Assembly (NCBI GenBank): GCA_025934755.1
Contig: JAICWQ010000002.1
Span: 1 to 53,373, forward strand
DNA: 53,373 bases
Origin: Chthoniobacterales bacterium
GTDB lineage: Bacteria; Verrucomicrobiota; Verrucomicrobiia; Chthoniobacterales; UBA10450
Reading direction: 5' to 3'
Shown here: one piece after another, positions 1 through 53,373 of the stretch
How positions within the stretch are numbered: position 1 is the stretch's first letter
Layout: every line of letters starts with the position of its first letter
Program-made: the position numbers and the translations under genes
The notes under the pieces: model-generated
Databases searched by the model: none
The model's input: the letters and a program-made list of their open reading frames with translations, nothing else
Told to the model about the DNA's origin: nothing

Positions 1-569
1 AGCTTGTTCATCTGCTCATTCAAATCCCCCATCCCGAAATCGCCCCAGTCGTGCCCGTTGAAGTTGAAATTGAAGTTCGGGTTATGACCGCGAAACATGT
101 CGGACCGCTCCGACACTTCTTTTTTTGACAGTTTTACCCCGATCTTTTCCTCTTTGCCTTTGCGCAGGACAGTCAGAGTGACCGTCGTCCCTTCCGAGAA
201 ACTTCGAATCAATTTCGACAGCTGATCGGGTTCGGTCAGGATCTGATCGTTGATCATTCTGAGAATATCGTTCTGCTGAACGCCCGCTGCCGCAGCCGGT
301 CCATCCGGGACGACATAGTCCACGACAAGACCGAAACCCCTGGGCAAACCCAGTTGTTCGCTCACGACTCGCGGCACTTCCGAGGTCTCAACCCCAAGAT
401 AAGTGACCGGCACTTTTTTTTCGTGATGTTCCCGGTCCCCAGGACCGACCGGGCCGGTTGGCGGTGTCCCGGGCGGCGGTGGCGGAGGAGGCGGCGGATT
501 TGGTTGGGTGAATGCGGTAATCGGAAAAAGCGCGACCGCAATGATGGTGATGATCGATTTTGTTTTCAT
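1..569 (-). CDS. PDZ-domain secreted protein (partial, C-terminus beyond window)
   Basis: The reading frame opens with ATG at 569 and runs off the left edge, giving about 189 visible residues. It begins with a basic, hydrophobic signal peptide (MKTKSIITIIAVALFPITAF), followed by a run of eight prolines. A PDZ-like domain follows (about residues 50-140), with the ligand-groove type segment LGLPRGFGLVVDYV and the downstream GPAAAAGVQQNDIL. The end is rich in N, F, G and D. It lies 4 bp after the anti-sigma-like gene on the same strand, so it is probably the third gene of the sigma operon. PDZ domains bind C-terminal peptides; a role in sensing or handling envelope proteins is inferred. No protease domain is visible in the part present, but one could lie further along. 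Confidence 0.8.
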   Translation of the reverse strand, partial: MKTKSIITIIAVALFPITAFTQPNPPPPPPPPPGTPPTGPVGPGDREHHEKKVPVTYLGVETSEVPRVVSEQLGLPRGFGLVVDYVVPDGPAAAAGVQQNDILRMINDQILTEPDQLSKLIRSFSEGTTVTLTVLRKGKEEKIGVKLSKKEVSERSDMFRGHNPNFNFNFNGHDWGDFGMGDLNEQMNK

Positions 570-573
570 AGTT

Positions 574-1071
574 TTATTGTCCTGAAACTGGGGTGAGTGA
601 AATTTCTTCGCGGGGATATGAAATCCGGAGGGTTGCGCCAGTCTTGGGGTTGCGCCACCGCAACGTCTCTTGAGCTTGGGAGCGGACCCGGCGCATTGGC
701 TGCGATGAATTGTTAGGAAAACGGAGTCCCTCGTCGCGGGTGTGGTAAACAACCTGAGTCAAGCCCGCCGGAACCAACTGCGCAGTCGAAACTGCCGGCG
801 CCGGAGAGAGCGATGCCACACTTGGGACCTTCTTTGGCGGTTGTTGAAGTCGGACGATCGCGAGCAACACCAGCGCTGCAGCCGCGGCCAAACCAAGTCC
901 AAGGGAAATCCAGTTGAACCGTGATTGCTTCCCACGCGGAAGAACGCCCGCGCTCGAGGTTGAAGTCTCCTGGCTTGTCAGCGCGCGTTCGATCCGCCTG
1001 AACAACTCAGGCGACGGCGTGGCCGGCCGCAGTTTGCGCAGTTGATCTTCGAGTTCGGAGAAGTCGTTCAT
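574..1071 (-). CDS. Putative membrane anti-sigma factor
   Basis: This 165-residue protein starts with a cytoplasmic part (about 1-60: MNDFSELEDQLRKLRP). One strong transmembrane helix follows (LGLGLAAAAALVLLAIV, about 67-85), then an S/P/A-rich extracytoplasmic linker and a short C-terminal domain ending in TGATLRISYPREEISLTP. That is the usual plan of an anti-sigma factor, but no zinc-finger HxxxCxxC is present, so it is not a classical ZAS protein. The ATG at 1071 overlaps the stop of the ECF sigma gene by 4 bp (ATGA), which decides the start and implies coupled translation. The role is inferred from position and topology; no family was recognised from sequence alone. Confidence 0.72.
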   Translation of the reverse strand: MNDFSELEDQLRKLRPATPSPELFRRIERALTSQETSTSSAGVLPRGKQSRFNWISLGLGLAAAAALVLLAIVRLQQPPKKVPSVASLSPAPAVSTAQLVPAGLTQVVYHTRDEGLRFPNNSSQPMRRVRSQAQETLRWRNPKTGATLRISYPREEISLTPVSGQ

Positions 1072-1559
1072 GTCGACGGCAAAGTCTTTTTCAGGGCTGC
1101 GAGCGCGTAGCGATACCGGGACGCCGCCGTGTTCTGCGAAATTCCCACTGCCTCGGCGATTTCTGCAAAGGTGAGTTCGTTCCAAATCTTCATCACCAGC
1201 ACCTCCCGCTGCTCACCAGGCAAAAGATCGAGCGCAGCGACCAGAGCGCGCTGGGAGTCATCTTCAATGTCGAATGCCGGCAGCACCGATTGATCGGCAT
1301 CGGAAAGAGCAGTGGCTTCGCGGCGGGCCCGACGGCTGTCCCGGCGAATAAGATCGAGCGCGACCGATCGCACAGTTGCGTAAAGCAATCCGCGATTTCC
1401 GATGTCGTGGTTCCTCCGCCAAAACTTAACAAAAGCTTCCTGAACCACGTCCTCCGCGTCAGCCGCCGATCGCGTCCATTGCCGGGCGAAAAGCACCAGG
1501 CCGGGTGCGAGCTGAGAAAAGCAAATCTTCCAATTTTCATCGGTGGCGACATTCTCCAT
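1068..1559 (-). CDS. ECF-type RNA polymerase sigma factor
   Basis: At 163 residues this has the two sigma-70 domains only. Region 2 (about 20-90) contains the helix WTRSAADAEDVVQEAFVKFW; region 4 (about 105-160) has LLPGEQREVLVMKIWNEL followed by the helix-turn-helix TFAEIAEAVGISQNTAASRY. It would direct core polymerase to a small regulon. It is the first gene of an operon with a coupled membrane protein and a PDZ protein, the typical arrangement for control by sequestration at the membrane. The 108 bp to the divergent gene at 1668 would hold both promoters. Confidence 0.92.
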   Translation of the reverse strand: MENVATDENWKICFSQLAPGLVLFARQWTRSAADAEDVVQEAFVKFWRRNHDIGNRGLLYATVRSVALDLIRRDSRRARREATALSDADQSVLPAFDIEDDSQRALVAALDLLPGEQREVLVMKIWNELTFAEIAEAVGISQNTAASRYRYALAALKKTLPST

Positions 1560-1667
1560 GACCTTTTCACGGTCTTTTATAATCAGGACGCCGCCAACTT
1601 CTGTTTTTGTCTAAGACCTCGCGCATTTTTCCTTGCCTTGGCTGCGCCTGGTTGAGACAACCGGCCC

Positions 1668-2075
1668 ATGAACTGGATGGCAATGAATTGGCTGGCAATA
1701 ATTTGCGCGGCGGCAGCTTATTGGGTGGTTGGCGCGATTTGGTACATGGCGTTGTTCGGAAAAATCTGGACAGCGGGACTCGAACAACAGGGCGTTAGAC
1801 TGCAGCGCGGCGGAATGGGCGCGAAAATGCTCGGTAATTTCCTTTGTAACTTCGTGGCCGCGGCGATCATGGCGCGTTTGATCGCGCGAACTGGGATCAC
1901 CGAAATCGGTTACGGCCTCAAACTCGGGGCCGGGGTCGGCCTCGGTTTTTCGGCGACTGCCCTTACAATCCAGTACCTCTGGGAATCAAAACCGTTCAAG
2001 GTTTGGGTGATTGACGCGAGCCATCACGTCGTCGGATGCATCGTCGCCGGAGGAATCCTCGCGGCGTGGAGGTAG
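1668..2075 (+). CDS. DUF1761 family membrane protein
   Basis: This 135-residue protein has about four hydrophobic helices (WLAIICAAAAYWVVGAIWY, FLCNFVAAAIMARLIA, LGAGVGLGFSATALTI, HVVGCIVAGGILAA). The WYMALFGKIW motif in the first helix region and the SHHVVG segment near the end are typical of DUF1761, a small inner-membrane family of unknown function. It is divergent from the ECF sigma gene. Its TAG stop (2073-2075) lies inside the GGTAG terminus of the hairpin element at 2070-2120, so the last codons may have been changed by insertion of that element. Confidence 0.82.
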   Translation: MNWMAMNWLAIICAAAAYWVVGAIWYMALFGKIWTAGLEQQGVRLQRGGMGAKMLGNFLCNFVAAAIMARLIARTGITEIGYGLKLGAGVGLGFSATALTIQYLWESKPFKVWVIDASHHVVGCIVAGGILAAWR

Positions 2076-2120
2076 GGGCGGTTCACCGAACCGCCCGCGG
2101 GCGATTGAGGTCAGTCACCC
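2070..2120 (+). repeat. Two-hairpin repeat (REP/BIME-like), copy A
   Basis: The element begins AGGTAG and holds a perfect hairpin at 2076-2096 (GGGCGGTTC / GAACCGCCC, loop ACC). A second, imperfect hairpin follows (GGCGATTGA...), then a degenerate CTGCC end. The same two hairpins in the same order occur at 14919-14971 on the other strand. It supplies the stop codons of both convergent genes: TAG of the DUF1761 gene and TGA (2083-2085) of the GH26-like gene, plus the last 15 residues of the latter. A GTAG base preceding a hairpin is the hallmark of REP sequences; the assignment to that class is inferred. Confidence 0.75.
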
Positions 2121-3224
2121 CTGCCTGTCCTTTCAGGATCAAATTGCCTAACCAATCCGGATTCGCGATCCCGTTGCGATAAGCTTCCAGCGATTCCACA
2201 GACGAATTTACGCGTAGATTACTGTAGGATTGATCTTCATTCTGCCAGCGCTCGTGCCAGTAAACCGCCGCTTTAATTCGTGGATAGCGGGTTCGGAACA
2301 TCTCGAGCCCTTGCTTAATCCATTCCGGCTTGCGCATGCCGGGCATCGTCGGCGGAATCGGAAATTCGCCAGTGGCCCATTCTGTAATCATGATCGGTTT
2401 ATTTTGGTCCAGTCCGCACATTTCCTGATAGGGCCAATCGAGCAGTGATGGAATATCGGGGTTCGGTTCGTCTCTAAATTGTTGACCGTAAACACTCAAG
2501 CCAAGCCAATCGACATAATCCGAACCGGGATAATACGACGGCGCGAAATTCCAAGTCTCCATCGGGTAGGCGTAGTTGTTGGTGTGGAAAAGCCATTTGA
2601 TGTTCGTCGCGCCGCGCGCTCGCACGCGGCTAACCACGTAGCGATAAGCTGCTTTGTAATTTTCCGGGCCGAGCCAATTTTTGCGATCCGGGACCCACTC
2701 CGAGTCACCATAGTATGCTCCCGACCACGGAAACCAGTCGCCATTTGGTTCGTTGGCAAAATCGACAATCATTGGTCTACCGAACTTTTTCGCCGCATCG
2801 GCCCATTGGTCGATATATTTGTCCCAAACGCCGGCGACAATATTCGTTAAACTGAATTTATCCGGACCGCGATTTTCCTGGTAGGGCTTGTCCCACGGCG
2901 ACCAGAAAACCAGCGGCAACGAACCATGCCGCCAAATCACATTCATATTGGCCAACGGAAAATTCTGTTCCCCCCAATAGCTGGACGAAGCGATGATCGC
3001 CTGGTGTTTGCCCACCATCTTTTCAAATTCTTCAATCGACTCGAGCGTGACATCGTCCTCTTCGCCGCCAAATCGATAAAAGCGCCGGTGTAGGCGCCAT
3101 GCTCGGGAAGCACAACTTCGACCGAAGCATTCAGATCGACTTTTTGAATCGTTGCCGGCCGATGGCAGCCGCAAAGACAAACACCAGACGCGATCACGAA
3201 CGAAACGAACCCGTTGAAACGCAT
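2083..3224 (-). pseudogene. GH26-like glycoside hydrolase lipoprotein, frameshifted
   Basis: Two frames together make one enzyme. From ATG 3224 the first frame gives a lipoprotein signal (FVIASGVCLCGC), then LPEHGAYTGAFID. The match continues in the next frame as FGGEEDDVTLESIEEFEKMVGKH. The junction lies at the A-run 3070-3072, where one extra base would restore GAFIDFGGEED. The rest is a (beta/alpha)8-type GH26-like domain with FANEPNGDWFPW (likely acid/base Glu, codon near 2751) and IMITEWATGE (likely nucleophile Glu, codon near 2382). Family members act on beta-mannans or related beta-glucans at the cell surface. Everything after the shift looks intact, so this is either a very recent pseudogene or a one-base sequencing error. 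The C-terminus is encoded by the repeat at 2070-2120. The divergent neighbour at 3296 is also a glycosidase. Confidence 0.8.
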
Positions 3225-3295
3225 TTGGAGCAGCAAACTCTCCGAAAACCGGAGACTGTCCAGACACAGCTACAACCGATTAAGATATTGGGGAA

Positions 3296-5431
3296 GTGGC
3301 AATACAGTCCGGCCTCATCTTAACCGTAGCGATTTATTTCGCAGGGGTTCCGACGATCGTTCGCGCCACAGATCCGATTTCCATTACAGCTACGGTCGTA
3401 GCCGATCGTGCGGTAAATGCCTGTGTCCCATCGAAAGCGCTTGGCGCAGGCGTGGACGGTCACGAACGGGGTGAATGCGAACGGATGTTTTCCAACAGAA
3501 ATATCGCCGAGATGCTCTCGGCCGGACTTGGTCCGCTGACTTATCGGCTGCGAACGGAATTAGGTGGCGAAGTCTGGCATTGGAACCCACAGGGAAAGTG
3601 GAGCGACCCGGCGCACGAATGTGGCTACTGGACTTCCGACGATTCCATCAAGGAACCGATTCGATTGTCATATGGTTATCGCTTGCCCCGCCGCGGCAGC
3701 ACGATCGATCAAGCGAACAACGACGACTACTCGAGGATCGACGACAGTGATGAGAATTCGTTTTGGAAAAGTAACCCGTATCTGGACAAATATTTCACCC
3801 GGGAGCCGAACAAGAATCATCCCCAGTGGGTCGTAATCGATCTCGGCGCAGTCAAACCGATTAACACGATCCGAATTTTGTGGGGTGAGCCCTACGCGCG
3901 AAATTTTCGCATCGAGTACTGGAGCGGAAAAGATCCCATGCATCTGCACCTCGATCAGCACGACGAATGGCGCCGGTTTTCGCGAGGATCAATCGATAAT
4001 GGCAAAGGCGGAGATCAACGCATTCATCTCTGCGAGACGCCGAAGCAGGTCCAATTCGTTCGGGTGACGATGAATGAAAGCTCGGAAACAAGCCCACAAC
4101 CGAGTTCCGACATTCGCGATCGACTGGGATTTGCGATTCGCGAAATCAATCTCGGCGTCACCGACAAGCAAAATCGTTTTGTCGATCAAATCCGTCACGC
4201 ACCGAAGCGGGAGGATCAGAGCGTCATCTACGTTTCGTCGACCGATCCGTGGCACCGAGCATCGGATATCGATTACAAGACAGAACAACCGGGGCTCGAT
4301 TTCATTCTGACCAGCGCCTTGACGAATCGATTGCCGGTTCTGATTCCAGTGGGCGTCTTGTATAACACGCCGGAAAATGCCGTCGCTCAGATCAAGTATT
4401 TGCTAGCGCGGGGATATCCCGTTGAAAAAATCGAACTCGGCGAGGAGCCGGACGGTCAATGGGTTGCGCCCGAAGATTGCGCCGCGCTTTATCTCCAAGC
4501 AGCTCGTCCGCTTCAACAACTGAACTCTCGATTAAAACTTGGCGGCCCGAGTCTTCAGGGATTCCAATCCCATCTGCTTACATGGCCAAACGCCGCAGGC
4601 GATCGCTTTTGGATGCAGCGTTTTCTACGCTGCATCCGGAGCGGCGGCGGACCGTTCGACTTTTTCTCTTTTGAATTTTATCCGTTCGACGATGTCTGCA
4701 CGCATGCGACGTCTGAACAATTGCAAGAGACTCCGTCGCTTCTTGCCGCGGTCATGTCCAGCCTGCGGAGCGACGGGGTGCCGTCACAAATTCCGTGGCT
4801 CCTGACGGAATACGGTTACTCCGTATTTGCCGGCCGGGCCGAGGTCGAAATCGAAGGAGCGCTGTTTACTGCCGACACCGTTGGAACTTTTCTGACCTTG
4901 GGAGGCAGCGAAGCCTACCTTTACGGTTACGAACCTAATCGGCTCACCGACGAACTCAATTGTTCGTGGGGCAATCTCATGATGCTCCAAATGAACGGTG
5001 GCGAAAAACTCAATCGGCTTGCGGCATATCATGCTGCGCGCCTGCTCACGACCGAATGGATGAATCGTGGCGATAAATTAGATCAAATTTTTCGCGTAAA
5101 CATTGACCCCCGCTCTTCTTCGGCCGTGACGATTTACGCTATTCGCCGACCCGACAGTCAATGGTCGCTCCTGGCAGTCAACAAAAACCCTCATCAGGCA
5201 GCCAGGTTGAATGTGCGTTTCAAATTTTCCAATTCGCAGACGCCCGTCGGATTTACTGGAAAAATCGACATCGTTCAGTGGTCAGACGAGCAATACAAAT
5301 GGCTTGATGACGGCCCGAATGGGCATCCGATCCGCAGTTTGCCGCCGGCGCAATTTCAGCGCGACGCCTCGGAGCTGTGCGTATTACCCCCGTACTCGCT
5401 CACCGTCGTGCGGGGCCGGACCGAGAAATAA
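3296..5431 (+). CDS. Secreted glycosidase-like protein with inserted discoidin (F5/8C) domain
   Basis: This 711-residue protein starts at GTG 3296, right after GGGGAA. A hydrophobic signal peptide (about 5-24) is followed by an N-terminal part with [21 protein letters not shown] discoidin-like carbohydrate-binding domain (about 150-290) shows [20 protein letters not shown] and [12 protein letters not shown]-barrel-like region (about 310-600) has [11 protein letters not shown] (candidate acid/base Glu384) and WLLTEYGYS (candidate nucleophile Glu505). A beta-sandwich tail runs from about 600 to 711. The pattern resembles clan GH-A enzymes such as GH39, GH79 or GH30, but the acid/base motif reads GEEP instead of the usual NEP, so the family is not settled. 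It is divergent from the GH26-like gene and ends 4 bp from the convergent synthase gene. Confidence 0.75.
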
Positions 5432-5435
5432 ACAA

Positions 5436-8400
5436 TCACGTTTGCACGGCGACAGATGCCGTGCGCTCCAATTTACCCCAACTCACCCATGCGCCTTTGA
5501 TTCCGCGCAGGACCGCTTTCCAAATGCAGTAGCTCAACATCGGTCGATAAATCAGACGCATCGGCAGGATCCGCCAGGCGCGCGACACCGGTTCTTTCTC
5601 CAAAATGCAGGCCAGGGTCGCCAAAATGACGTCCATCGAAAGAAAGGTGATGACGAAGGGCAACACCGCGTGCCAGGCGCCAAACGGAAGGGAGGCGAGC
5701 AGGAACAGATCAACGACCGGCGTCACCGCGACGAGAATAATTTGGAAAAACCACACACTTGGCAAACTGAACCAGCCAAGCGCCCGATAATTCCAATTGA
5801 ACACCATGTCGCGATGCTTCCAGAGACACTGCAGCGTGCCGTAAGCCCAGCGAAAACGTTGTTTCGCCAGCGTGCGAACCGATTCCGGTGCTTCGGTCCA
5901 GCCGATCGCGTCCGGCACGTAAACGATAAGCTGGCGATCTTTGTGCAGGGCGAAAGTTAAATCGGTGTCTTCGGCGAGGGTTTGCAAACTCAAACCGCCG
6001 GCCTGGTCAATCGCACTTTTCCGGACGGCGCTGATTGCGCCGGGAACAACCGTGATGCAGTTCCATCGCGTGTAGGCACGTCGATCCAGATTGAATCCGC
6101 AAGTGTATTCGAGTGACTGGCAACGCGCGATGAAGGTCCGCAAATTTCCAACCTTGGCGTGTCCGGAAACCGCGCCGATCGCCTCGTCGGCAAACGGCTC
6201 TACCAAAAACGAGAGGCTATCGCGCTGGAAATGGGTGTCGGCATCGACAAATACGACGATGCCAGTGCGGACCACCGACAGTGCGCGTTGCAAAGCGCGA
6301 GCTTTTCCGTGATTTTCCTGTTGAAGCAAACGGACGCGCGGTTCCGCCTCCGCGATGCGCTTGACTTCAGCAGCGGTCTCATCGCGCGAGCCGTCGTCAA
6401 CGACGATAATTTCGACCTCGCCCTTATAATCCGTGGTGAGTAACGAACGAAGCGTTCCGGCAATGACTTTTTCTTCGTTGTAAGCTGCGACCACGATGCT
6501 GACCGGTTCGGCGAAGTTCGTTCGCGGCAAACGCCGGAAACGATACGCCAGGCAAATAACGATCAACGTCCGGACCACGACCAAAGCGGTTGCGACGATC
6601 ATGAAGGCCCAGAGAAATTCCTCAAGCGCGTGATAAACGCGAAACCCGGTGCTACTGACTAAGCGATTCAGTGAGGGATTGTTTGTCTGCAGCGGCGGCA
6701 TTACCGCGTCGCGCGACGTTCCAAGCAAAGTGCTCAGCGGCACGATTGTATCGCCGCGAATGTGCAACCAATCGAGAATCCGCGGCAAGGCAGCCACGGT
6801 TTGAGATCGGTCGCCGCCCGCGTCGTGCAGCAAGATAATGCTACCGTCACGCCGTTGCTGCTTCACTCGTTGAACAATGATGTCCGCGCCCGGTCTTGCC
6901 CAATCCTGCGGATCAATGTTTTCGAGAACAACAAGATAGTTTAGTTCCTGGGCAATTTGGAGCGGCATCAACTCACTGATCGACGATGGCTGGGTGTCTG
7001 CGGCGTAAGGCGGACGAAACAATGTCGTCGCCCGCCCCGTAATCGTTTCAATCAATAGCTGCGTCGCATTTAATTCAAGGCGCACATGCTCCGGCCAGGC
7101 CAGGGCCAGGTTCGTGTGATAGTAAGTATGATTTCCGATTTCGTGGCCTTCGTTTACAATCCGCCTAACCAGTCCCGGATATTTTTCGGCGTTGACGCCC
7201 ACCAGAAAAAACGCCGCCTTCACCTTTGCCGCTTTCAAAATGTCCAGGATCTGAGGGGTCCATTCCGGATCGGGCCCGTCATCAAAAGTGATCGCGACCT
7301 GGTGCTCACCGCCCGCTCCCTGATGATACAGGGTCGGAAACTCGGGAAACTTTATGTACTTCGCGGTCAGATAACCCTCGGCGTCAATCGCGAGCTTTCG
7401 CATTCCATCAGACCGGCTTTCGTCGACTGTCACAATTTCCCCGTCGCCGACATCGGTGATCGTGTCGGTCCCTTTTAACACTTCGAGTTGTTCGCGGGTT
7501 TGATTGTCAATTTTGAAATCCCGCGGCACAGCCAGCGCGTCCCAAATCGCTGGATCTTCGGCACCCAGCCGATAAAGGGCAAAGCCACCGGCCTTCTGGT
7601 CGCGCACTTCGCGTAACTGATTCAAAAAAGTAACAACATCGAGGAACCAAACGGCATGTTCCTGATCGCCGTCCTCGAAATAAAAATAGGGATCGTAGCC
7701 GGGCCCGGTGACTTCGGCGCTGTCAACCTCCGCGTTTTGCGCCCGGCTCATCGCCTCGGCAAAACTGATCAACTCCGCTTTTTTCCCGCCGACGGTCCAG
7801 TCGTAGCCGTAGCCTCCGAGCGAAATGATCCATTGTTTGCTGTCGCCCCCTTCCAGCAGAACGCGCAACCAACCCTCAAACCACGAACGCGACGCAAGCG
7901 GCCCCGGCGGATCTATGTCGGATGTCTCGTCGAAAAGTGACGCCACAAAACGATCGACGTTGTCGGATAATTCATCGAAGTCGATGTAATCGATGTCCTG
8001 CCCTGGCTCGACCGTTAGCCAGAGTTCCTTGTCGTTGTTGTGGAGCGCATCGCAAAATTTGTCGATGAAGGCGGTAATATCCTTCTTGTAAGCCGGATCG
8101 ATCTGCTCCCAATCGATCACCACGCCTTTGGCTTTCGCATCGCGCAAGGTCGCGATAATCTTTGCGAAGAAACGTTCCTGCCGATCGGCCGGGCCGTGGG
8201 CAAGATTCTCAATCGCTTCGGGCTGCCAGGTGTCACCCACCAAATTGGTCAGCAGCGGCATAAGGATGATTCCCTTGCTGGCGCATAATTTCGGGAGCCG
8301 GCTGTCGGCATCGATTTGAATATCACCGGAGCCGTTCACCACCGTCATCCATTCCGGACACAAATGCGTAATCAACGATGCGTGTTCTTCCAGCGAGGTG

Positions 8401-8819
8401 TAGCTGTACGGGTCACCGTTCGTGTAATACGCGAGACGGACCTCGTTCGGCGGCGCTTTTTTGCGCGTCTTCGCGGCCGGAGTGGGCGTCGGCGTTACGC
8501 CCGCAAGTTTCTTGGCGGCCTGCTTCGCGGCTCCGAATTTCTGCCAAAGGAGCGACCCCGGCGCGATCTGACTCGCCGGGTTCGCTTTTTGCAGTGCCTT
8601 CAACTGTCCTTTCAATTGGCGCAATGAAAACGGCACCCGCATTTGGGGCGCGACGAACAAAGTCTGGACAAACAGCACCGCGCCGAGGAATGCCAGCACG
8701 CCAAAAATGAGCAGAGCCAGCCGCAATCGGGGCCAGCGTTTGCCCGCCGGGTCGGAGAAAACGAAGGGAGTGAGGGTGCTTGGAGGGATTTCCTGCATGG
8801 GCCGCCTATTTTCGCTCAC
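5436..8819 (-). CDS. Trifunctional GH18-polysaccharide deacetylase-GT2 synthase
   Basis: At 1127 residues, one chain joins three enzymes. A membrane anchor (about 33-55) precedes a GH18-like domain (about 125-430) with the catalytic DWE at 236-238. A NodB/CE4 deacetylase follows (about 500-700), with TFDDGPD (Asp513/514), HTYYH (His564, His568), RPPY (602-605) and LLHD (663-666). After a membrane helix (about 734-760) comes a GT2 domain (about 770-1000) with VDDGS (807-811), DAD (859-861), EDTDL (950-954) and the processive QRFRW box (987-991), then two or three further helices (1014-1075). It would polymerise a UDP-sugar, probably GlcNAc, deacetylate the product and cut or bind it outside the membrane. 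That combines activities PgaC and PgaB carry separately; the polymer identity is inferred. Confidence 0.88.
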   Translation of the reverse strand: MSENRRPMQEIPPSTLTPFVFSDPAGKRWPRLRLALLIFGVLAFLGAVLFVQTLFVAPQMRVPFSLRQLKGQLKALQKANPASQIAPGSLLWQKFGAAKQAAKKLAGVTPTPTPAAKTRKKAPPNEVRLAYYTNGDPYSYTSLEEHASLITHLCPEWMTVVNGSGDIQIDADSRLPKLCASKGIILMPLLTNLVGDTWQPEAIENLAHGPADRQERFFAKIIATLRDAKAKGVVIDWEQIDPAYKKDITAFIDKFCDALHNNDKELWLTVEPGQDIDYIDFDELSDNVDRFVASLFDETSDIDPPGPLASRSWFEGWLRVLLEGGDSKQWIISLGGYGYDWTVGGKKAELISFAEAMSRAQNAEVDSAEVTGPGYDPYFYFEDGDQEHAVWFLDVVTFLNQLREVRDQKAGGFALYRLGAEDPAIWDALAVPRDFKIDNQTREQLEVLKGTDTITDVGDGEIVTVDESRSDGMRKLAIDAEGYLTAKYIKFPEFPTLYHQGAGGEHQVAITFDDGPDPEWTPQILDILKAAKVKAAFFLVGVNAEKYPGLVRRIVNEGHEIGNHTYYHTNLALAWPEHVRLELNATQLLIETITGRATTLFRPPYAADTQPSSISELMPLQIAQELNYLVVLENIDPQDWARPGADIIVQRVKQQRRDGSIILLHDAGGDRSQTVAALPRILDWLHIRGDTIVPLSTLLGTSRDAVMPPLQTNNPSLNRLVSSTGFRVYHALEEFLWAFMIVATALVVVRTLIVICLAYRFRRLPRTNFAEPVSIVVAAYNEEKVIAGTLRSLLTTDYKGEVEIIVVDDGSRDETAAEVKRIAEAEPRVRLLQQENHGKARALQRALSVVRTGIVVFVDADTHFQRDSLSFLVEPFADEAIGAVSGHAKVGNLRTFIARCQSLEYTCGFNLDRRAYTRWNCITVVPGAISAVRKSAIDQAGGLSLQTLAEDTDLTFALHKDRQLIVYVPDAIGWTEAPESVRTLAKQRFRWAYGTLQCLWKHRDMVFNWNYRALGWFSLPSVWFFQIILVAVTPVVDLFLLASLPFGAWHAVLPFVITFLSMDVILATLACILEKEPVSRAWRILPMRLIYRPMLSYCIWKAVLRGIKGAWVSWGKLERTASVAVQT

Positions 8820-8875
8820 CTGGCTAAGAATAAAAGTGTCGTTTCGGCAAATTACGCCGATCGATACTTTCGACG

Positions 8876-10042
8876 CTAACTACTCGCCGCTTTCTTCAAA
8901 TCTTTCGCCAGTTGCCGGGCGTTGCCCTGCAATAATTCGGCGGCGCGTTTCATATTTTCCTCGGTGCTCATTTCAGCTCGCGCATTCTGATAAATCCCAT
9001 CGAACATTTCGCGCACTTGTCGGTCTTCCGTTGCCCGGCCCACGAACGCGAAAACGCGCTTTCCCAGCCTCCGGGCGAGCTCGGCCACGCCCCCTGGCGT
9101 TTTTCCTTCGAGCGTCTGTCGATCCAAGCTTCCCTCGCCCGTAATCACAACCTCAACCTTCTTCATTTTCGATTCGAGCCCAACTGCCTTCGAAACCACG
9201 TCAAAACCCGGCCGAATTTGCGCGGTGCAAAAACTCATCAATCCAAATCCAAGCCCGCCTGCGGCTCCGGTGCCAGGTTCATTACGGTTATCGACACCGA
9301 ATTGCCTGGCGACAACACCGGCAAGTTTAGTCAACGCCCCTTCGAATTCGCCGATCTTGTCGGGAGTGACACCTTTTTGCGGACCGAATACGCGCGTCGC
9401 CCCGTTTTCGCCAAGCAAGGGATTTCGCACATCGACCGCGGCGATTATCGCCGGCAACGAACTGCCCTCACCTGCCGCTTCGCGACTTCCTCTCCCTGAG
9501 GGAGAGGATTGAGGTGCGGGCAAAATTTCGTCGAGAAAAATCAGTTCCAGGACATTCTCGATTTCATTTCCATGCCCGTTGAGAAATCGAAATCCAAGTG
9601 CGCGAGCCATTCCAAATCCGCCGTCGTTCGTGGCACTGCCGCCAAGTCCGAGAATGATTTCTTTTGCGCCACGATTCGCCGCGTCCAAAATCATTTCGCC
9701 AACTCCGAAGGTCGTTGCGATCTCAGGATTCAATTCGTTAGGCCGCAGCCTTCGCATTCCCGCGGCTTCGCTCATTTCCATCACGACGGCCTGCTCCTTT
9801 TCAATCCATCCGTAGGACGCTTCCAGTTCGCGACCCAGCGCATCATGGGCCTTGCAGGTGACTTTTCTGCCGCCGAGCGCGTTTGAAATTACTTCAGCAG
9901 TGCCCTCTCCACCGTCGGCCATCGGCACGATATCGATCTGCGCGTCCGGCAAAATCTCGCGCAGACCTGTCGAAATCGCTTCGGCGACTTCGGATGCATC
10001 GAGCGCCCCCTTAAATTTATCCGGCGCGATTAAAATCTTCAT
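8876..10042 (-). CDS. glxK: Glycerate kinase with an in-frame repeat insertion
   Basis: This 388-residue protein opens with MKILIAPDKFKGALDA, the standard start of the GarK/GlxK family; an upstream in-frame extension to 10072 would run through a hairpin and is rejected. Family motifs MADGGEGT, LGLGGSATNDGGFGMA, GTGAAGGLGFGL and ITGEGSLDRQTL are all present. The enzyme phosphorylates D-glycerate in glyoxylate/glycerate metabolism. Residues about 175-196 (LPAPQSSPSGRGSREAAGEG and flank) are absent from the usual family sequence. They are encoded by the palindromic repeat at 9466-9530, which adds 22 codons without breaking the frame. A hairpin sits 6 bp before the start codon. Confidence 0.92.
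   Translation of the reverse strand: MKILIAPDKFKGALDASEVAEAISTGLREILPDAQIDIVPMADGGEGTAEVISNALGGRKVTCKAHDALGRELEASYGWIEKEQAVVMEMSEAAGMRRLRPNELNPEIATTFGVGEMILDAANRGAKEIILGLGGSATNDGGFGMARALGFRFLNGHGNEIENVLELIFLDEILPAPQSSPSGRGSREAAGEGSSLPAIIAAVDVRNPLLGENGATRVFGPQKGVTPDKIGEFEGALTKLAGVVARQFGVDNRNEPGTGAAGGLGFGLMSFCTAQIRPGFDVVSKAVGLESKMKKVEVVITGEGSLDRQTLEGKTPGGVAELARRLGKRVFAFVGRATEDRQVREMFDGIYQNARAEMSTEENMKRAAELLQGNARQLAKDLKKAASS
9466..9530 (-). repeat. Palindromic interspersed repeat inside glycerate kinase
   Basis: The stretch TCACCTGCCGCTTCGCG then CTTCCTCTCCCTGAGGGAGAGG matches the intergenic copy at 32967-33014. Its core at 9489-9507 is a palindrome with 9-bp arms (CCTCTCCCT / AGGGAGAGG, one-base centre). 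It lies inside the glycerate kinase coding sequence and is translated as a Ser/Gly/Ala/Arg-rich loop between two conserved segments. Confidence 0.75.
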
Positions 10043-10048
10043 TTTCAA

Positions 10049-10070
10049 GGGACACGCGCCGTCGTGTCCC
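10049..10070. repeat. Hairpin just upstream of glycerate kinase
   Basis: GGGACACG / CGTGTCCC form perfect 8-bp arms around a 6-base loop. On the minus strand the hairpin ends 6 bp before the ATG of glycerate kinase, so in mRNA it would cover the ribosome-binding region. It may be a relative of the GTAG hairpin elements without their terminal bases, or a regulatory stem between gatB and glxK. Confidence 0.5.
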
Positions 10071-10121
10071 AAATATTACGGCGCCGACAGTGCGGCGTTC
10101 TCCACTCGCGTCGGCCGAGCA

Positions 10122-11576
10122 TCACCCTTTCAACTTCTTTTCCAAAATCTCGCCGGCCAGCTGCGGATTCGCTTTGCCTTTGGACAATTTCATCACCTGC
10201 CCCTTGAGAAAATTCAAGGAAGCGGCGTTCCCCGCTTTGAAGTCGGCCGCAGGCTTCGGATTCGCGGCGATCACTTCATTCACCAGCTTTTCAATGGCTC
10301 CGCTGTCGCTCACCTGCTCGATCGCCTTGTCTTTCACAATCGCGCCCGCGCGCTTTCCAGTGGAAAACATTTCTCCGAAAACTTCCTTTCCCTGTTTGCC
10401 GCTGATCTTGCCGCTGTCGATCAGATTCACCAGCTCGTCGAGCGCGTCCGGCGGAATCGGGCAATCGTTGATTGTCTTGCCTGCGCTGCTCAGCGCGCTT
10501 TGCAAATCGTTCAGGATCCAGTTCGCGACGTTTTTTGGTTTCTTCGAGCCCTTGGCCGCGGCCTCGAAGTATCGCGCCAGTTCCACATCGTCCGCTAAAA
10601 CGCCGGCGTCGTACGGGGTCACCTGGTATTGCCCGACAAACCGGGCGCGTTTCGCTTTCGGCAATTCGGGGACCCGGGCCCGCGCTTCTGGCAACAATCC
10701 TTCGGTTTTCACCGGCATCAGATCGGGGTCAGGAAAATACCGGTAATCGTGGGCCGACTCTTTCGTCCGCATCAAAAATGTTTCGCCGGCCGCATCATCC
10801 CAGCCCCGGGTTTCCTGCTGGAGCTTTTCTCCATTCCCGAGCGCAACGGTTTGGCGTTGAATCTCAAACGCCAGCGCCCGGCGGACCCCGCTGATCGAGT
10901 TCATGTTCTTGATCTCGATCTTTGCCCCCAGTTCGGACTGCGATTGAGGACGAACTGAAACGTTACAATCACAGCGGAGCTGGCCTTTCTCCATGTCGGC
11001 ATCGCTGACCTCGCCATAAATCAGGATTTGCTTCAGCGATGTCAGAAACGCGAAAGCTTCCTCCGGGGAACTGATTTCCGGTTGGGTCACGATTTCCATC
11101 AATGGCGTGCCCGCGCGATTGAAATCGATGCCCGTGCTGGTCTCGAAATGAAAGCTCTTGGCCACGTCTTCTTCCAGATGAATTCGCACCAGGTGCACTT
11201 CCTTGTCCGGCGTTCCGATATTTTTTTGCGCATCCTTCGGGTAGGCAAGATCATGCAGCGGCACCGCGCCGTTTTCGCAAAGCGGCATATCGTATTGCGA
11301 GATCTGATAATTCTTTGGCATGTCCGGATAAAAATAATTCTTTCGATCGAATTTGCAGACCGGCGCAATGTCGCAATCCAGCATCAGGCCGGTCAGCACC
11401 GTCATTCGCAACGCCTCGTGATTCATGGCCGGCAACGCCCCCGGCAATCCAAGACAGATCGGACAAGTGCGCGTATTCGGCGCCGCTCCGAATTCCACCG
11501 CGCATGCACAGAACATTTTCGATCGCGTCTTCAGCTGGACGTGAACTTCAAGTCCGATCGTCGCGACATAGTTCAT
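10122..11576 (-). CDS. gatB: Asp-tRNA(Asn)/Glu-tRNA(Gln) amidotransferase subunit B
   Basis: This is a full-length GatB of 484 residues. The start YVATIGLEVHVQLKTRSKMF, the CxxC-type segment NTRTCPICLGLPGALP and the central FDRKNYFYPDMPKNYQISQY are diagnostic of the family. The C-terminal YqeY-like helical tail (about 330-484) is present. With GatA and GatC it amidates misacylated Glu-tRNA(Gln) or Asp-tRNA(Asn). GatA and GatC are not in the window. Because a bona fide AsnS is encoded at 28818-30209, glutaminyl-tRNA formation is the more likely task. Confidence 0.97.
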   Translation of the reverse strand: MNYVATIGLEVHVQLKTRSKMFCACAVEFGAAPNTRTCPICLGLPGALPAMNHEALRMTVLTGLMLDCDIAPVCKFDRKNYFYPDMPKNYQISQYDMPLCENGAVPLHDLAYPKDAQKNIGTPDKEVHLVRIHLEEDVAKSFHFETSTGIDFNRAGTPLMEIVTQPEISSPEEAFAFLTSLKQILIYGEVSDADMEKGQLRCDCNVSVRPQSQSELGAKIEIKNMNSISGVRRALAFEIQRQTVALGNGEKLQQETRGWDDAAGETFLMRTKESAHDYRYFPDPDLMPVKTEGLLPEARARVPELPKAKRARFVGQYQVTPYDAGVLADDVELARYFEAAAKGSKKPKNVANWILNDLQSALSSAGKTINDCPIPPDALDELVNLIDSGKISGKQGKEVFGEMFSTGKRAGAIVKDKAIEQVSDSGAIEKLVNEVIAANPKPAADFKAGNAASLNFLKGQVMKLSKGKANPQLAGEILEKKLKG

Positions 11577-11585
11577 AATCTTCTA

Positions 11586-11652
11586 GACAGGATTTACGGG
11601 ATTAACTTGATGGAAAGATAAGTAATCCTACAAATCCTGTTTAATCCTGTCG
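11586..11652. repeat. Word-like inverted repeat (ACAGGATT type)
   Basis: GACAGGATTTACGGGATTAA at 11586-11605 faces AATCCTGTTTAATCCTGTC at 11633-11651; the arms are near reverse complements, and a further AATCCT unit lies at 11624. It fills the gap between cvpA and gatB, so the gatB message would begin inside or just after it. It could act as a weak stem-loop terminator or be a non-coding mobile repeat. Confidence 0.6.
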
Positions 11653-11662
11653 ATTTTTTGAA

Positions 11663-12565
11663 CTACTTCTGCGTCGCGTAATTCAGCGCCGCCACCACGT
11701 CGAATTTCTTCAGACGCTGGCGTAATTCCGGATCGTTCGCCGCATCGATGATCCGATGGTCCTGGATCAGCTCCAACAACTGGCCTTGGGCGAACATCTG
11801 GGAAATTTCCTGATCGTTACGCAAAGCAACGATTTTGGGGTGCTCGCTCAACTCTTTCGCGCCCGGATACTCCAGGAATCGCTCGGCGTACTGGGGGTTT
11901 GCCGCGACCGTGCCAATTTTTTCTATCAGGTCGTAGGTTTTTGGCGGGACGATGTCGCTCTTCTTCAACATGTTGCCGATCACGCCCATTTCGAGCGAAT
12001 TTTTCAGCCGCGCGAGGGAGGTTGTCAGGGGCGCTTCGTCCTCACCGGGCTCCGCGAAAATCCTTCGGCGCATGTCGACGGCATGAACAACGGTCGAATC
12101 ATTTGCCTGCTCGCGAACCTCCGCATTTGCCACCGAACCAATTGACCGCACCGCGACCACGGTTAGCCAAACCATAAAACAACCAAAGAATGCGCCGAGC
12201 ACAGCGCCGGTGGACCCGTAAACCAATCGAACGATTAGCGATTCATGTTGGTCGGTTCGTCGAAAAAGGGCCGAGCCGATACCACTGATGACGGCATAAA
12301 TAATAAGGGCAAAAAGCGCGCCGGCCAGAATCGAGAGCAATGCGTCGGGCAATCTGATAAAGACCCCGAGGAGAGGCCCGAAGAACTTGGTCGCGAACCA
12401 ACCGGCGAAATACCCGGCAATCAGCGCGCCCAGCCGCGCGATCTGGCGCGGCAATCCCCGACGCCAGCCGCGCAAAATCTCGAACAAAATCAGAACGACG
12501 GCGAACGAAACAAAGACGATCTGCCAAAGCGGCGAACCGGCCGCAGCTTGAACCTGTGACATCAT
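11663..12565 (-). CDS. CvpA family membrane protein
   Basis: This 300-residue protein has about four N-terminal helices ([70 protein letters not shown]). The CvpA motif [20 protein letters not shown] lies near the start. The C-terminal 140 residues are soluble and probably helical, longer than in colicin V production protein of E. coli. Its ATG at 12565 overlaps the aroC stop by 4 bp (ATGA), so it is translated with chorismate synthase. CvpA proteins support envelope integrity and secretion; the exact role here is unknown. Confidence 0.85.
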
Positions 12566-13653
12566 TTCTGCGAAATATTAATAGCGCGCTGCCGGAGGGC
12601 GTGGTCGCACAGGACCAACGCAGTCATCGCTTCTACCATTGGCACCGCCCGCGGCAACACGCAAGGATCGTGGCGACCGCGGGCCGCAAGTTTTGTTTGT
12701 TCGCGGGAAGCAGTGACCGTTTTCTGTTCGCGGGCGATTGTCGCGGTCGGCTTGAACCCCACCCGAAAATAAATTTCCTCGCCGTTTGAAATTCCACCCT
12801 GAACTCCCCCGGAATAGTTCGACGACGTCCTGATTTTCCCGCCGCGCATTTCAAACGCGTCGTTATGCTCCGACCCGCGCATCCGCGTGGCGGAGAATCC
12901 CGAACCGATCTCGAAACCCTTGGTTGCCGGCAAACTCAACATCGCTTTCGCAAGGTCGGCTTCGAGTTTGTCGAACACCGGTTCGCCCAGCCCCGGGGGC
13001 GCGTTTCGAACGAGGCATTCGACTATTCCGCCTAACGAATCGCCATCGGCCCGGGTTCTTTCGATCAACGAAATCATTCTCTTCGCCGCCGCCTTGTCCG
13101 GACAGCGGACGATGTTGGTGTCGGCGTCGCCAAATTTCACCTTTGATCGGTCGATCTTCGCCTTCAACTCGTGGATCTGCGCGACGTAAGCGACAATGTC
13201 GATTTTCGGATACAAGGTTTGCAAAATTTTCCGAGCGACCGCTCCGGCGGCCACCCGGCCGATCGTCTCCCGAGCGGAAGCGCGTCCCCCGCCCTGCCAG
13301 TTTCGAATTCCGTATTTCGCTTCGTAGGTAAAATCTGCGTGCGATGGGCGGAACGTCTTTGCCATCGCGGCATAATCTTCCGGTCTCGCGTCCTTGTTTC
13401 GAACCAGAATTCCGATGGGCGTGCCGAGGGTCTTGCCTTCAAAAACACCGGAGAGAATTTCACAGCGATCTTCTTCCTGCCGTTGCGTCGTTATTTTACT
13501 TTGACCAGGGCGACGCCGATCCAATTCGCGCTGAATCTCCGAATCGGAAATCTCGATTCGCGGCGGGCAACCTTCGATCACCACACCCACGCCGCCGCCA
13601 TGCGATTCGCCAAATGTCGTGATCCGAAAAAGTTGCCCAAAGGTGCTGCCCAT
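12562..13653 (-). CDS. aroC: Chorismate synthase
   Basis: At 363 residues this is a typical Aro[21 protein letters not shown] at the N-terminus, [34 protein letters not shown] and FKPTATIA are the FMN- and EPSP-binding signatures. It makes chorismate from 5-enolpyruvylshikimate-3-phosphate, the last step of the shikimate pathway. It is followed by coupled cvpA. A REP-like hairpin (13693-13724) separates it from the preceding sulfur-amino-acid gene. Confidence 0.97.
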
Positions 13654-13692
13654 GAAGCGGGGAAAATAAGTCCATCTCGGGCATTCACAACT

Positions 13693-13724
13693 GGCAGGGA
13701 CGCGCGCGCTGCGCTGTCCTTACC
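13693..13724. repeat. REP-like hairpin at the end of the cystathionine gamma-lyase gene
   Basis: The sequence runs GGCAGGGAC, a GC-rich centre, then GTCCTTACC. The arms are imperfect, and the ends are degenerate forms of the GGTAG/CTACC termini seen at 14919-14971 and 16984-17010. The stop codon TAG of the upstream gene straddles its edge (13724-13726). Confidence 0.5.
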
Positions 13725-14884
13725 TAGATCGCCTCGAAGGCAAACTGAAGGTCGTCGATCAGGTCGCGGAGATCTTCCACTCCAACCGACAGTCGCACCA
13801 ACGAATCGCCGACACCGAGCTCGTCGCGCTTTTCCTTCGGCACCGAGGCGTGAGTCATCAGCGCCGGATGATTGATCAAACTCTCTACCCCTCCCAAACT
13901 TTCCGCGAGTGCAAACAGGTGGGTGTTCTCCAGGAACCGTTTAGTTCCGGCAAGATCGGTTTTCAGGACAATCGAGATCATTCCACCGAACCCGCGCATT
14001 TGGGTGCGGGCGAGATCGTGTTGCGGGTGCGATTTCAACCCGGGATACATTACCTTTTCGACCTGCGTTTGTTCTTCAAGCCAGCGCGCGAGTTCCAGCG
14101 CGTTCGCGCAATGCCGCTCCATCCGAAGGGGCAAGGTTTTGAGACTGCGCAACACCAGAAAACTGTCGAACGCTCCCGCGATTGCGCCGACGGAATTCTG
14201 GAGAAACCACATTCGATCCCCGAGGTCTTTGTTTTCGCCGACAACGGCGACGCCACTTACGAGATCGGAGTGGCCATTTAGATATTTGGTCGCCGAATGA
14301 ACGACGATGTCGAAGCCGAACTCGATCGGGCGCTGGATCCACGGCGAAGCGAACGTGTTGTCGGAAACAGAAAGAATCTGGTGCTCGCGCGCGATCTTGG
14401 CGATCGCCTCCAGATCAATGATTTTCAGTAATGGATTGCTCGGCGTTTCGATCCAGACCATCCGCGTGTTGTCCGTGATCGCTTTCTCAAAGCGCGACGC
14501 GTCGGTCAGATCGACATAGCTAAACTCGAGACCGGCTGATTGCTTTCTGACTTTGTCGAACAACCGAAATGTGCCGCCGTAAAGATCGTCGCTGACAACG
14601 ATGTGCGAGCCGCTGTCCAGCAATTCCAGAACCGTGGACATTGCGGCGAGGCCGGACGCGAAAGCAAAGCCGCGAGCGCCGCCTTCCAAATCGGCGATAC
14701 ATTTTTCGTAGGCGAGCCGGGTTGGATTGATTGAGCGCGCATAATCAAAGCCCTTATGTTTCCCCGGGCTTTCCTGCACGTAGGTTGACGTCATGTAAAT
14801 CGGTGTCATCACCGCCCCGGTGGTGGGGTCCGGTTCCTGGCCCGCGTGAATCGCGCGAGTGGCAAAGCCTTTTTGCTTGTTCAT
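13724..14884 (-). CDS. Cystathionine gamma-lyase / gamma-synthase (PLP)
   Basis: This 386-residue protein belongs to the Cys/Met metabolism PLP family: FATRAIHAGQEPDPTTGAV, YARSINPTRLAYEKCIADLE, VWIETPSNPLLKIIDL and the Schiff-base lysine in HSATKYLNGHSD (about residue 205). Synthase (MetB) and lyase cannot be told apart by eye. A gene for cystathionine beta-synthase lies directly upstream in the same run, which favours the lyase of reverse transsulfuration (cystathionine to cysteine). The enzyme is cytoplasmic and normally tetrameric. Confidence 0.93.
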   Translation of the reverse strand: MNKQKGFATRAIHAGQEPDPTTGAVMTPIYMTSTYVQESPGKHKGFDYARSINPTRLAYEKCIADLEGGARGFAFASGLAAMSTVLELLDSGSHIVVSDDLYGGTFRLFDKVRKQSAGLEFSYVDLTDASRFEKAITDNTRMVWIETPSNPLLKIIDLEAIAKIAREHQILSVSDNTFASPWIQRPIEFGFDIVVHSATKYLNGHSDLVSGVAVVGENKDLGDRMWFLQNSVGAIAGAFDSFLVLRSLKTLPLRMERHCANALELARWLEEQTQVEKVMYPGLKSHPQHDLARTQMRGFGGMISIVLKTDLAGTKRFLENTHLFALAESLGGVESLINHPALMTHASVPKEKRDELGVGDSLVRLSVGVEDLRDLIDDLQFAFEAI

Positions 14885-14918
14885 GTGGGCTCTAATCTAA
14901 TCGGGGATTTCATTCAAA

Positions 14919-14971
14919 GGTAGAGGCGATTGACCTCAATCGCCATGGCGGTTCGGTGAACCGCCGCTACC
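14919..14971 (-). repeat. Two-hairpin REP/BIME-like element, copy B
   Basis: The element is bounded by GGTAG (14919-14923) and CTACC (14967-14971). It contains two perfect hairpins: GGCGATTGA / TCAATCGCC with loop CC (14925-14944), and GGCGGTTC / GAACCGCC with loop GGT (14947-14965). The reverse complement matches copy A at 2070-2120, including the preceding A of AGGTAG. The cystathionine beta-synthase gene uses the TAG in GGTAG as its stop codon. Two inverted GTAG-hairpins back to back is the BIME arrangement. No flanking target duplication was found. Confidence 0.78.
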
Positions 14972-16379
14972 TGGGCATTTTCAACCGCAGATACGATAGC
15001 AAATCAGTCCGCGTAATCAGGCCGAGGAATTTATCGTTATCCATCACGATCGCGACCCGGCCGCGCTCGAAAACTTCCAGCAGATCGTTGATCTTCGCCG
15101 TCGGCGGCAGCGTTTCGAGCTTGTCGGTCATCGCGTTCTCGACGCGATCGTTGAAGTGGCTCGAATCGCGATTCACTTTCACCAGGATATCGGATTCATC
15201 GACAATGCCGACCGCGCGCGCGTTTTGATCGACCACCGGCAATTGTGAAACGTCCGCGCTGCGCATTCGCTTGAAAGCCGTCAACAAGGTGTCAGTGGGT
15301 CCGACGGTGATCACTTCGCCGGCTTCGTAGCGATGTGAAATCAAATCGCTCAGGTCACCATGGGAATGCCGGTGAATGAATCCCTGCTCGGCCATCCAAA
15401 AATCGTTGTACATCTTCGAGAGATATTTATTGCCCGTATCCGGAACCAGACTGACGACCCGTTTTGGCTTTTCCTGTTCCCGGCAATAACGCAACGCGCC
15501 GGCGACCAGTGTCCCGGTCGAAGAACCGCCGAATATCCCTTCCTTGCGCAGAAGATCGCGGGCGACCGCGAAACTTTCTTCATCGTCGATCTCGTAGGCA
15601 TCGGTCACGAGCGACATATCGAGAATTTCCGGAATGAAATCTTCGCCGATGCCTTCAACTGCCCAGCTTCCAGCTTCTTTGAGTTTGCCGGTCTTAACAT
15701 AACCACAAAGAACCGACCCTTTCGGGTCCGCTAGGATCATTTCAATTCCACGCCGCGGTTTCACCCGATTAAAAAAGCGTCCAAGGCCAGTCAGGGTCCC
15801 GCCCGAACCGACGCCGACAACGATTGCATCCACGTCGTGACGCATTTGCTCCCAAATTTCCGGACCGGTGGTGCGTTCATGGGCGAGCGGATTGGCCGGA
15901 TTGCCGAACTGGTTCACATAAAACGCGCCTGAAATTTCCCCGGCCAAACGCGCCGCGACATCTTGATAATATTCCGGATGACCACGGGTGACATCCGATC
16001 GCGTCAATACAACTTCGGCGCCAAGGGCCTTGACGTGGGAAATTTTTTCCTGAGACATCTTGTCCGGAATCACCAGCACGACCCGATAACCCTTCGCCAC
16101 CGCGACCAGCGCGAGTCCGAGGCCGGTGTTTCCCGCAGTCGCTTCGATGACCGTTCCGCCTGGCTCCAGTTTTCCCTCTTCCTCCGCCGCTTCGATCATC
16201 GAGAGCGCGATCCGGTCTTTGATCGAGCCGGTGGGATTTTGATTTTCCAACTTCAAGAAAAGATGACACGGCCCGGTGTCGAAGCGCGTGATCTCAATCA
16301 ACGGCGTCTCGCCGATCATCGAGAGAATGGCGGGCGGCTTCTTTAAACTGAGCGCTGACGCAGCGGGGAGCTCGGTCAT
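14967..16379 (-). CDS. Cystathionine beta-synthase with tandem CBS domains
   Basis: This 470-residue protein has a fold-type II PLP domain (about 15-335): LENQNPTGSIKDRIALSMIE with Schiff-base Lys54, EATAGNTGLGLALVA, VGVGSGGTLTGLGRFF and GIFGGSSTGT. Two CBS motifs follow (about 345-465), ending FLGLITRTDLLSYL. The architecture equals eukaryotic and bacterial cystathionine beta-synthase minus the haem N-terminus. It condenses serine (or an activated serine) with homocysteine; CBS domains usually bind adenosyl ligands. Its ATG overlaps the stop of the thioredoxin-like gene (ATGA). The stop codon comes from the repeat element at 14919-14971. A cysteine-synthase activity cannot be excluded. Confidence 0.93.
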   Translation of the reverse strand: MTELPAASALSLKKPPAILSMIGETPLIEITRFDTGPCHLFLKLENQNPTGSIKDRIALSMIEAAEEEGKLEPGGTVIEATAGNTGLGLALVAVAKGYRVVLVIPDKMSQEKISHVKALGAEVVLTRSDVTRGHPEYYQDVAARLAGEISGAFYVNQFGNPANPLAHERTTGPEIWEQMRHDVDAIVVGVGSGGTLTGLGRFFNRVKPRRGIEMILADPKGSVLCGYVKTGKLKEAGSWAVEGIGEDFIPEILDMSLVTDAYEIDDEESFAVARDLLRKEGIFGGSSTGTLVAGALRYCREQEKPKRVVSLVPDTGNKYLSKMYNDFWMAEQGFIHRHSHGDLSDLISHRYEAGEVITVGPTDTLLTAFKRMRSADVSQLPVVDQNARAVGIVDESDILVKVNRDSSHFNDRVENAMTDKLETLPPTAKINDLLEVFERGRVAIVMDNDKFLGLITRTDLLSYLRLKMPR

Positions 16380-16933
16380 TCGGGAAGCTTGGGTTCGCCT
16401 TTATGAGACCATTCTGATTTGCTGTCCTCAAGAAATTGCTGGAGGACGTCGAACCGGACCTCTCCGTAATTCAGGGCGTAACGGAGGTCGCCTTTTTTGT
16501 AGACCCAGGTCGTCGGAATCCAGGACACAGGCATGCCGGCAAATCGTTTGATCTTGTTGTCACCACGGCGCGGACCCGGATCGGACAAAATGGTCACGTT
16601 CGGCTGATCGGCGATTTGGAATTTTTGCAACATCGCTTTGCCGTCTCCGCCGTCGTTCCAAATCGACACAAAATAAAATTTAACGTCCGGGTTCGCTTTG
16701 ACGATTTTCAACCAGCCGCCGCTTTTCAGCTCCGCCTGACAATTCGGACACCATGGAGCCCAGAGATGAACGACGGTTAGATCGGCTGATTTGATCGCGC
16801 CAAGAACAGTTTGCTCGGCCGCGGGCTTTGGTACGAGCCCCCGATCCAGGTCATCTTGACCGCGAACGACGGCGATTGACCCGAGGACCCCCGCCACCGC
16901 CAGTGTTCGCAAGATCAACATCTTACTTACCAT
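16376..16933 (-). CDS. Exported thioredoxin-like protein
   Basis: With ATG 16933 the product has 185 residues; ATG 16921 is a possible alternative. A signal peptide or anchor (LRTLAVAGVLGSIAVVRG) precedes a thioredoxin fold with VVHLWAPWCPNCQAEL, so the redox motif is CPNC, and the conserved cis-Pro region reads GMPVSWIPTTWVY. It resembles TlpA/ResA proteins that reduce disulfides outside the cytoplasm. It is first in the run and is translationally coupled to cystathionine beta-synthase, an unusual partner. The palindromic element with target duplications lies just upstream (16976-17018), in the region expected to hold its promoter. Confidence 0.85.
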   Translation of the reverse strand: MVSKMLILRTLAVAGVLGSIAVVRGQDDLDRGLVPKPAAEQTVLGAIKSADLTVVHLWAPWCPNCQAELKSGGWLKIVKANPDVKFYFVSIWNDGGDGKAMLQKFQIADQPNVTILSDPGPRRGDNKIKRFAGMPVSWIPTTWVYKKGDLRYALNYGEVRFDVLQQFLEDSKSEWSHKGEPKLPE

Positions 16934-16975
16934 AGAAGAAAACGCCGAACCCTCAACGCCGAACACCCGACACCG

Positions 16976-17018
16976 AAGGCAGAGGTAGTGTCCTAAATTA
17001 GGACACTACCAAGGCAGA
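16976..17018. mobile_element. 27-bp palindromic element with 8-bp target-site duplication
   Basis: A perfect palindrome with 13-bp arms (GGTAGTGTCCTAA / TTAGGACACTACC, one-base centre) spans 16984-17010. The octamer AAGGCAGA occurs immediately on both sides (16976-16983 and 17011-17018). Exact direct repeats touching inverted-repeat ends are what a cut-and-paste (DDE-type) insertion leaves, here with no cargo. The GGTAG...CTACC ends are shared with the hairpin elements at 2070 and 14919. It lies in the divergent region between the trx-like gene and rpsA. Confidence 0.8.
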
Positions 17019-17025
17019 AGCTCAG

Positions 17026-17054
17026 TTGACCGCGGATGTGAAAACGCCTAATGT
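17026..17054 (+). promoter_or_regulatory. Candidate sigma-70 promoter of rpsA
   Basis: TTGACC at 17026-17031 is followed after 17 bases by TAATGT at 17049-17054, about 75 bp before the rpsA start. The -35 box fits the consensus at five of six positions; the -10 box is weaker. It begins 8 bp after the palindromic element. Confidence 0.4.
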
Positions 17055-17077
17055 GGCGCTCCGTTTTCGCGGAACTT

Positions 17078-17096
17078 CGGCGGTCCTGGACCGCCG
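17078..17096. repeat. Hairpin in the rpsA leader
   Basis: CGGCGGTCC / GGACCGCCG are perfect 9-bp arms around one base. It is followed by CCAAGGAGCC, which holds the likely Shine-Dalgarno AAGGAG of rpsA. It resembles the GGCGG hairpin of the repeat elements but lacks GTAG. It could influence translation of S1, which is autoregulated through its leader in other bacteria. Confidence 0.45.
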
Positions 17097-17129
17097 CGAC
17101 AGCGTAAAGGCCAAGGAGCCTTATTTATT

Positions 17130-18893
17130 ATGGTGCAAATGCAGGATGTAATGTCGAAGCCGATGCCGGATTTCCGGGAGGGCTCGATCGTTAAAGGACG
17201 AATTTTGGAAGTGCGACCGCGCGAGGTGCTGGTCGATATTGGTTACAAGTCCGAGGGCGTCATTTCATTGTCGGAATTTGACGACGTCGAGAACCTCGAA
17301 GTTGGCGACGAAGTCGATGTATTGCTCGAGCGCCTCGAAAACGACGAAGGCATGGTCGTGCTTTCCAAGGAAAAAGCGGCTTATCGCCAGAACTGGAACA
17401 AGATCGCCAGCGTTTTCCAGGAAGACGGGCTGATCAAAGGCAAAGTGAAGTCCGTGGTTAAAGGCGGCTTGATGGTGAACATCGGCGTCGAAGCATTCCT
17501 GCCCGCGTCGCAGATCGATATTGTTCCGCCGAAAGACCTCCAGCAGTTCGTCGGCAACACTTATGATTTCAAGATCGTCAAGATCAACGACGATCGCCGC
17601 AACGTGGTTTTGAGCCGCCGGGAATTGATCGAGCAGGAACGGAGCGAAAAACGCCAGCAATTCATGGACAGCGTGAAAGTCGGCGACCGGGTCAATGGCA
17701 CGGTAAAGAATCTCACCGACTTCGGCGCGTTCATCGATCTCGATGGCATGGACGGTTTGCTCCACATCACCGACATGAGCTGGGGCCGCCTTGGACATCC
17801 GAGCGAGCTCGTTAAAGTTGGCCAACAACTCGAAGTCCAGGTCCTTGATATTAATAAAGAGAAAGAGCGGGTTTCGCTCGGCCTGAAACAGCTTCAGAAA
17901 AATCCGTGGGACCAGATTGAGGAACGCTTCCCGGCTGGGCAAAAAGTTAAAGGAAAAATTACGAACCTCGTTCCCTACGGCGCGTTCGTGGAACTGGAGG
18001 AAGGCGTCGAGGGTCTTATTCACGTTTCCGAACTTTCCTGGACCAAACGAATCATGCGGCCGTCCGATATTTTGACAGTTGGCCAGGAAGTTGAAGCAGT
18101 TGTCCTTGGCGTAAATAAAGAAGAACAAAAGATTTCGCTCGGTCTGCGTCAGCTCGAGGCAAATCCGTGGGACGAGATCGAGAAAAAGTTCACCATCGGC
18201 AGCCGGGTCAAGGGAACGATCCGCAACATGACCGCCTACGGCGCGTTCGTGGAGCTTGATGAAGGAATCGATGGAATGATCCACGTCTCAGACCTGAGCT
18301 GGACCCGGAAGATTAATCATCCGAGCGAAATGTTTAAGAAAAGCGACGAAGTCGAAGCCGAAGTCATCGATATCGACAAAACCAATCAGCGGATCAGTCT
18401 CGGCATCAAACAACTGAGCGACGATCCCTGGAAAACGATCGATCAGAAATACAAGATCGGGGATTTGGTGAAAGGCAAAGTCAGCAAGCTCGCCAGTTTC
18501 GGAGCGTTTGTAGAATTACAAGACGACATCGACGGCCTCGTCCACATCTCGCAGTTGAGTGAAGACCACGTCGCCAAAGTAAAAGACGTGCTCAAAGTCG
18601 GTCAGGAGGTCGAAGCGCGGGTGATTAAGGTGGACAAGGTCGAACGCCGTATCGGGTTGTCGATCAAAGCCGCCAATTATTCCGAAGAACAACTTCGCAA
18701 AGAGGCGGAGACTTTCGACACTCTTCGACCTGGCGAAGACATGGTCGGTTTGGAGAAAGCGTTCGCTGCGGCCGAGCAGGAAGAATATCGGCCCGGCGAA
18801 TCCAAGAAAGCTGTCACCAAAGAATCGAAGGAACCGAAGGCGGCAAAAGAGTCTAAAGAATCCAAGCCGAAGAAAGAGTCGAAGAAGAAGTAG
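17130..18893 (+). CDS. rpsA: 30S ribosomal protein S1
   Basis: At 587 residues the protein has six S1/OB-fold repeats (about 15-81, 100-165, 185-255, 272-341, 358-429 and 445-515). The last four carry the repeated signature YGAFVELEEGVEGLIHVSEL and SLGLKQL..NPW. A Lys/Glu/Ser-rich tail (about 555-587) ends the chain. S1 recruits mRNAs to the small ribosomal subunit and unwinds their leaders. The start MVQMQDVMSK follows AAGGAG by about a dozen bases; the second Met (MQDV) is an alternative. The gene is preceded by a hairpin and a candidate promoter. Confidence 0.97.
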   Translation: MVQMQDVMSKPMPDFREGSIVKGRILEVRPREVLVDIGYKSEGVISLSEFDDVENLEVGDEVDVLLERLENDEGMVVLSKEKAAYRQNWNKIASVFQEDGLIKGKVKSVVKGGLMVNIGVEAFLPASQIDIVPPKDLQQFVGNTYDFKIVKINDDRRNVVLSRRELIEQERSEKRQQFMDSVKVGDRVNGTVKNLTDFGAFIDLDGMDGLLHITDMSWGRLGHPSELVKVGQQLEVQVLDINKEKERVSLGLKQLQKNPWDQIEERFPAGQKVKGKITNLVPYGAFVELEEGVEGLIHVSELSWTKRIMRPSDILTVGQEVEAVVLGVNKEEQKISLGLRQLEANPWDEIEKKFTIGSRVKGTIRNMTAYGAFVELDEGIDGMIHVSDLSWTRKINHPSEMFKKSDEVEAEVIDIDKTNQRISLGIKQLSDDPWKTIDQKYKIGDLVKGKVSKLASFGAFVELQDDIDGLVHISQLSEDHVAKVKDVLKVGQEVEARVIKVDKVERRIGLSIKAANYSEEQLRKEAETFDTLRPGEDMVGLEKAFAAAEQEEYRPGESKKAVTKESKEPKAAKESKESKPKKESKKK

Positions 18894-18950
18894 GACGCGG
18901 CTTGCGATTACAAGCGCGGTTGCGCTTTCGCGCACGATTCGGTTGAATCG

Positions 18951-20351
18951 ATGCAGATGAACTGGCGTTTGTTAACGGCGATCAATGCCGCGATCGCGCT
19001 CGTGACCGTTTGCGCGGTGATTTATATGGTCACTCGGTCGCCTGCGCCCAAGCGAACGAGTCGCGAATCTGCACAAAGGAGATCCGAACCTTCGACGAGC
19101 AGTCCGCCAGACGAACGAGCCGGGAAGAAAATTTCAATCGAATCGCCCGAGGATCTGACTAATGCCCGGGTCGATGATTTGGGCGCCGTGCCTGCCGTCG
19201 AGCTCACGGAACTTATGCGTCGCGCCACTCCCGAACAGTTGGCGATTCTAGCCGATAAATTTAACGACGCTCCAACCGACGCGCGAACTCTAGGTGGAAT
19301 GGCGATCTTTTTTCAAAATTGGGCACAGCTTGACCCGCAATCCGCGCTGATTAACGCTTTTAAACTTAACGATGTCACTTTCCGAAAATTGGCGACCACC
19401 GCAGTTGTTGGCTCCGCATCTCCTTCCGCTGCCGCAGAACTAATTGGATATATCACCCAGCACCCGGACAAAGATTTGTCAGAAGAGTGCAAGAATAGAT
19501 TCTTAAATCCGCTTATCGACAATTGGTCAACCCTTGATCCTGAAGCGGCATCAAAATACCTGGATGAACTCGGCGATACGAAAAACGAGCTAAATTCAAC
19601 CGCCAGGGAAAACATCGCATATAATTGGGCCTCACTCGATCCATCGGCCGCGCTCGATTGGATCGCTAAGCAGAAAGGGAAGGATTTTGTCGGTATCGCT
19701 TCCTTGCATGACGCAGCCCTTCGAGGGTGGTGTCTTAAAGATTTAGCCGCTGCAGCGACGTATGTTCAGCAGCATCTTGACGAGCCGGTTGGGAAACACT
19801 CGGTGGAGTCGGTAGCCAAGGCCTTGTTCGACCACAGCATTGAGGACGCGACAAGATGGATCGGTCGATTGCCCGCCGGCGAACAACGAGGTCACGCGGA
19901 AACGGCGATCGCTCAGAGCTGGGTCGACAAGGATCCGGTTGCCAGTTCAAAGTGGTTGGCCACGCTTTCCGAAAGCGATCAAAAGGATCTGGTGGAAACG
20001 ATTGTGAGAGGTTGGGCAGCCCAAAATTGGACCGATACATCGCGCTGGATCGAGACATTAACCGGGGACGTCCGCGATTATGCGATTTCGAGCGCAATGA
20101 ACATGCACCCCGAGGGCACAACCGAAAGCGATTCGCTTACCATGGCACTTACGATTCGTAATGAAGAGCTGCGCACCACCAGAATCTATGAAGCGATCCA
20201 GGGTTGGGCTTATAGCGACGCGCAGTCGGCTGAAACGTGGGTGAGGAACAGTCCACTTTCATCCGAAGAGAAAGAGCATCTACTTTCGCGAATCTCAGAG
20301 ATACGCAAAACTACCAGCGAAGAGGCTGCCGCCGAAGCGACCACCAACTAA
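18951..20351 (+). CDS. Membrane-anchored tandem helical-repeat protein
   Basis: The product has 466 residues. A single N-terminal helix (LTAINAAIALVTVCAVIYMV, about 8-27) is followed by an S/P/R-rich linker. About eight degenerate repeats of 31-36 residues then follow, with the core W-x(3)-D-P-x-A-A-x-x-W-l-x-x-L. Examples are NWSTLDPEAASKYLDEL (192), NWASLDPSAALDWIAKQ (226), SWVDKDPVASSKWLATL (324) and GWAYSDAQSAETWVRN (419). This suggests an alpha-solenoid related to TPR or HEAT repeats, sitting outside the membrane and binding proteins. It lies 57 bp after rpsA on the same strand, but a functional link is not evident. The function is unknown. Confidence 0.8.
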   Translation: MQMNWRLLTAINAAIALVTVCAVIYMVTRSPAPKRTSRESAQRRSEPSTSSPPDERAGKKISIESPEDLTNARVDDLGAVPAVELTELMRRATPEQLAILADKFNDAPTDARTLGGMAIFFQNWAQLDPQSALINAFKLNDVTFRKLATTAVVGSASPSAAAELIGYITQHPDKDLSEECKNRFLNPLIDNWSTLDPEAASKYLDELGDTKNELNSTARENIAYNWASLDPSAALDWIAKQKGKDFVGIASLHDAALRGWCLKDLAAAATYVQQHLDEPVGKHSVESVAKALFDHSIEDATRWIGRLPAGEQRGHAETAIAQSWVDKDPVASSKWLATLSESDQKDLVETIVRGWAAQNWTDTSRWIETLTGDVRDYAISSAMNMHPEGTTESDSLTMALTIRNEELRTTRIYEAIQGWAYSDAQSAETWVRNSPLSSEEKEHLLSRISEIRKTTSEEAAAEATTN

Positions 20352-20378
20352 CGCGCGGTTCAGAATTGCAACACGCGA

Positions 20379-21296
20379 TTATTTGACGGCAGCAGCGAAT
20401 TTTTTAACCAGCTGATCAATCAGACTCACGTAACTGTCCGTGTCCGGAATACCGCCGGGAAAAAGTGAGAAGTCAATTACGGTCGCGTCGTTTGATCGCG
20501 CGATCTTCTCGGCCAGGCGCCGGTCCTGATACGGCTCCACCAGGATCCCTCTGATGTGGTTCTCCTTCATTTTTTGGATCACTTCGGTCAAGTGCGCCGG
20601 AGTAGGCGGACTTCCCGGCTTCGGCTCGAGAAACACGTCGATCCTCAAATCAAACCGGCGCGCGAAGTATGGCCATGAGTCGTGGTAAGCGGCGAGATGC
20701 TTGTCTTGAAGATCCTGAAGAATTGCGCGCCATCCCCGGACTTTCGCGCTGACAACGGCATCAAATTTTCTGTAGTTAGCGTCGTAAGACGCCGCGTTGG
20801 TTGGGTCCGTTGCCGCAAACGATTTCGCAATGTACTGGGCGACGCGGGCCGCGTTCACTGGATCAACCATGAAATGCGGGTTTCCCCGGGGATGCGCTTC
20901 AGAGCCAAGCGCGACTGTCGTTACCATCTCTATCAGTCGAATCCCCTGCGAAGCATCCACCCGTCCCGGTTTTCCGATATCGATCTTCGGGTTCTGCGCT
21001 TTTTGCAACGGCGGCGACAACCAACTGGTCTCGAGGTCCGCTCCAGTTTCGATTAAAACGTCGGCATTGCGTAACGACGGCACAAAGTTCGCGCGCGTTG
21101 GAATGTAGTGGGGGTCGTCATTTGGTTTACCTAGCACCACGAGATCGATTTTCTCCTTGCCGATTTCGCGGGCGAGCGAACCAAGATCGGGAAGGGTCGC
21201 AACAACTTTCAACTTTGCCTGTCCTGGAAGCGGACAGAACACGAGCGCCGGAAGGATCAACCAATGCAGCCACTTCGTATTTCCCGCGATGTTCAT
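20379..21296 (-). CDS. Zn/Mn-type ABC transporter substrate-binding protein
   Basis: This 305-residue protein has a signal peptide (WLHWLILPALVFCPLPGQA) and the cluster A-I metal-receptor fold: KLKVVATLPDLGSLAREIG, DDPHYIPTRANFVPSLRNADVLIETGADLE, HFMVDPVNAARVAQYIA, HDSWPYFARRF and ILVEPYQD. Candidate metal ligands are the His of DPHY, NPHF and YHDSW, with an acidic residue near VIDFSLF. It would carry Zn2+, Mn2+ or Fe2+ in the periplasm. No ATPase or permease gene is adjacent, so the transporter partner must be elsewhere. The ATG at 21296 is chosen over an upstream TTG (21311). Confidence 0.88.
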   Translation of the reverse strand: MNIAGNTKWLHWLILPALVFCPLPGQAKLKVVATLPDLGSLAREIGKEKIDLVVLGKPNDDPHYIPTRANFVPSLRNADVLIETGADLETSWLSPPLQKAQNPKIDIGKPGRVDASQGIRLIEMVTTVALGSEAHPRGNPHFMVDPVNAARVAQYIAKSFAATDPTNAASYDANYRKFDAVVSAKVRGWRAILQDLQDKHLAAYHDSWPYFARRFDLRIDVFLEPKPGSPPTPAHLTEVIQKMKENHIRGILVEPYQDRRLAEKIARSNDATVIDFSLFPGGIPDTDSYVSLIDQLVKKFAAAVK

Positions 21297-21346
21297 GCGT
21301 GTAAAACCCAACTTGCCAGTGACAATACTGAAAACAGAAGCACTTG

Positions 21347-21817
21347 TCAGCGGTCTATCGCTCTAACAATTTCGCCGAGCGCATCGGCAACCGCATTTTG
21401 CAATGGGCGCGGACCGCTTCCATTCAGTGTTCGATCGACGTCTTCGAGACGCCGGATGAGATCGAGGACTTCACGGCGCGGGATTGGGCCACCGGCGGGA
21501 GCGCAAAAATGAGTGCGGCAACCGAACGGCCGATCTTCATAGATGAGACAACTGCCGCTTTCTTGTTGGAGCATTGGGCACGACCCATCGGCATTTTCCG
21601 GTAGCGACTTTCGACCGGTAGCGCGAAATGCTTTTGCCGCGACCAAAGCCTCGCCTTTCGTCAGATAGGGAGAGCGCCCGGTTAATTTGAACTGACAGCA
21701 CTCCGTCCGGCGCAGACAATTGCGCTGGATCGGCCGCTGAGCGAGATCGAGATAAACCTGTCGCACTTCTGCCAGTGCGGTCCGCAATTCTCCCGGAAGA
21801 ACGTTTCGATGGTTCAT
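21347..21817 (-). CDS. YkgJ-family cysteine cluster protein
   Basis: The protein has 156 residues. The cysteine pattern CLRRTECC, then CPMLQQESGSC, then RPFGCRTHFC is that of the zinc/iron-chelating CxxCx(n)CC (YkgJ) family. Its function is not established; members bind a metal cluster. The ATG at 21817 overlaps the stop of the flavoprotein gene by 4 bp (ATGA), which fixes the start and couples their translation. A redox or metal-linked job with the flavoprotein is inferred. Confidence 0.85.
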   Translation of the reverse strand: MNHRNVLPGELRTALAEVRQVYLDLAQRPIQRNCLRRTECCQFKLTGRSPYLTKGEALVAAKAFRATGRKSLPENADGSCPMLQQESGSCLIYEDRPFGCRTHFCAPAGGPIPRREVLDLIRRLEDVDRTLNGSGPRPLQNAVADALGEIVRAIDR

Positions 21818-23049
21818 CGTTTGCCCGATTCGACTCCAGCCATGGCGTGCCCCGCGATCCACCCGGTTGTCCAGGCGGCCTGGAAGTTGAAACCGCCGGT
21901 GATGCCGTCAATGTCGAGCAGTTCCCCGGCAAAATAGAGATTAGGTGTGACCCGGCTTTCCATGGTTTTGAAATTGATCTCGCGTAATCGCACGCCACCG
22001 CAAGTCACAAATTCCTCTTTGTTCAGCGACTTCCCATCGACCTCGAGCTCGGTCGACCGCAGATTCCGTATCAATTCGTTCATCCCGGCGCGCGAAAGGG
22101 TGGTCCAAATCGTATTTGGAACGATGCCGGCGTTTGAGACCAGATTTTCCCAGAGCCGCGCGGGTATTCCGCCGATGGGCGAATTGTTTACCCGTTTAGC
22201 GGGCTCTTTTTCCCGCCGGGATTGAAACTCGTTTCGGAGATCGCCTTCGCTCATTTCGGGCAGCCAGTTAACCCGAAGAGTGAAACGATACTTCTTCTCG
22301 TGCAAAATCCTCGCACCCCAAGCCGAAAGTCGGAGCACGGCCGGTCCGCTGACTCCGTTGTGGGTGATCAGCAACGCCCCGCGCTCGCGCAATTTCGCGA
22401 TCGACAATTCCACGTCGCTTACTGAAATCCCGGGTAACGATCGCAGCCAGGGAACTGGAACATGCAGGGAAAAAAGGGACGGCACTGGCGGTTCGATGGT
22501 GTGACCAAGTGAACGAACCACCTCAACCACGCCGCCGATGCTCCGGCAGCCGCCTGTCGCAAGAAGTAACCGATCGCAATCGATCAATTCACCGCCGCTG
22601 AATTTCAGTTCGAATCCGCTCTCACTTCGAACATGGGCGCTCTCGATGCCTCTGCGGGTGAACAGTTCGACCCCAGCGTCCTTCGCTTCTTTAATCAAAC
22701 AATCGATGACGGTTTCCGATGAATCTGTGATCGGAAACATTCGCCCATCCTTTTCCTGTTTAAGACGGACGCCGCGCGCTTCAAACCAGGCCACCGTGTC
22801 TTTCGCTGAAAATCGGTGGAACGCTGAAATGAGCTCCCGCTCGCCGCGCGGATAACGGGTCGTGAACATTCGCGGATCGAACAAAGCATGGGTCACGTTA
22901 CAGCGGCCGCCGCCCGAAATTCGCACCTTGGAAAGAAATTGCGCACTGCGCTCGAAAAGCGACACCCGGCAATTTTCATTGGCTCGGGCGGCAGCGATCG
23001 CGGCAAAGAAACCGGCGGCACCGCCACCGACGATTACGATTTCGGTCAC
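21814..23049 (-). CDS. HI0933-family FAD-dependent oxidoreductase
   Basis: This 411-residue flavoprotein opens with the dinucleotide-binding motif IVIVGGGAAGFFAAIAAA, then has the family signature FLSKVRISGGGRCNVTHA. The C-terminal FAD segment reads RVTPNLYFAGELLDIDGITG and GGFNFQAAWTTGWIAG. The family (YhiN/BaiN-like) contains few characterised members; BaiN-type proteins reduce double bonds in steroids. No substrate can be named here. It is transcribed with a coupled YkgJ metal-cluster protein. Confidence 0.92.
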   Translation of the reverse strand: MTEIVIVGGGAAGFFAAIAAARANENCRVSLFERSAQFLSKVRISGGGRCNVTHALFDPRMFTTRYPRGERELISAFHRFSAKDTVAWFEARGVRLKQEKDGRMFPITDSSETVIDCLIKEAKDAGVELFTRRGIESAHVRSESGFELKFSGGELIDCDRLLLATGGCRSIGGVVEVVRSLGHTIEPPVPSLFSLHVPVPWLRSLPGISVSDVELSIAKLRERGALLITHNGVSGPAVLRLSAWGARILHEKKYRFTLRVNWLPEMSEGDLRNEFQSRREKEPAKRVNNSPIGGIPARLWENLVSNAGIVPNTIWTTLSRAGMNELIRNLRSTELEVDGKSLNKEEFVTCGGVRLREINFKTMESRVTPNLYFAGELLDIDGITGGFNFQAAWTTGWIAGHAMAGVESGKR

Positions 23050-23127
23050 GCGCCAACTTATCGGGAACCATCAGGAAAGCAGGAAAAAAGGATTTATTTG
23101 GAAGGCAAATCGACGGAGTACACAAAA

Positions 23128-23159
23128 CGCGCCTTTCCGCTTTCACGCGAAAAGGCGCG
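23128..23159 (-). terminator. Stem-loop terminator of the gene at 23205
   Basis: CGCGCCTTT and AAAGGCGCG form perfect 9-bp arms around a 14-base loop. On the minus strand the stem is followed by TTTTGTG, a short U tract. It lies 46 bp after the stop of the small secreted protein. Confidence 0.65.
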
Positions 23160-23204
23160 GTTGTGTTGTCCGCCACGCTGTAGCGAGGCGGGTCGCGTTA
23201 GCTC

Positions 23205-23534
23205 TTAATCCTCATCGAGGACCACGCGGTCGACGAGCATGTTGTCGCCTTCACCCACGTAATGAACGCGGACTGGCGCGCCCACTCTCACCCGACTGCG
23301 AACCGTCGCCTCATCGAGTTCCTTACCGCTTTTCGTCACATAAGTGACATGTTTGCCGAAGCGATAATGTTTCGGACCGGCAGTTTCCTTCAGCACAATG
23401 GTGCTCCCCGGAGAATATTCCGTAATTGTGCCGTTGCCCTCAGTCGTAGTTGTGGTGGTGGTGGTTTCAGAAACCTGTCCCCACGCAAACGGAGCCGCGA
23501 CTGCCAATGCCATACTCAATATTAACTTCTTCAT
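23205..23534 (-). CDS. Small secreted threonine-rich protein, paralogue of the one at 43666
   Basis: This is a 109-residue protein with a clear signal peptide (MKKLILSMALAVAAPFAWGQ) and a Thr-rich stretch (SETTTTTTTTEGNGTITEY). A beta-rich domain contains GKHVTYVTKSGKELDE and RVHYVGEGDNMLVDRVVLDED. The same domain order and many residues recur in the protein at 43666-44028 (TESNGVVTEFTPG, GKTVTYTTTDGK, VHVHYVKNGDDMVVDRVVV). No known family was recognised; it is probably periplasmic. It has its own terminator and no operon partner. Confidence 0.75.
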   Translation of the reverse strand: MKKLILSMALAVAAPFAWGQVSETTTTTTTTEGNGTITEYSPGSTIVLKETAGPKHYRFGKHVTYVTKSGKELDEATVRSRVRVGAPVRVHYVGEGDNMLVDRVVLDED

Positions 23535-23672
23535 AAGTCCTTAGACGCGCTCGGTGTGACGGCTATTCGGATTCATTTCTGCGTTTCTCAGCGATTTACC
23601 GAGAAAGTCTGACAAGCCAATCAATCAGGCAAATTGCTCGACTTTACTTGCGTCGATCGTCAGAAAGATGCG

Positions 23673-24518
23673 ATGGAATCAACTCCGCCGCCCATACCCT
23701 CTTCAACACCGACACCGGTCACACCGCAATCGACGCGCCCAGGCTGGTGGTCGCGAAACTGGAAATGGTTTGTTCCGACCGGCTGCGCGTCTTTAATCGT
23801 GCTCGGCGCGCTGTTCGTGGTTTGCATCGTTTTCTTTGTCTTCAGCGTTATCAAATCATCGGACGCTTACAAAACCGCTCTCACCCGCGCAAAAGAAGAT
23901 CAGCGCGTGGTTTCTGCGCTTGGAACTCCCATTAAGGAAGGATTGGTTCCCTCCGGAAAAACGAATGTAAATGGTCCGTCCGGCGAAGCAGATATCGCCA
24001 TTCCGATCTCTGGACCAAAAGGAAAAGCAACGATCTATGCCGTCGGCACCAAATCAGTCGGCAAATGGCAATTCTCCAAACTCGCCGTCCAAATCGACGG
24101 CGGCGAATTGATCGATCTCAATGAAAGTGCCGCCACCGAAAAAGAGTCCGAAGAAGAAACGCAGAACGAAGAAACCGCGGATGAGCGCGTCGAATCAATC
24201 ACCCTTGCCCGAAAAAACGGTGACGGCCTGCAACCGGTTCAAAACTTCAAGCCGGCGGACAATCCGGAGCACATTGTTATCAAACTGGCCGAAGGAGTCG
24301 AAGGAACGCGCGTCAAGACAGTCTGGACAAATATCAACGCTGGCGGAGCAACCAATCAAAAACTTTGGACGAAAGAACTTGTCCCGGACGAAGAAACCCG
24401 GAGCGCCGATTTTTCGCTCTCAAATACTGGCAACAAACCCTTTCCGCCCGGCAACTATAAGATCGACGTGTACCTCGACGACGAACTGGTCCAGAGCGTG
24501 CGATACAAAGTACAGTAA
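23673..24518 (+). CDS. Membrane protein with Coa1-like domain
   Basis: This 281-residue protein has a Pro-rich start (MESTPPPIPSSTPTP), a WWSRNWKWFVP segment and one membrane helix (ASLIVLGALFVVCIVFFVFSV, about 40-60). A domain resembling the cytochrome-oxidase assembly factor 1 (Coa1) fold follows: SDAYKTALTRAKEDQRVVSALG, PIKEGLVPSG, then GKATIYAVGTKSVGKWQFSKL. After an E-rich linker the last 100 residues form a second beta-rich domain (PPGNYKIDVYLDDELVQSVRYKV). Small bacterial Coa1-domain proteins are common but uncharacterised. No oxidase genes are nearby, so a role in respiration is not supported. Confidence 0.72.
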   Translation: MESTPPPIPSSTPTPVTPQSTRPGWWSRNWKWFVPTGCASLIVLGALFVVCIVFFVFSVIKSSDAYKTALTRAKEDQRVVSALGTPIKEGLVPSGKTNVNGPSGEADIAIPISGPKGKATIYAVGTKSVGKWQFSKLAVQIDGGELIDLNESAATEKESEEETQNEETADERVESITLARKNGDGLQPVQNFKPADNPEHIVIKLAEGVEGTRVKTVWTNINAGGATNQKLWTKELVPDEETRSADFSLSNTGNKPFPPGNYKIDVYLDDELVQSVRYKVQ

Positions 24519-24527
24519 TTGCAGTCG

Positions 24528-25199
24528 CTATTCTCGCGCGCCGTTGCCATGAACGATGTGCAGTCCGACGAGGCGGCCGACTAACGCCACAAGATAGAAC
24601 TGTCCCAAAATCGCTTCCAAGAGCGCTAATGTCCGCGCCGCCGGCGAATGCGGCACAATGTCGCCGTAACCGACGGTGGTAAGAGTGACAAAACTGAAGT
24701 AACGCAATTGCATTACCCGCCCGACGATGTCGTGAGGAAGAGGCGAAGTTTGTGAGGTGAACGAGTCCGGCTGGATTTCAACGGCGAGGGAATACGCGAA
24801 GGTCCAGGCGTAACCCAGCAGCAGATAGGCGCAGATCGCGCCGTAAATTTTGTCCCAGGTAACTTTTCCACTCCCCAACACGTAGGAAAGGATCGCGACC
24901 GCAAAAAAACCGATCAACGCCATCAAGCTGCCATGGGAAATAATGATAAGCCAGTAGCCGGGCGCGGCCGCAAGCCATACCGTCATCGTGATTGAAAAAA
25001 GCGACACCGCCAATCCAACAATGAAAAAACTTCGGCGGCGACTGACCGCATAAGTCGCAGAGAGCAGCATCGCGGCACCGACCACGTTCAAGATTGCCGG
25101 CCCGTAATAATACGGCGCTACGAACGGCGAAGCGATAAAGATCACGACCAGCAGGATCAAAAGCAGCAAATGTCGCGACAGGTTTTCAAAGCGCCTCAT
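24528..25199 (-). CDS. Two-pore-loop type potassium/ion channel
   Basis: This 223-residue protein has about six hydrophobic segments. The pore signature near the end, FVTLTTVGYGDIVPHSPAAR, contains the K+ selectivity filter TVGYGD, followed by a last helix (LALLEAILGQFYLVALVGRLVG). This is the Ion_trans_2 arrangement. ATG 25199 is chosen: an upstream in-frame start at 25280 would have to read through the terminator hairpin at 25236-25271. The role is probably K+ flux at the inner membrane; no regulatory RCK domain is attached. Confidence 0.88.
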   Translation of the reverse strand: MRRFENLSRHLLLLILLVVIFIASPFVAPYYYGPAILNVVGAAMLLSATYAVSRRRSFFIVGLAVSLFSITMTVWLAAAPGYWLIIISHGSLMALIGFFAVAILSYVLGSGKVTWDKIYGAICAYLLLGYAWTFAYSLAVEIQPDSFTSQTSPLPHDIVGRVMQLRYFSFVTLTTVGYGDIVPHSPAARTLALLEAILGQFYLVALVGRLVGLHIVHGNGARE

Positions 25200-25235
25200 G
25201 ACAGGCCAAAAGGTTGTCCGACTTTGTGGCGGATG

Positions 25236-25271
25236 ACAAAAAAAATCGGCAGGCCCAACGGCCTGCCGATT
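25236..25271 (-). terminator. Rho-independent terminator
   Basis: AATCGGCAGGCC and GGCCTGCCGATT make perfect 12-bp arms around the loop CAAC. On the minus strand the stem is followed directly by a run of T. It terminates the gene at 25303-26010 and separates it from the ion-channel gene. Confidence 0.92.
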
Positions 25272-25302
25272 TCCAAACAAGGCTTTTCGAATTTACGGGA
25301 GA

Positions 25303-26010
25303 TTAGGGTCCGATCACAACCCCACCCGACTGGCTGAAGGCTTTGGTCTGAGTGACCGTTACCGAGCCAGGTCCGGCGCAAGCGCCGGCGGTATTTGTTG
25401 TGTAGGCCATGCTGCAAGGCATGGTCGTTCCATTGTTGGTGCACTCGAAGTCCCATGACACGACAAGGTGATGGGTACCACCGCCAACGTTTGGCGCGAC
25501 AAAATTGAAGCCGTGCGCCGCCAGCGTGCTGGTAACGAGATCGATGTTGCAATTGTTACTCATCGCGCAGCCAGCAATTGAATCGAAGACGTTGCTGCTG
25601 AGCTGCTGAAATCGTTCGTCGTAGATGATGCCCGGGCTGGCCGTGGTAGCCGGGGCCACAGGATTACCATCCAACGTGACGAACACTTTCACCGCAGCGG
25701 AATTCGCCGAATTTTCCATGGCGCCGGTGATCTGAGTATTGTTGAACAAGCCTGTGACCAGAGACGGTGTGATGAGCAACGTCGTGAATTGCGAGTTCGG
25801 TGTCTTAATATAAGTGTCCAGCATCATGGTCGGATTGCTCGCCGACTGGAGAGCTCCGCCATTTTGACCGGGCGTCGTGTTAAGCGTGCACTGCGTGGTG
25901 GTGAGACTGGCAGTGAAGTTGCCGCTGCTTTGTGCGATTGCGAAAGGCGATGTCGCCATTGCCAATGCGAGGATTGCTCCAGGGAGGATTAATTTCCAGT
26001 GCTGCTGCAT
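25303..26010 (-). CDS. Hypothetical secreted protein
   Basis: This 235-residue protein has a strong signal peptide (LILPGAILALAMATSPFAIA) and a good Shine-Dalgarno (AAAGGAGC) before the ATG. The mature chain is rich in Ser, Thr, Asn and Gly and has seven cysteines, among them IAGCAMSNNCNI and FECTNNGTTMPC. It contains segments such as TTLLITPSLVTGLFNNTQ and THHLVVSWDFEC that suggest a beta-sandwich. No family was recognised. It stands alone, with its own terminator and a 215-bp upstream region. Confidence 0.75.
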   Translation of the reverse strand: MQQHWKLILPGAILALAMATSPFAIAQSSGNFTASLTTTQCTLNTTPGQNGGALQSASNPTMMLDTYIKTPNSQFTTLLITPSLVTGLFNNTQITGAMENSANSAAVKVFVTLDGNPVAPATTASPGIIYDERFQQLSSNVFDSIAGCAMSNNCNIDLVTSTLAAHGFNFVAPNVGGGTHHLVVSWDFECTNNGTTMPCSMAYTTNTAGACAGPGSVTVTQTKAFSQSGGVVIGP

Positions 26011-26225
26011 ATTTTTGCTCCTTTATTTCGCCACGAGCCCTGGAAGACGCGGCTTGGTTGGTATTAACAGAATCCTTCGGGGCGCGGTGGCCTTGTCCGG
26101 ACTCGCCGGACGGATGAGGATCGTTTTGCATACTCATCGAATCTCCCATGGTCGCCGGATGGGTCGTGACTCAAAAAATTTGTGACAAAATTATGGCGAC
26201 TCGTCGCCCGCTGCGCCCAAACGAC

Positions 26226-27395
26226 TTATTCGCCAAACAGGTCGAGATATTTGATGCCCGAACCGGTGTTGAAAATCACGACCTGCTCGCCACGCTCGAT
26301 TTTGCCGGAAGCGCGTAACTTTTTCAGCGCAACAAAACAAGCGGCACCCTCGGGCGCGACAAACAAACCCTCTTGCGATCCTACTTCGCGAACTGCGCGA
26401 ATCATCTCGTCATCATCAACCGCAATCGCGCCTCCTTTTGATTTTCGCAAAATGTCCAGCATGATAAAATCGCCAATCGCTTTCGGAACGCGTAAGCCTG
26501 AGGCTTTGGTATGAGCGTTTGAAAATTCGGCGGCGAACTTCTCACCCGCTTCAAACGCGCGCACGATCGGCGCGCAACCGCTCGCCTGGACCGAAAACAT
26601 GCGTGGCCGTTCCTTTCCAATCCAGCCAAGCTTTTCCATTTCATCGAACGCTTTCCACATGCCGATAAGACCGGTCCCGCCGCCGGTCGGATAAAGAACC
26701 GCATCCGGAAGTTTCCAATCGAGCTGCTGAGCGATTTCCAGGCCGAGGGTTTTCTTGCCTTCAATTCGATACGGTTCCTTCAAGGTCGAAACGTCAAACC
26801 AACCTTCCTTTGCTTTGCGCTTTGCGATTTCTGCCCCGCAATCCGTGATTAGTCCATCAATCAGGGTGACATGGGCGCCGACTTCGCGGCATTCAATGAT
26901 GTTCGCCCGGGGCGTATCGCGCGGCATAAACACGTGCGCTTCGAGGCCGGCGCGCGCTGCGTACGCTGCCATCGCCCCGCCCGCGTTTCCCGCGCTCGGC
27001 ACCGCGAGTTTTTCCGCGCCCAGGTATTTCGCCATCGATACCGCGACGCTCATCCCGCGCGCTTTGAAACTTTGAGTTGGATTGATCGACTCGTCTTTGA
27101 TCCAAAGATCGACGTCCGCGTCGGGGCCACATTTCTTCGACTGAAGCAGGGGCGTGCCTCCCTCACCCAACGAAACCGGCTCGACCTCTTTCGGAAGCGG
27201 CAACAGTTCGCGCCACCGCCAGAGCGATTTGTCGGGCCGATTCAAACTTGAATGCAATTTGCATTCAAGATTACGCACCCTCTCCAGGTCATAAATTGCG
27301 AAAAGCGGTTTGCCGCAAGCGGTGCAAAGATTTTGGAGCCGATTCCACTCGTGCCTCTTCCCACAAGCGGTGCATTCGAGATGAGTCAGAAACAT
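26226..27395 (-). CDS. thrC: Threonine synthase
   Basis: At 389 residues this is the short form with an N-terminal zinc ribbon (CTACGKRHEWNRLQNLCTACGKP). PLP-enzyme motifs follow: SINPTQSFKARGMSVAVS with the Schiff-base Lys, VPSAGNAGGAMAAYAA, YPTGGGTGLIGMWKAF and FVAPEGAA. It converts O-phosphohomoserine to threonine. The gene starts only 5 bp from the CACAGATT repeat (27400-27475) and has only a weak ribosome-binding signal. Other genes of the threonine pathway are not in the window. Confidence 0.93.
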   Translation of the reverse strand: MFLTHLECTACGKRHEWNRLQNLCTACGKPLFAIYDLERVRNLECKLHSSLNRPDKSLWRWRELLPLPKEVEPVSLGEGGTPLLQSKKCGPDADVDLWIKDESINPTQSFKARGMSVAVSMAKYLGAEKLAVPSAGNAGGAMAAYAARAGLEAHVFMPRDTPRANIIECREVGAHVTLIDGLITDCGAEIAKRKAKEGWFDVSTLKEPYRIEGKKTLGLEIAQQLDWKLPDAVLYPTGGGTGLIGMWKAFDEMEKLGWIGKERPRMFSVQASGCAPIVRAFEAGEKFAAEFSNAHTKASGLRVPKAIGDFIMLDILRKSKGGAIAVDDDEMIRAVREVGSQEGLFVAPEGAACFVALKKLRASGKIERGEQVVIFNTGSGIKYLDLFGE

Positions 27396-27399
27396 TTAA

Positions 27400-27475
27400 C
27401 CCACAGATTGCGCACATTTACACAGATTTTCCACTGTTGATCCTATAATCTCCGCAAATCTGTGAAATCTGTGGA
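27400..27475. repeat. Word-like inverted repeat (CACAGATT type) between divergent genes
   Basis: CCCACAGATT...CACAGATTTT (27400-27430) faces AAATCTGTGAAATCTGTGG (27456-27474) as an imperfect inverted repeat. TATAAT occurs at 27444-27449 between the arms. The right arm supplies the GTG start and first codons of the symporter gene, while the left arm abuts the thrC start. It fills the whole divergent region, so both promoters must lie in it. Confidence 0.65.
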
Positions 27476-28778
27476 CGAAATTTCTTCCGATAGAAGGCCG
27501 TGGTATCGGCCGTCGCTGACCACACAGATCATGGCCGGTCTGATCATCGGCGCGCTCATCGGCTGGCTCCGGCCGGATTGGGGCAACAAAGTTTATTTTC
27601 TCCGAGACATTTTCATCAACCTGATTAAGGCGATCATCGCGCCTCTCGTCTTTTCCACCATTGTGGTCGGCATTGCCGGCGCGGGCGCCTTGAAAAAAGT
27701 CGGCCGGATCGGAATCAAAGCGCTCGTGTTCTTTGAGATTGTCACGACGGCAGCGCTTTTCATCGGACTGGCCGTGGTGAATGTTATTAAACCGGGCGCG
27801 GGCGTAATTCTCCAAGCCGGCAACGTCGACATCGCCAAAACGATCGGCCAGGCGCATGCCCAAAGCTTCACCGATGTCGTCGTGCATATTTTTCCATCGA
27901 GCATTCTCGACGCGATGGCCCGTGGCGACGTTTTGCAAATCGTCGCGTTCAGCGTGCTGTTTGCGCTCGCCGTCTCGGCGGTCGGCGAGAAAGGTCAGCC
28001 GATCGTCCGGGCGATGGACAGTTTGGCCCAAATCATGTTCAAGTTCACAAACTACGTCATGACGTTCGCGCCGATTGGAGTCGGCGCCGCGATGGCGCAC
28101 ACGGTTGGGAGCCAGGGACTGGGCGTGCTCATCAATCTGGGCAAACTCATCGGTTGCCTTTATCTCGCGCTGATCATCTTTGTCATTGTCGTTTTTGGAA
28201 TCGTCATCTGGATGGTCCGGGTGCCGGCACGACAATTTTTCCGGGCAGTGCGCGAGCCGGCCGCGCTGGCGTTCGCGACAACGAGCAGCGAATCCGCTTT
28301 GCCGAAAGCGATGCAGGCGATGGAACGGTTTGGCGTTCCACCATCGATCGTCGGTTTCGTTATGCCGACCGGTTACTCCTTCAATCTCACCGGCTCGATC
28401 TTGTATTTGGGAATGGCGTCGGTCTTTGTCGCCCAGGCGGCTGAAACAACGATGGGCTGGCACATGACAATCGGCCAACAAATCACCATGATGTTGACCC
28501 TGATGCTGACTTCGAAAGGAGTGGCCGGCGTCCCGCGAGCCGCCCTCGTGATCTTACTCGGCACACTGAACTCATTTGTGCCGGCAGGACTCGGTCCGAT
28601 CGGTGTGGCAGTGATTTTCGGGGTGGACGAGTTAATGGACATGGGAAGAACTGCGGTGAACGTGGTCGGTAACTGTCTCGCCACCGTGGTAGTCGCGCGC
28701 TGGGAAAAAGAATTCGATGAAAAGCGGGCGCGGGTTTTCGGAACGCCACAGGAAGGGAAGTTGGGCCAGCTGGCATGA
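27462..28778 (+). CDS. Dicarboxylate/amino-acid:cation symporter
   Basis: At 438 residues with about eight hydrophobic segments, this is a DAACS (GltP/DctA-type) carrier. Family marks are FATTSSESALPKAM (helical hairpin 1 tip), GFVMPTGYSFNLTGS (ion/substrate site) and FVPAGLGPIGVAVIFGVDELMDMGRTAVNVVGN (last helices). It imports glutamate, aspartate or C4-dicarboxylates with Na+ or H+. The start is GTG 27462, inside the CACAGATT repeat; GTG 27471 is possible. The N-terminal dozen residues may therefore be repeat-derived. Confidence 0.92.
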   Translation: MKSVDEISSDRRPWYRPSLTTQIMAGLIIGALIGWLRPDWGNKVYFLRDIFINLIKAIIAPLVFSTIVVGIAGAGALKKVGRIGIKALVFFEIVTTAALFIGLAVVNVIKPGAGVILQAGNVDIAKTIGQAHAQSFTDVVVHIFPSSILDAMARGDVLQIVAFSVLFALAVSAVGEKGQPIVRAMDSLAQIMFKFTNYVMTFAPIGVGAAMAHTVGSQGLGVLINLGKLIGCLYLALIIFVIVVFGIVIWMVRVPARQFFRAVREPAALAFATTSSESALPKAMQAMERFGVPPSIVGFVMPTGYSFNLTGSILYLGMASVFVAQAAETTMGWHMTIGQQITMMLTLMLTSKGVAGVPRAALVILLGTLNSFVPAGLGPIGVAVIFGVDELMDMGRTAVNVVGNCLATVVVARWEKEFDEKRARVFGTPQEGKLGQLA

Positions 28779-28817
28779 GCTTCCAGGTGATGTTTACCGG
28801 CAAGATGCCGACGCCAC

Positions 28818-30209
28818 TTAAAACTCGGCGCTGCCTGGCGTTCTCGCGAACGGAATCACGTCGCGAATGTTGGAAACACCGGTAACGAACATGAGCATTC
28901 GCTCGAAGCCAAGCCCGAAACCGGCGTGCGGCACAGTGCCGTAACGGCGAAGATCGAGGTACCATTTGTAATCGGCCGGGTCCATTTTGTGGCGACGCAT
29001 GTTTTCCTGGAGAACGTCGAGCCGTTCTTCGCGCTGACTGCCGCCGACGATTTCACCAATCCCCGGAACCAACAGGTCCATCGCGGTGACCGTTTTGCCG
29101 TCATCGTTCAATCGCATGTAAAACGGCTTGATCTCCTTGGGGAAATTGAAAACGGTGACCGGACACTTGAAATGCTTTTCGGTAAGCCAACGTTCGTGCT
29201 CCGACTGCAGATTCAATCCGTATTCGACCGGAAACTCGAATTTCTCGCCGCTGTTCTTTAAAAGATCGATCGCTTCCGTGTAAGTTGTGCGTTGAAACGG
29301 CCGTTCCAGGACAAAGTCCAGCCGAGCCAACAATTCTTTGTCGACGAATTTAGAAAACAAATCCATTTCGTCCGGACAATTTTCGCGAATGTCGCGAACC
29401 AGATATTTCACAATCTCCTCGGCGAGATCCATGTCGCCGTTCAGATCGCAAAACGCCATTTCCGGCTCGATCATCCAAAATTCGCTGGCGTGACGGGACG
29501 TGTTTGAATTCTCGGCGCGGAAGGTCGGACCGAAGGTATAAACTTTCGATAAGGCGCAGGCGAACGCCTCCGCTTCGAGCTGGCCGCTGACCGTGAGATA
29601 GGTTTGGCGGGCGAAGAAGTCCTTGGCATAATCAATATCATCGCCTTTTCGGGGCGGGTTCTTGAGATCAATCGTCGAAACGCGAAACAGTTCGCCCGCG
29701 CCTTCGCAATCGCTGCCGGTGATGATTGGAGTGTGAACGTAAATAAAGCCGCGTTCCTGAAAAAATTGATGAATCGCGAAAGCGAGCCGGCTTCGCACAC
29801 GAAAGACGGACCCAAAAAGATTTGAGCGCGGCCGAAGATGCGCGATCTCGCGCAGAAATTCAGGGGTGTGCCCCTTTTTCTGGAGCGGATACGAATCGCC
29901 GGCCGGACCGACGATGTCGATTTTGTCGGCGACGAGTTCCCATTTTTGTCCCTTACCCTGCGATGCGACCAGAGCGCCATTCACGCGAAGAGACGCGCCG
30001 GTGGTCAGTTTCTGAATATCGGAATAATTCGGGAGCGAATTGCGCGCGATGACCTGAAGATTTTTCAATGAGGACCCGTCGTTCAGCTCGATGAAGGAAA
30101 AATCTTTTGAGTCACGGCGGGTTCGCACCCAGCCCTGGACCTGGATTGCGTCGCTTGGCGCGGAGGCCTGCAGTGCATTTTTAATCGGAGTTGTTGGAGC
30201 CATCGGCAT
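28818..30209 (-). CDS. asnS: Asparaginyl-tRNA synthetase
   Basis: The protein has 463 residues. An N-terminal OB-fold anticodon domain ([23 protein letters not shown]) precedes a class II core. Motif 2 reads [24 protein letters not shown] and motif 3 reads [30 protein letters not shown]. The [10 protein letters not shown] end is that of AsnRS rather than AspRS. It charges tRNA(Asn) directly. ATG 30209 is chosen; ATG 30203 is possible. The gene is preceded by the CAACG repeat at 30223-30262. Confidence 0.95.
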
Positions 30210-30222
30210 GTTGAAACAGGGC

Positions 30223-30262
30223 AACCTTCAACGCTCAACGCCCAACGTTCAACGCCCAACCC
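30223..30262. repeat. Degenerate short tandem repeat (TTCAACGC units)
   Basis: Units such as TTCAACGC, TCAACGCCC, AACGTTCAACGCCC follow one another directly upstream of asnS, close to 8-9 bases each. The words are close to the reverse complement of the TTGAAGGG array at 36575-36630. Confidence 0.5.
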
Positions 30263-30290
30263 TCATTGTTGTTCGCGATAAGATCGAAAC

Positions 30291-31451
30291 CTACATCTTC
30301 AGCGCGTGCCGCAAATGAGGCACGAGACGTTTGCTAAATTCAACCGAGTCGCCCGCGGACAAGTGAGACCACTCGGGGCAGTTGAATCCGGAGAGTTCCG
30401 GAAAATCGGAATAGTAAATCCCGGGCGCTTTCGTCATCTGAAGCAGCGGATTCCAGTTCTGTTGGCGCGGCATAATTTTGTCCTCGAGCTCTTTCAGCCC
30501 GCCGCTGTGCGGAAAACGAACGAACACAATCTTGCCGCCGCGCGCTCGAATTTTTTCGACCGCAGCAGCCACATCGGCAAAACGTTTTTGAATGCCTTCC
30601 TTCATTTTCGCCATAAAGACATCGGGCGGAATGTAACTCGGAGGTGGAGGCGGCGTGAACAGAGGGAGCCAGATTTGTTGGATTCGTTTAGCCAGTTCGC
30701 TTCCGGGTTCAGCGCATTTCTCCCACATCCGGGCGCGACGCTCGCGATCTTCAGTTTCGAAATATGGAGGAAAGGTCGGGGGAACGCGGGCACCGGGCCG
30801 ATTCGGAAGCGGCAACTGATTCAAAAGCCCTTCGAGGCTGAGATCGTCCGGCTTTAAAAAAGCAACCCGCTCCTCCAGCCTGATGCCGAGTTCCTCACTC
30901 ACGCGTTGGGCGGGGGTTTGGCTGTGAAGCCGTTTTACGCTTTTTTCGGCGCGCTCCATCGGAGGACTGCCCGGCGGCGCGAAAAACAACATCGGAACAA
31001 AGCTGCAAATAATTGTGCCGTGAAAGTTTTTATCGTCCGCCAGGTCGGCCAACGCCGGCCAAGCGGTAGAGCCAGGCATCGCCAGTTGGATTGGCCGTTT
31101 GCCCAAACCCTTTTCGAATTCATCAAGATCGACGTCGAACCAGGCCCGCGAATCGCCGATGATCACGATGGATTCAGGCTGCACTTTCCGGCGCGCCTTT
31201 GCCCAAAGATCTTCGTTGTCGTTCAGAGTCGGAGCGTAACCGAGCGAGCGGGCGTACAATTCCCAAAGCGCAGTCGCTGCGACAACGACAATGGTGACGA
31301 CTACGGCAATGCCGCGCCAGGGCGCCGGCGGAATTGGACGCTCGAATTCCAGCGGCGGACCGCCGTGAATCTGCTCTTCCCGCGACGGTCTGCGGAAAAA
31401 CATCCGCGGCAAACGGAGTCGCCGTTTAAAATTGGAAATAAATGAAGGCAT
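30291..31451 (-). CDS. SGNH-like partner of MBOAT acyltransferase
   Basis: This 386-residue protein has an Arg-rich cytoplasmic start, one membrane helix (GIAVVVTIVVVAATALWELYA) and a periplasmic domain beginning SIVIIGDSRAWFDVDL. The GDS motif and the late CPEWSHLSAGDS resemble SGNH/AlgX-like hydrolase folds, here with Ser, Asp and His in place. Such proteins transfer acetyl or other acyl groups to exported polysaccharides. The ATG at 31451 overlaps the end of the MBOAT gene by 26 bp. The upstream extension in the same frame lies wholly inside that gene and is not used. Confidence 0.8.
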   Translation of the reverse strand: MPSFISNFKRRLRLPRMFFRRPSREEQIHGGPPLEFERPIPPAPWRGIAVVVTIVVVAATALWELYARSLGYAPTLNDNEDLWAKARRKVQPESIVIIGDSRAWFDVDLDEFEKGLGKRPIQLAMPGSTAWPALADLADDKNFHGTIICSFVPMLFFAPPGSPPMERAEKSVKRLHSQTPAQRVSEELGIRLEERVAFLKPDDLSLEGLLNQLPLPNRPGARVPPTFPPYFETEDRERRARMWEKCAEPGSELAKRIQQIWLPLFTPPPPPSYIPPDVFMAKMKEGIQKRFADVAAAVEKIRARGGKIVFVRFPHSGGLKELEDKIMPRQQNWNPLLQMTKAPGIYYSDFPELSGFNCPEWSHLSAGDSVEFSKRLVPHLRHALKM

Positions 31452-32847
31452 TACTGGTTCCCTGAGTGAAAATGATCGCGAACGCCATGAAAGATCCAAT
31501 GGCAGTGATCGCCCAAGCCGGCAGACGCATCACCGTTGTCTCGAACGATTCCTCGCGCATCGTCCAGTGCAGGGCAATCACACCGATAGTGACGATCCCG
31601 ATCTGCAAAAGTTCGCGCGTAGTCAAAATCATGTCGCCGGTCGGATGACCGCCGAACATTCCGGTTAACATTCTGCTGGCGATGGTAAAATCGGATGCGC
31701 GGAAAAAGACCCACGCGATACAGACCGCGCCGTAGGTGGCAAAGCCGGCGATTACGCGCGTTAACGGGTGACCGGCCCACGTTTTGTCCTCGAAGAAAAT
31801 CCGAAGCACTCGTTCGATTACCAAATAAGAGCCGTGCAATAAGCCCCAAACCACAAACGTCCAGGCCGCGCCGTGCCAGAGACCGCCCAGAAACATGACG
31901 ATGACCAGATTGAGCGCCATGCGAAAAGGGCGGACCTGGTTCCCGCCCAGCGGAATGTAAAGGTAGTCGCGCAAAAACGTGGAAAGCGAAATGTGCCAGC
32001 GGCGCCAGAAATCCGAGAACCCGATCGCCGCGTAGGGAAATCGGAAGTTGTCCTTGAGATGAAAACCCAAGGTCAGGGCGGCGCCGATGGCGCAGATCGA
32101 GTAACCGGCAAAATCGAAAAATATTTGGCCGGCAAATGCGAGCACACCCGCCCACGAGTCGAGGGCGACCAGCGGGCCGGGATAACCAAAGATCCGATCG
32201 GCCGGACCCGAAAGCAGAGTATCGGCGAGGACAATCTTCTCGAACAAACCGAGCGTCATCAGCGCCAATCCCCACAGAAATTGGTTAGGCTTGAGCCGCG
32301 GCGGATGTTGAAGTTGCGGAAGAAAATCACCGGCCCGGACGATCGGGCCGGCCACCAGCTGCGGGAAAAATGAAACGGCGAGGACAAAGTCCCGCAACGA
32401 GCGGGTTGGCTGGAGCACGCCGCGATAAATATCGAGGGTGTACGAAAGCGAATGAAAGGTGTAAAAGGAAATTCCGACCGGGAGCAGAATGTCGAGATGC
32501 GGCGGTTGATAAATGATCCCGAGACGCGCGAGCAGCCATTGGAAATTCTGGAGCAGAAAATTCCCGTACTTGAAAAAGCCGAGCATGCTCAAGTTCATAC
32601 AAACGCTCGCGACCAACCAGCGTTTCTTGGCCGAATGAGTTTGGGATTTTCCAATTTGTCGCCCGAGCCAGAAATCCATTGCGGTAGTCGTGAAAAGCAA
32701 GGCCGCGAACGGCGGATTCCACGCGCCGTAAAAAATGTAACTGGCGACGACCAGGATATTTTTCCGCAGTTGCCAGCCGGCCACGCTCCAATAAAGGGCC
32801 ACCACGACGACGAAAAAAACGACGAAGGTGAGCGAATTAAAAAGCAT
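31426..32847 (-). CDS. MBOAT family O-acyltransferase (AlgI-like)
   Basis: This 473-residue polytopic protein is an AlgI/DltB-type acyltransferase. It has LPVGISFYTFHSLSYTLDIYRG, FFPQLVAGPIVRAGDFLPQL, FWRRWHISLSTFLRDYLYIPLGG with an invariant region His, and FLGGLWHGAAWTFVVWGLLHG with the catalytic His. It moves acyl groups across the inner membrane to a polysaccharide or lipid. The overlapping downstream gene encodes an SGNH-like periplasmic partner, as in alginate or cell-wall acetylation systems. Whether the substrate is the polymer made by the synthase at 5436-8819 cannot be told. Confidence 0.93.
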   Translation of the reverse strand: MLFNSLTFVVFFVVVVALYWSVAGWQLRKNILVVASYIFYGAWNPPFAALLFTTTAMDFWLGRQIGKSQTHSAKKRWLVASVCMNLSMLGFFKYGNFLLQNFQWLLARLGIIYQPPHLDILLPVGISFYTFHSLSYTLDIYRGVLQPTRSLRDFVLAVSFFPQLVAGPIVRAGDFLPQLQHPPRLKPNQFLWGLALMTLGLFEKIVLADTLLSGPADRIFGYPGPLVALDSWAGVLAFAGQIFFDFAGYSICAIGAALTLGFHLKDNFRFPYAAIGFSDFWRRWHISLSTFLRDYLYIPLGGNQVRPFRMALNLVIVMFLGGLWHGAAWTFVVWGLLHGSYLVIERVLRIFFEDKTWAGHPLTRVIAGFATYGAVCIAWVFFRASDFTIASRMLTGMFGGHPTGDMILTTRELLQIGIVTIGVIALHWTMREESFETTVMRLPAWAITAIGSFMAFAIIFTQGTSNAFIYFQF

Positions 32848-32966
32848 GGCAGGAGTGTTTAATTACGCTGCCGATAACAGCTGCGTGTTCACGCCAGCCA
32901 TACCGACGGAGACGTTTTAGAGGTTGCATCACGGTTCGACAAGTAAGACATGGCAATATTTAGCTT

Positions 32967-33014
32967 TCCCTCACCTGCCGCTTCGCGGCTTCCTCGCCCC
33001 CGGGGGAGAGGAGA
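32967..33014. repeat. Intergenic copy of the glycerate-kinase palindromic repeat
   Basis: It shares TCACCTGCCGCTTCGCG and CTTCCTC.CCC..GGGAGAGGA with 9466-9530. The core is a less perfect palindrome (CCTCGCCCC / GGGGGAGAGG). Confidence 0.7.
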
Positions 33015-33045
33015 AGAAGGCGCCATCGACACTTTGAACGGGTAA

Positions 33046-33190
33046 ACACCGCACATCGAGCTTTGGGAGAGTTAAGCGCATGCATTCCCATTATTGAGAG
33101 ATAAACAGCGCACATTCACGTTTTGGAGACAGGGAAGAGCGCGCATTCGCATTTGGGGGACCGGGGGCGAGAGCGCGCGCTCACGTTTTT
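33046..33190. repeat. Degenerate ~31-bp tandem repeat, about five units
   Basis: Units begin near 33048, 33075, 33107, 33138 and 33172. The best pair (33107 and 33138) share AGCGC(A/G)CATTC(A/G)C(G/A)TTT at a spacing of 31 bases. Outer units are more diverged. It is not a CRISPR: the copies are too unlike one another and have no unique spacers. Confidence 0.6.
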
Positions 33191-33233
33191 CTCCCTCCCT
33201 TAGGGAGAGGATTAAGGGGAGGGCAAGGCTCAC
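33191..33233. repeat. Remnant of the palindromic repeat
   Basis: CTCCCTCCCTTAGGGAGAGG then ATTAAGGGGAGGG matches the CTCTCCCTGAGGGAGAGGATTGAGG core of the glycerate-kinase copy, without the GCCGCTTCGCG part. Confidence 0.5.
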
Positions 33234-33352
33234 CGTGAATTTGTGAGAGCAATTTTCTATTCGCCCTCCGCACTCGCCAAGACTTGTCCTTGGCCGGACT
33301 TCAGCGTCCAGTTTGCCTGACAGACGTAACCTAAATCGAAGAGCTGGATGTA

Positions 33353-33949
33353 ATGAAACCCTCTTTTCTATTCGCGCCGGGTGCCGGCGCGCCAGCGTCG
33401 CATCCCTGGATGCAACGCTGGATGAAGCGCTTGCGTGAAATCGGTGACGTTGAAACGTTCGATTATGATTATATGCGCGAAGGCCGAAAGCGACCTGATC
33501 GTTTGCCGCAACTAATCCAAGCGCACCGGGCCGCGCTGGCCGCCACACGCCAGAGGTTTTCCGGACCGATATTCCTCATCGGCAAAAGCATGGGCGGGCG
33601 AATTGGTTGCCATGTCGCCCTCGAAGACAAAGTAAGCGGATTGATTTGTCTCGGCTATCCGCTCTGCGCCATGGGCGACCAGACAAAATTACGCGATCAA
33701 GTCCTGCGAGATTTGCGGACGCCGATTCTTTTCGTCCAAGGCACACGCGATCCGCTTTGCCCGCTCAATTTGCTCGAATCCGTTCGCGCCAAAATGACGG
33801 CACCGAATTATTTGTACGTTGTGGACGGCGGCGATCACTCGCTGGGCGTTCGTAAAAAAGATCTCGGAAAGGAAACGCAGGAAGATGTCGACCGAAAAAC
33901 TCTGAGGGCAATCACGGATTTCGCGAACGGCGTTGATGCGGCCCAATAG
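33353..33949 (+). CDS. Alpha/beta hydrolase (KANL3/Tex30-like)
   Basis: This 198-residue protein has the small alpha/beta-hydrolase core of the Tex30/KANL3-like group: FLFAPGAGAPASHPWMQRW at the start, nucleophile elbow IGKSMGGRIG (Ser about residue 83), acid-bearing LFVQGTRDPLCP and catalytic His in VDGGDHSL. The substrate is unknown. It stands alone, convergent with speA, with a stem-loop repeat between them. Confidence 0.85.
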   Translation: MKPSFLFAPGAGAPASHPWMQRWMKRLREIGDVETFDYDYMREGRKRPDRLPQLIQAHRAALAATRQRFSGPIFLIGKSMGGRIGCHVALEDKVSGLICLGYPLCAMGDQTKLRDQVLRDLRTPILFVQGTRDPLCPLNLLESVRAKMTAPNYLYVVDGGDHSLGVRKKDLGKETQEDVDRKTLRAITDFANGVDAAQ

Positions 33950-33956
33950 TAAGAGA

Positions 33957-33979
33957 TCTCTCGAGGCCGCTCGAGATGA
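33957..33979. terminator. Stem-loop repeat between convergent genes
   Basis: TCTCGAG / CTCGAGA form 7-bp arms around GCCG, followed by TGACAAATT. It lies 8 bp after the hydrolase stop and about 10 bp after the speA end, so it could stop transcription from both sides. The surrounding word (GAGATCTCTCGAGGCCGCTC) has the look of a dispersed repeat. Confidence 0.5.
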
Positions 33980-33989
33980 CAAATTGGGT

Positions 33990-35945
33990 TCAGCTTAGCG
34001 GCAACCAGTTACCGGGCTGAGGAACAGGCTTGCTCCCGTTGAGAGAAAGATAAGTGTATTCCTGAAGCAAACGCTCGTAATCGCCGAGAAGCTTCATCGC
34101 ATCGTTCGGCTTCAAGAAATCGGTTTTGATCGCGACATCGATTTGGGCCTTTAACAGTTGCATCAACTGCACCTTGTCCCATTGCGTCATGGAAAGCACT
34201 TCGCCAATAGTGCTGCCCTGGATCACTTCCTCGATGTACCAGCCGGATTCCTCGTCCGGATCAAGAAACAAGTGCACTTCGGTCACACGGCCGAACAAGT
34301 TGTGAAGGTCTCCCATGATGTCCTGGTAGGCGCCCACCATAAAAACACCGAGATAATAAATTTCACCTGGAATAACTCGATGAAGGGGGAGCGTATCCCG
34401 CACGTCCTGCAAATCGGTGAACTTGGAAACCTTGCCATCGGAGTCGCAAGTGATGTCGACGATCGTGCCGTGACGGTCCGGAGGGGTGGTAAGACGATGG
34501 ATCGGCATGATCGGAAAAAGTTGGCCGAGGGCCCAGTGATCGAGCAACGATTGGAAGACGGAAAAATTGCAAATGTATTGATCAGCCAATGAAGTTTCGA
34601 GCTCTTTGACTTCATCGGGGACGTAACGCAGGCCGCGATGCATGTTGACGATTTGCTGGGCCAACTGCCAGTAAACGGTGTCAATCTTCGCTTTCGATTC
34701 AAGATCGAGCAGACCAAGATTAAAGGTTTCCTGCGATTCCTCCTTGATCTGCCGGATGTCATGCAAGCTTTCAATGCGATTGCCGCGCTTCAATCGCTGC
34801 TTCACGTCAAGAATATCTCCGACGAGCTTGTGATCCTTTTCGCCGGCCTCGATTCGCAACTTCGGGACCGTCTTCTCGATTGAACTGAATGCTTCCATGA
34901 CCAGGACGGAATGGTGCGCGACGACCGCGCGTCCGCCTTCATTCACGATGTGCGGATGGGGAACGCTCTCCGAATCGCACACGTCCATGATATTCCAGAC
35001 GACGTCGTTCGCGTATTCCTGCAGCGAATAATTGGCCGAGCTGTCGAAGTCGCTGCGGGAACCGTCGTAATCGACGCCCAGCCCGCCACCGACATCAAGG
35101 TACCCGATCTCGTGGCCGAGCTTCGCCATCTTCGCGTAATAGCGAGCGGCTTCGCGCACCGCGCGTTTGATCGTGGAAATGTCCGGGACCTGCGAGCCAA
35201 CATGGAAATGGATGAGCTTGAGGGCGTGGGCGAGGCCGGCTGCTTTCAACATTTCACTGGCGGTAACCAAGCCGGTGGTATCGAGACCGAACTTCGCGTT
35301 CTCACCGGCGCTCGGAGACCATTTGCCGGAACCTTTGCTGTGAAGCCGGACCCGAATGCCAATGATCGGCTCAACCCCCACTTCTTTCGAAGCGCGGATC
35401 GTCGCCTCCAACTCTTCGATTTTTTCAACGACGATGACCACGCGTTTGCCCAGCTTTCGGCCAAGCAAAGCGATCCGGATGAAGGCTGGATCCTTATACC
35501 CGTTGCAAATGATCAGGCTCTCCGCGTCCTTGTGCATCGCCAGCGCGGCGACCAATTCGGGTTTGCTGCCCGCTTCCAAACCGAAGTGAAACTGCTGGCC
35601 CGCTTCCACGATCTCCTCGATCACTTCGCGCAATTGATTGACCTTGATCGGGAAAACGCCGCGGTAGGCGCCTTGATAACCGAACTCGGCGATTGCGTTT
35701 TGAAAAGCAAGGTTGACTGACTCGACCCGATGACGAAGCAAGTCCTGGAAGCGAAGGACCAGCGGAAAACTTAATCCGCGGGTCCGGGCTTCATTGACGA
35801 CTTCCAACAGGTTGATGGTGCCGCCATTATCCTGAAGCGGTTTGGCCACAACATTGCCCTCGGAGTTGACCGTGAAATATCCCCCGCCCCACGCATCCAC
35901 ATTGTAAGTCGCGATCGCGGCATCAATGTCCCACTCGTTCTTCAT
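33990..35945 (-). CDS. speA: Biosynthetic arginine decarboxylase
   Basis: At 651 residues this is a full-length SpeA. The start IDAAIATYNVDAWGGGYFTV, the PLP-barrel segment GVFPIKVNQLREVIEEIVEAG with the Schiff-base Lys, LIHFHVGSQVPDIS, DVGGGLGVDYDGSRS and the C-terminal GAYQDIMGDLHNLFGRVTEVH are diagnostic. It makes agmatine from arginine, the first step toward putrescine and spermidine. Agmatinase or agmatine deiminase genes are not in the window. It is divergent from the bifunctional-nuclease gene (149 bp between starts). Confidence 0.97.
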   Translation of the reverse strand: MKNEWDIDAAIATYNVDAWGGGYFTVNSEGNVVAKPLQDNGGTINLLEVVNEARTRGLSFPLVLRFQDLLRHRVESVNLAFQNAIAEFGYQGAYRGVFPIKVNQLREVIEEIVEAGQQFHFGLEAGSKPELVAALAMHKDAESLIICNGYKDPAFIRIALLGRKLGKRVVIVVEKIEELEATIRASKEVGVEPIIGIRVRLHSKGSGKWSPSAGENAKFGLDTTGLVTASEMLKAAGLAHALKLIHFHVGSQVPDISTIKRAVREAARYYAKMAKLGHEIGYLDVGGGLGVDYDGSRSDFDSSANYSLQEYANDVVWNIMDVCDSESVPHPHIVNEGGRAVVAHHSVLVMEAFSSIEKTVPKLRIEAGEKDHKLVGDILDVKQRLKRGNRIESLHDIRQIKEESQETFNLGLLDLESKAKIDTVYWQLAQQIVNMHRGLRYVPDEVKELETSLADQYICNFSVFQSLLDHWALGQLFPIMPIHRLTTPPDRHGTIVDITCDSDGKVSKFTDLQDVRDTLPLHRVIPGEIYYLGVFMVGAYQDIMGDLHNLFGRVTEVHLFLDPDEESGWYIEEVIQGSTIGEVLSMTQWDKVQLMQLLKAQIDVAIKTDFLKPNDAMKLLGDYERLLQEYTYLSLNGSKPVPQPGNWLPLS

Positions 35946-36094
35946 TTTTCTCGCGCGACGAAATTAGAGGTAATGCGCATAATCAATCACCGCGGCCAAC
36001 ATTCAAGCCTGCGTGATAAAAATCTTTGTCCGGCAATGTCGGGCGGATCGGGCTCGCTTGTTTTTCCTCTCCGTGCGGATAACGTTCGCCCGGG

Positions 36095-36568
36095 ATGAAC
36101 AAAACGGTGATCGAGGTGCAGGTGCGCGCGGTCTTGCCGACGAGCGGCGGCTGCGCGGTTTTTATCGGGAACAACGACAAGGTCTTCATCATCTACGTCG
36201 ATCAGACTGTGGGCAGCGCGATCACCATGTTCATGCGCGATATCACCAAGGAACGGCCGCTCACCCACGATTTAATGGCGCACCTCATGACGGCGCTCGG
36301 AGCGAAAGTCGAGCGTGTGATCATTAATGATCTCAAAAACGCGACCTACTACGCGCGCGCGATCATTCGGGCCGAGAACGAGTTGCAGCAGAAAAAAATC
36401 GTCGAGCTGGATGCGCGGCCAAGCGATTGCATCGCCTTGGCCACACAGCAAAAGGCCCCGATCTACGTCAGCCAGGAAGTTTGGGACGAAGTCGACGACA
36501 TGAGCGATGTCCTCCGGAAAATGGAGGAAGAAGGCCTGAAGCCGGATCCGGAAACGGAAGAGGAGTAA
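36095..36568 (+). CDS. Bifunctional nuclease family protein (DUF151)
   Basis: This 157-residue protein carries the BFN/DUF151 domain (about 5-130): RPLTHDLMAHLMTALGAKVERVIINDL, TYYARAIIRAENE and the signature LDARPSDCIALATQQKAPIYVSQEV. The C-terminus is acidic (DDMSDVLRKMEEEGLKPDPETEEE). Members from plants and Thermotoga have been described as nucleases with DNase and RNase activity; the cellular role in bacteria is unclear. It is followed by the TTGAAGGG array. Confidence 0.9.
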   Translation: MNKTVIEVQVRAVLPTSGGCAVFIGNNDKVFIIYVDQTVGSAITMFMRDITKERPLTHDLMAHLMTALGAKVERVIINDLKNATYYARAIIRAENELQQKKIVELDARPSDCIALATQQKAPIYVSQEVWDEVDDMSDVLRKMEEEGLKPDPETEEE

Positions 36569-36574
36569 ATTGCG

Positions 36575-36630
36575 TTGAAGGGTTGAAGGGTTGAAGGGTT
36601 GAAGGGTTGAAGGGTTGAAGGGTTGAAGGG
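36575..36630 (+). repeat. TTGAAGGG simple repeat, seven perfect copies
   Basis: The octamer TTGAAGGG is repeated seven times without error and then decays to TTGGAAGC. It starts 7 bp after the stop codon of the BFN gene. Perfect arrays like this are prone to slippage and copy-number change. Confidence 0.95.
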
Positions 36631-36686
36631 TTGGAAGCGAGACAGAGATTCCGATTTAACGGTTTAGCGGATCTCGCTTCAACGAA

Positions 36687-37022
36687 TCAGAAGTTCAACT
36701 TAACGCTGCCTTCGTGCTGCTCATTCGGACAGGGAGCATTCAACGGCACGTCGGTTTGGGCTTTGCTCGGCTGCACCAGGTTGTTATCGGCCAGATATTT
36801 TTCGACTTCCTCGCCACTGACGTCTGCCAGCATATGGCCGTTGATTTCGACGCAGGGAGAAAGCGGTTGACCGCTCTTGGTTTCCATTTCCCACCGAAAA
36901 GCGGGGTTCTGAATGATGTCCTTCTCGGTGTAGGGCAAATTATATTTGGTCAGGACGGCGCGAACTCCGGCGCTCCAGCCGCAATAAGTTTTTAAATAAG
37001 CGGTGATTTGGGGCGTATCCAT
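36687..37022 (-). CDS. Monothiol glutaredoxin-like protein
   Basis: This 111-residue protein has a glutaredoxin fold: ITAYLKTYCGWSAGVRAVL with active site CGWS (single reactive Cys), then LPYTEKDIIQNPAFRWEM, and SPCVEINGHMLADVSGEEVEKYL, where the usual TVP cis-Pro is replaced by SPC. The tail has one further Cys (APCPNEQ). Monothiol proteins of this kind reduce glutathione mixed disulfides or carry iron-sulfur clusters. ATG 37022 is chosen because MDTPQITAY directly begins the fold; an upstream extension to 37073 is possible. Confidence 0.8.
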   Translation of the reverse strand: MDTPQITAYLKTYCGWSAGVRAVLTKYNLPYTEKDIIQNPAFRWEMETKSGQPLSPCVEINGHMLADVSGEEVEKYLADNNLVQPSKAQTDVPLNAPCPNEQHEGSVKLNF

Positions 37023-37132
37023 TTCACGAAGGATAACACATCCGGGCGGAATTTCAGCGGCCGAAACCGGCAAAAGCGATCTTTCTTCGAATTAGAGATC
37101 GACAAACAAGCCGCGATTTCTTTAAAAGCCCT

Positions 37133-37180
37133 GCCGGGAGCTCCATTTCCCTGAGGCCGTGTTTTGACGGAGCTCCCGGC
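37133..37180 (-). terminator. Terminator-like stem-loop after the sigma factor at 37190
   Basis: GCCGGGAGCTCC (37133-37144) and GGAGCTCCCGGC (37169-37180) are perfect 12-bp arms with a 24-base loop. It begins 9 bp after the sigma gene stop on the minus strand and is followed by AGGGCTTTTAAAG. The U tract is short, so efficiency is uncertain. Confidence 0.7.
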
Positions 37181-37189
37181 GCCCTGAAA

Positions 37190-37792
37190 CTAAATCTTAT
37201 GCCGCAACGGCTTGAGTGACTGGGTCAACTTCTGCAAACCAAGTTCGAGCCGGGTCTTGACCGTCCCCAGCGGGGCGCGGGTGACGGCGGCGATCTCGCG
37301 ATGGCTCATTCCGGCAAAAAATGCCAGTTCGAGAGCCTCGCGCTGGTGATGCGGCAACACATTCAACCGCCGATGGAGAAATTGCCGCAAGTCGGAGCGA
37401 GAGATCTCATTGTTCGACGAATGGCTATCTACCCGGGCCGGCGGTTCGTTGACGTGTTCCTGATAGCGGTCTTTGGCCCGGCAATAGGCCTGTTTCCGAC
37501 GAAGTCGATCAATCGCACGGCGTCGAGCCAAAGTTACGACCCAACCCAGCAGCTTGCCTGCTTTTGGCGAATAATGATCGGCCTCGTGCCAAATCTGCAA
37601 CAAGATGTCCTGCAACACGTCGTCGGCGTCGCCTTCTTCGTGAACGACATTTCCAATCACTGATTTCAATCGTCCCCCATGACGCGAATAAAATTCCGTC
37701 AACGCTTCCGGATGGTGCGCAGTGATGGCTTCCATGAGTGCTTCATCGGAAAGCGCCGAGCCTGTCGTGTATTGCAAAGTTGGATTTAACAT
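37190..37792 (-). CDS. ECF-type sigma factor
   Basis: From ATG 37792 the protein has 200 residues. Region 2 includes DADDVLQDILLQIWHEADHYSPKAGKLLGWVVTLARRRAID; region 4 includes LPHHQREALELAFFAGM and the helix-turn-helix SHREIAAVTRAPLGTVKTRL. This resembles SigK/ECF19-like factors. The frame stays open upstream to 37915 and would add a short CPDCG-containing segment, but no better start was seen there. No anti-sigma gene follows: the next feature is a terminator, so regulation must differ from the operon at 1068. Confidence 0.9.
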   Translation of the reverse strand: MLNPTLQYTTGSALSDEALMEAITAHHPEALTEFYSRHGGRLKSVIGNVVHEEGDADDVLQDILLQIWHEADHYSPKAGKLLGWVVTLARRRAIDRLRRKQAYCRAKDRYQEHVNEPPARVDSHSSNNEISRSDLRQFLHRRLNVLPHHQREALELAFFAGMSHREIAAVTRAPLGTVKTRLELGLQKLTQSLKPLRHKI

Positions 37793-38017
37793 AAGTTCTT
37801 CTCTAACGAGTTTCTTTCCGGCTGTGTCTTCATGTTCATTTTCACAACTCACCAACCATGAGGAGTTAAGGCCCAGTCCGCAATCGGGACAGATACCGGT
37901 TGAACGATAGGTCAAACCCTTAGACCAGTAGGACTTGGCGATGGCGCCCAGTTAGGCAAGAACAACACCGATACCTTGAGAAAGACTCGGGACAGCACTC
38001 CAATCCAGGGCCAACTT

Positions 38018-38392
38018 TTAGGCGGCCCGCCGAAAATGAACGGTCAACTTTCGTAATCGGTCCGTAAATTTTACGCGGGGTTGAATCACTTTTTTCCCGG
38101 GCGCTGATTTTTTCTCATCCGTCATCGACACCCTCGCCAGGGCGAGATCAGTTGGAATCACCCAATCCATTGGGATCGCGTGACACCGCTCGGTCGGGCA
38201 AATTACTCGCAGCGGTCCAGTCCCGCGCGTTCCGCCAACGACCAGGATGTCGTGTCCATCTATAATCTGTCCACAAGCCAGGCAGTACCGCTTTTCATCG
38301 AGCGATTGCCATTTCCGATAACGATCCAAGCGTTGCAGAATCTCGAATTTTTCAGCATCGGACAGCTCAATGGGAGACAGGAGGAATGACAT
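38018..38392 (-). CDS. Small zinc-ribbon-like protein
   Basis: This 124-residue protein has an N-terminal helical part (LSDAEKFEILQRLDRYRKWQ). A putative zinc site follows: YCLACGQIIDGHDILVVGG, then VICPTERCHAIPMDWVIP, that is CxxC plus CxxxxC. The C-terminus is Lys/Arg-rich. It is not a family I recognise. A regulatory or nucleic-acid-binding role is possible but not shown. It begins back to back with a weak plus-strand signal at 38391. Confidence 0.6.
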   Translation of the reverse strand: MSFLLSPIELSDAEKFEILQRLDRYRKWQSLDEKRYCLACGQIIDGHDILVVGGTRGTGPLRVICPTERCHAIPMDWVIPTDLALARVSMTDEKKSAPGKKVIQPRVKFTDRLRKLTVHFRRAA

Positions 38393-38538
38393 GCCGCGGA
38401 TGATGAGCGGTCACGGTTCCGGCGGCAATCAGATGGGCGGTAGATCGAATCGTAGGTGAAAATCTGATGCTCTAGTAGTCAATTTCGGGAAACCCAGGCA
38501 CATCCAACAGGGTTAAGCGGGGCGTTCTGAGGGGTGGG

Positions 38539-38853
38539 ATGAAAACGATCAGCGGATACGGGCGAAAAGGGCACCTTTTGAACAATCCAACATCGGCCGC
38601 GATGGAGCGGATGGAACTTTACTGTGCCGCTCACCCCGGGAGTCCGTCGGCCGCGCGGCGCCCGCAGTTACTCTATCGCGGACAGCTGTGGATCACCCTA
38701 CTCGGTCCGACCGTTGACGAAGGCATCGTCGGAATCGGTCAAACTGTTGAAGCCGCACTTCGCGCGTTTGATGCCCAGTATCTTGCCGGGCTGCGTCCGC
38801 CAACGGAAAAGTTTCGACGAGCCAGCTACAATTCAACGCCCCGCGCCGCCTAA
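38539..38853 (+). CDS. Hypothetical small protein
   Basis: This is a 104-residue frame with AGGGGTGGG directly before the ATG. Segments such as LYRGQLWITLLGPTVDEGIVGIGQTVEAALRAFDAQYL look like a folded alpha/beta domain. No family was recognised. Codon use is like that of neighbouring genes, so it is probably real. It ends 11 bp from the convergent outer-membrane protein gene. Confidence 0.55.
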   Translation: MKTISGYGRKGHLLNNPTSAAMERMELYCAAHPGSPSAARRPQLLYRGQLWITLLGPTVDEGIVGIGQTVEAALRAFDAQYLAGLRPPTEKFRRASYNSTPRAA

Positions 38854-38864
38854 ACGGGCGCAGG

Positions 38865-40196
38865 TCAGAATTTAATCGAGGTCCGAACGCCGTATTCGTT
38901 GCTGTTAAATCCGACTGTCGACCGCGACCCGGAATTTTGCCGCCGCAAATAATATCCGCCCAGCGACCAAAACCGTGTCAGCAACAAGTCGATCGACGGC
39001 TGAACGTAAAAATAATCATCGCTCAGGGTCGGAAACGGTATTGTTGATTCGATGGTGTTGAAGTAATCGACGTGCTCGTAACCGCCAAGAACAATAAAAT
39101 ACAGCTGGCGGGAAAGCCTTTCGCGAACGGTCATGCTCAGGTTGTTATCGACATAGTCCTGTGCGTTCTGGGCCGCTGAATTCAGGATCTGGCGGGTCGC
39201 TCCGAAAATGATTCGCGTGCTGTCGACGGGAAGCCAGGACGCAGAAACTGAGAACACCGGCGTGGTATAGGAGTCACGCGCGATAATTTGCGAGCTACTT
39301 TCAAATCTTCGGAACTCCGCGCCCGCAATCACATCGAGACTGAATCGATCGCTCGGTTGGAACCGCAAATGTCCGTTGGTTTGGACCATCGATTGATTGG
39401 GCGTTGGAAAATCCACCGTGTCGTAACCGCCTTCGACGCCGACCCCAAGAACAAGCAAACGCGAGAAACCGTGATTCAAATAAAAATCGACCCCGTAGAG
39501 CTCGGAACTGATTAGTGGCGCCAGGTACTCGGTTCGGTTCATTTTTAGTTCCGAAAACAGAAAATCGGTGGGGGTCATGTTGTAGTTGGCCGCCAAACGC
39601 GTGTTATAAATATCCAGATTCGTCCGCCCGTTAATCGTCCCGAGCCCCGAACGCTCTTCACTTGTCGCCGCCAGCACGATGTTGTTCAGAATCGATACCT
39701 CCTGGGTTAGGCGAAGAATCAGATTACCGGATTTAATTCCGCCGATAACGCGGACCGCGTGCTGGTCCGAGTCGAACTCGGGGTGATCATCGTATCGAAA
39801 CAGGCTTGGCGCATAAATCGCTGCCAGAAATGTTTCGGTTTTTGCAAGGTCTCCGATTCCAACCATCAGGCTTGGTTGAATCTGGAGATAATGGTCGTGC
39901 AACTGGTTGGTGTGGGTAAAGGCAATGTTGTCGTCATAGGCCCCGCGAAGGTTGAGATGGACGGCGAATTCCACCGGTCCGGTGTTTTTCCCGAGCGCCT
40001 GGGTGATCAACCCGTTGCCCGTAAAATCCTGATCCGCGGGCAGCGGAACAAACGTCGGGGAAAGCGCGGTCACGATTTCCACCACCGGCCCATCAGCCGG
40101 CGCGCCCGCACCTCGCGCGCTCAATGCAGCGATGGCGCCCGCCACAACACAGGGCACAACCAGGGACCGCCTTCTTAATAAGATACGCCGAGCCAT
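38865..40196 (-). CDS. Outer-membrane beta-barrel protein
   Basis: From ATG 40196 the product has 443 residues. An Arg-rich signal peptide (MARRILLRRRSLVVPCVVAG... to ALSARGAGA) is followed by alternating amphipathic strands. It ends in aromatic Phe (GVRTSIKF), as in Bam-inserted barrels. Strands such as FAVHLNLRGAYDDNIAF, LILRLTQEVSILNNIVL and RLSRQLYFIVLGGYEHVDYF are typical. The type resembles proteobacterial and verrucomicrobial outer_membrane_beta-barrel_2 proteins often near exopolysaccharide genes. The upstream frame to 40427 overlaps the LysR gene end and is not needed. Confidence 0.82.
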   Translation of the reverse strand: MARRILLRRRSLVVPCVVAGAIAALSARGAGAPADGPVVEIVTALSPTFVPLPADQDFTGNGLITQALGKNTGPVEFAVHLNLRGAYDDNIAFTHTNQLHDHYLQIQPSLMVGIGDLAKTETFLAAIYAPSLFRYDDHPEFDSDQHAVRVIGGIKSGNLILRLTQEVSILNNIVLAATSEERSGLGTINGRTNLDIYNTRLAANYNMTPTDFLFSELKMNRTEYLAPLISSELYGVDFYLNHGFSRLLVLGVGVEGGYDTVDFPTPNQSMVQTNGHLRFQPSDRFSLDVIAGAEFRRFESSSQIIARDSYTTPVFSVSASWLPVDSTRIIFGATRQILNSAAQNAQDYVDNNLSMTVRERLSRQLYFIVLGGYEHVDYFNTIESTIPFPTLSDDYFYVQPSIDLLLTRFWSLGGYYLRRQNSGSRSTVGFNSNEYGVRTSIKF

Positions 40197-40423
40197 TTGG
40201 AACCCCTGAAAGCGGCGCAGCCTGACAAGTAACCGTGCAACGGTCAATTCCAAACCGGGTTCTTCTTTCCGGATTTGCCTCACAATAAACCAAACGGGCG
40301 GGCCATAGCCGGATCGGCTTTTCCCCGCCCGTTTCCCTGTTCGCCCCGTTTGACTAGCTATTTTGAAATCATGCAGCTCGATCCACTTGGGTGTGCGCCG
40401 AAACGCGCACAGCGCACCAGGAT

Positions 40424-41317
40424 TCAACGCATACTTCGACCAACTTGCTCAACGATGTGCACGTACGCTTGCAGAGCAGCCGATGGATTGGCACTTCTCC
40501 ATGCGACACATCCTTCCGTCGCCACGGTGGGATGGAGTGGCCGGAACACGACATTCTCGTGCTCGAGTTTTTTTAATTGCTCCGGCACGAGGGCAACACC
40601 CAATCCTGCGGCTACGGCGTGAATCATTGTTCGTTCAAGGTCGACATCCTGCAACACCCTGGGTGTAAAAGCGACCCGTCGGCACGTCTTAGTCAACCAA
40701 TCGCGATAGCCGGGATAACTTGCTTCGGACATTCCGATAAAAAACCCGGACGCAAGAGCTTTGAGCTCGACCGTCGCTTTGCCCGCAAGCGGATTGCCTT
40801 TCGGCAGAGCGGCGACGGTTTTGTAGGAAACAACGGCTCGGAATTCCAGTCCCCGCCGGGCAATTGGCTCATGCAATCCAACGAAACCAAGATCCAGTTT
40901 GCCATCTTCGAGCGCCCGAAACTGCTCACCGCACGACAGGTCGAAAAGATTAACCGAAACAGTGGGAAAGGATTGATGGAAGGAAGCGAGAGTCTTCGGC
41001 AGAAGATCGTAAAAGAGATTGCTTACGTATCCAACATTGAGCGCACGAGTCTCGCCGCAGCTCAATCGCCGGACCGACTCTACCGTTTCGGCTGCGAGAG
41101 CAAGAACGCGTTTGGCGTCGACGAGAAACGAGCGGCCTTCATCCGTCAGGGTGACGTGTCGCTTTGTGCGATTGAGAAGCCGGACACCAAGCTCGTGTTC
41201 GAGATCCTTAATCTGCCTGGAAAGCGAAGGCTGCGCCGTATGCAGCTTTTCGGCGGCCCTGGTGAAGCTGAGCGCTTCGGCGACGCCGACGAAATAGCGC
41301 AAATGACGAAGCTCCAT
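40424..41317 (-). CDS. LysR-family transcriptional regulator
   Basis: This 297-residue protein has an N-terminal winged helix (MELRHLRYFVGVAEALSFTRAAEKLHTAQPSLSRQIKDLE compressed over residues 1-40; continues GVRLLNRTKRHVTLTDEG). A LysR substrate-binding domain (about 90-297) contains LDLGFVGLHEPIARRGLEF and FTPRVLQDVDLERTMIHAVAAGLGVALVP. It is divergent from the OsmC-PAS-kinase operon, so that operon is its probable target. The effector is unknown. Confidence 0.93.
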   Translation of the reverse strand: MELRHLRYFVGVAEALSFTRAAEKLHTAQPSLSRQIKDLEHELGVRLLNRTKRHVTLTDEGRSFLVDAKRVLALAAETVESVRRLSCGETRALNVGYVSNLFYDLLPKTLASFHQSFPTVSVNLFDLSCGEQFRALEDGKLDLGFVGLHEPIARRGLEFRAVVSYKTVAALPKGNPLAGKATVELKALASGFFIGMSEASYPGYRDWLTKTCRRVAFTPRVLQDVDLERTMIHAVAAGLGVALVPEQLKKLEHENVVFRPLHPTVATEGCVAWRSANPSAALQAYVHIVEQVGRSMR

Positions 41318-41483
41318 GAGACACAAGAATTCTATCGAAACCGATTCGCGATGGTAATGCCAAAAAGATATCGCGGATCAGGAAGACCGCTCGGCCACAC
41401 GGCCAATCATACCTTACAAGTATTATGCTCTGCCGACAAGATATTGGCCGAAACAACGGAAGGCATTGACCGTTGTGTCAACG

Positions 41484-41909
41484 ATGAATCGAAACGCCTC
41501 CGCTGTTTGGAAAGGAACTCTTCACGAGGGTGAAGGGACTTTAACGACCGAAAGCGGCGTGCTCTCCAAAACACAGTACTCCTACCGGACCCGTTTCACC
41601 GAAGGCATCGGAACCAATCCGGATGAGCTCATCGCCGCATCGCTGGGTGGATGTTTCTCAATGGCACTTTCCAATGAGCTCGGTATCTGCGGTCTTCACC
41701 CCAAGAGTATCGAAACAACCGCCACCGCGACTCTCGAGGATCTGACCGCGGGCTGGACCCTCACCCACATGCAACTCGAGGTCCACGCAAGCGTTCCCGA
41801 CGCCTCGCAAGCGCGTTTCATGGAGGCGGCACTGGCCGCAAAAGCAAACTGTCCCATCTCCCGTCTCCTCAAAACAACTATCTCAATGACCGCGAGGCTT
41901 GACCGATGA
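41484..41909 (+). CDS. OsmC-family peroxiredoxin
   Basis: At about 141 residues from ATG 41484 (a TTG at 41466 is an alternative with GGAAGG before it), this is an OsmC protein: ASAVWKGTLHEGEGTLTTESGVL, TNPDELIAASLGGCFSMALSNEL with the first reactive Cys, and ALAAKANCPISRLLKTTISM with the second. It reduces organic hydroperoxides in the cytoplasm. Its stop overlaps the ATG of a PAS histidine kinase (ATGA), and a LysR regulator is divergent, which suggests oxidative control of the group. Confidence 0.93.
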   Translation: MNRNASAVWKGTLHEGEGTLTTESGVLSKTQYSYRTRFTEGIGTNPDELIAASLGGCFSMALSNELGICGLHPKSIETTATATLEDLTAGWTLTHMQLEVHASVPDASQARFMEAALAAKANCPISRLLKTTISMTARLDR

Positions 41910-43264
41910 AATCACCCGTGTCGATTAGCCCAGCCAAGCTAGTGCCGGACAGCGGGAGAGGAAACTCGCTGGAGCTCGGCCTGGATGTGTCGGAGTTGCG
42001 TTACCGACGATTATTCGAAACCGCACAGGACGGAATCCTCATTCTGGACGCCGATAGCGGCAAGATCATCGACGTGAATCCGTTTCTACTCGATTTGCTC
42101 GACTATCCGTTCGAGAGCGTAATCGGCCTCCAGCTCTGGGAGATCGGCCTGTTCAAAGACATCGCCGCGAACCAGGCCGCTTTCGAAAAATTGCAAAGCG
42201 AGGAATACATCCGTTACGAAAATCTTCCGCTCCGGACGAAGACCGGCAGGGAAATCCAGGTCGAGTTCGTTAGTAATGTCTACTTTGTCGGCCGAGCGAG
42301 AGTGATTCAATGCAACATCCGCGATATCACCGCACGGGCTCAATTTCAGGCGGCCTCCAAGAGCCACGCCCATACCCTCCAACTTGCAGTCAAAGCAAGA
42401 CACGAAGCGAACGCCGTGCTCTTCCACGAGCTGCGCAATCCGCTCGCGGCCATCTCATCAATGATTGACTTGCTCGACGTGGGTCATAATGAAGTCAGAG
42501 TGGCGGGGCAGACGGAATTGCCGCCGGTGTTCGATAAGTCCGCGTTGGCGTTCATTCGCCGGAATGTTCAAAGTCTGGTGCGCCTGGTCGATCAGTTGCT
42601 CAACTTCACTCACGTCGGGAACGAGGCCTTGGGCCTTAAGCTCGTCAAGGTGGACGCACACGAGGTGATCCGCCTTGCCCTTCAGAATCTCGAGAGTCAG
42701 CAAGACAGGAAGAGAATTGGAATCGACCTCCGGTTGCAGGCCCGGCACAGCCACATCCGAGCCGATGCGCTCAAGCTCGAACAAGTTCTGTCGAACTTAA
42801 TTGGGAACGCGCTGAAGTTCACCGCCCGAGACGGCAAAGTTTCGATCTTCACCCGCAACGAACCAGGGGGCAAGTTGGTCATTGAAGTGAGCGATACCGG
42901 GATCGGCATTCCGCGGGAGGCCTTTTCGCGAATCTTTTCGCCATTCGAGCAAGGGGATTCGTCTATTCATTCCCGCTACGGCGGTTTGGGTCTCGGCCTT
43001 TCAATCGCGCGCACTTTAACGAAAGCGCATGGCGGCAGTTTGGAAGTAGAGAGCGAGGGACGAGGTAAAGGCGCGAAGTTCACGGCCCGTTTCCAAATCG
43101 GCGGTTCCGTTTCGGGAACAGCCGACATCCCAAGCGATGCCAATAGCGCCGGGTTTGTGCCTTCTGCTAACGACCCAATCCTCAGGCAGCACCATTTTGC
43201 AACGACCGGCGCCTCCAACGGGACCAGTCCCACCTCTCACCAGCTCAACCCGAACATCCAGTAA
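41906..43264 (+). CDS. PAS-domain sensor histidine kinase (cytoplasmic)
   Basis: The kinase has 452 residues. A PAS domain (about 30-145: LFETAQDGILILDADSGKII) is followed by a phosphoacceptor helix VLFHELRNPLAAISSMIDLL with His174. The ATPase domain follows: N-box NLIGNALKFTARDGKV, G1 DTGIGIPREAFSRIFSPFEQG, G2 GGLGLGLSIARTL. No membrane helix is present, so the signal is internal; redox state or peroxides would fit the translational coupling to OsmC. No response regulator is adjacent downstream. Confidence 0.93.
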   Translation: MKSPVSISPAKLVPDSGRGNSLELGLDVSELRYRRLFETAQDGILILDADSGKIIDVNPFLLDLLDYPFESVIGLQLWEIGLFKDIAANQAAFEKLQSEEYIRYENLPLRTKTGREIQVEFVSNVYFVGRARVIQCNIRDITARAQFQAASKSHAHTLQLAVKARHEANAVLFHELRNPLAAISSMIDLLDVGHNEVRVAGQTELPPVFDKSALAFIRRNVQSLVRLVDQLLNFTHVGNEALGLKLVKVDAHEVIRLALQNLESQQDRKRIGIDLRLQARHSHIRADALKLEQVLSNLIGNALKFTARDGKVSIFTRNEPGGKLVIEVSDTGIGIPREAFSRIFSPFEQGDSSIHSRYGGLGLGLSIARTLTKAHGGSLEVESEGRGKGAKFTARFQIGGSVSGTADIPSDANSAGFVPSANDPILRQHHFATTGASNGTSPTSHQLNPNIQ

Positions 43265-43306
43265 AACCGATGTTGGATCTCACCATCACACAAAACGGCG
43301 GTCTTT

Positions 43307-43447
43307 ATGCCATGCAACATCCGGCCAAAAAAAATCGCGGTTCGCTCCACAACCGAGTGGGCAGACCTGATTCGGGCTCTTCCGGCCTTAATCGAAACGT
43401 GCGCCGCGTCGCAGTCGACAAAATTCGATCACCAGAGGGAGACCTAA
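43307..43447 (+). CDS. Possible small protein 1 (46 residues)
   Basis: A short frame MPCNIRPKKIAVRSTTEWAD then LIRALPALIETCAASQS ends at TAA 43447, 43 bp after the kinase stop on the same strand. It has helix-like composition but no recognisable family and no strong ribosome-binding site. It is listed because the 400 bp between 43265 and 43665 contain no other clear gene. Confidence 0.25.
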   Translation: MPCNIRPKKIAVRSTTEWADLIRALPALIETCAASQSTKFDHQRET

Positions 43448-43462
43448 GGTGGGAGCGAAGCA

Positions 43463-43591
43463 ATGGACTTCAGACGGTCCTCCATACCGGAAAAGTATGA
43501 CGCCCGCCTTAGTAAGTATTGGCTAGACCGCCAGCCGGGGCGTATTCACTGCAACTGCCGCATCCATTTACCTACCTGGTTCGCCGAATAA
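43463..43591 (+). CDS. Possible small protein 2 (42 residues)
   Basis: The frame MDFRRSSIPEKYDARLSKYW then LDRQPGRIHCNCRIHLPTWF follows a good Shine-Dalgarno-like GGTGGGAG about 10 bases upstream. It contains a CNC motif and many charged and aromatic residues. No family was recognised. It is 15 bp after the preceding small frame. Confidence 0.35.
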   Translation: MDFRRSSIPEKYDARLSKYWLDRQPGRIHCNCRIHLPTWFAE

Positions 43592-43665
43592 ACTTCGGAA
43601 GCAAGAATCGGATGGCCTTTAGCTGCGATCACCGCAGCAACTTAGTAAACAGAAAGTTTAGTCTT

Positions 43666-44028
43666 ATGATTAAATCAATCGTTAGTATCACGTTTGCCAC
43701 CGTCCTGATGGGTTCAGCGGCTTTCGCGCAAACATCCACCTCCTCCACCACCGCTACGACGGGGACCAATGGAATGACGGAAACCACAACCACCACCGAA
43801 AGCAATGGCGTCGTCACGGAATTCACTCCGGGGCATCGCCTTTTCCTGAAAACTGAAGCCGCCGAACCGGTTCAGTACAAGGTCGGTAAAACCGTCACCT
43901 ACACCACCACAGATGGAAAAGTGATCGAGCCTTCAAGAATCAGAAAAGATTCCAAGGTTCACGTTCACTACGTTAAAAACGGCGACGACATGGTCGTCGA
44001 CCGGGTCGTCGTGCAGGACCGCGACTAA
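43666..44028 (+). CDS. Small secreted protein, paralogue of the one at 23205
   Basis: This 120-residue protein has a signal peptide (MIKSIVSITFATVLMGSAAFAQ), a Ser/Thr-rich segment (TSTSSTTATTGTNGMTETTT) and a beta-rich domain (GVVTEFTPGHRLFLKTEA; GKTVTYTTTDGKVIEPSRI; VHVHYVKNGDDMVVDRVVV). It aligns over its whole length with the protein at 23205-23534. It ends before a strong terminator. The function is unknown; it is probably periplasmic. Confidence 0.75.
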   Translation: MIKSIVSITFATVLMGSAAFAQTSTSSTTATTGTNGMTETTTTTESNGVVTEFTPGHRLFLKTEAAEPVQYKVGKTVTYTTTDGKVIEPSRIRKDSKVHVHYVKNGDDMVVDRVVVQDRD

Positions 44029-44075
44029 GATGTCGAACGCGCCTGGTCACTAGTGCCAAGGCTCGTAAATCTCAG

Positions 44076-44121
44076 CGCCTGGCGGATCGAGACAGTTCTC
44101 GCCGCCAGGCGTTTTGTTTTC
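44076..44121 (+). terminator. Rho-independent terminator
   Basis: CGCCTGGCGG (44076-44085) and CCGCCAGGCG (44102-44111) are perfect 10-bp arms with a 16-base loop, followed by TTTTGTTTTC. It closes the small secreted protein gene at 43666-44028. Confidence 0.88.
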
Positions 44122-44304
44122 TCTGGAATGGTCAACTACGAGCCGCAAAGCCGTAGCACCGAAAGCCACCGCTATCGCGCATTAACGCGTCGTTCAAATT
44201 GTCCGCCCGAACAAAATACCCGCGACCCGGCGCCCCTCGTTGCAGTCGCAAATATTTCCACATCAATGGAATCCTTCCGACCCCGTGGTGCGATTCCTAC
44301 GTAG

Positions 44305-45882
44305 ATGAAAACATCGGGCGAACGGATCGGAGACTTGGTTTCTTTCTGGGAACGGACGGCGAAGAAATTGCGCACCGAACCGGTGACGAGCGATTTGACC
44401 ACCGATGTGTGCGTAGTCGGCGCAGGGATCGCTGGGGTAACGACCGCGTATCTGCTTGCGCGCGAGAAGAAAAACGTAGTCCTGATTGACGATGGACCGG
44501 TCGGCGGAGGAATGACTTCACGAACCACCGCGCATCTGGTGAACGCCATTGACGATCGTTATTTCGACATCGGAAAATTTTTGGGTGAGAAGTGCGCGCG
44601 ACTCACCGCTGAAAGCCATACCGCCGCGATCGATCTGGCCGAAAAAATTGTTCGGGACAATAAGATCGACTGCGATTTCGAGCGGGTGGATGGTTATCTG
44701 TTTTTGCCGCCCGGCGGGTCGGTCAAAGATTTAATGGATGAGCGCGACGCCGCTGAGCGCGCGGGGATCTCAGGGATTGAACGGGTCGATGAAGTTCCCA
44801 ACACTAATATTAAAAGCGATGCGGTCCTGCTGTGGCCGCACCAGGCCCAATTTCACCCGCTGAAATATCTCGACGGCCTCGCCAAGGCCATTCTCGATCT
44901 TGGGGGGAAAATTTTTACCGGAACACGCGTTGTCGAAGTGAAGGATGGGGAGCGCGTCCAGCTTAAAACCGGCGATGGCCATACCATCACCGCCCAGGCC
45001 GCGGTGATTGCAACGAATTGTCCGATCAACGATCGCGTCGTTATCCATTCCAAACAGGCGCCCTATGCCACGTTCGCGATTTGTTTGCGGGTGACGAAGA
45101 AAGTGCAGCATGCGCTGTTTTGGGACACCGCGCTCACCGCCGAGGATGAAAAACAAATGATTGGCCCGGTCCCGTACCACTACGTGCGGTTCGCGCGCGA
45201 CGAACAGGGCGACGTTCTCATCGTTGGCGGCGAAGATCACAAGACCGGACAGGCCTCAGATTGTGAGCAGCGTTTTGCCAAACTTGAACGTTGGACGCGC
45301 GATCGGTTTCCGTTCGTTGGTGAAATCACCGATCGCTGGTCGGGACAGGTAATGGAACCGGTGGACGGCGTGGCTTACATCGGCCGGAATCCGGGCGACA
45401 ATAATGTTTACGTCGTGACTGGCGATTCCGGGAACGGCATCACCCACGGAACTATTGCCGGCAAATTGATTGTCGATCTTATTTCCGGGCGCGAAAACCC
45501 GTGGGCAAAACTTTACGATCCGTCCCGCAAAACATTGCAGCCGCAGGTGGTAGCCGATTATGCGGCTGAGAACGCAAATGTGGTGGCGCAATTTCGCGAT
45601 TACGTCACGGCGGGGGACGAACCATCAGAGGCCAAAATCAAAAACGGCGAAGGCGCGATCTTGCGGGAAGGCCTCAGGAAAATTGCGGCTTACCGCGATG
45701 AAAGCGGCACGCTGCACAAGTTCTCCGCGGTTTGCCCTCATCTGGCCTGCGTTGTCCGCTGGGACAGTTGCGAGAGAACGTGGGACTGTCCATGTCACGG
45801 ATCGCGTTTCGACGCACTGGGCCGCGTCGTCAACGGTCCGGCGATTTCCGATTTGAAACGGATCGGTTCAGGCGTTGACTGA
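44305..45882 (+). CDS. FAD-dependent oxidoreductase with C-terminal Rieske domain
   Basis: The protein has 525 residues. A DAO-type flavoprotein (about 1-400) begins TTDVCVVGAGIAGVTTAYLLAREKKNVVLIDD and has VYVVTGDSGNGITHGTIAGKLI at the FAD C-terminus. A Rieske [2Fe-2S] domain (about 435-525) has CPHLACVVRWDSCERTWDCPCHGSRFDALGRV, with the ligand pairs C-x-H and C-x-x-H (CPH and CPCH). Proteins of this fusion type occur in many soil bacteria; the substrate is unknown. The Rieske centre presumably passes electrons to or from the flavin. Cytoplasmic; no partner gene is adjacent. Confidence 0.92.
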   Translation: MKTSGERIGDLVSFWERTAKKLRTEPVTSDLTTDVCVVGAGIAGVTTAYLLAREKKNVVLIDDGPVGGGMTSRTTAHLVNAIDDRYFDIGKFLGEKCARLTAESHTAAIDLAEKIVRDNKIDCDFERVDGYLFLPPGGSVKDLMDERDAAERAGISGIERVDEVPNTNIKSDAVLLWPHQAQFHPLKYLDGLAKAILDLGGKIFTGTRVVEVKDGERVQLKTGDGHTITAQAAVIATNCPINDRVVIHSKQAPYATFAICLRVTKKVQHALFWDTALTAEDEKQMIGPVPYHYVRFARDEQGDVLIVGGEDHKTGQASDCEQRFAKLERWTRDRFPFVGEITDRWSGQVMEPVDGVAYIGRNPGDNNVYVVTGDSGNGITHGTIAGKLIVDLISGRENPWAKLYDPSRKTLQPQVVADYAAENANVVAQFRDYVTAGDEPSEAKIKNGEGAILREGLRKIAAYRDESGTLHKFSAVCPHLACVVRWDSCERTWDCPCHGSRFDALGRVVNGPAISDLKRIGSGVD

Positions 45883-46196
45883 TTGCCAGAGACGTTCCAG
45901 GCAAGCGAGCCGTGATCCTGTTTCCTTACAACGTGGTCAAAATCGCCGCGAAGTCTTTTTAGGGCGAACTTTTCGGTGTCCATCTCCGTTTGAGCGCCCC
46001 AGGGGGTGTCCGGTTTGTAGGCTGAGCGATGATTTTCAGGCCGAACCTCCCTTAGGAGCGCCACGGACTGAGAAAGAAAATGTCGCTCCTCCCGAAGCTT
46101 TTTTTCCCGGGTGATGATCTTCTATCGACAGGCCGCGCCTACGGCGCTTCCATTGTGACTGACCCACTCCCCTATCGCTGGAATAATCAGCGGAGA
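45883..46196. other. 314-bp intergenic region
   Basis: No convincing gene, RNA or terminator was seen. A minus-strand open frame (45795-46064) overlaps the end of the Rieske gene and has no ribosome-binding site or family resemblance. The stretch contains a poly-T run (AGCTTTTTTTCCC near 46100). Confidence 0.5.
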
Positions 46197-46478
46197 TCAG
46201 TGGCCGCCAGGCTTGCGCTTGCGCGGTTTACGCAACGGAATCGGTAAAATCAGGTCAGACGATCGCGACGCGGAGTGTGCTTTTTCGAAAACCGCGCACA
46301 AGCCGACATCATAAAAGGTCACGTTCAAATCATGCTTATCGGCAAAGCGTTTGATTTCCTTTTTCCGCTTGTCTGGACTTATCGTTTTCGGCCAGACCCG
46401 GGCCAGCTCTGAATTATAAACGGCGCAAAGGTTCTGTTCTTTGAGTTCGGTCTCGATTCGATTGGCCAACCTGCGCAT
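46197..46478 (-). CDS. Hypothetical small basic protein
   Basis: The product has 93 residues from ATG 46478; a longer version to 46541 is possible. MRRLANRIETELKEQNLCAV opens a helical segment, followed by ISPDKRKKEIKRFADKHDLN and VTFYDVGLCAVFEKA. The tail is very basic and proline-rich (LRKPRKRKPGGH). No family was recognised. A nucleic-acid-binding role would fit the charge but is only a guess. It is divergent from the CheB-CheR gene. Confidence 0.5.
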   Translation of the reverse strand: MRRLANRIETELKEQNLCAVYNSELARVWPKTISPDKRKKEIKRFADKHDLNVTFYDVGLCAVFEKAHSASRSSDLILPIPLRKPRKRKPGGH

Positions 46479-46684
46479 CACAAGAAGGAACGAGAATGAT
46501 CCTGTAACTGAAGGAGTAGCAAATAGAGGAATTTTCGTCAAGAGCTTCGACGCTTGTTCGGTTCCGAAAGGGACCGTCGGAACGGCAGGACAAACATTCT
46601 CTCTGCATCGTGCCGTAACTCACGGGCCGGGGCATATCCGAGATTTGTCTGTAACAACGAGCTGAACTGGGGCACGCTGCTAAC

Positions 46685-49228
46685 GTGCCGCGAACGGCGA
46701 AGATGTCAGGAAAGTCTCCGGAACGGGGAAAGCCCAAGAGAAAGACCAGGGCCTGGCCCATCGTCGGAATTGGCGGTTCGGCCGGCGGATTTGAAGCGGC
46801 GATGGAAGTATTGCGCCATCTCTCGCCGAAAACCGGAATGTCGTTCGTAATTGTCCAGCATCTCGATCCCCATCACGCCAGCCGATTGGCAGACTTGCTC
46901 CGGAAAGCGACGGCCATGCCGGTGATTCAGCTCACCGAGACATCGGCGCTGGAACGGGACACGGTTTACGTCCAGCCGCCCAATAAATGCGTCATCGTGA
47001 AGGACGGCGCGCTTCAGCTCGTTAAGCGAACCGAGCGGCTCAATGTTGCGATCGACCATTTTTTTGAATCACTCGCCGAAGAGCGCGGTTCGCGCGCGAT
47101 TGGCGTCATCCTTTCCGGCACCGGCACCGATGGCACAGCTGGTTTGCGGGCGATCAAAGCGGCCGGCGGGCTGACCTTCGCCCAAAGCGAACAGAGCGCG
47201 AAATTCCCGGACATGCCGCGCAACGCGATTCGCGCAGGATTTGTCGATGCGGTCCTTCCTCCGCGCGAGATTGCAGAGGAACTTCGGAGAATCGGCCATC
47301 ATTCCTACGTTCGCCAGCCGATGACCGATGGAGAGAGCGCGGAAGCCGAAAAGCTGATTGATCAGGAAGCGAACGATCTCGCGCGCATTTTCTCGTCGCT
47401 CAAGACCCATATCGGCGTCGATTTCAGCAGCTACAAACGGACGACATTGTTGCGCCGCATTCAGCGCCGGATGGCTTTGCATCGGATTGAGAAACTGGGC
47501 GAGTACCGGCGTTTCCTGAACAACAATAAGAGAGAAATCGAAGCGCTGTTTGACGATCTGCTCATTAACGTGACGCATTTTTTCCGGGACGAGCCGGTGT
47601 TTCGCGCCTTGCAAAAACGATTTCTGCCTGCCCTCCTGAAAAAGAAGATGAAGCATCCCCCGGTACAGCTGCGCGTTTGGGTGCCGGGCTGTGCCACCGG
47701 TGAAGAGGTTTATTCGCTGGCCATTTGTATTTTGGAAACGCTTGGCCGGCATTCGGTGAAAATCAAAATCCGGATTTTCGGGACCGATTTAAGCGAATCG
47801 ACTATCGAGCACGCGCGCGCCGGAATTTATTCGAGCGCAATCGAGAAGGATGTCGGCCCGGCCCGTTTGAAATATTTTTTCACCAAGCGCGGCAGTAGTT
47901 ATCAAATCAACCGGAAAGTGCGCGACCTCTGCACATTCGCGCGGCAAGATATCACGGCTGATCCGCCATTCTCGCGACTCGACCTGATCAGTTGCCGCAA
48001 CGTACTGATTTATCTCAGCCCACAATTGCACAAGCGCTGCATCCCACAGTTTCATTACGCGCTCAATCCCGGCGGCTATTTGATTCTCGGCCCGGCCGAA
48101 TCGGTCGGACTCTACGAAAAGCTTTTCGAGTCGGTGGACAGGAAGAACAAGATTTACGCAAAGAAAGATGTGCCCACGCCGCGGAATCTCGAGGTCGGTC
48201 CCTATCGAGGTTTTGAAGTCTCGCAAAGCGGGGCAAGATCGACATCAACCGGGCGGACAGATTTCAACGAGCAACTTCTGGAAGTGGCGGATCGCATCGT
48301 GCTGAGTGCCTACGCGCCGGCCGCGGTCATCATCGATCGCTCCATGCAGGTCGAACAGGTCCGTGGCCGGACCGAGGATTATCTCGAGCGCGCGCCTGAT
48401 TCAGGAACGCAAAATCTTCTGCAACTGGCACGGCCAAGCATGGTGGCGGATCTCCGAAAGACGATCGATCGCTCGATCAAGATGAGCAAGCCGGCGCGCA
48501 AGGAGCGAGCATTGGTCAGGGTCGACGGCAGGACCCGAGAGGTGAACATTGAAGTCGTGCCGTTCCAGATGGCACAGTCGGACAAGTTATGGATGCTGGT
48601 TATTTTCGACGAAACAACCAAAGGATCCCGGCCGGGTAGATTGCTGGAAGTTTTGGGCAGGACCGAGAGCCAGCGCGAAACGAACCAGATGCGACGGGAG
48701 CTGAGCGCATCGCAGTCGGCCGGTCAGGAAATGTTGTCGAGAAACGAGGAACTCCAGCTCGTCAACGAAGAACTCGAAACGGCGAAGGAGGAACTGCAAT
48801 CCACTAACGAAGAGCTCACCACCCTGAATGACGAGTTGAGCAATCGCAACATGGAGATGATGCAGTTGACCAGTGATCTGGATAATCTGCTGACCAGCAT
48901 CCAATTCCCGATCGTAATGGTGGACAGCACCCTCACGGTCCGCCGGGCCACTCCCGCGGCCCGCAATGCTTTCAACATTTTGCCGACGGACATCGGACGG
49001 CGAATCACCGAGCTCAAACCCAACATCAACGTTCCCGATCTGGAAAATATTTTACGTGACGTGATCGCAACCCTGAACGTACAACAGCGTAAAGTGAAGG
49101 ACAGCGAAGGTCATGAGTATCTGCTCCGGGTCCGGCCTTATCGCACGACCGAAGACAAAATTGACGGCGCGGTCATTACCCTGGTCGATATCGAAGGGGA
49201 AACAAAGGTCGGAAGAAGACATAGGTGA
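46685..49228 (+). CDS. CheB-CheR-PAS fusion protein without kinase domain
   Basis: This 847-residue protein starts at GTG 46685 (ATG 46703 possible). A CheB methylesterase domain (about 24-200) has the catalytic set Ser32 (GIGGSAGG), His59 (VQHLDPHH) and Asp149 (SGTGTDGT). A CheR methyltransferase (about 230-495) has LLRRIQRRMALHRIEKLGEY, NVTHFFRD, the SAM motif VPGCATGEEVYSLA and CRNVLIYL. A PAS-like region, a long coiled coil (about 660-735: NEELQLVNEELETAKEELQS) and a final PAS domain (about 735-840) complete it. There is no receiver domain and no histidine kinase, unlike longer CheB/CheR-PAS-HK hybrids; the next gene supplies a kinase. No chemoreceptor, CheA or flagellar gene is nearby. 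Confidence 0.93.
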   Translation: MPRTAKMSGKSPERGKPKRKTRAWPIVGIGGSAGGFEAAMEVLRHLSPKTGMSFVIVQHLDPHHASRLADLLRKATAMPVIQLTETSALERDTVYVQPPNKCVIVKDGALQLVKRTERLNVAIDHFFESLAEERGSRAIGVILSGTGTDGTAGLRAIKAAGGLTFAQSEQSAKFPDMPRNAIRAGFVDAVLPPREIAEELRRIGHHSYVRQPMTDGESAEAEKLIDQEANDLARIFSSLKTHIGVDFSSYKRTTLLRRIQRRMALHRIEKLGEYRRFLNNNKREIEALFDDLLINVTHFFRDEPVFRALQKRFLPALLKKKMKHPPVQLRVWVPGCATGEEVYSLAICILETLGRHSVKIKIRIFGTDLSESTIEHARAGIYSSAIEKDVGPARLKYFFTKRGSSYQINRKVRDLCTFARQDITADPPFSRLDLISCRNVLIYLSPQLHKRCIPQFHYALNPGGYLILGPAESVGLYEKLFESVDRKNKIYAKKDVPTPRNLEVGPYRGFEVSQSGARSTSTGRTDFNEQLLEVADRIVLSAYAPAAVIIDRSMQVEQVRGRTEDYLERAPDSGTQNLLQLARPSMVADLRKTIDRSIKMSKPARKERALVRVDGRTREVNIEVVPFQMAQSDKLWMLVIFDETTKGSRPGRLLEVLGRTESQRETNQMRRELSASQSAGQEMLSRNEELQLVNEELETAKEELQSTNEELTTLNDELSNRNMEMMQLTSDLDNLLTSIQFPIVMVDSTLTVRRATPAARNAFNILPTDIGRRITELKPNINVPDLENILRDVIATLNVQQRKVKDSEGHEYLLRVRPYRTTEDKIDGAVITLVDIEGETKVGRRHR

Positions 49229-49361
49229 TGCCCGCCGCCACGGTCCGATGATCCAATAAAACGCGTTACAGAGTCGCCGCGGCGCCCGTCCACCCTCCCT
49301 TTTCACTTTAAGCCAGGGGCTTTTGCGAGTAAGATCGCCCTTCGGGGCGTTGTTCCAGGTT

Positions 49362-51773
49362 ATGAACAAAACGAAAGTCGCCGCGGGCAAAACTCGCAAA
49401 GCAAATAGTCGCCGCCGTAACGGAGCAAATGGCTCGCGTCGCAACGGGCAAGGTGGCAACGGATCATCGGTTATGCAGGACCGATCGGATCGCGCGGCGA
49501 AGGATTGGCGCAACTCCGGAAATGAGCTCGATCCGGCGATCCAGCGCTACGTCGATCTTTACGAGTTCGCGCCGATTGCTTATGTGGCGTTCGACCGCTC
49601 GGGCAGAGTTCACGATGTTAATCTTGCCGCGAGTGTTCTGCTCGATCGAAGGCGCGAATATTTGGTTGGGTCGACATTTTCCTTATACGTTTTGCCGGCA
49701 GATCTCGACTTGTTCCTGCGCCACCTCGTCCGGTGTCGGGCGGGCGACCGCCAAATCGAAAGCCATCTGCGGCTGAAAAAACCCGATGGCGAGCAACTCT
49801 CGGTAATCCTATCGAGCACACCGACAACCAGCCTGGTCGCCGGCGGAGCCCAGCTTTTCCAAACCGCGATTGTCGATCTCACCGAACGTGAGCGTGTCCA
49901 GCGCGCGCTCCGTCAATCGGAGGCGCGATATCGCACCCTGTTCGATCTCGTTCCGGTCGCGATTTATGCCTGCGACGCGGAGGGCGTGATCCTGGAATAT
50001 AATCGGCGCGCGGTCGAATTGTGGGGTTGGGACCCGGGAAGCAACGGCGCGACCCCCAGATTCTGCGGTTCTTACAAAATTTATTACCCGGACGGCCGCT
50101 TCATGCCGCATGAAAAATGCCCGATGGCCCGGGCGCTGCGCGGCGAAAAAATCACGTCCAAGGATTTGGAAATCCTGGTCGAACGGCCGAACGGGGAACG
50201 ACGGCATGTTGTGCCGTCGCCGCACGTTTTGCGGGACGCTCGCGGAAGAATTACCGGAGCAATTAACTGCCTTTTCGATATCACCCAGCGCAAACGCGTG
50301 GAAACCGAAGCGCTCCGTCTGGCCGCAGTCGTGCAATCGTCGCACGATGCCATTGTCGGCAAAGATTTGAACAGCATCATCACCGACTGGAACCAAAGCG
50401 CCGAGCGCATCTTTGGTTACGAGGCAAAAGAAATCATCGGTAAATCGGTTCTCACCCTAATTCCGAAACATCGACAGTCGGAAGAGACGGAAATCTTGAG
50501 AAAAATTCGCCAGGGCCAATCAATCGACCACTACGAGACAGTGCGCCGCTGCAAAGATGGCCGATTGATCGACGTGTCGCTCACGATTTCACCGATCAAG
50601 GACGCCAATGGCAAGATCGTCGGTGCTTCCAAAGTCGCTCGCGATGTTACTAAACAAAAACAAAATGAGCAGCGTCTGACGGAACAAGCGCGGCTGCTCG
50701 ATCTGAGCAACGAAGCGATCCTGGTTCGCGACGAGAAAGACCGCATCACCTACTGGAATCGTGGGGCCGTCGAACTCTACGGGTATTCAGCTGAAGAAGC
50801 TTTGGGCAAGGTCACGTATCGATTGTTGCAAACGGAACATCCCAAATCTCGCGCGCAAATTCTCAATGAACTAAAGCGCCACGATCGATGGAGCGGCGAG
50901 CTCGTTCACAAGCGCAAGGATGGAAGCAGAGTGATTGTCATGAGTCATTGGGCGCTGGACCGGGACAAGCATGGCCGGCGAGGCTTTATTCTCGAAACTA
51001 ATAGCGACATTACTCAGCGTAAAAGCACCGAAGTCGCACTGCAAAGATCGAAAATCATGCTCGAAAAACTGGTTCAACAGCGCACTCGCGCGCTGCGCTC
51101 AGCCAACGCAGAATTGGAAAGTGAAATTGCTCGCCGCCAAGGGCTCGAAGGCCAAATTCTCGAGATCAGCGATCGAGAACAGCAAAAACTAGGTCAGGAA
51201 TTGCACGATGGTCTTTGCCAGCAATTGACCGCCATTGCCTTCATGACCCGCGCCTCCGCTTTGCGATTGAAGAACCATAGCGTCGCAGATCCGGAGGAGC
51301 TGGAGAAAATTGCCCTGTTAATAAACCGCTCGGTCACAGACACCCGCAACATCGCGCGGGATTTGCATAAGGAAGAGATTGACGCCGCCAGCCTTGAAAA
51401 TGCCTTGCGCGATTTAACCGAGCGAAAAATTTGGAAGGGTCGCTGCAGCTTCCACCGTAACGGCGACCTGAATCTGGAAGATGACAGAGTCGCCTCGGAG
51501 ATTTTCCGGATTTTGCGCGAAGGCATCGTTAACGCCAACAAGCACGCGCGAGCAACGGAAATTGTGCTCGAGGCCCGTCGAAGAAAGCGGGAGCTGGTCT
51601 TTAGCGTTACTGACAATGGAATTGGGCTCAATGGAACGGGAAAGAACCAGCGCCAGGGACTCGGCTTCCATATCATGCAGTATCGGGCCAAGTCGATTGG
51701 GGCCCGGTTGGAACTCCAATCGCTCCGCCGCGGCGGCACCCGGCTGGCGGTTTACTTGCCACTTGCAAAATGA
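49362..51773 (+). CDS. Four-PAS sensor histidine kinase (NarX/HisKA_3 type)
   Basis: From ATG 49362 the protein has 803 residues. A basic low-complexity start is followed by four PAS domains (about 60-175, 185-310, 320-435, 445-560), each with the D..G.I...N motif. A coiled coil leads to a HisKA_3 dimerisation helix ISDREQQKLGQELHDGLCQQ (His about 615). The ATPase has NANKHARATEIVLEARR, TDNGIGL and GLGFHIMQYRAKSIGARL. No membrane helix is present, so it senses internal signals. Its stop overlaps the ATG of the response regulator (ATGA), fixing the pair. Confidence 0.95.
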   Translation: MNKTKVAAGKTRKANSRRRNGANGSRRNGQGGNGSSVMQDRSDRAAKDWRNSGNELDPAIQRYVDLYEFAPIAYVAFDRSGRVHDVNLAASVLLDRRREYLVGSTFSLYVLPADLDLFLRHLVRCRAGDRQIESHLRLKKPDGEQLSVILSSTPTTSLVAGGAQLFQTAIVDLTERERVQRALRQSEARYRTLFDLVPVAIYACDAEGVILEYNRRAVELWGWDPGSNGATPRFCGSYKIYYPDGRFMPHEKCPMARALRGEKITSKDLEILVERPNGERRHVVPSPHVLRDARGRITGAINCLFDITQRKRVETEALRLAAVVQSSHDAIVGKDLNSIITDWNQSAERIFGYEAKEIIGKSVLTLIPKHRQSEETEILRKIRQGQSIDHYETVRRCKDGRLIDVSLTISPIKDANGKIVGASKVARDVTKQKQNEQRLTEQARLLDLSNEAILVRDEKDRITYWNRGAVELYGYSAEEALGKVTYRLLQTEHPKSRAQILNELKRHDRWSGELVHKRKDGSRVIVMSHWALDRDKHGRRGFILETNSDITQRKSTEVALQRSKIMLEKLVQQRTRALRSANAELESEIARRQGLEGQILEISDREQQKLGQELHDGLCQQLTAIAFMTRASALRLKNHSVADPEELEKIALLINRSVTDTRNIARDLHKEEIDAASLENALRDLTERKIWKGRCSFHRNGDLNLEDDRVASEIFRILREGIVNANKHARATEIVLEARRRKRELVFSVTDNGIGLNGTGKNQRQGLGFHIMQYRAKSIGARLELQSLRRGGTRLAVYLPLAK

Positions 51774-52465
51774 AAAGCGTCATTGCCACCAAAGAGAAAC
51801 AGAAGGCCGGGCCGCCCACGATCAAACGCATTGTCATCATTGACGATCATCCGCTGTTTCGAAAAGGACTCGAACAATTAATCAACAGCACGAACGATGG
51901 TTTCGCGATCTGCGGCGAAGCCGGCGATGCCGCGGAAGGAATGGTCCGGATCCGGCAATTGAAACCCGACCTGGCGATTGTCGACCTCAGTTTGCCGGGC
52001 GCGAACGGCATCGAGCTAATTAAAAACATCCGGGCGGAATTTCACAAGTTGCCGGTCTTGATTTTGTCGATGCATGACGAATCGCTCTATGCCTTGCGCG
52101 CGTTGCGGGCAGGCGCCCAGGGCTACGTTATGAAACAGGAAGCGCTCGAAAATGTGATCGGTGCGATCCGCGAAGTCCTGGGCGGGCGGCCGTATCTGAG
52201 CAGCCAAATGTCGGCCAAACTCATTACCAATTTTGCCAGTGGCAGCGCCCAGGCCAATCCGACCGACAAGTTAAGCGACCGCGAATTAGAGATCTTGGAA
52301 TTGATCGGAAAAGGCCGGGACGTGCACGAGATTTCGGATGCATTGCACATCAGCCGGAAAACGGTCGAGACCCATCGCGCTCATATTAAAGAGAAGCTGA
52401 GTTTGAAAAACGCCAGGGAAGTAAACCGTTTTGCCGCGCAGTGGGTTGAAGGCCAGGCGGGCTGA
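51770..52465 (+). CDS. NarL/FixJ-family response regulator 1
   Basis: The regulator has 231 residues. The receiver domain has DDHPLFRKGL (Asp25/26), phosphoacceptor Asp72 (AIVDLSLPGANG), Ser in LILSMHDE and Lys in GYVMKQEA. A LuxR-type HTH (about 165-225) reads KLSDRELEILELIGKGRDVHEIS then ISRKTVETHRAHIKEKL. It is translationally coupled to the kinase before it and presumably phosphorylated by it. The regulator at 52595 is a close paralogue. Confidence 0.96.
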   Translation: MKSVIATKEKQKAGPPTIKRIVIIDDHPLFRKGLEQLINSTNDGFAICGEAGDAAEGMVRIRQLKPDLAIVDLSLPGANGIELIKNIRAEFHKLPVLILSMHDESLYALRALRAGAQGYVMKQEALENVIGAIREVLGGRPYLSSQMSAKLITNFASGSAQANPTDKLSDRELEILELIGKGRDVHEISDALHISRKTVETHRAHIKEKLSLKNAREVNRFAAQWVEGQAG

Positions 52466-52471
52466 AACAAT

Positions 52472-52590
52472 TAGCGATTCAACGGGTTAATGATTTGGCG
52501 ATTGACGATTAACGCGTTGAAATATTTTGTGCGCGTTGCTGCTGTGAAGGCAAAATCGTTAAATGTCTAAATCATTGAATCGTTAAATAC
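52472..52590. repeat. Inverted word-like repeat between the two response regulators
   Basis: GATTCAACGGGTTAATGATT and GGCGATTGACGATTAAC (52475-52512) resemble the reverse complement of AAATCGTTAAATGTCTAAATC and ATTGAATCGTTAAATAC (52553-52590). It spans nearly the entire gap, ending just before the ATG of the second regulator. It belongs to the same class of dispersed near-palindromic spacers as 11586 and 27400. Confidence 0.55.
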
Positions 52591-52594
52591 TTCG

Positions 52595-53254
52595 ATGTCA
52601 GAAAACAAAACCCGCGTCTTTCTCGTCGATGACCACCCCGTCTTGCGCAAGGGCCTGGTTCGTCTGATCGACTCCAAGCCGGGGTTCATCGTTTGCGGCG
52701 AAGCGAGCACTGCGGTCGATGCAATGGTCGCAATCCGTGAAGTCAAACCCCATCTCGTGGTCGTTGATATTGGGTTGCCGGGCGCGAGCGGAATCGAGTT
52801 GACCAAAACGATTCGGAGCGAGTTTGCAAATATCCCCGTCCTGATTCTCTCCATGCACGAAGAGGCCCTCTATGCCACCCGTGCCCTTCGAGCCGGCGCG
52901 ATGGGCTATATCGTCAAACAGGATGCGGTCGATAACATCGCGACCGCGCTTCAGGACACGCTCAACGGAAAACGCTATCTCAGCCCTGGTATCGCGGTGC
53001 AATTGCAACACGACGGCATGGACGACCAACTGGTCTCAAGTCACGACCTGGTTAAACTGCTGACCGATCGCGAGCTGGAAATTTTCGAGCTCATCGGCAA
53101 AGGCCGGGACGTCCACGAGATTTCTAAAGGGTTGAACCTGAGCCCGAAAACCGTCGAGACTCATCGGACCAACATTAAAGAGAAGCTCAAACTCAAGAAC
53201 TCCAGACAAGTGGCCCGGGTTGCTCTTCAGTGGTTCACCGAACATCCGACCTAA
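52595..53254 (+). CDS. NarL/FixJ-family response regulator 2
   Basis: The regulator has 219 residues. The receiver has VDDHPVLRKGL, phosphoacceptor Asp58 (LVVVDIGLPGASG), LILSMHEE and GYIVKQDA. The LuxR HTH reads LLTDRELEIFELIGKGRDVHEIS then LSPKTVETHRTNIKEKL. It is clearly a duplicate of the regulator at 51770. The gap between them is a repeat, so the second gene may be expressed separately. It may share the upstream kinase or answer to another. Confidence 0.96.
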   Translation: MSENKTRVFLVDDHPVLRKGLVRLIDSKPGFIVCGEASTAVDAMVAIREVKPHLVVVDIGLPGASGIELTKTIRSEFANIPVLILSMHEEALYATRALRAGAMGYIVKQDAVDNIATALQDTLNGKRYLSPGIAVQLQHDGMDDQLVSSHDLVKLLTDRELEIFELIGKGRDVHEISKGLNLSPKTVETHRTNIKEKLKLKNSRQVARVALQWFTEHPT

Positions 53255-53373
53255 ACGTTTTCACGCACTCAACGGATTTCTTGCATCCAGTCCGGGTTCG
53301 AAAATCGTTAACAAAGTGGTGAATGCGAATCTTTGACGAGTCGTGCTTCACCGCCTTCATCGGGCGATTCCAT

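Follow-up and report, generated by a model that had tools for sequence, protein, structure and literature searches.

The window, a stretch of 53,373 nucleotides from a contig of a Chthoniobacterales bacterium, contains a short palindrome in the intergenic region between two divergently oriented genes. Positions 16976-17018 read exactly AAGGCAGA-GGTAGTGTCCTAA-A-TTAGGACACTACC-AAGGCAGA, in which a 27-bp palindrome (16984-17010), its two 13-bp arms matching perfectly around a single central nucleotide, is abutted without a gap by the octamer AAGGCAGA on the left (16976-16983) and on the right (17011-17018). The chance probability of an octamer duplication with at most one mismatch is 0.0004 per site. 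A preliminary description of this DNA, made from the sequence alone, had reported the palindrome, its exact 8-bp duplication, and the divergent trx and rpsA context; its coordinates and sequence were borne out, as was the gene context, with the refinement that the promoter of rpsA is the relevant one. The features of the locus, with the transposon parts named according to the reading that we favour below, are the following:

16376-16966, minus strand: thioredoxin-like gene, the leftward neighbour
16976-16983, no strand: left copy of the putative target duplication, 8 bp, AAGGCAGA (direct reading)
16984-16996, plus strand: putative left transposon end, GGTAGTGTCCTAA, the outer 13 nt of an IS1-like terminal inverted repeat
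16997, no strand: single central base, the putative remainder of a 2-4 kb interior
16998-17010, minus strand: putative right transposon end, the left end inverted
17011-17018, no strand: right copy of the putative target duplication, AAGGCAGA (direct reading)
17026-17031, plus strand: predicted −35 hexamer of the rpsA promoter, TTGACC, starting 15 bp past the element end
17049-17054, plus strand: predicted −10 hexamer of the rpsA promoter, TAATGT, after a 17-bp spacer
17130-18893, plus strand: rpsA, 30S ribosomal protein S1 (from the open reading frame list, with S1-type domain repeats read in the translation)

Within the window, the only perfect matches to the arm were the two arms of the palindrome, and at up to two mismatches there were three matches, two of which were the palindrome itself (shuffled sequences gave a mean of 0.22 and a maximum of 2). 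A lone arm-like sequence with two mismatches, GGTGGTGTCTTAA, lies at 19726-19738 inside the open reading frame at 18951-20351; it is compatible with chance and equals the variant arm of a palindrome in the related genome G039. The left target duplication is touched by a dispersed GC-rich repeat, GAAAACGCCGAACCCTCAACGCCGAACACCCGACACC (16934-16975), and stretches resembling this repeat at about 80-90% identity occur elsewhere in the genome (C246, C12) and in many relatives.

The source genome (2.97 Mb in 258 contigs, 98.5% complete) contained no second copy of the arm at up to one mismatch when all contigs were searched, nor did it yield a full-length element with such ends. Its only near-complete IS1-like transposase (C242) was 36% identical, and the ends of that element were not found on a contig that runs about 600 bp past the transposase. 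The palindrome was absent from all orthologous trx-rpsA regions that we examined in the family. Among the 82 other family genomes there was one palindrome with three mismatches, GGTGGTGTCTTAAATTAAGACACTACC (G039), accompanied by the 8-bp duplication GGGGTTTG, and save for such divergent or differently placed copies the palindrome was absent from the family genomes searched. The motif TTGACC-N16/17-TA(C/A)T(A/G)T was present upstream of rpsA in 19/19 family loci with an anchorable start codon, and palindrome arms were present upstream of this promoter in 0/19; since the motif is kept in relatives that lack the insertion, we interpret TTGACC...TAATGT as the rpsA promoter. The DNA immediately upstream of the −35 hexamer is unalignable between species, even those of the same genus, and an empty site with a single copy of AAGGCAGA therefore cannot be displayed. 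The preliminary description had held that an insertion would be contradicted if all relatives carried the palindrome or if the genome contained no other copy. The relatives do lack it, but there is no further copy in the genome of origin; this genome alone thus leaves the matter undecided, and it is copies in other genomes that settle the point.

Scanning one genome per species for the pattern TAGTGTCCTAA-N(0-30)-TTAGGACACTA returned matches on 45 contigs, where arithmetic predicts about 0.5 by chance; these came chiefly from soil Acidobacteriota, and also from Verrucomicrobiota, Planctomycetota, Deltaproteobacteria, Gemmatimonadota, and others. With the addition of looser searches of chosen genomes, an Acidobacteriota order, the class to which the window belongs, and viral contigs, the total reached 81 non-redundant palindromes from many soil phyla, nearly all of them 24-52 bp long. 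Target duplications directly outside the GG...CC tips were found at 53 of the 81 (48 of 8 bp and five of 9 bp), against a chance expectation of about 0.03 for 8-bp duplications among the 81, and the remaining 28 had none. The arms often correspond to terminal repeats of 13-18 nt that occur in a transposon family, and two such ends wholly explain 35 of the 81 palindromes, while most of the others retain an unexplained centre of up to about 20 nt. In genome G104, for example, a palindrome composed of GGTAGTGTCCTAACAGTG joined to TTAGGACACTACC (L032) repeats the 18 nt with which a further element end of that genome (L070) begins. The earlier suggestion that the palindrome looks like two fused transposon ends is thereby supported. 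Several candidates (L009, L016, L045, L004, L232, and L234) were left out as unrelated hairpins, as was a different AACCACAAAGGACAC repeat.

Full-length elements with the same ends were found in other genomes. In a Thermoanaerobaculia genome, a 3.2-kb element (L082:593-3792) has GGTAGTGTCCTAATTTG at both ends and TGCGCGGC flanking each side, and encodes a 275-aa transposase that matches DDE_Tnp_IS1 (Pfam) with 37.6 bits against a cut-off of 24.1. The sequence GGTAGTGTCCTAA is identical to the ends of this element and of others, including L293-L296, L299, L300, L303, L304, and L307, and transposases or transposase fragments related to that of L082 adjoin many other GGTAGTGTCCTAA ends. An IS1-like transposase of this clade was present in 121 of 397 Terriglobales genomes. 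From 80 fetched copies, L082, and plasmid relatives, 67 elements were delineated by matching inverted repeats (18-nt ends) and 8- or 9-bp duplications, with lengths of 1.1-6.7 kb, mostly 2-4 kb; one further candidate (L339) was dropped as unconvincing. The elements begin with exactly GGTAGTGTCCTAA in 18 of the 67 cases and with GGTAGTGGGTCAG, GGTAGTGTCTCAG, and similar sequences in others, and the transposase is a single open frame of about 275-300 aa in nearly all copies. Plasmids of the alphaproteobacteria Mesorhizobium, Hoeflea, and Acidiphilium carry elements annotated as ‘IS1 family transposase’ that have GGTAGTG... ends and exact 8-bp duplications.

IS1 was the top NCBIfam match for every full-length transposase tested, with scores of 55-93 bits that lie under the equivalog cut-off of 100, and no Mutator-type match was found for L082 in Pfam or for the tested transposases in NCBIfam. 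Like members of the IS1 family, the clade thus combines the DDE_Tnp_IS1 domain with IS1 as its best NCBIfam match, its GGTAGTG tips resemble the GGTGATG/GGTAATG of Escherichia coli IS1 (GGTnnTG), and its duplications are of 8 or 9 bp. Classical IS1 differs in having a programmed frameshift between insA and insB and a length of 768 bp, whereas the elements of the clade have a single open reading frame and extend over 2-4 kb with passenger genes beside the transposase. Because of the single open reading frame and the NCBIfam scores below the cut-off, we refer to an IS1-like clade and not to IS1 in the strict sense. Passengers in L326, L344, L363, and L082 include a STAND/AAA NTPase, a Fic-domain protein, a DNA methylase (N6_N4_Mtase), and a Cro/C1-type HTH protein; for many further passenger genes Pfam gave no match, and the clade may transport defence, regulatory, or other cargo genes. 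Open reading frames adjoining single ends were mostly host genes. The DDE-type enzyme proposed in the preliminary description in preference to RAYT/REP mobility is supported, since the transposase encoded by full-length elements that share these ends and have 8-bp duplications is an IS1-like DDE enzyme. The transposase-encoding element for which that description recommended a search was found in other genomes but not in the genome of origin.

The palindrome is very probably the collapsed remnant of an IS1-like transposon that inserted upstream of the rpsA promoter. An element with GGTAGTGTCCTAA ends and a single-frame IS1-like DDE transposase would have inserted 15 bp upstream of the −35 hexamer of rpsA, with duplication of 8 bp, a step that comparison shows for the clade and that presumably applies to the copy in the window. 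The interior would then have been lost in place, probably because the 13-18-bp inverted repeats paired into a hairpin whose loop was deleted during replication, so that two ends of 12-19 nt would come to butt together between intact target duplications. An insertion just upstream of the −35 hexamer would spare both genes and let the remnant persist. In nearly precise excision of Tn10 and Tn5, the interior is lost between inverted repeats, and what remains is a short palindrome with the duplication on either side. The proposed collapse would be analogous in leaving a short palindromic remnant between target duplications, but differs in that the arms of the remnant correspond here to 12-19-nt terminal repeats and in that the process is reconstructed from sequence. 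No collapse intermediate and no before-and-after pair at one site was seen among the copies, and the choice between collapse and transposition of a tiny element is for this reason an inferential one.

Such transposition, in which the palindrome would be a non-autonomous mobile unit of 24-50 bp that an IS1-like transposase mobilises in trans by a cut-and-paste mechanism, is unlikely, although it is the best of the alternatives. Clean 8-bp duplications flank palindromes as short as 24 bp (L247), the length range of nearly all palindromes is narrow for random decay, and related non-autonomous elements of 143 bp and about 225 bp also carry duplications. Against this, no palindrome with the same centre and duplications occurs twice within one genome, each site having its own centre, which makes an in-place loss of the interior more likely than the mobility of a unit of 26 bp. 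An apparent multi-copy case, a 41-bp repeat in genome G376, was rejected as a mobile mini-palindrome because it proved to be one end of the 225-bp element, and DNA of 26 bp would hardly allow the pairing of two transposase-bound ends. The palindromes are also phased to promoters less often than full-length copies are (28/81 against 35/67, counting −35 matches of 4/6 or better at the offset described below), which fits older, eroded insertions. In lacking coding capacity and in having transposon inverted repeats and a target duplication they resemble MITEs, but at 24-52 bp they are far shorter, are without repeat copies in a genome, and have no interior beyond the ends; they are better described as collapsed insertions or footprints. 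The element in G376 (L135, L169, L171, L176) is itself non-autonomous and present in several copies; it measures about 225 bp, has GGTAGTGTCCTAA ends, is flanked by 8-bp duplications, and mimics a 41-bp palindrome at one end, where it contains a subterminal inverted copy of the tip.

The preliminary description overlooked the promoter phasing of the insertion. We expressed this as the offset between the element end and the start of a TTGACA-like hexamer, counting matches of at least 5/6 as hits, and examined the palindromes and the 67 full-length elements, nearly all of which are at new sites relative to the palindromes. Among the 134 flanks of the full-length elements, a −35 hexamer was found at offset 15 in 27 and at offsets 14 and 16 in none, with a mean of 0.31 at offsets other than 15. 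The flanks of the palindromes gave a single sharp peak at the same place (15 of 162, mean 0.67 at other offsets), and when all 3-, 4-, and 5-mers were counted at all offsets in these flanks, TTG, TTGA, and TTGAC at offset 15 stood out most strongly, and −10-like TAG/ATA at 39-40 ranked lower. A combined −35/−10 score of at least 8/12 was reached by 29 of the 67 elements at offset 15, by five at offset 16, and by at most two at any other offset tested. Where a −35 hexamer stood at offset 15 of a full-length element, it was followed by a −10 hexamer in 16 of 27 cases, and among palindrome flanks with TTGAC at this offset, 6/12 had a −10 hexamer at a spacer of 16-18 bp; for comparison, of 1617 TTGAC sites in the DNA that was retrieved, 9.5% had one. 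The phase was weak at single ends other than those of the short palindromes, with 7/53 at offset 15 against a mean of 1.8, yet as many as 9 at another offset, and about half of the full-length insertions had no recognisable −35 hexamer at offset 15. The promoter faces either end of the element (14 against 13) and never both, and the phase recurs at numerous promoters from several phyla. On this sequence evidence, the clade is one that inserts at a single fixed phase upstream of predicted sigma70 promoters, in either orientation.

The palindrome of the window fits the phase, as it ends at 17010 and is followed 15 bp on by TTGACC from 17026, N17, and TAATGT. At a spacer of 17-18 bp the duplicated octamer of an insertion in this phase falls at about −51 to −44, and the right copy of AAGGCAGA would accordingly be placed, from the promoter hexamers, at about −51 to −44 from the putative transcription start of rpsA.

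The phase could also have arisen through selection after random insertion, if only insertions at such positions survived, and an intergenic insertion upstream of a −35 hexamer is tolerable, today’s copies being the survivors. We consider this improbable in view of the single-base sharpness of the peak, since tolerance would allow many upstream positions, and in view of the recurrence of the phase across promoters and phyla without an orientation bias. In the reading that we prefer, the transposase itself would locate its target by way of the promoter, either by recognising the −35 sequence directly or by docking on the promoter-bound RNA polymerase holoenzyme. Promoter targeting by DDE transposons has been characterised as unusual and as limited to two Mutator-like lineages (PMC3942029): insertions of TnGBS, ISLre2, and part of ISKra4 lie 13-17 bp, with a peak at 16, upstream of sigmaA promoters, and those of these elements whose inverted repeats are near-perfect show no orientation bias (PMC3942029). 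The IS1-like clade resembles them in inserting about 15 bp upstream of the −35 hexamer without an orientation bias, but their transposases are prokaryotic Mutator-like enzymes (p-MULT 3 and 4) whereas those of the clade match IS1, and as the transposases are unrelated the common targeting looks convergent. A non-exhaustive survey of the open-access literature returned no account of IS1-like elements that target promoters, and in a small sample of 32 flanks of E. coli IS1, one had a −35 hexamer at offset 15 or 16. We tentatively suggest, at somewhat less than even confidence, that the clade picks its targets by docking on the promoter-bound RNA polymerase holoenzyme and inserting across −51/−44, that this ability evolved independently of TnGBS/ISKra4, and that the 24-50-bp palindromes are its fossil record.

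That the palindrome is a regulatory operator upstream of the −35 hexamer, with an incidental octamer repeat, is very improbable. Its fixed place upstream of a promoter is like that of an activator site, and some of the 28 palindromes without a duplication have TTGACA at the same offset (L027, L030, L031). An operator would nevertheless leave the 8- or 9-bp duplications of unrelated sequence at the 53 other palindromes unaccounted for, as well as the same ends and promoter phase in full-length transposons, and it is at odds with the near-absence of the palindrome from the family genomes searched. Single-strand mobility of the RAYT/REP or IS200/IS605 type, which a short, palindromic, intergenic sequence might suggest, is effectively refuted by the target duplications, as these systems make none, and the enzyme linked to the ends is an IS1-like DDE transposase and not a Y1 enzyme.

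The palindrome is thus what is left of a known type of insertion, and it is the promoter phasing of its parent clade that would be of specialist interest and is directly testable. That an abundant IS1-like clade, unrelated to the Mutator-like lineages, shows the same spacing with single-base sharpness suggests that some feature of RNA polymerase at promoters repeatedly serves as a docking point, and the docking mechanism would be testable with purified parts; if true, it would constitute a promoter-guided transposition pathway separate in origin from that of the Mutator-like TnGBS/ISKra4 elements. The short remnants show that such insertions can last as additions of 24-50 bp ahead of essential promoters, that of rpsA among them.

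Three further observations concern individual palindromes. Near positions 6800-6826 of a viral contig (L005, IMG/VR), the 27-bp palindrome with the duplication AATGCAAC lies 15 bp upstream of TTGACA, and it seems that here the insertion struck a phage or prophage promoter. Palindromes without a duplication in two genomes of Deltaproteobacteria/Binataceae (L015, L040, L033) share downstream features, TATCAAAGTCC.AAAA-like or TTATCACC..AAAAA, and may be older copies or co-opted sites. In Acidobacteriota (L178, L179, L240, L250, L090, L192, L204), a different, AACCACAAAGGACACAAAGG-like repeat that is palindromic with CTTTGTGTCCTTTGTGGTT overlaps the search pattern in part, and is either unrelated to the IS1-like ends or a hybrid with them.
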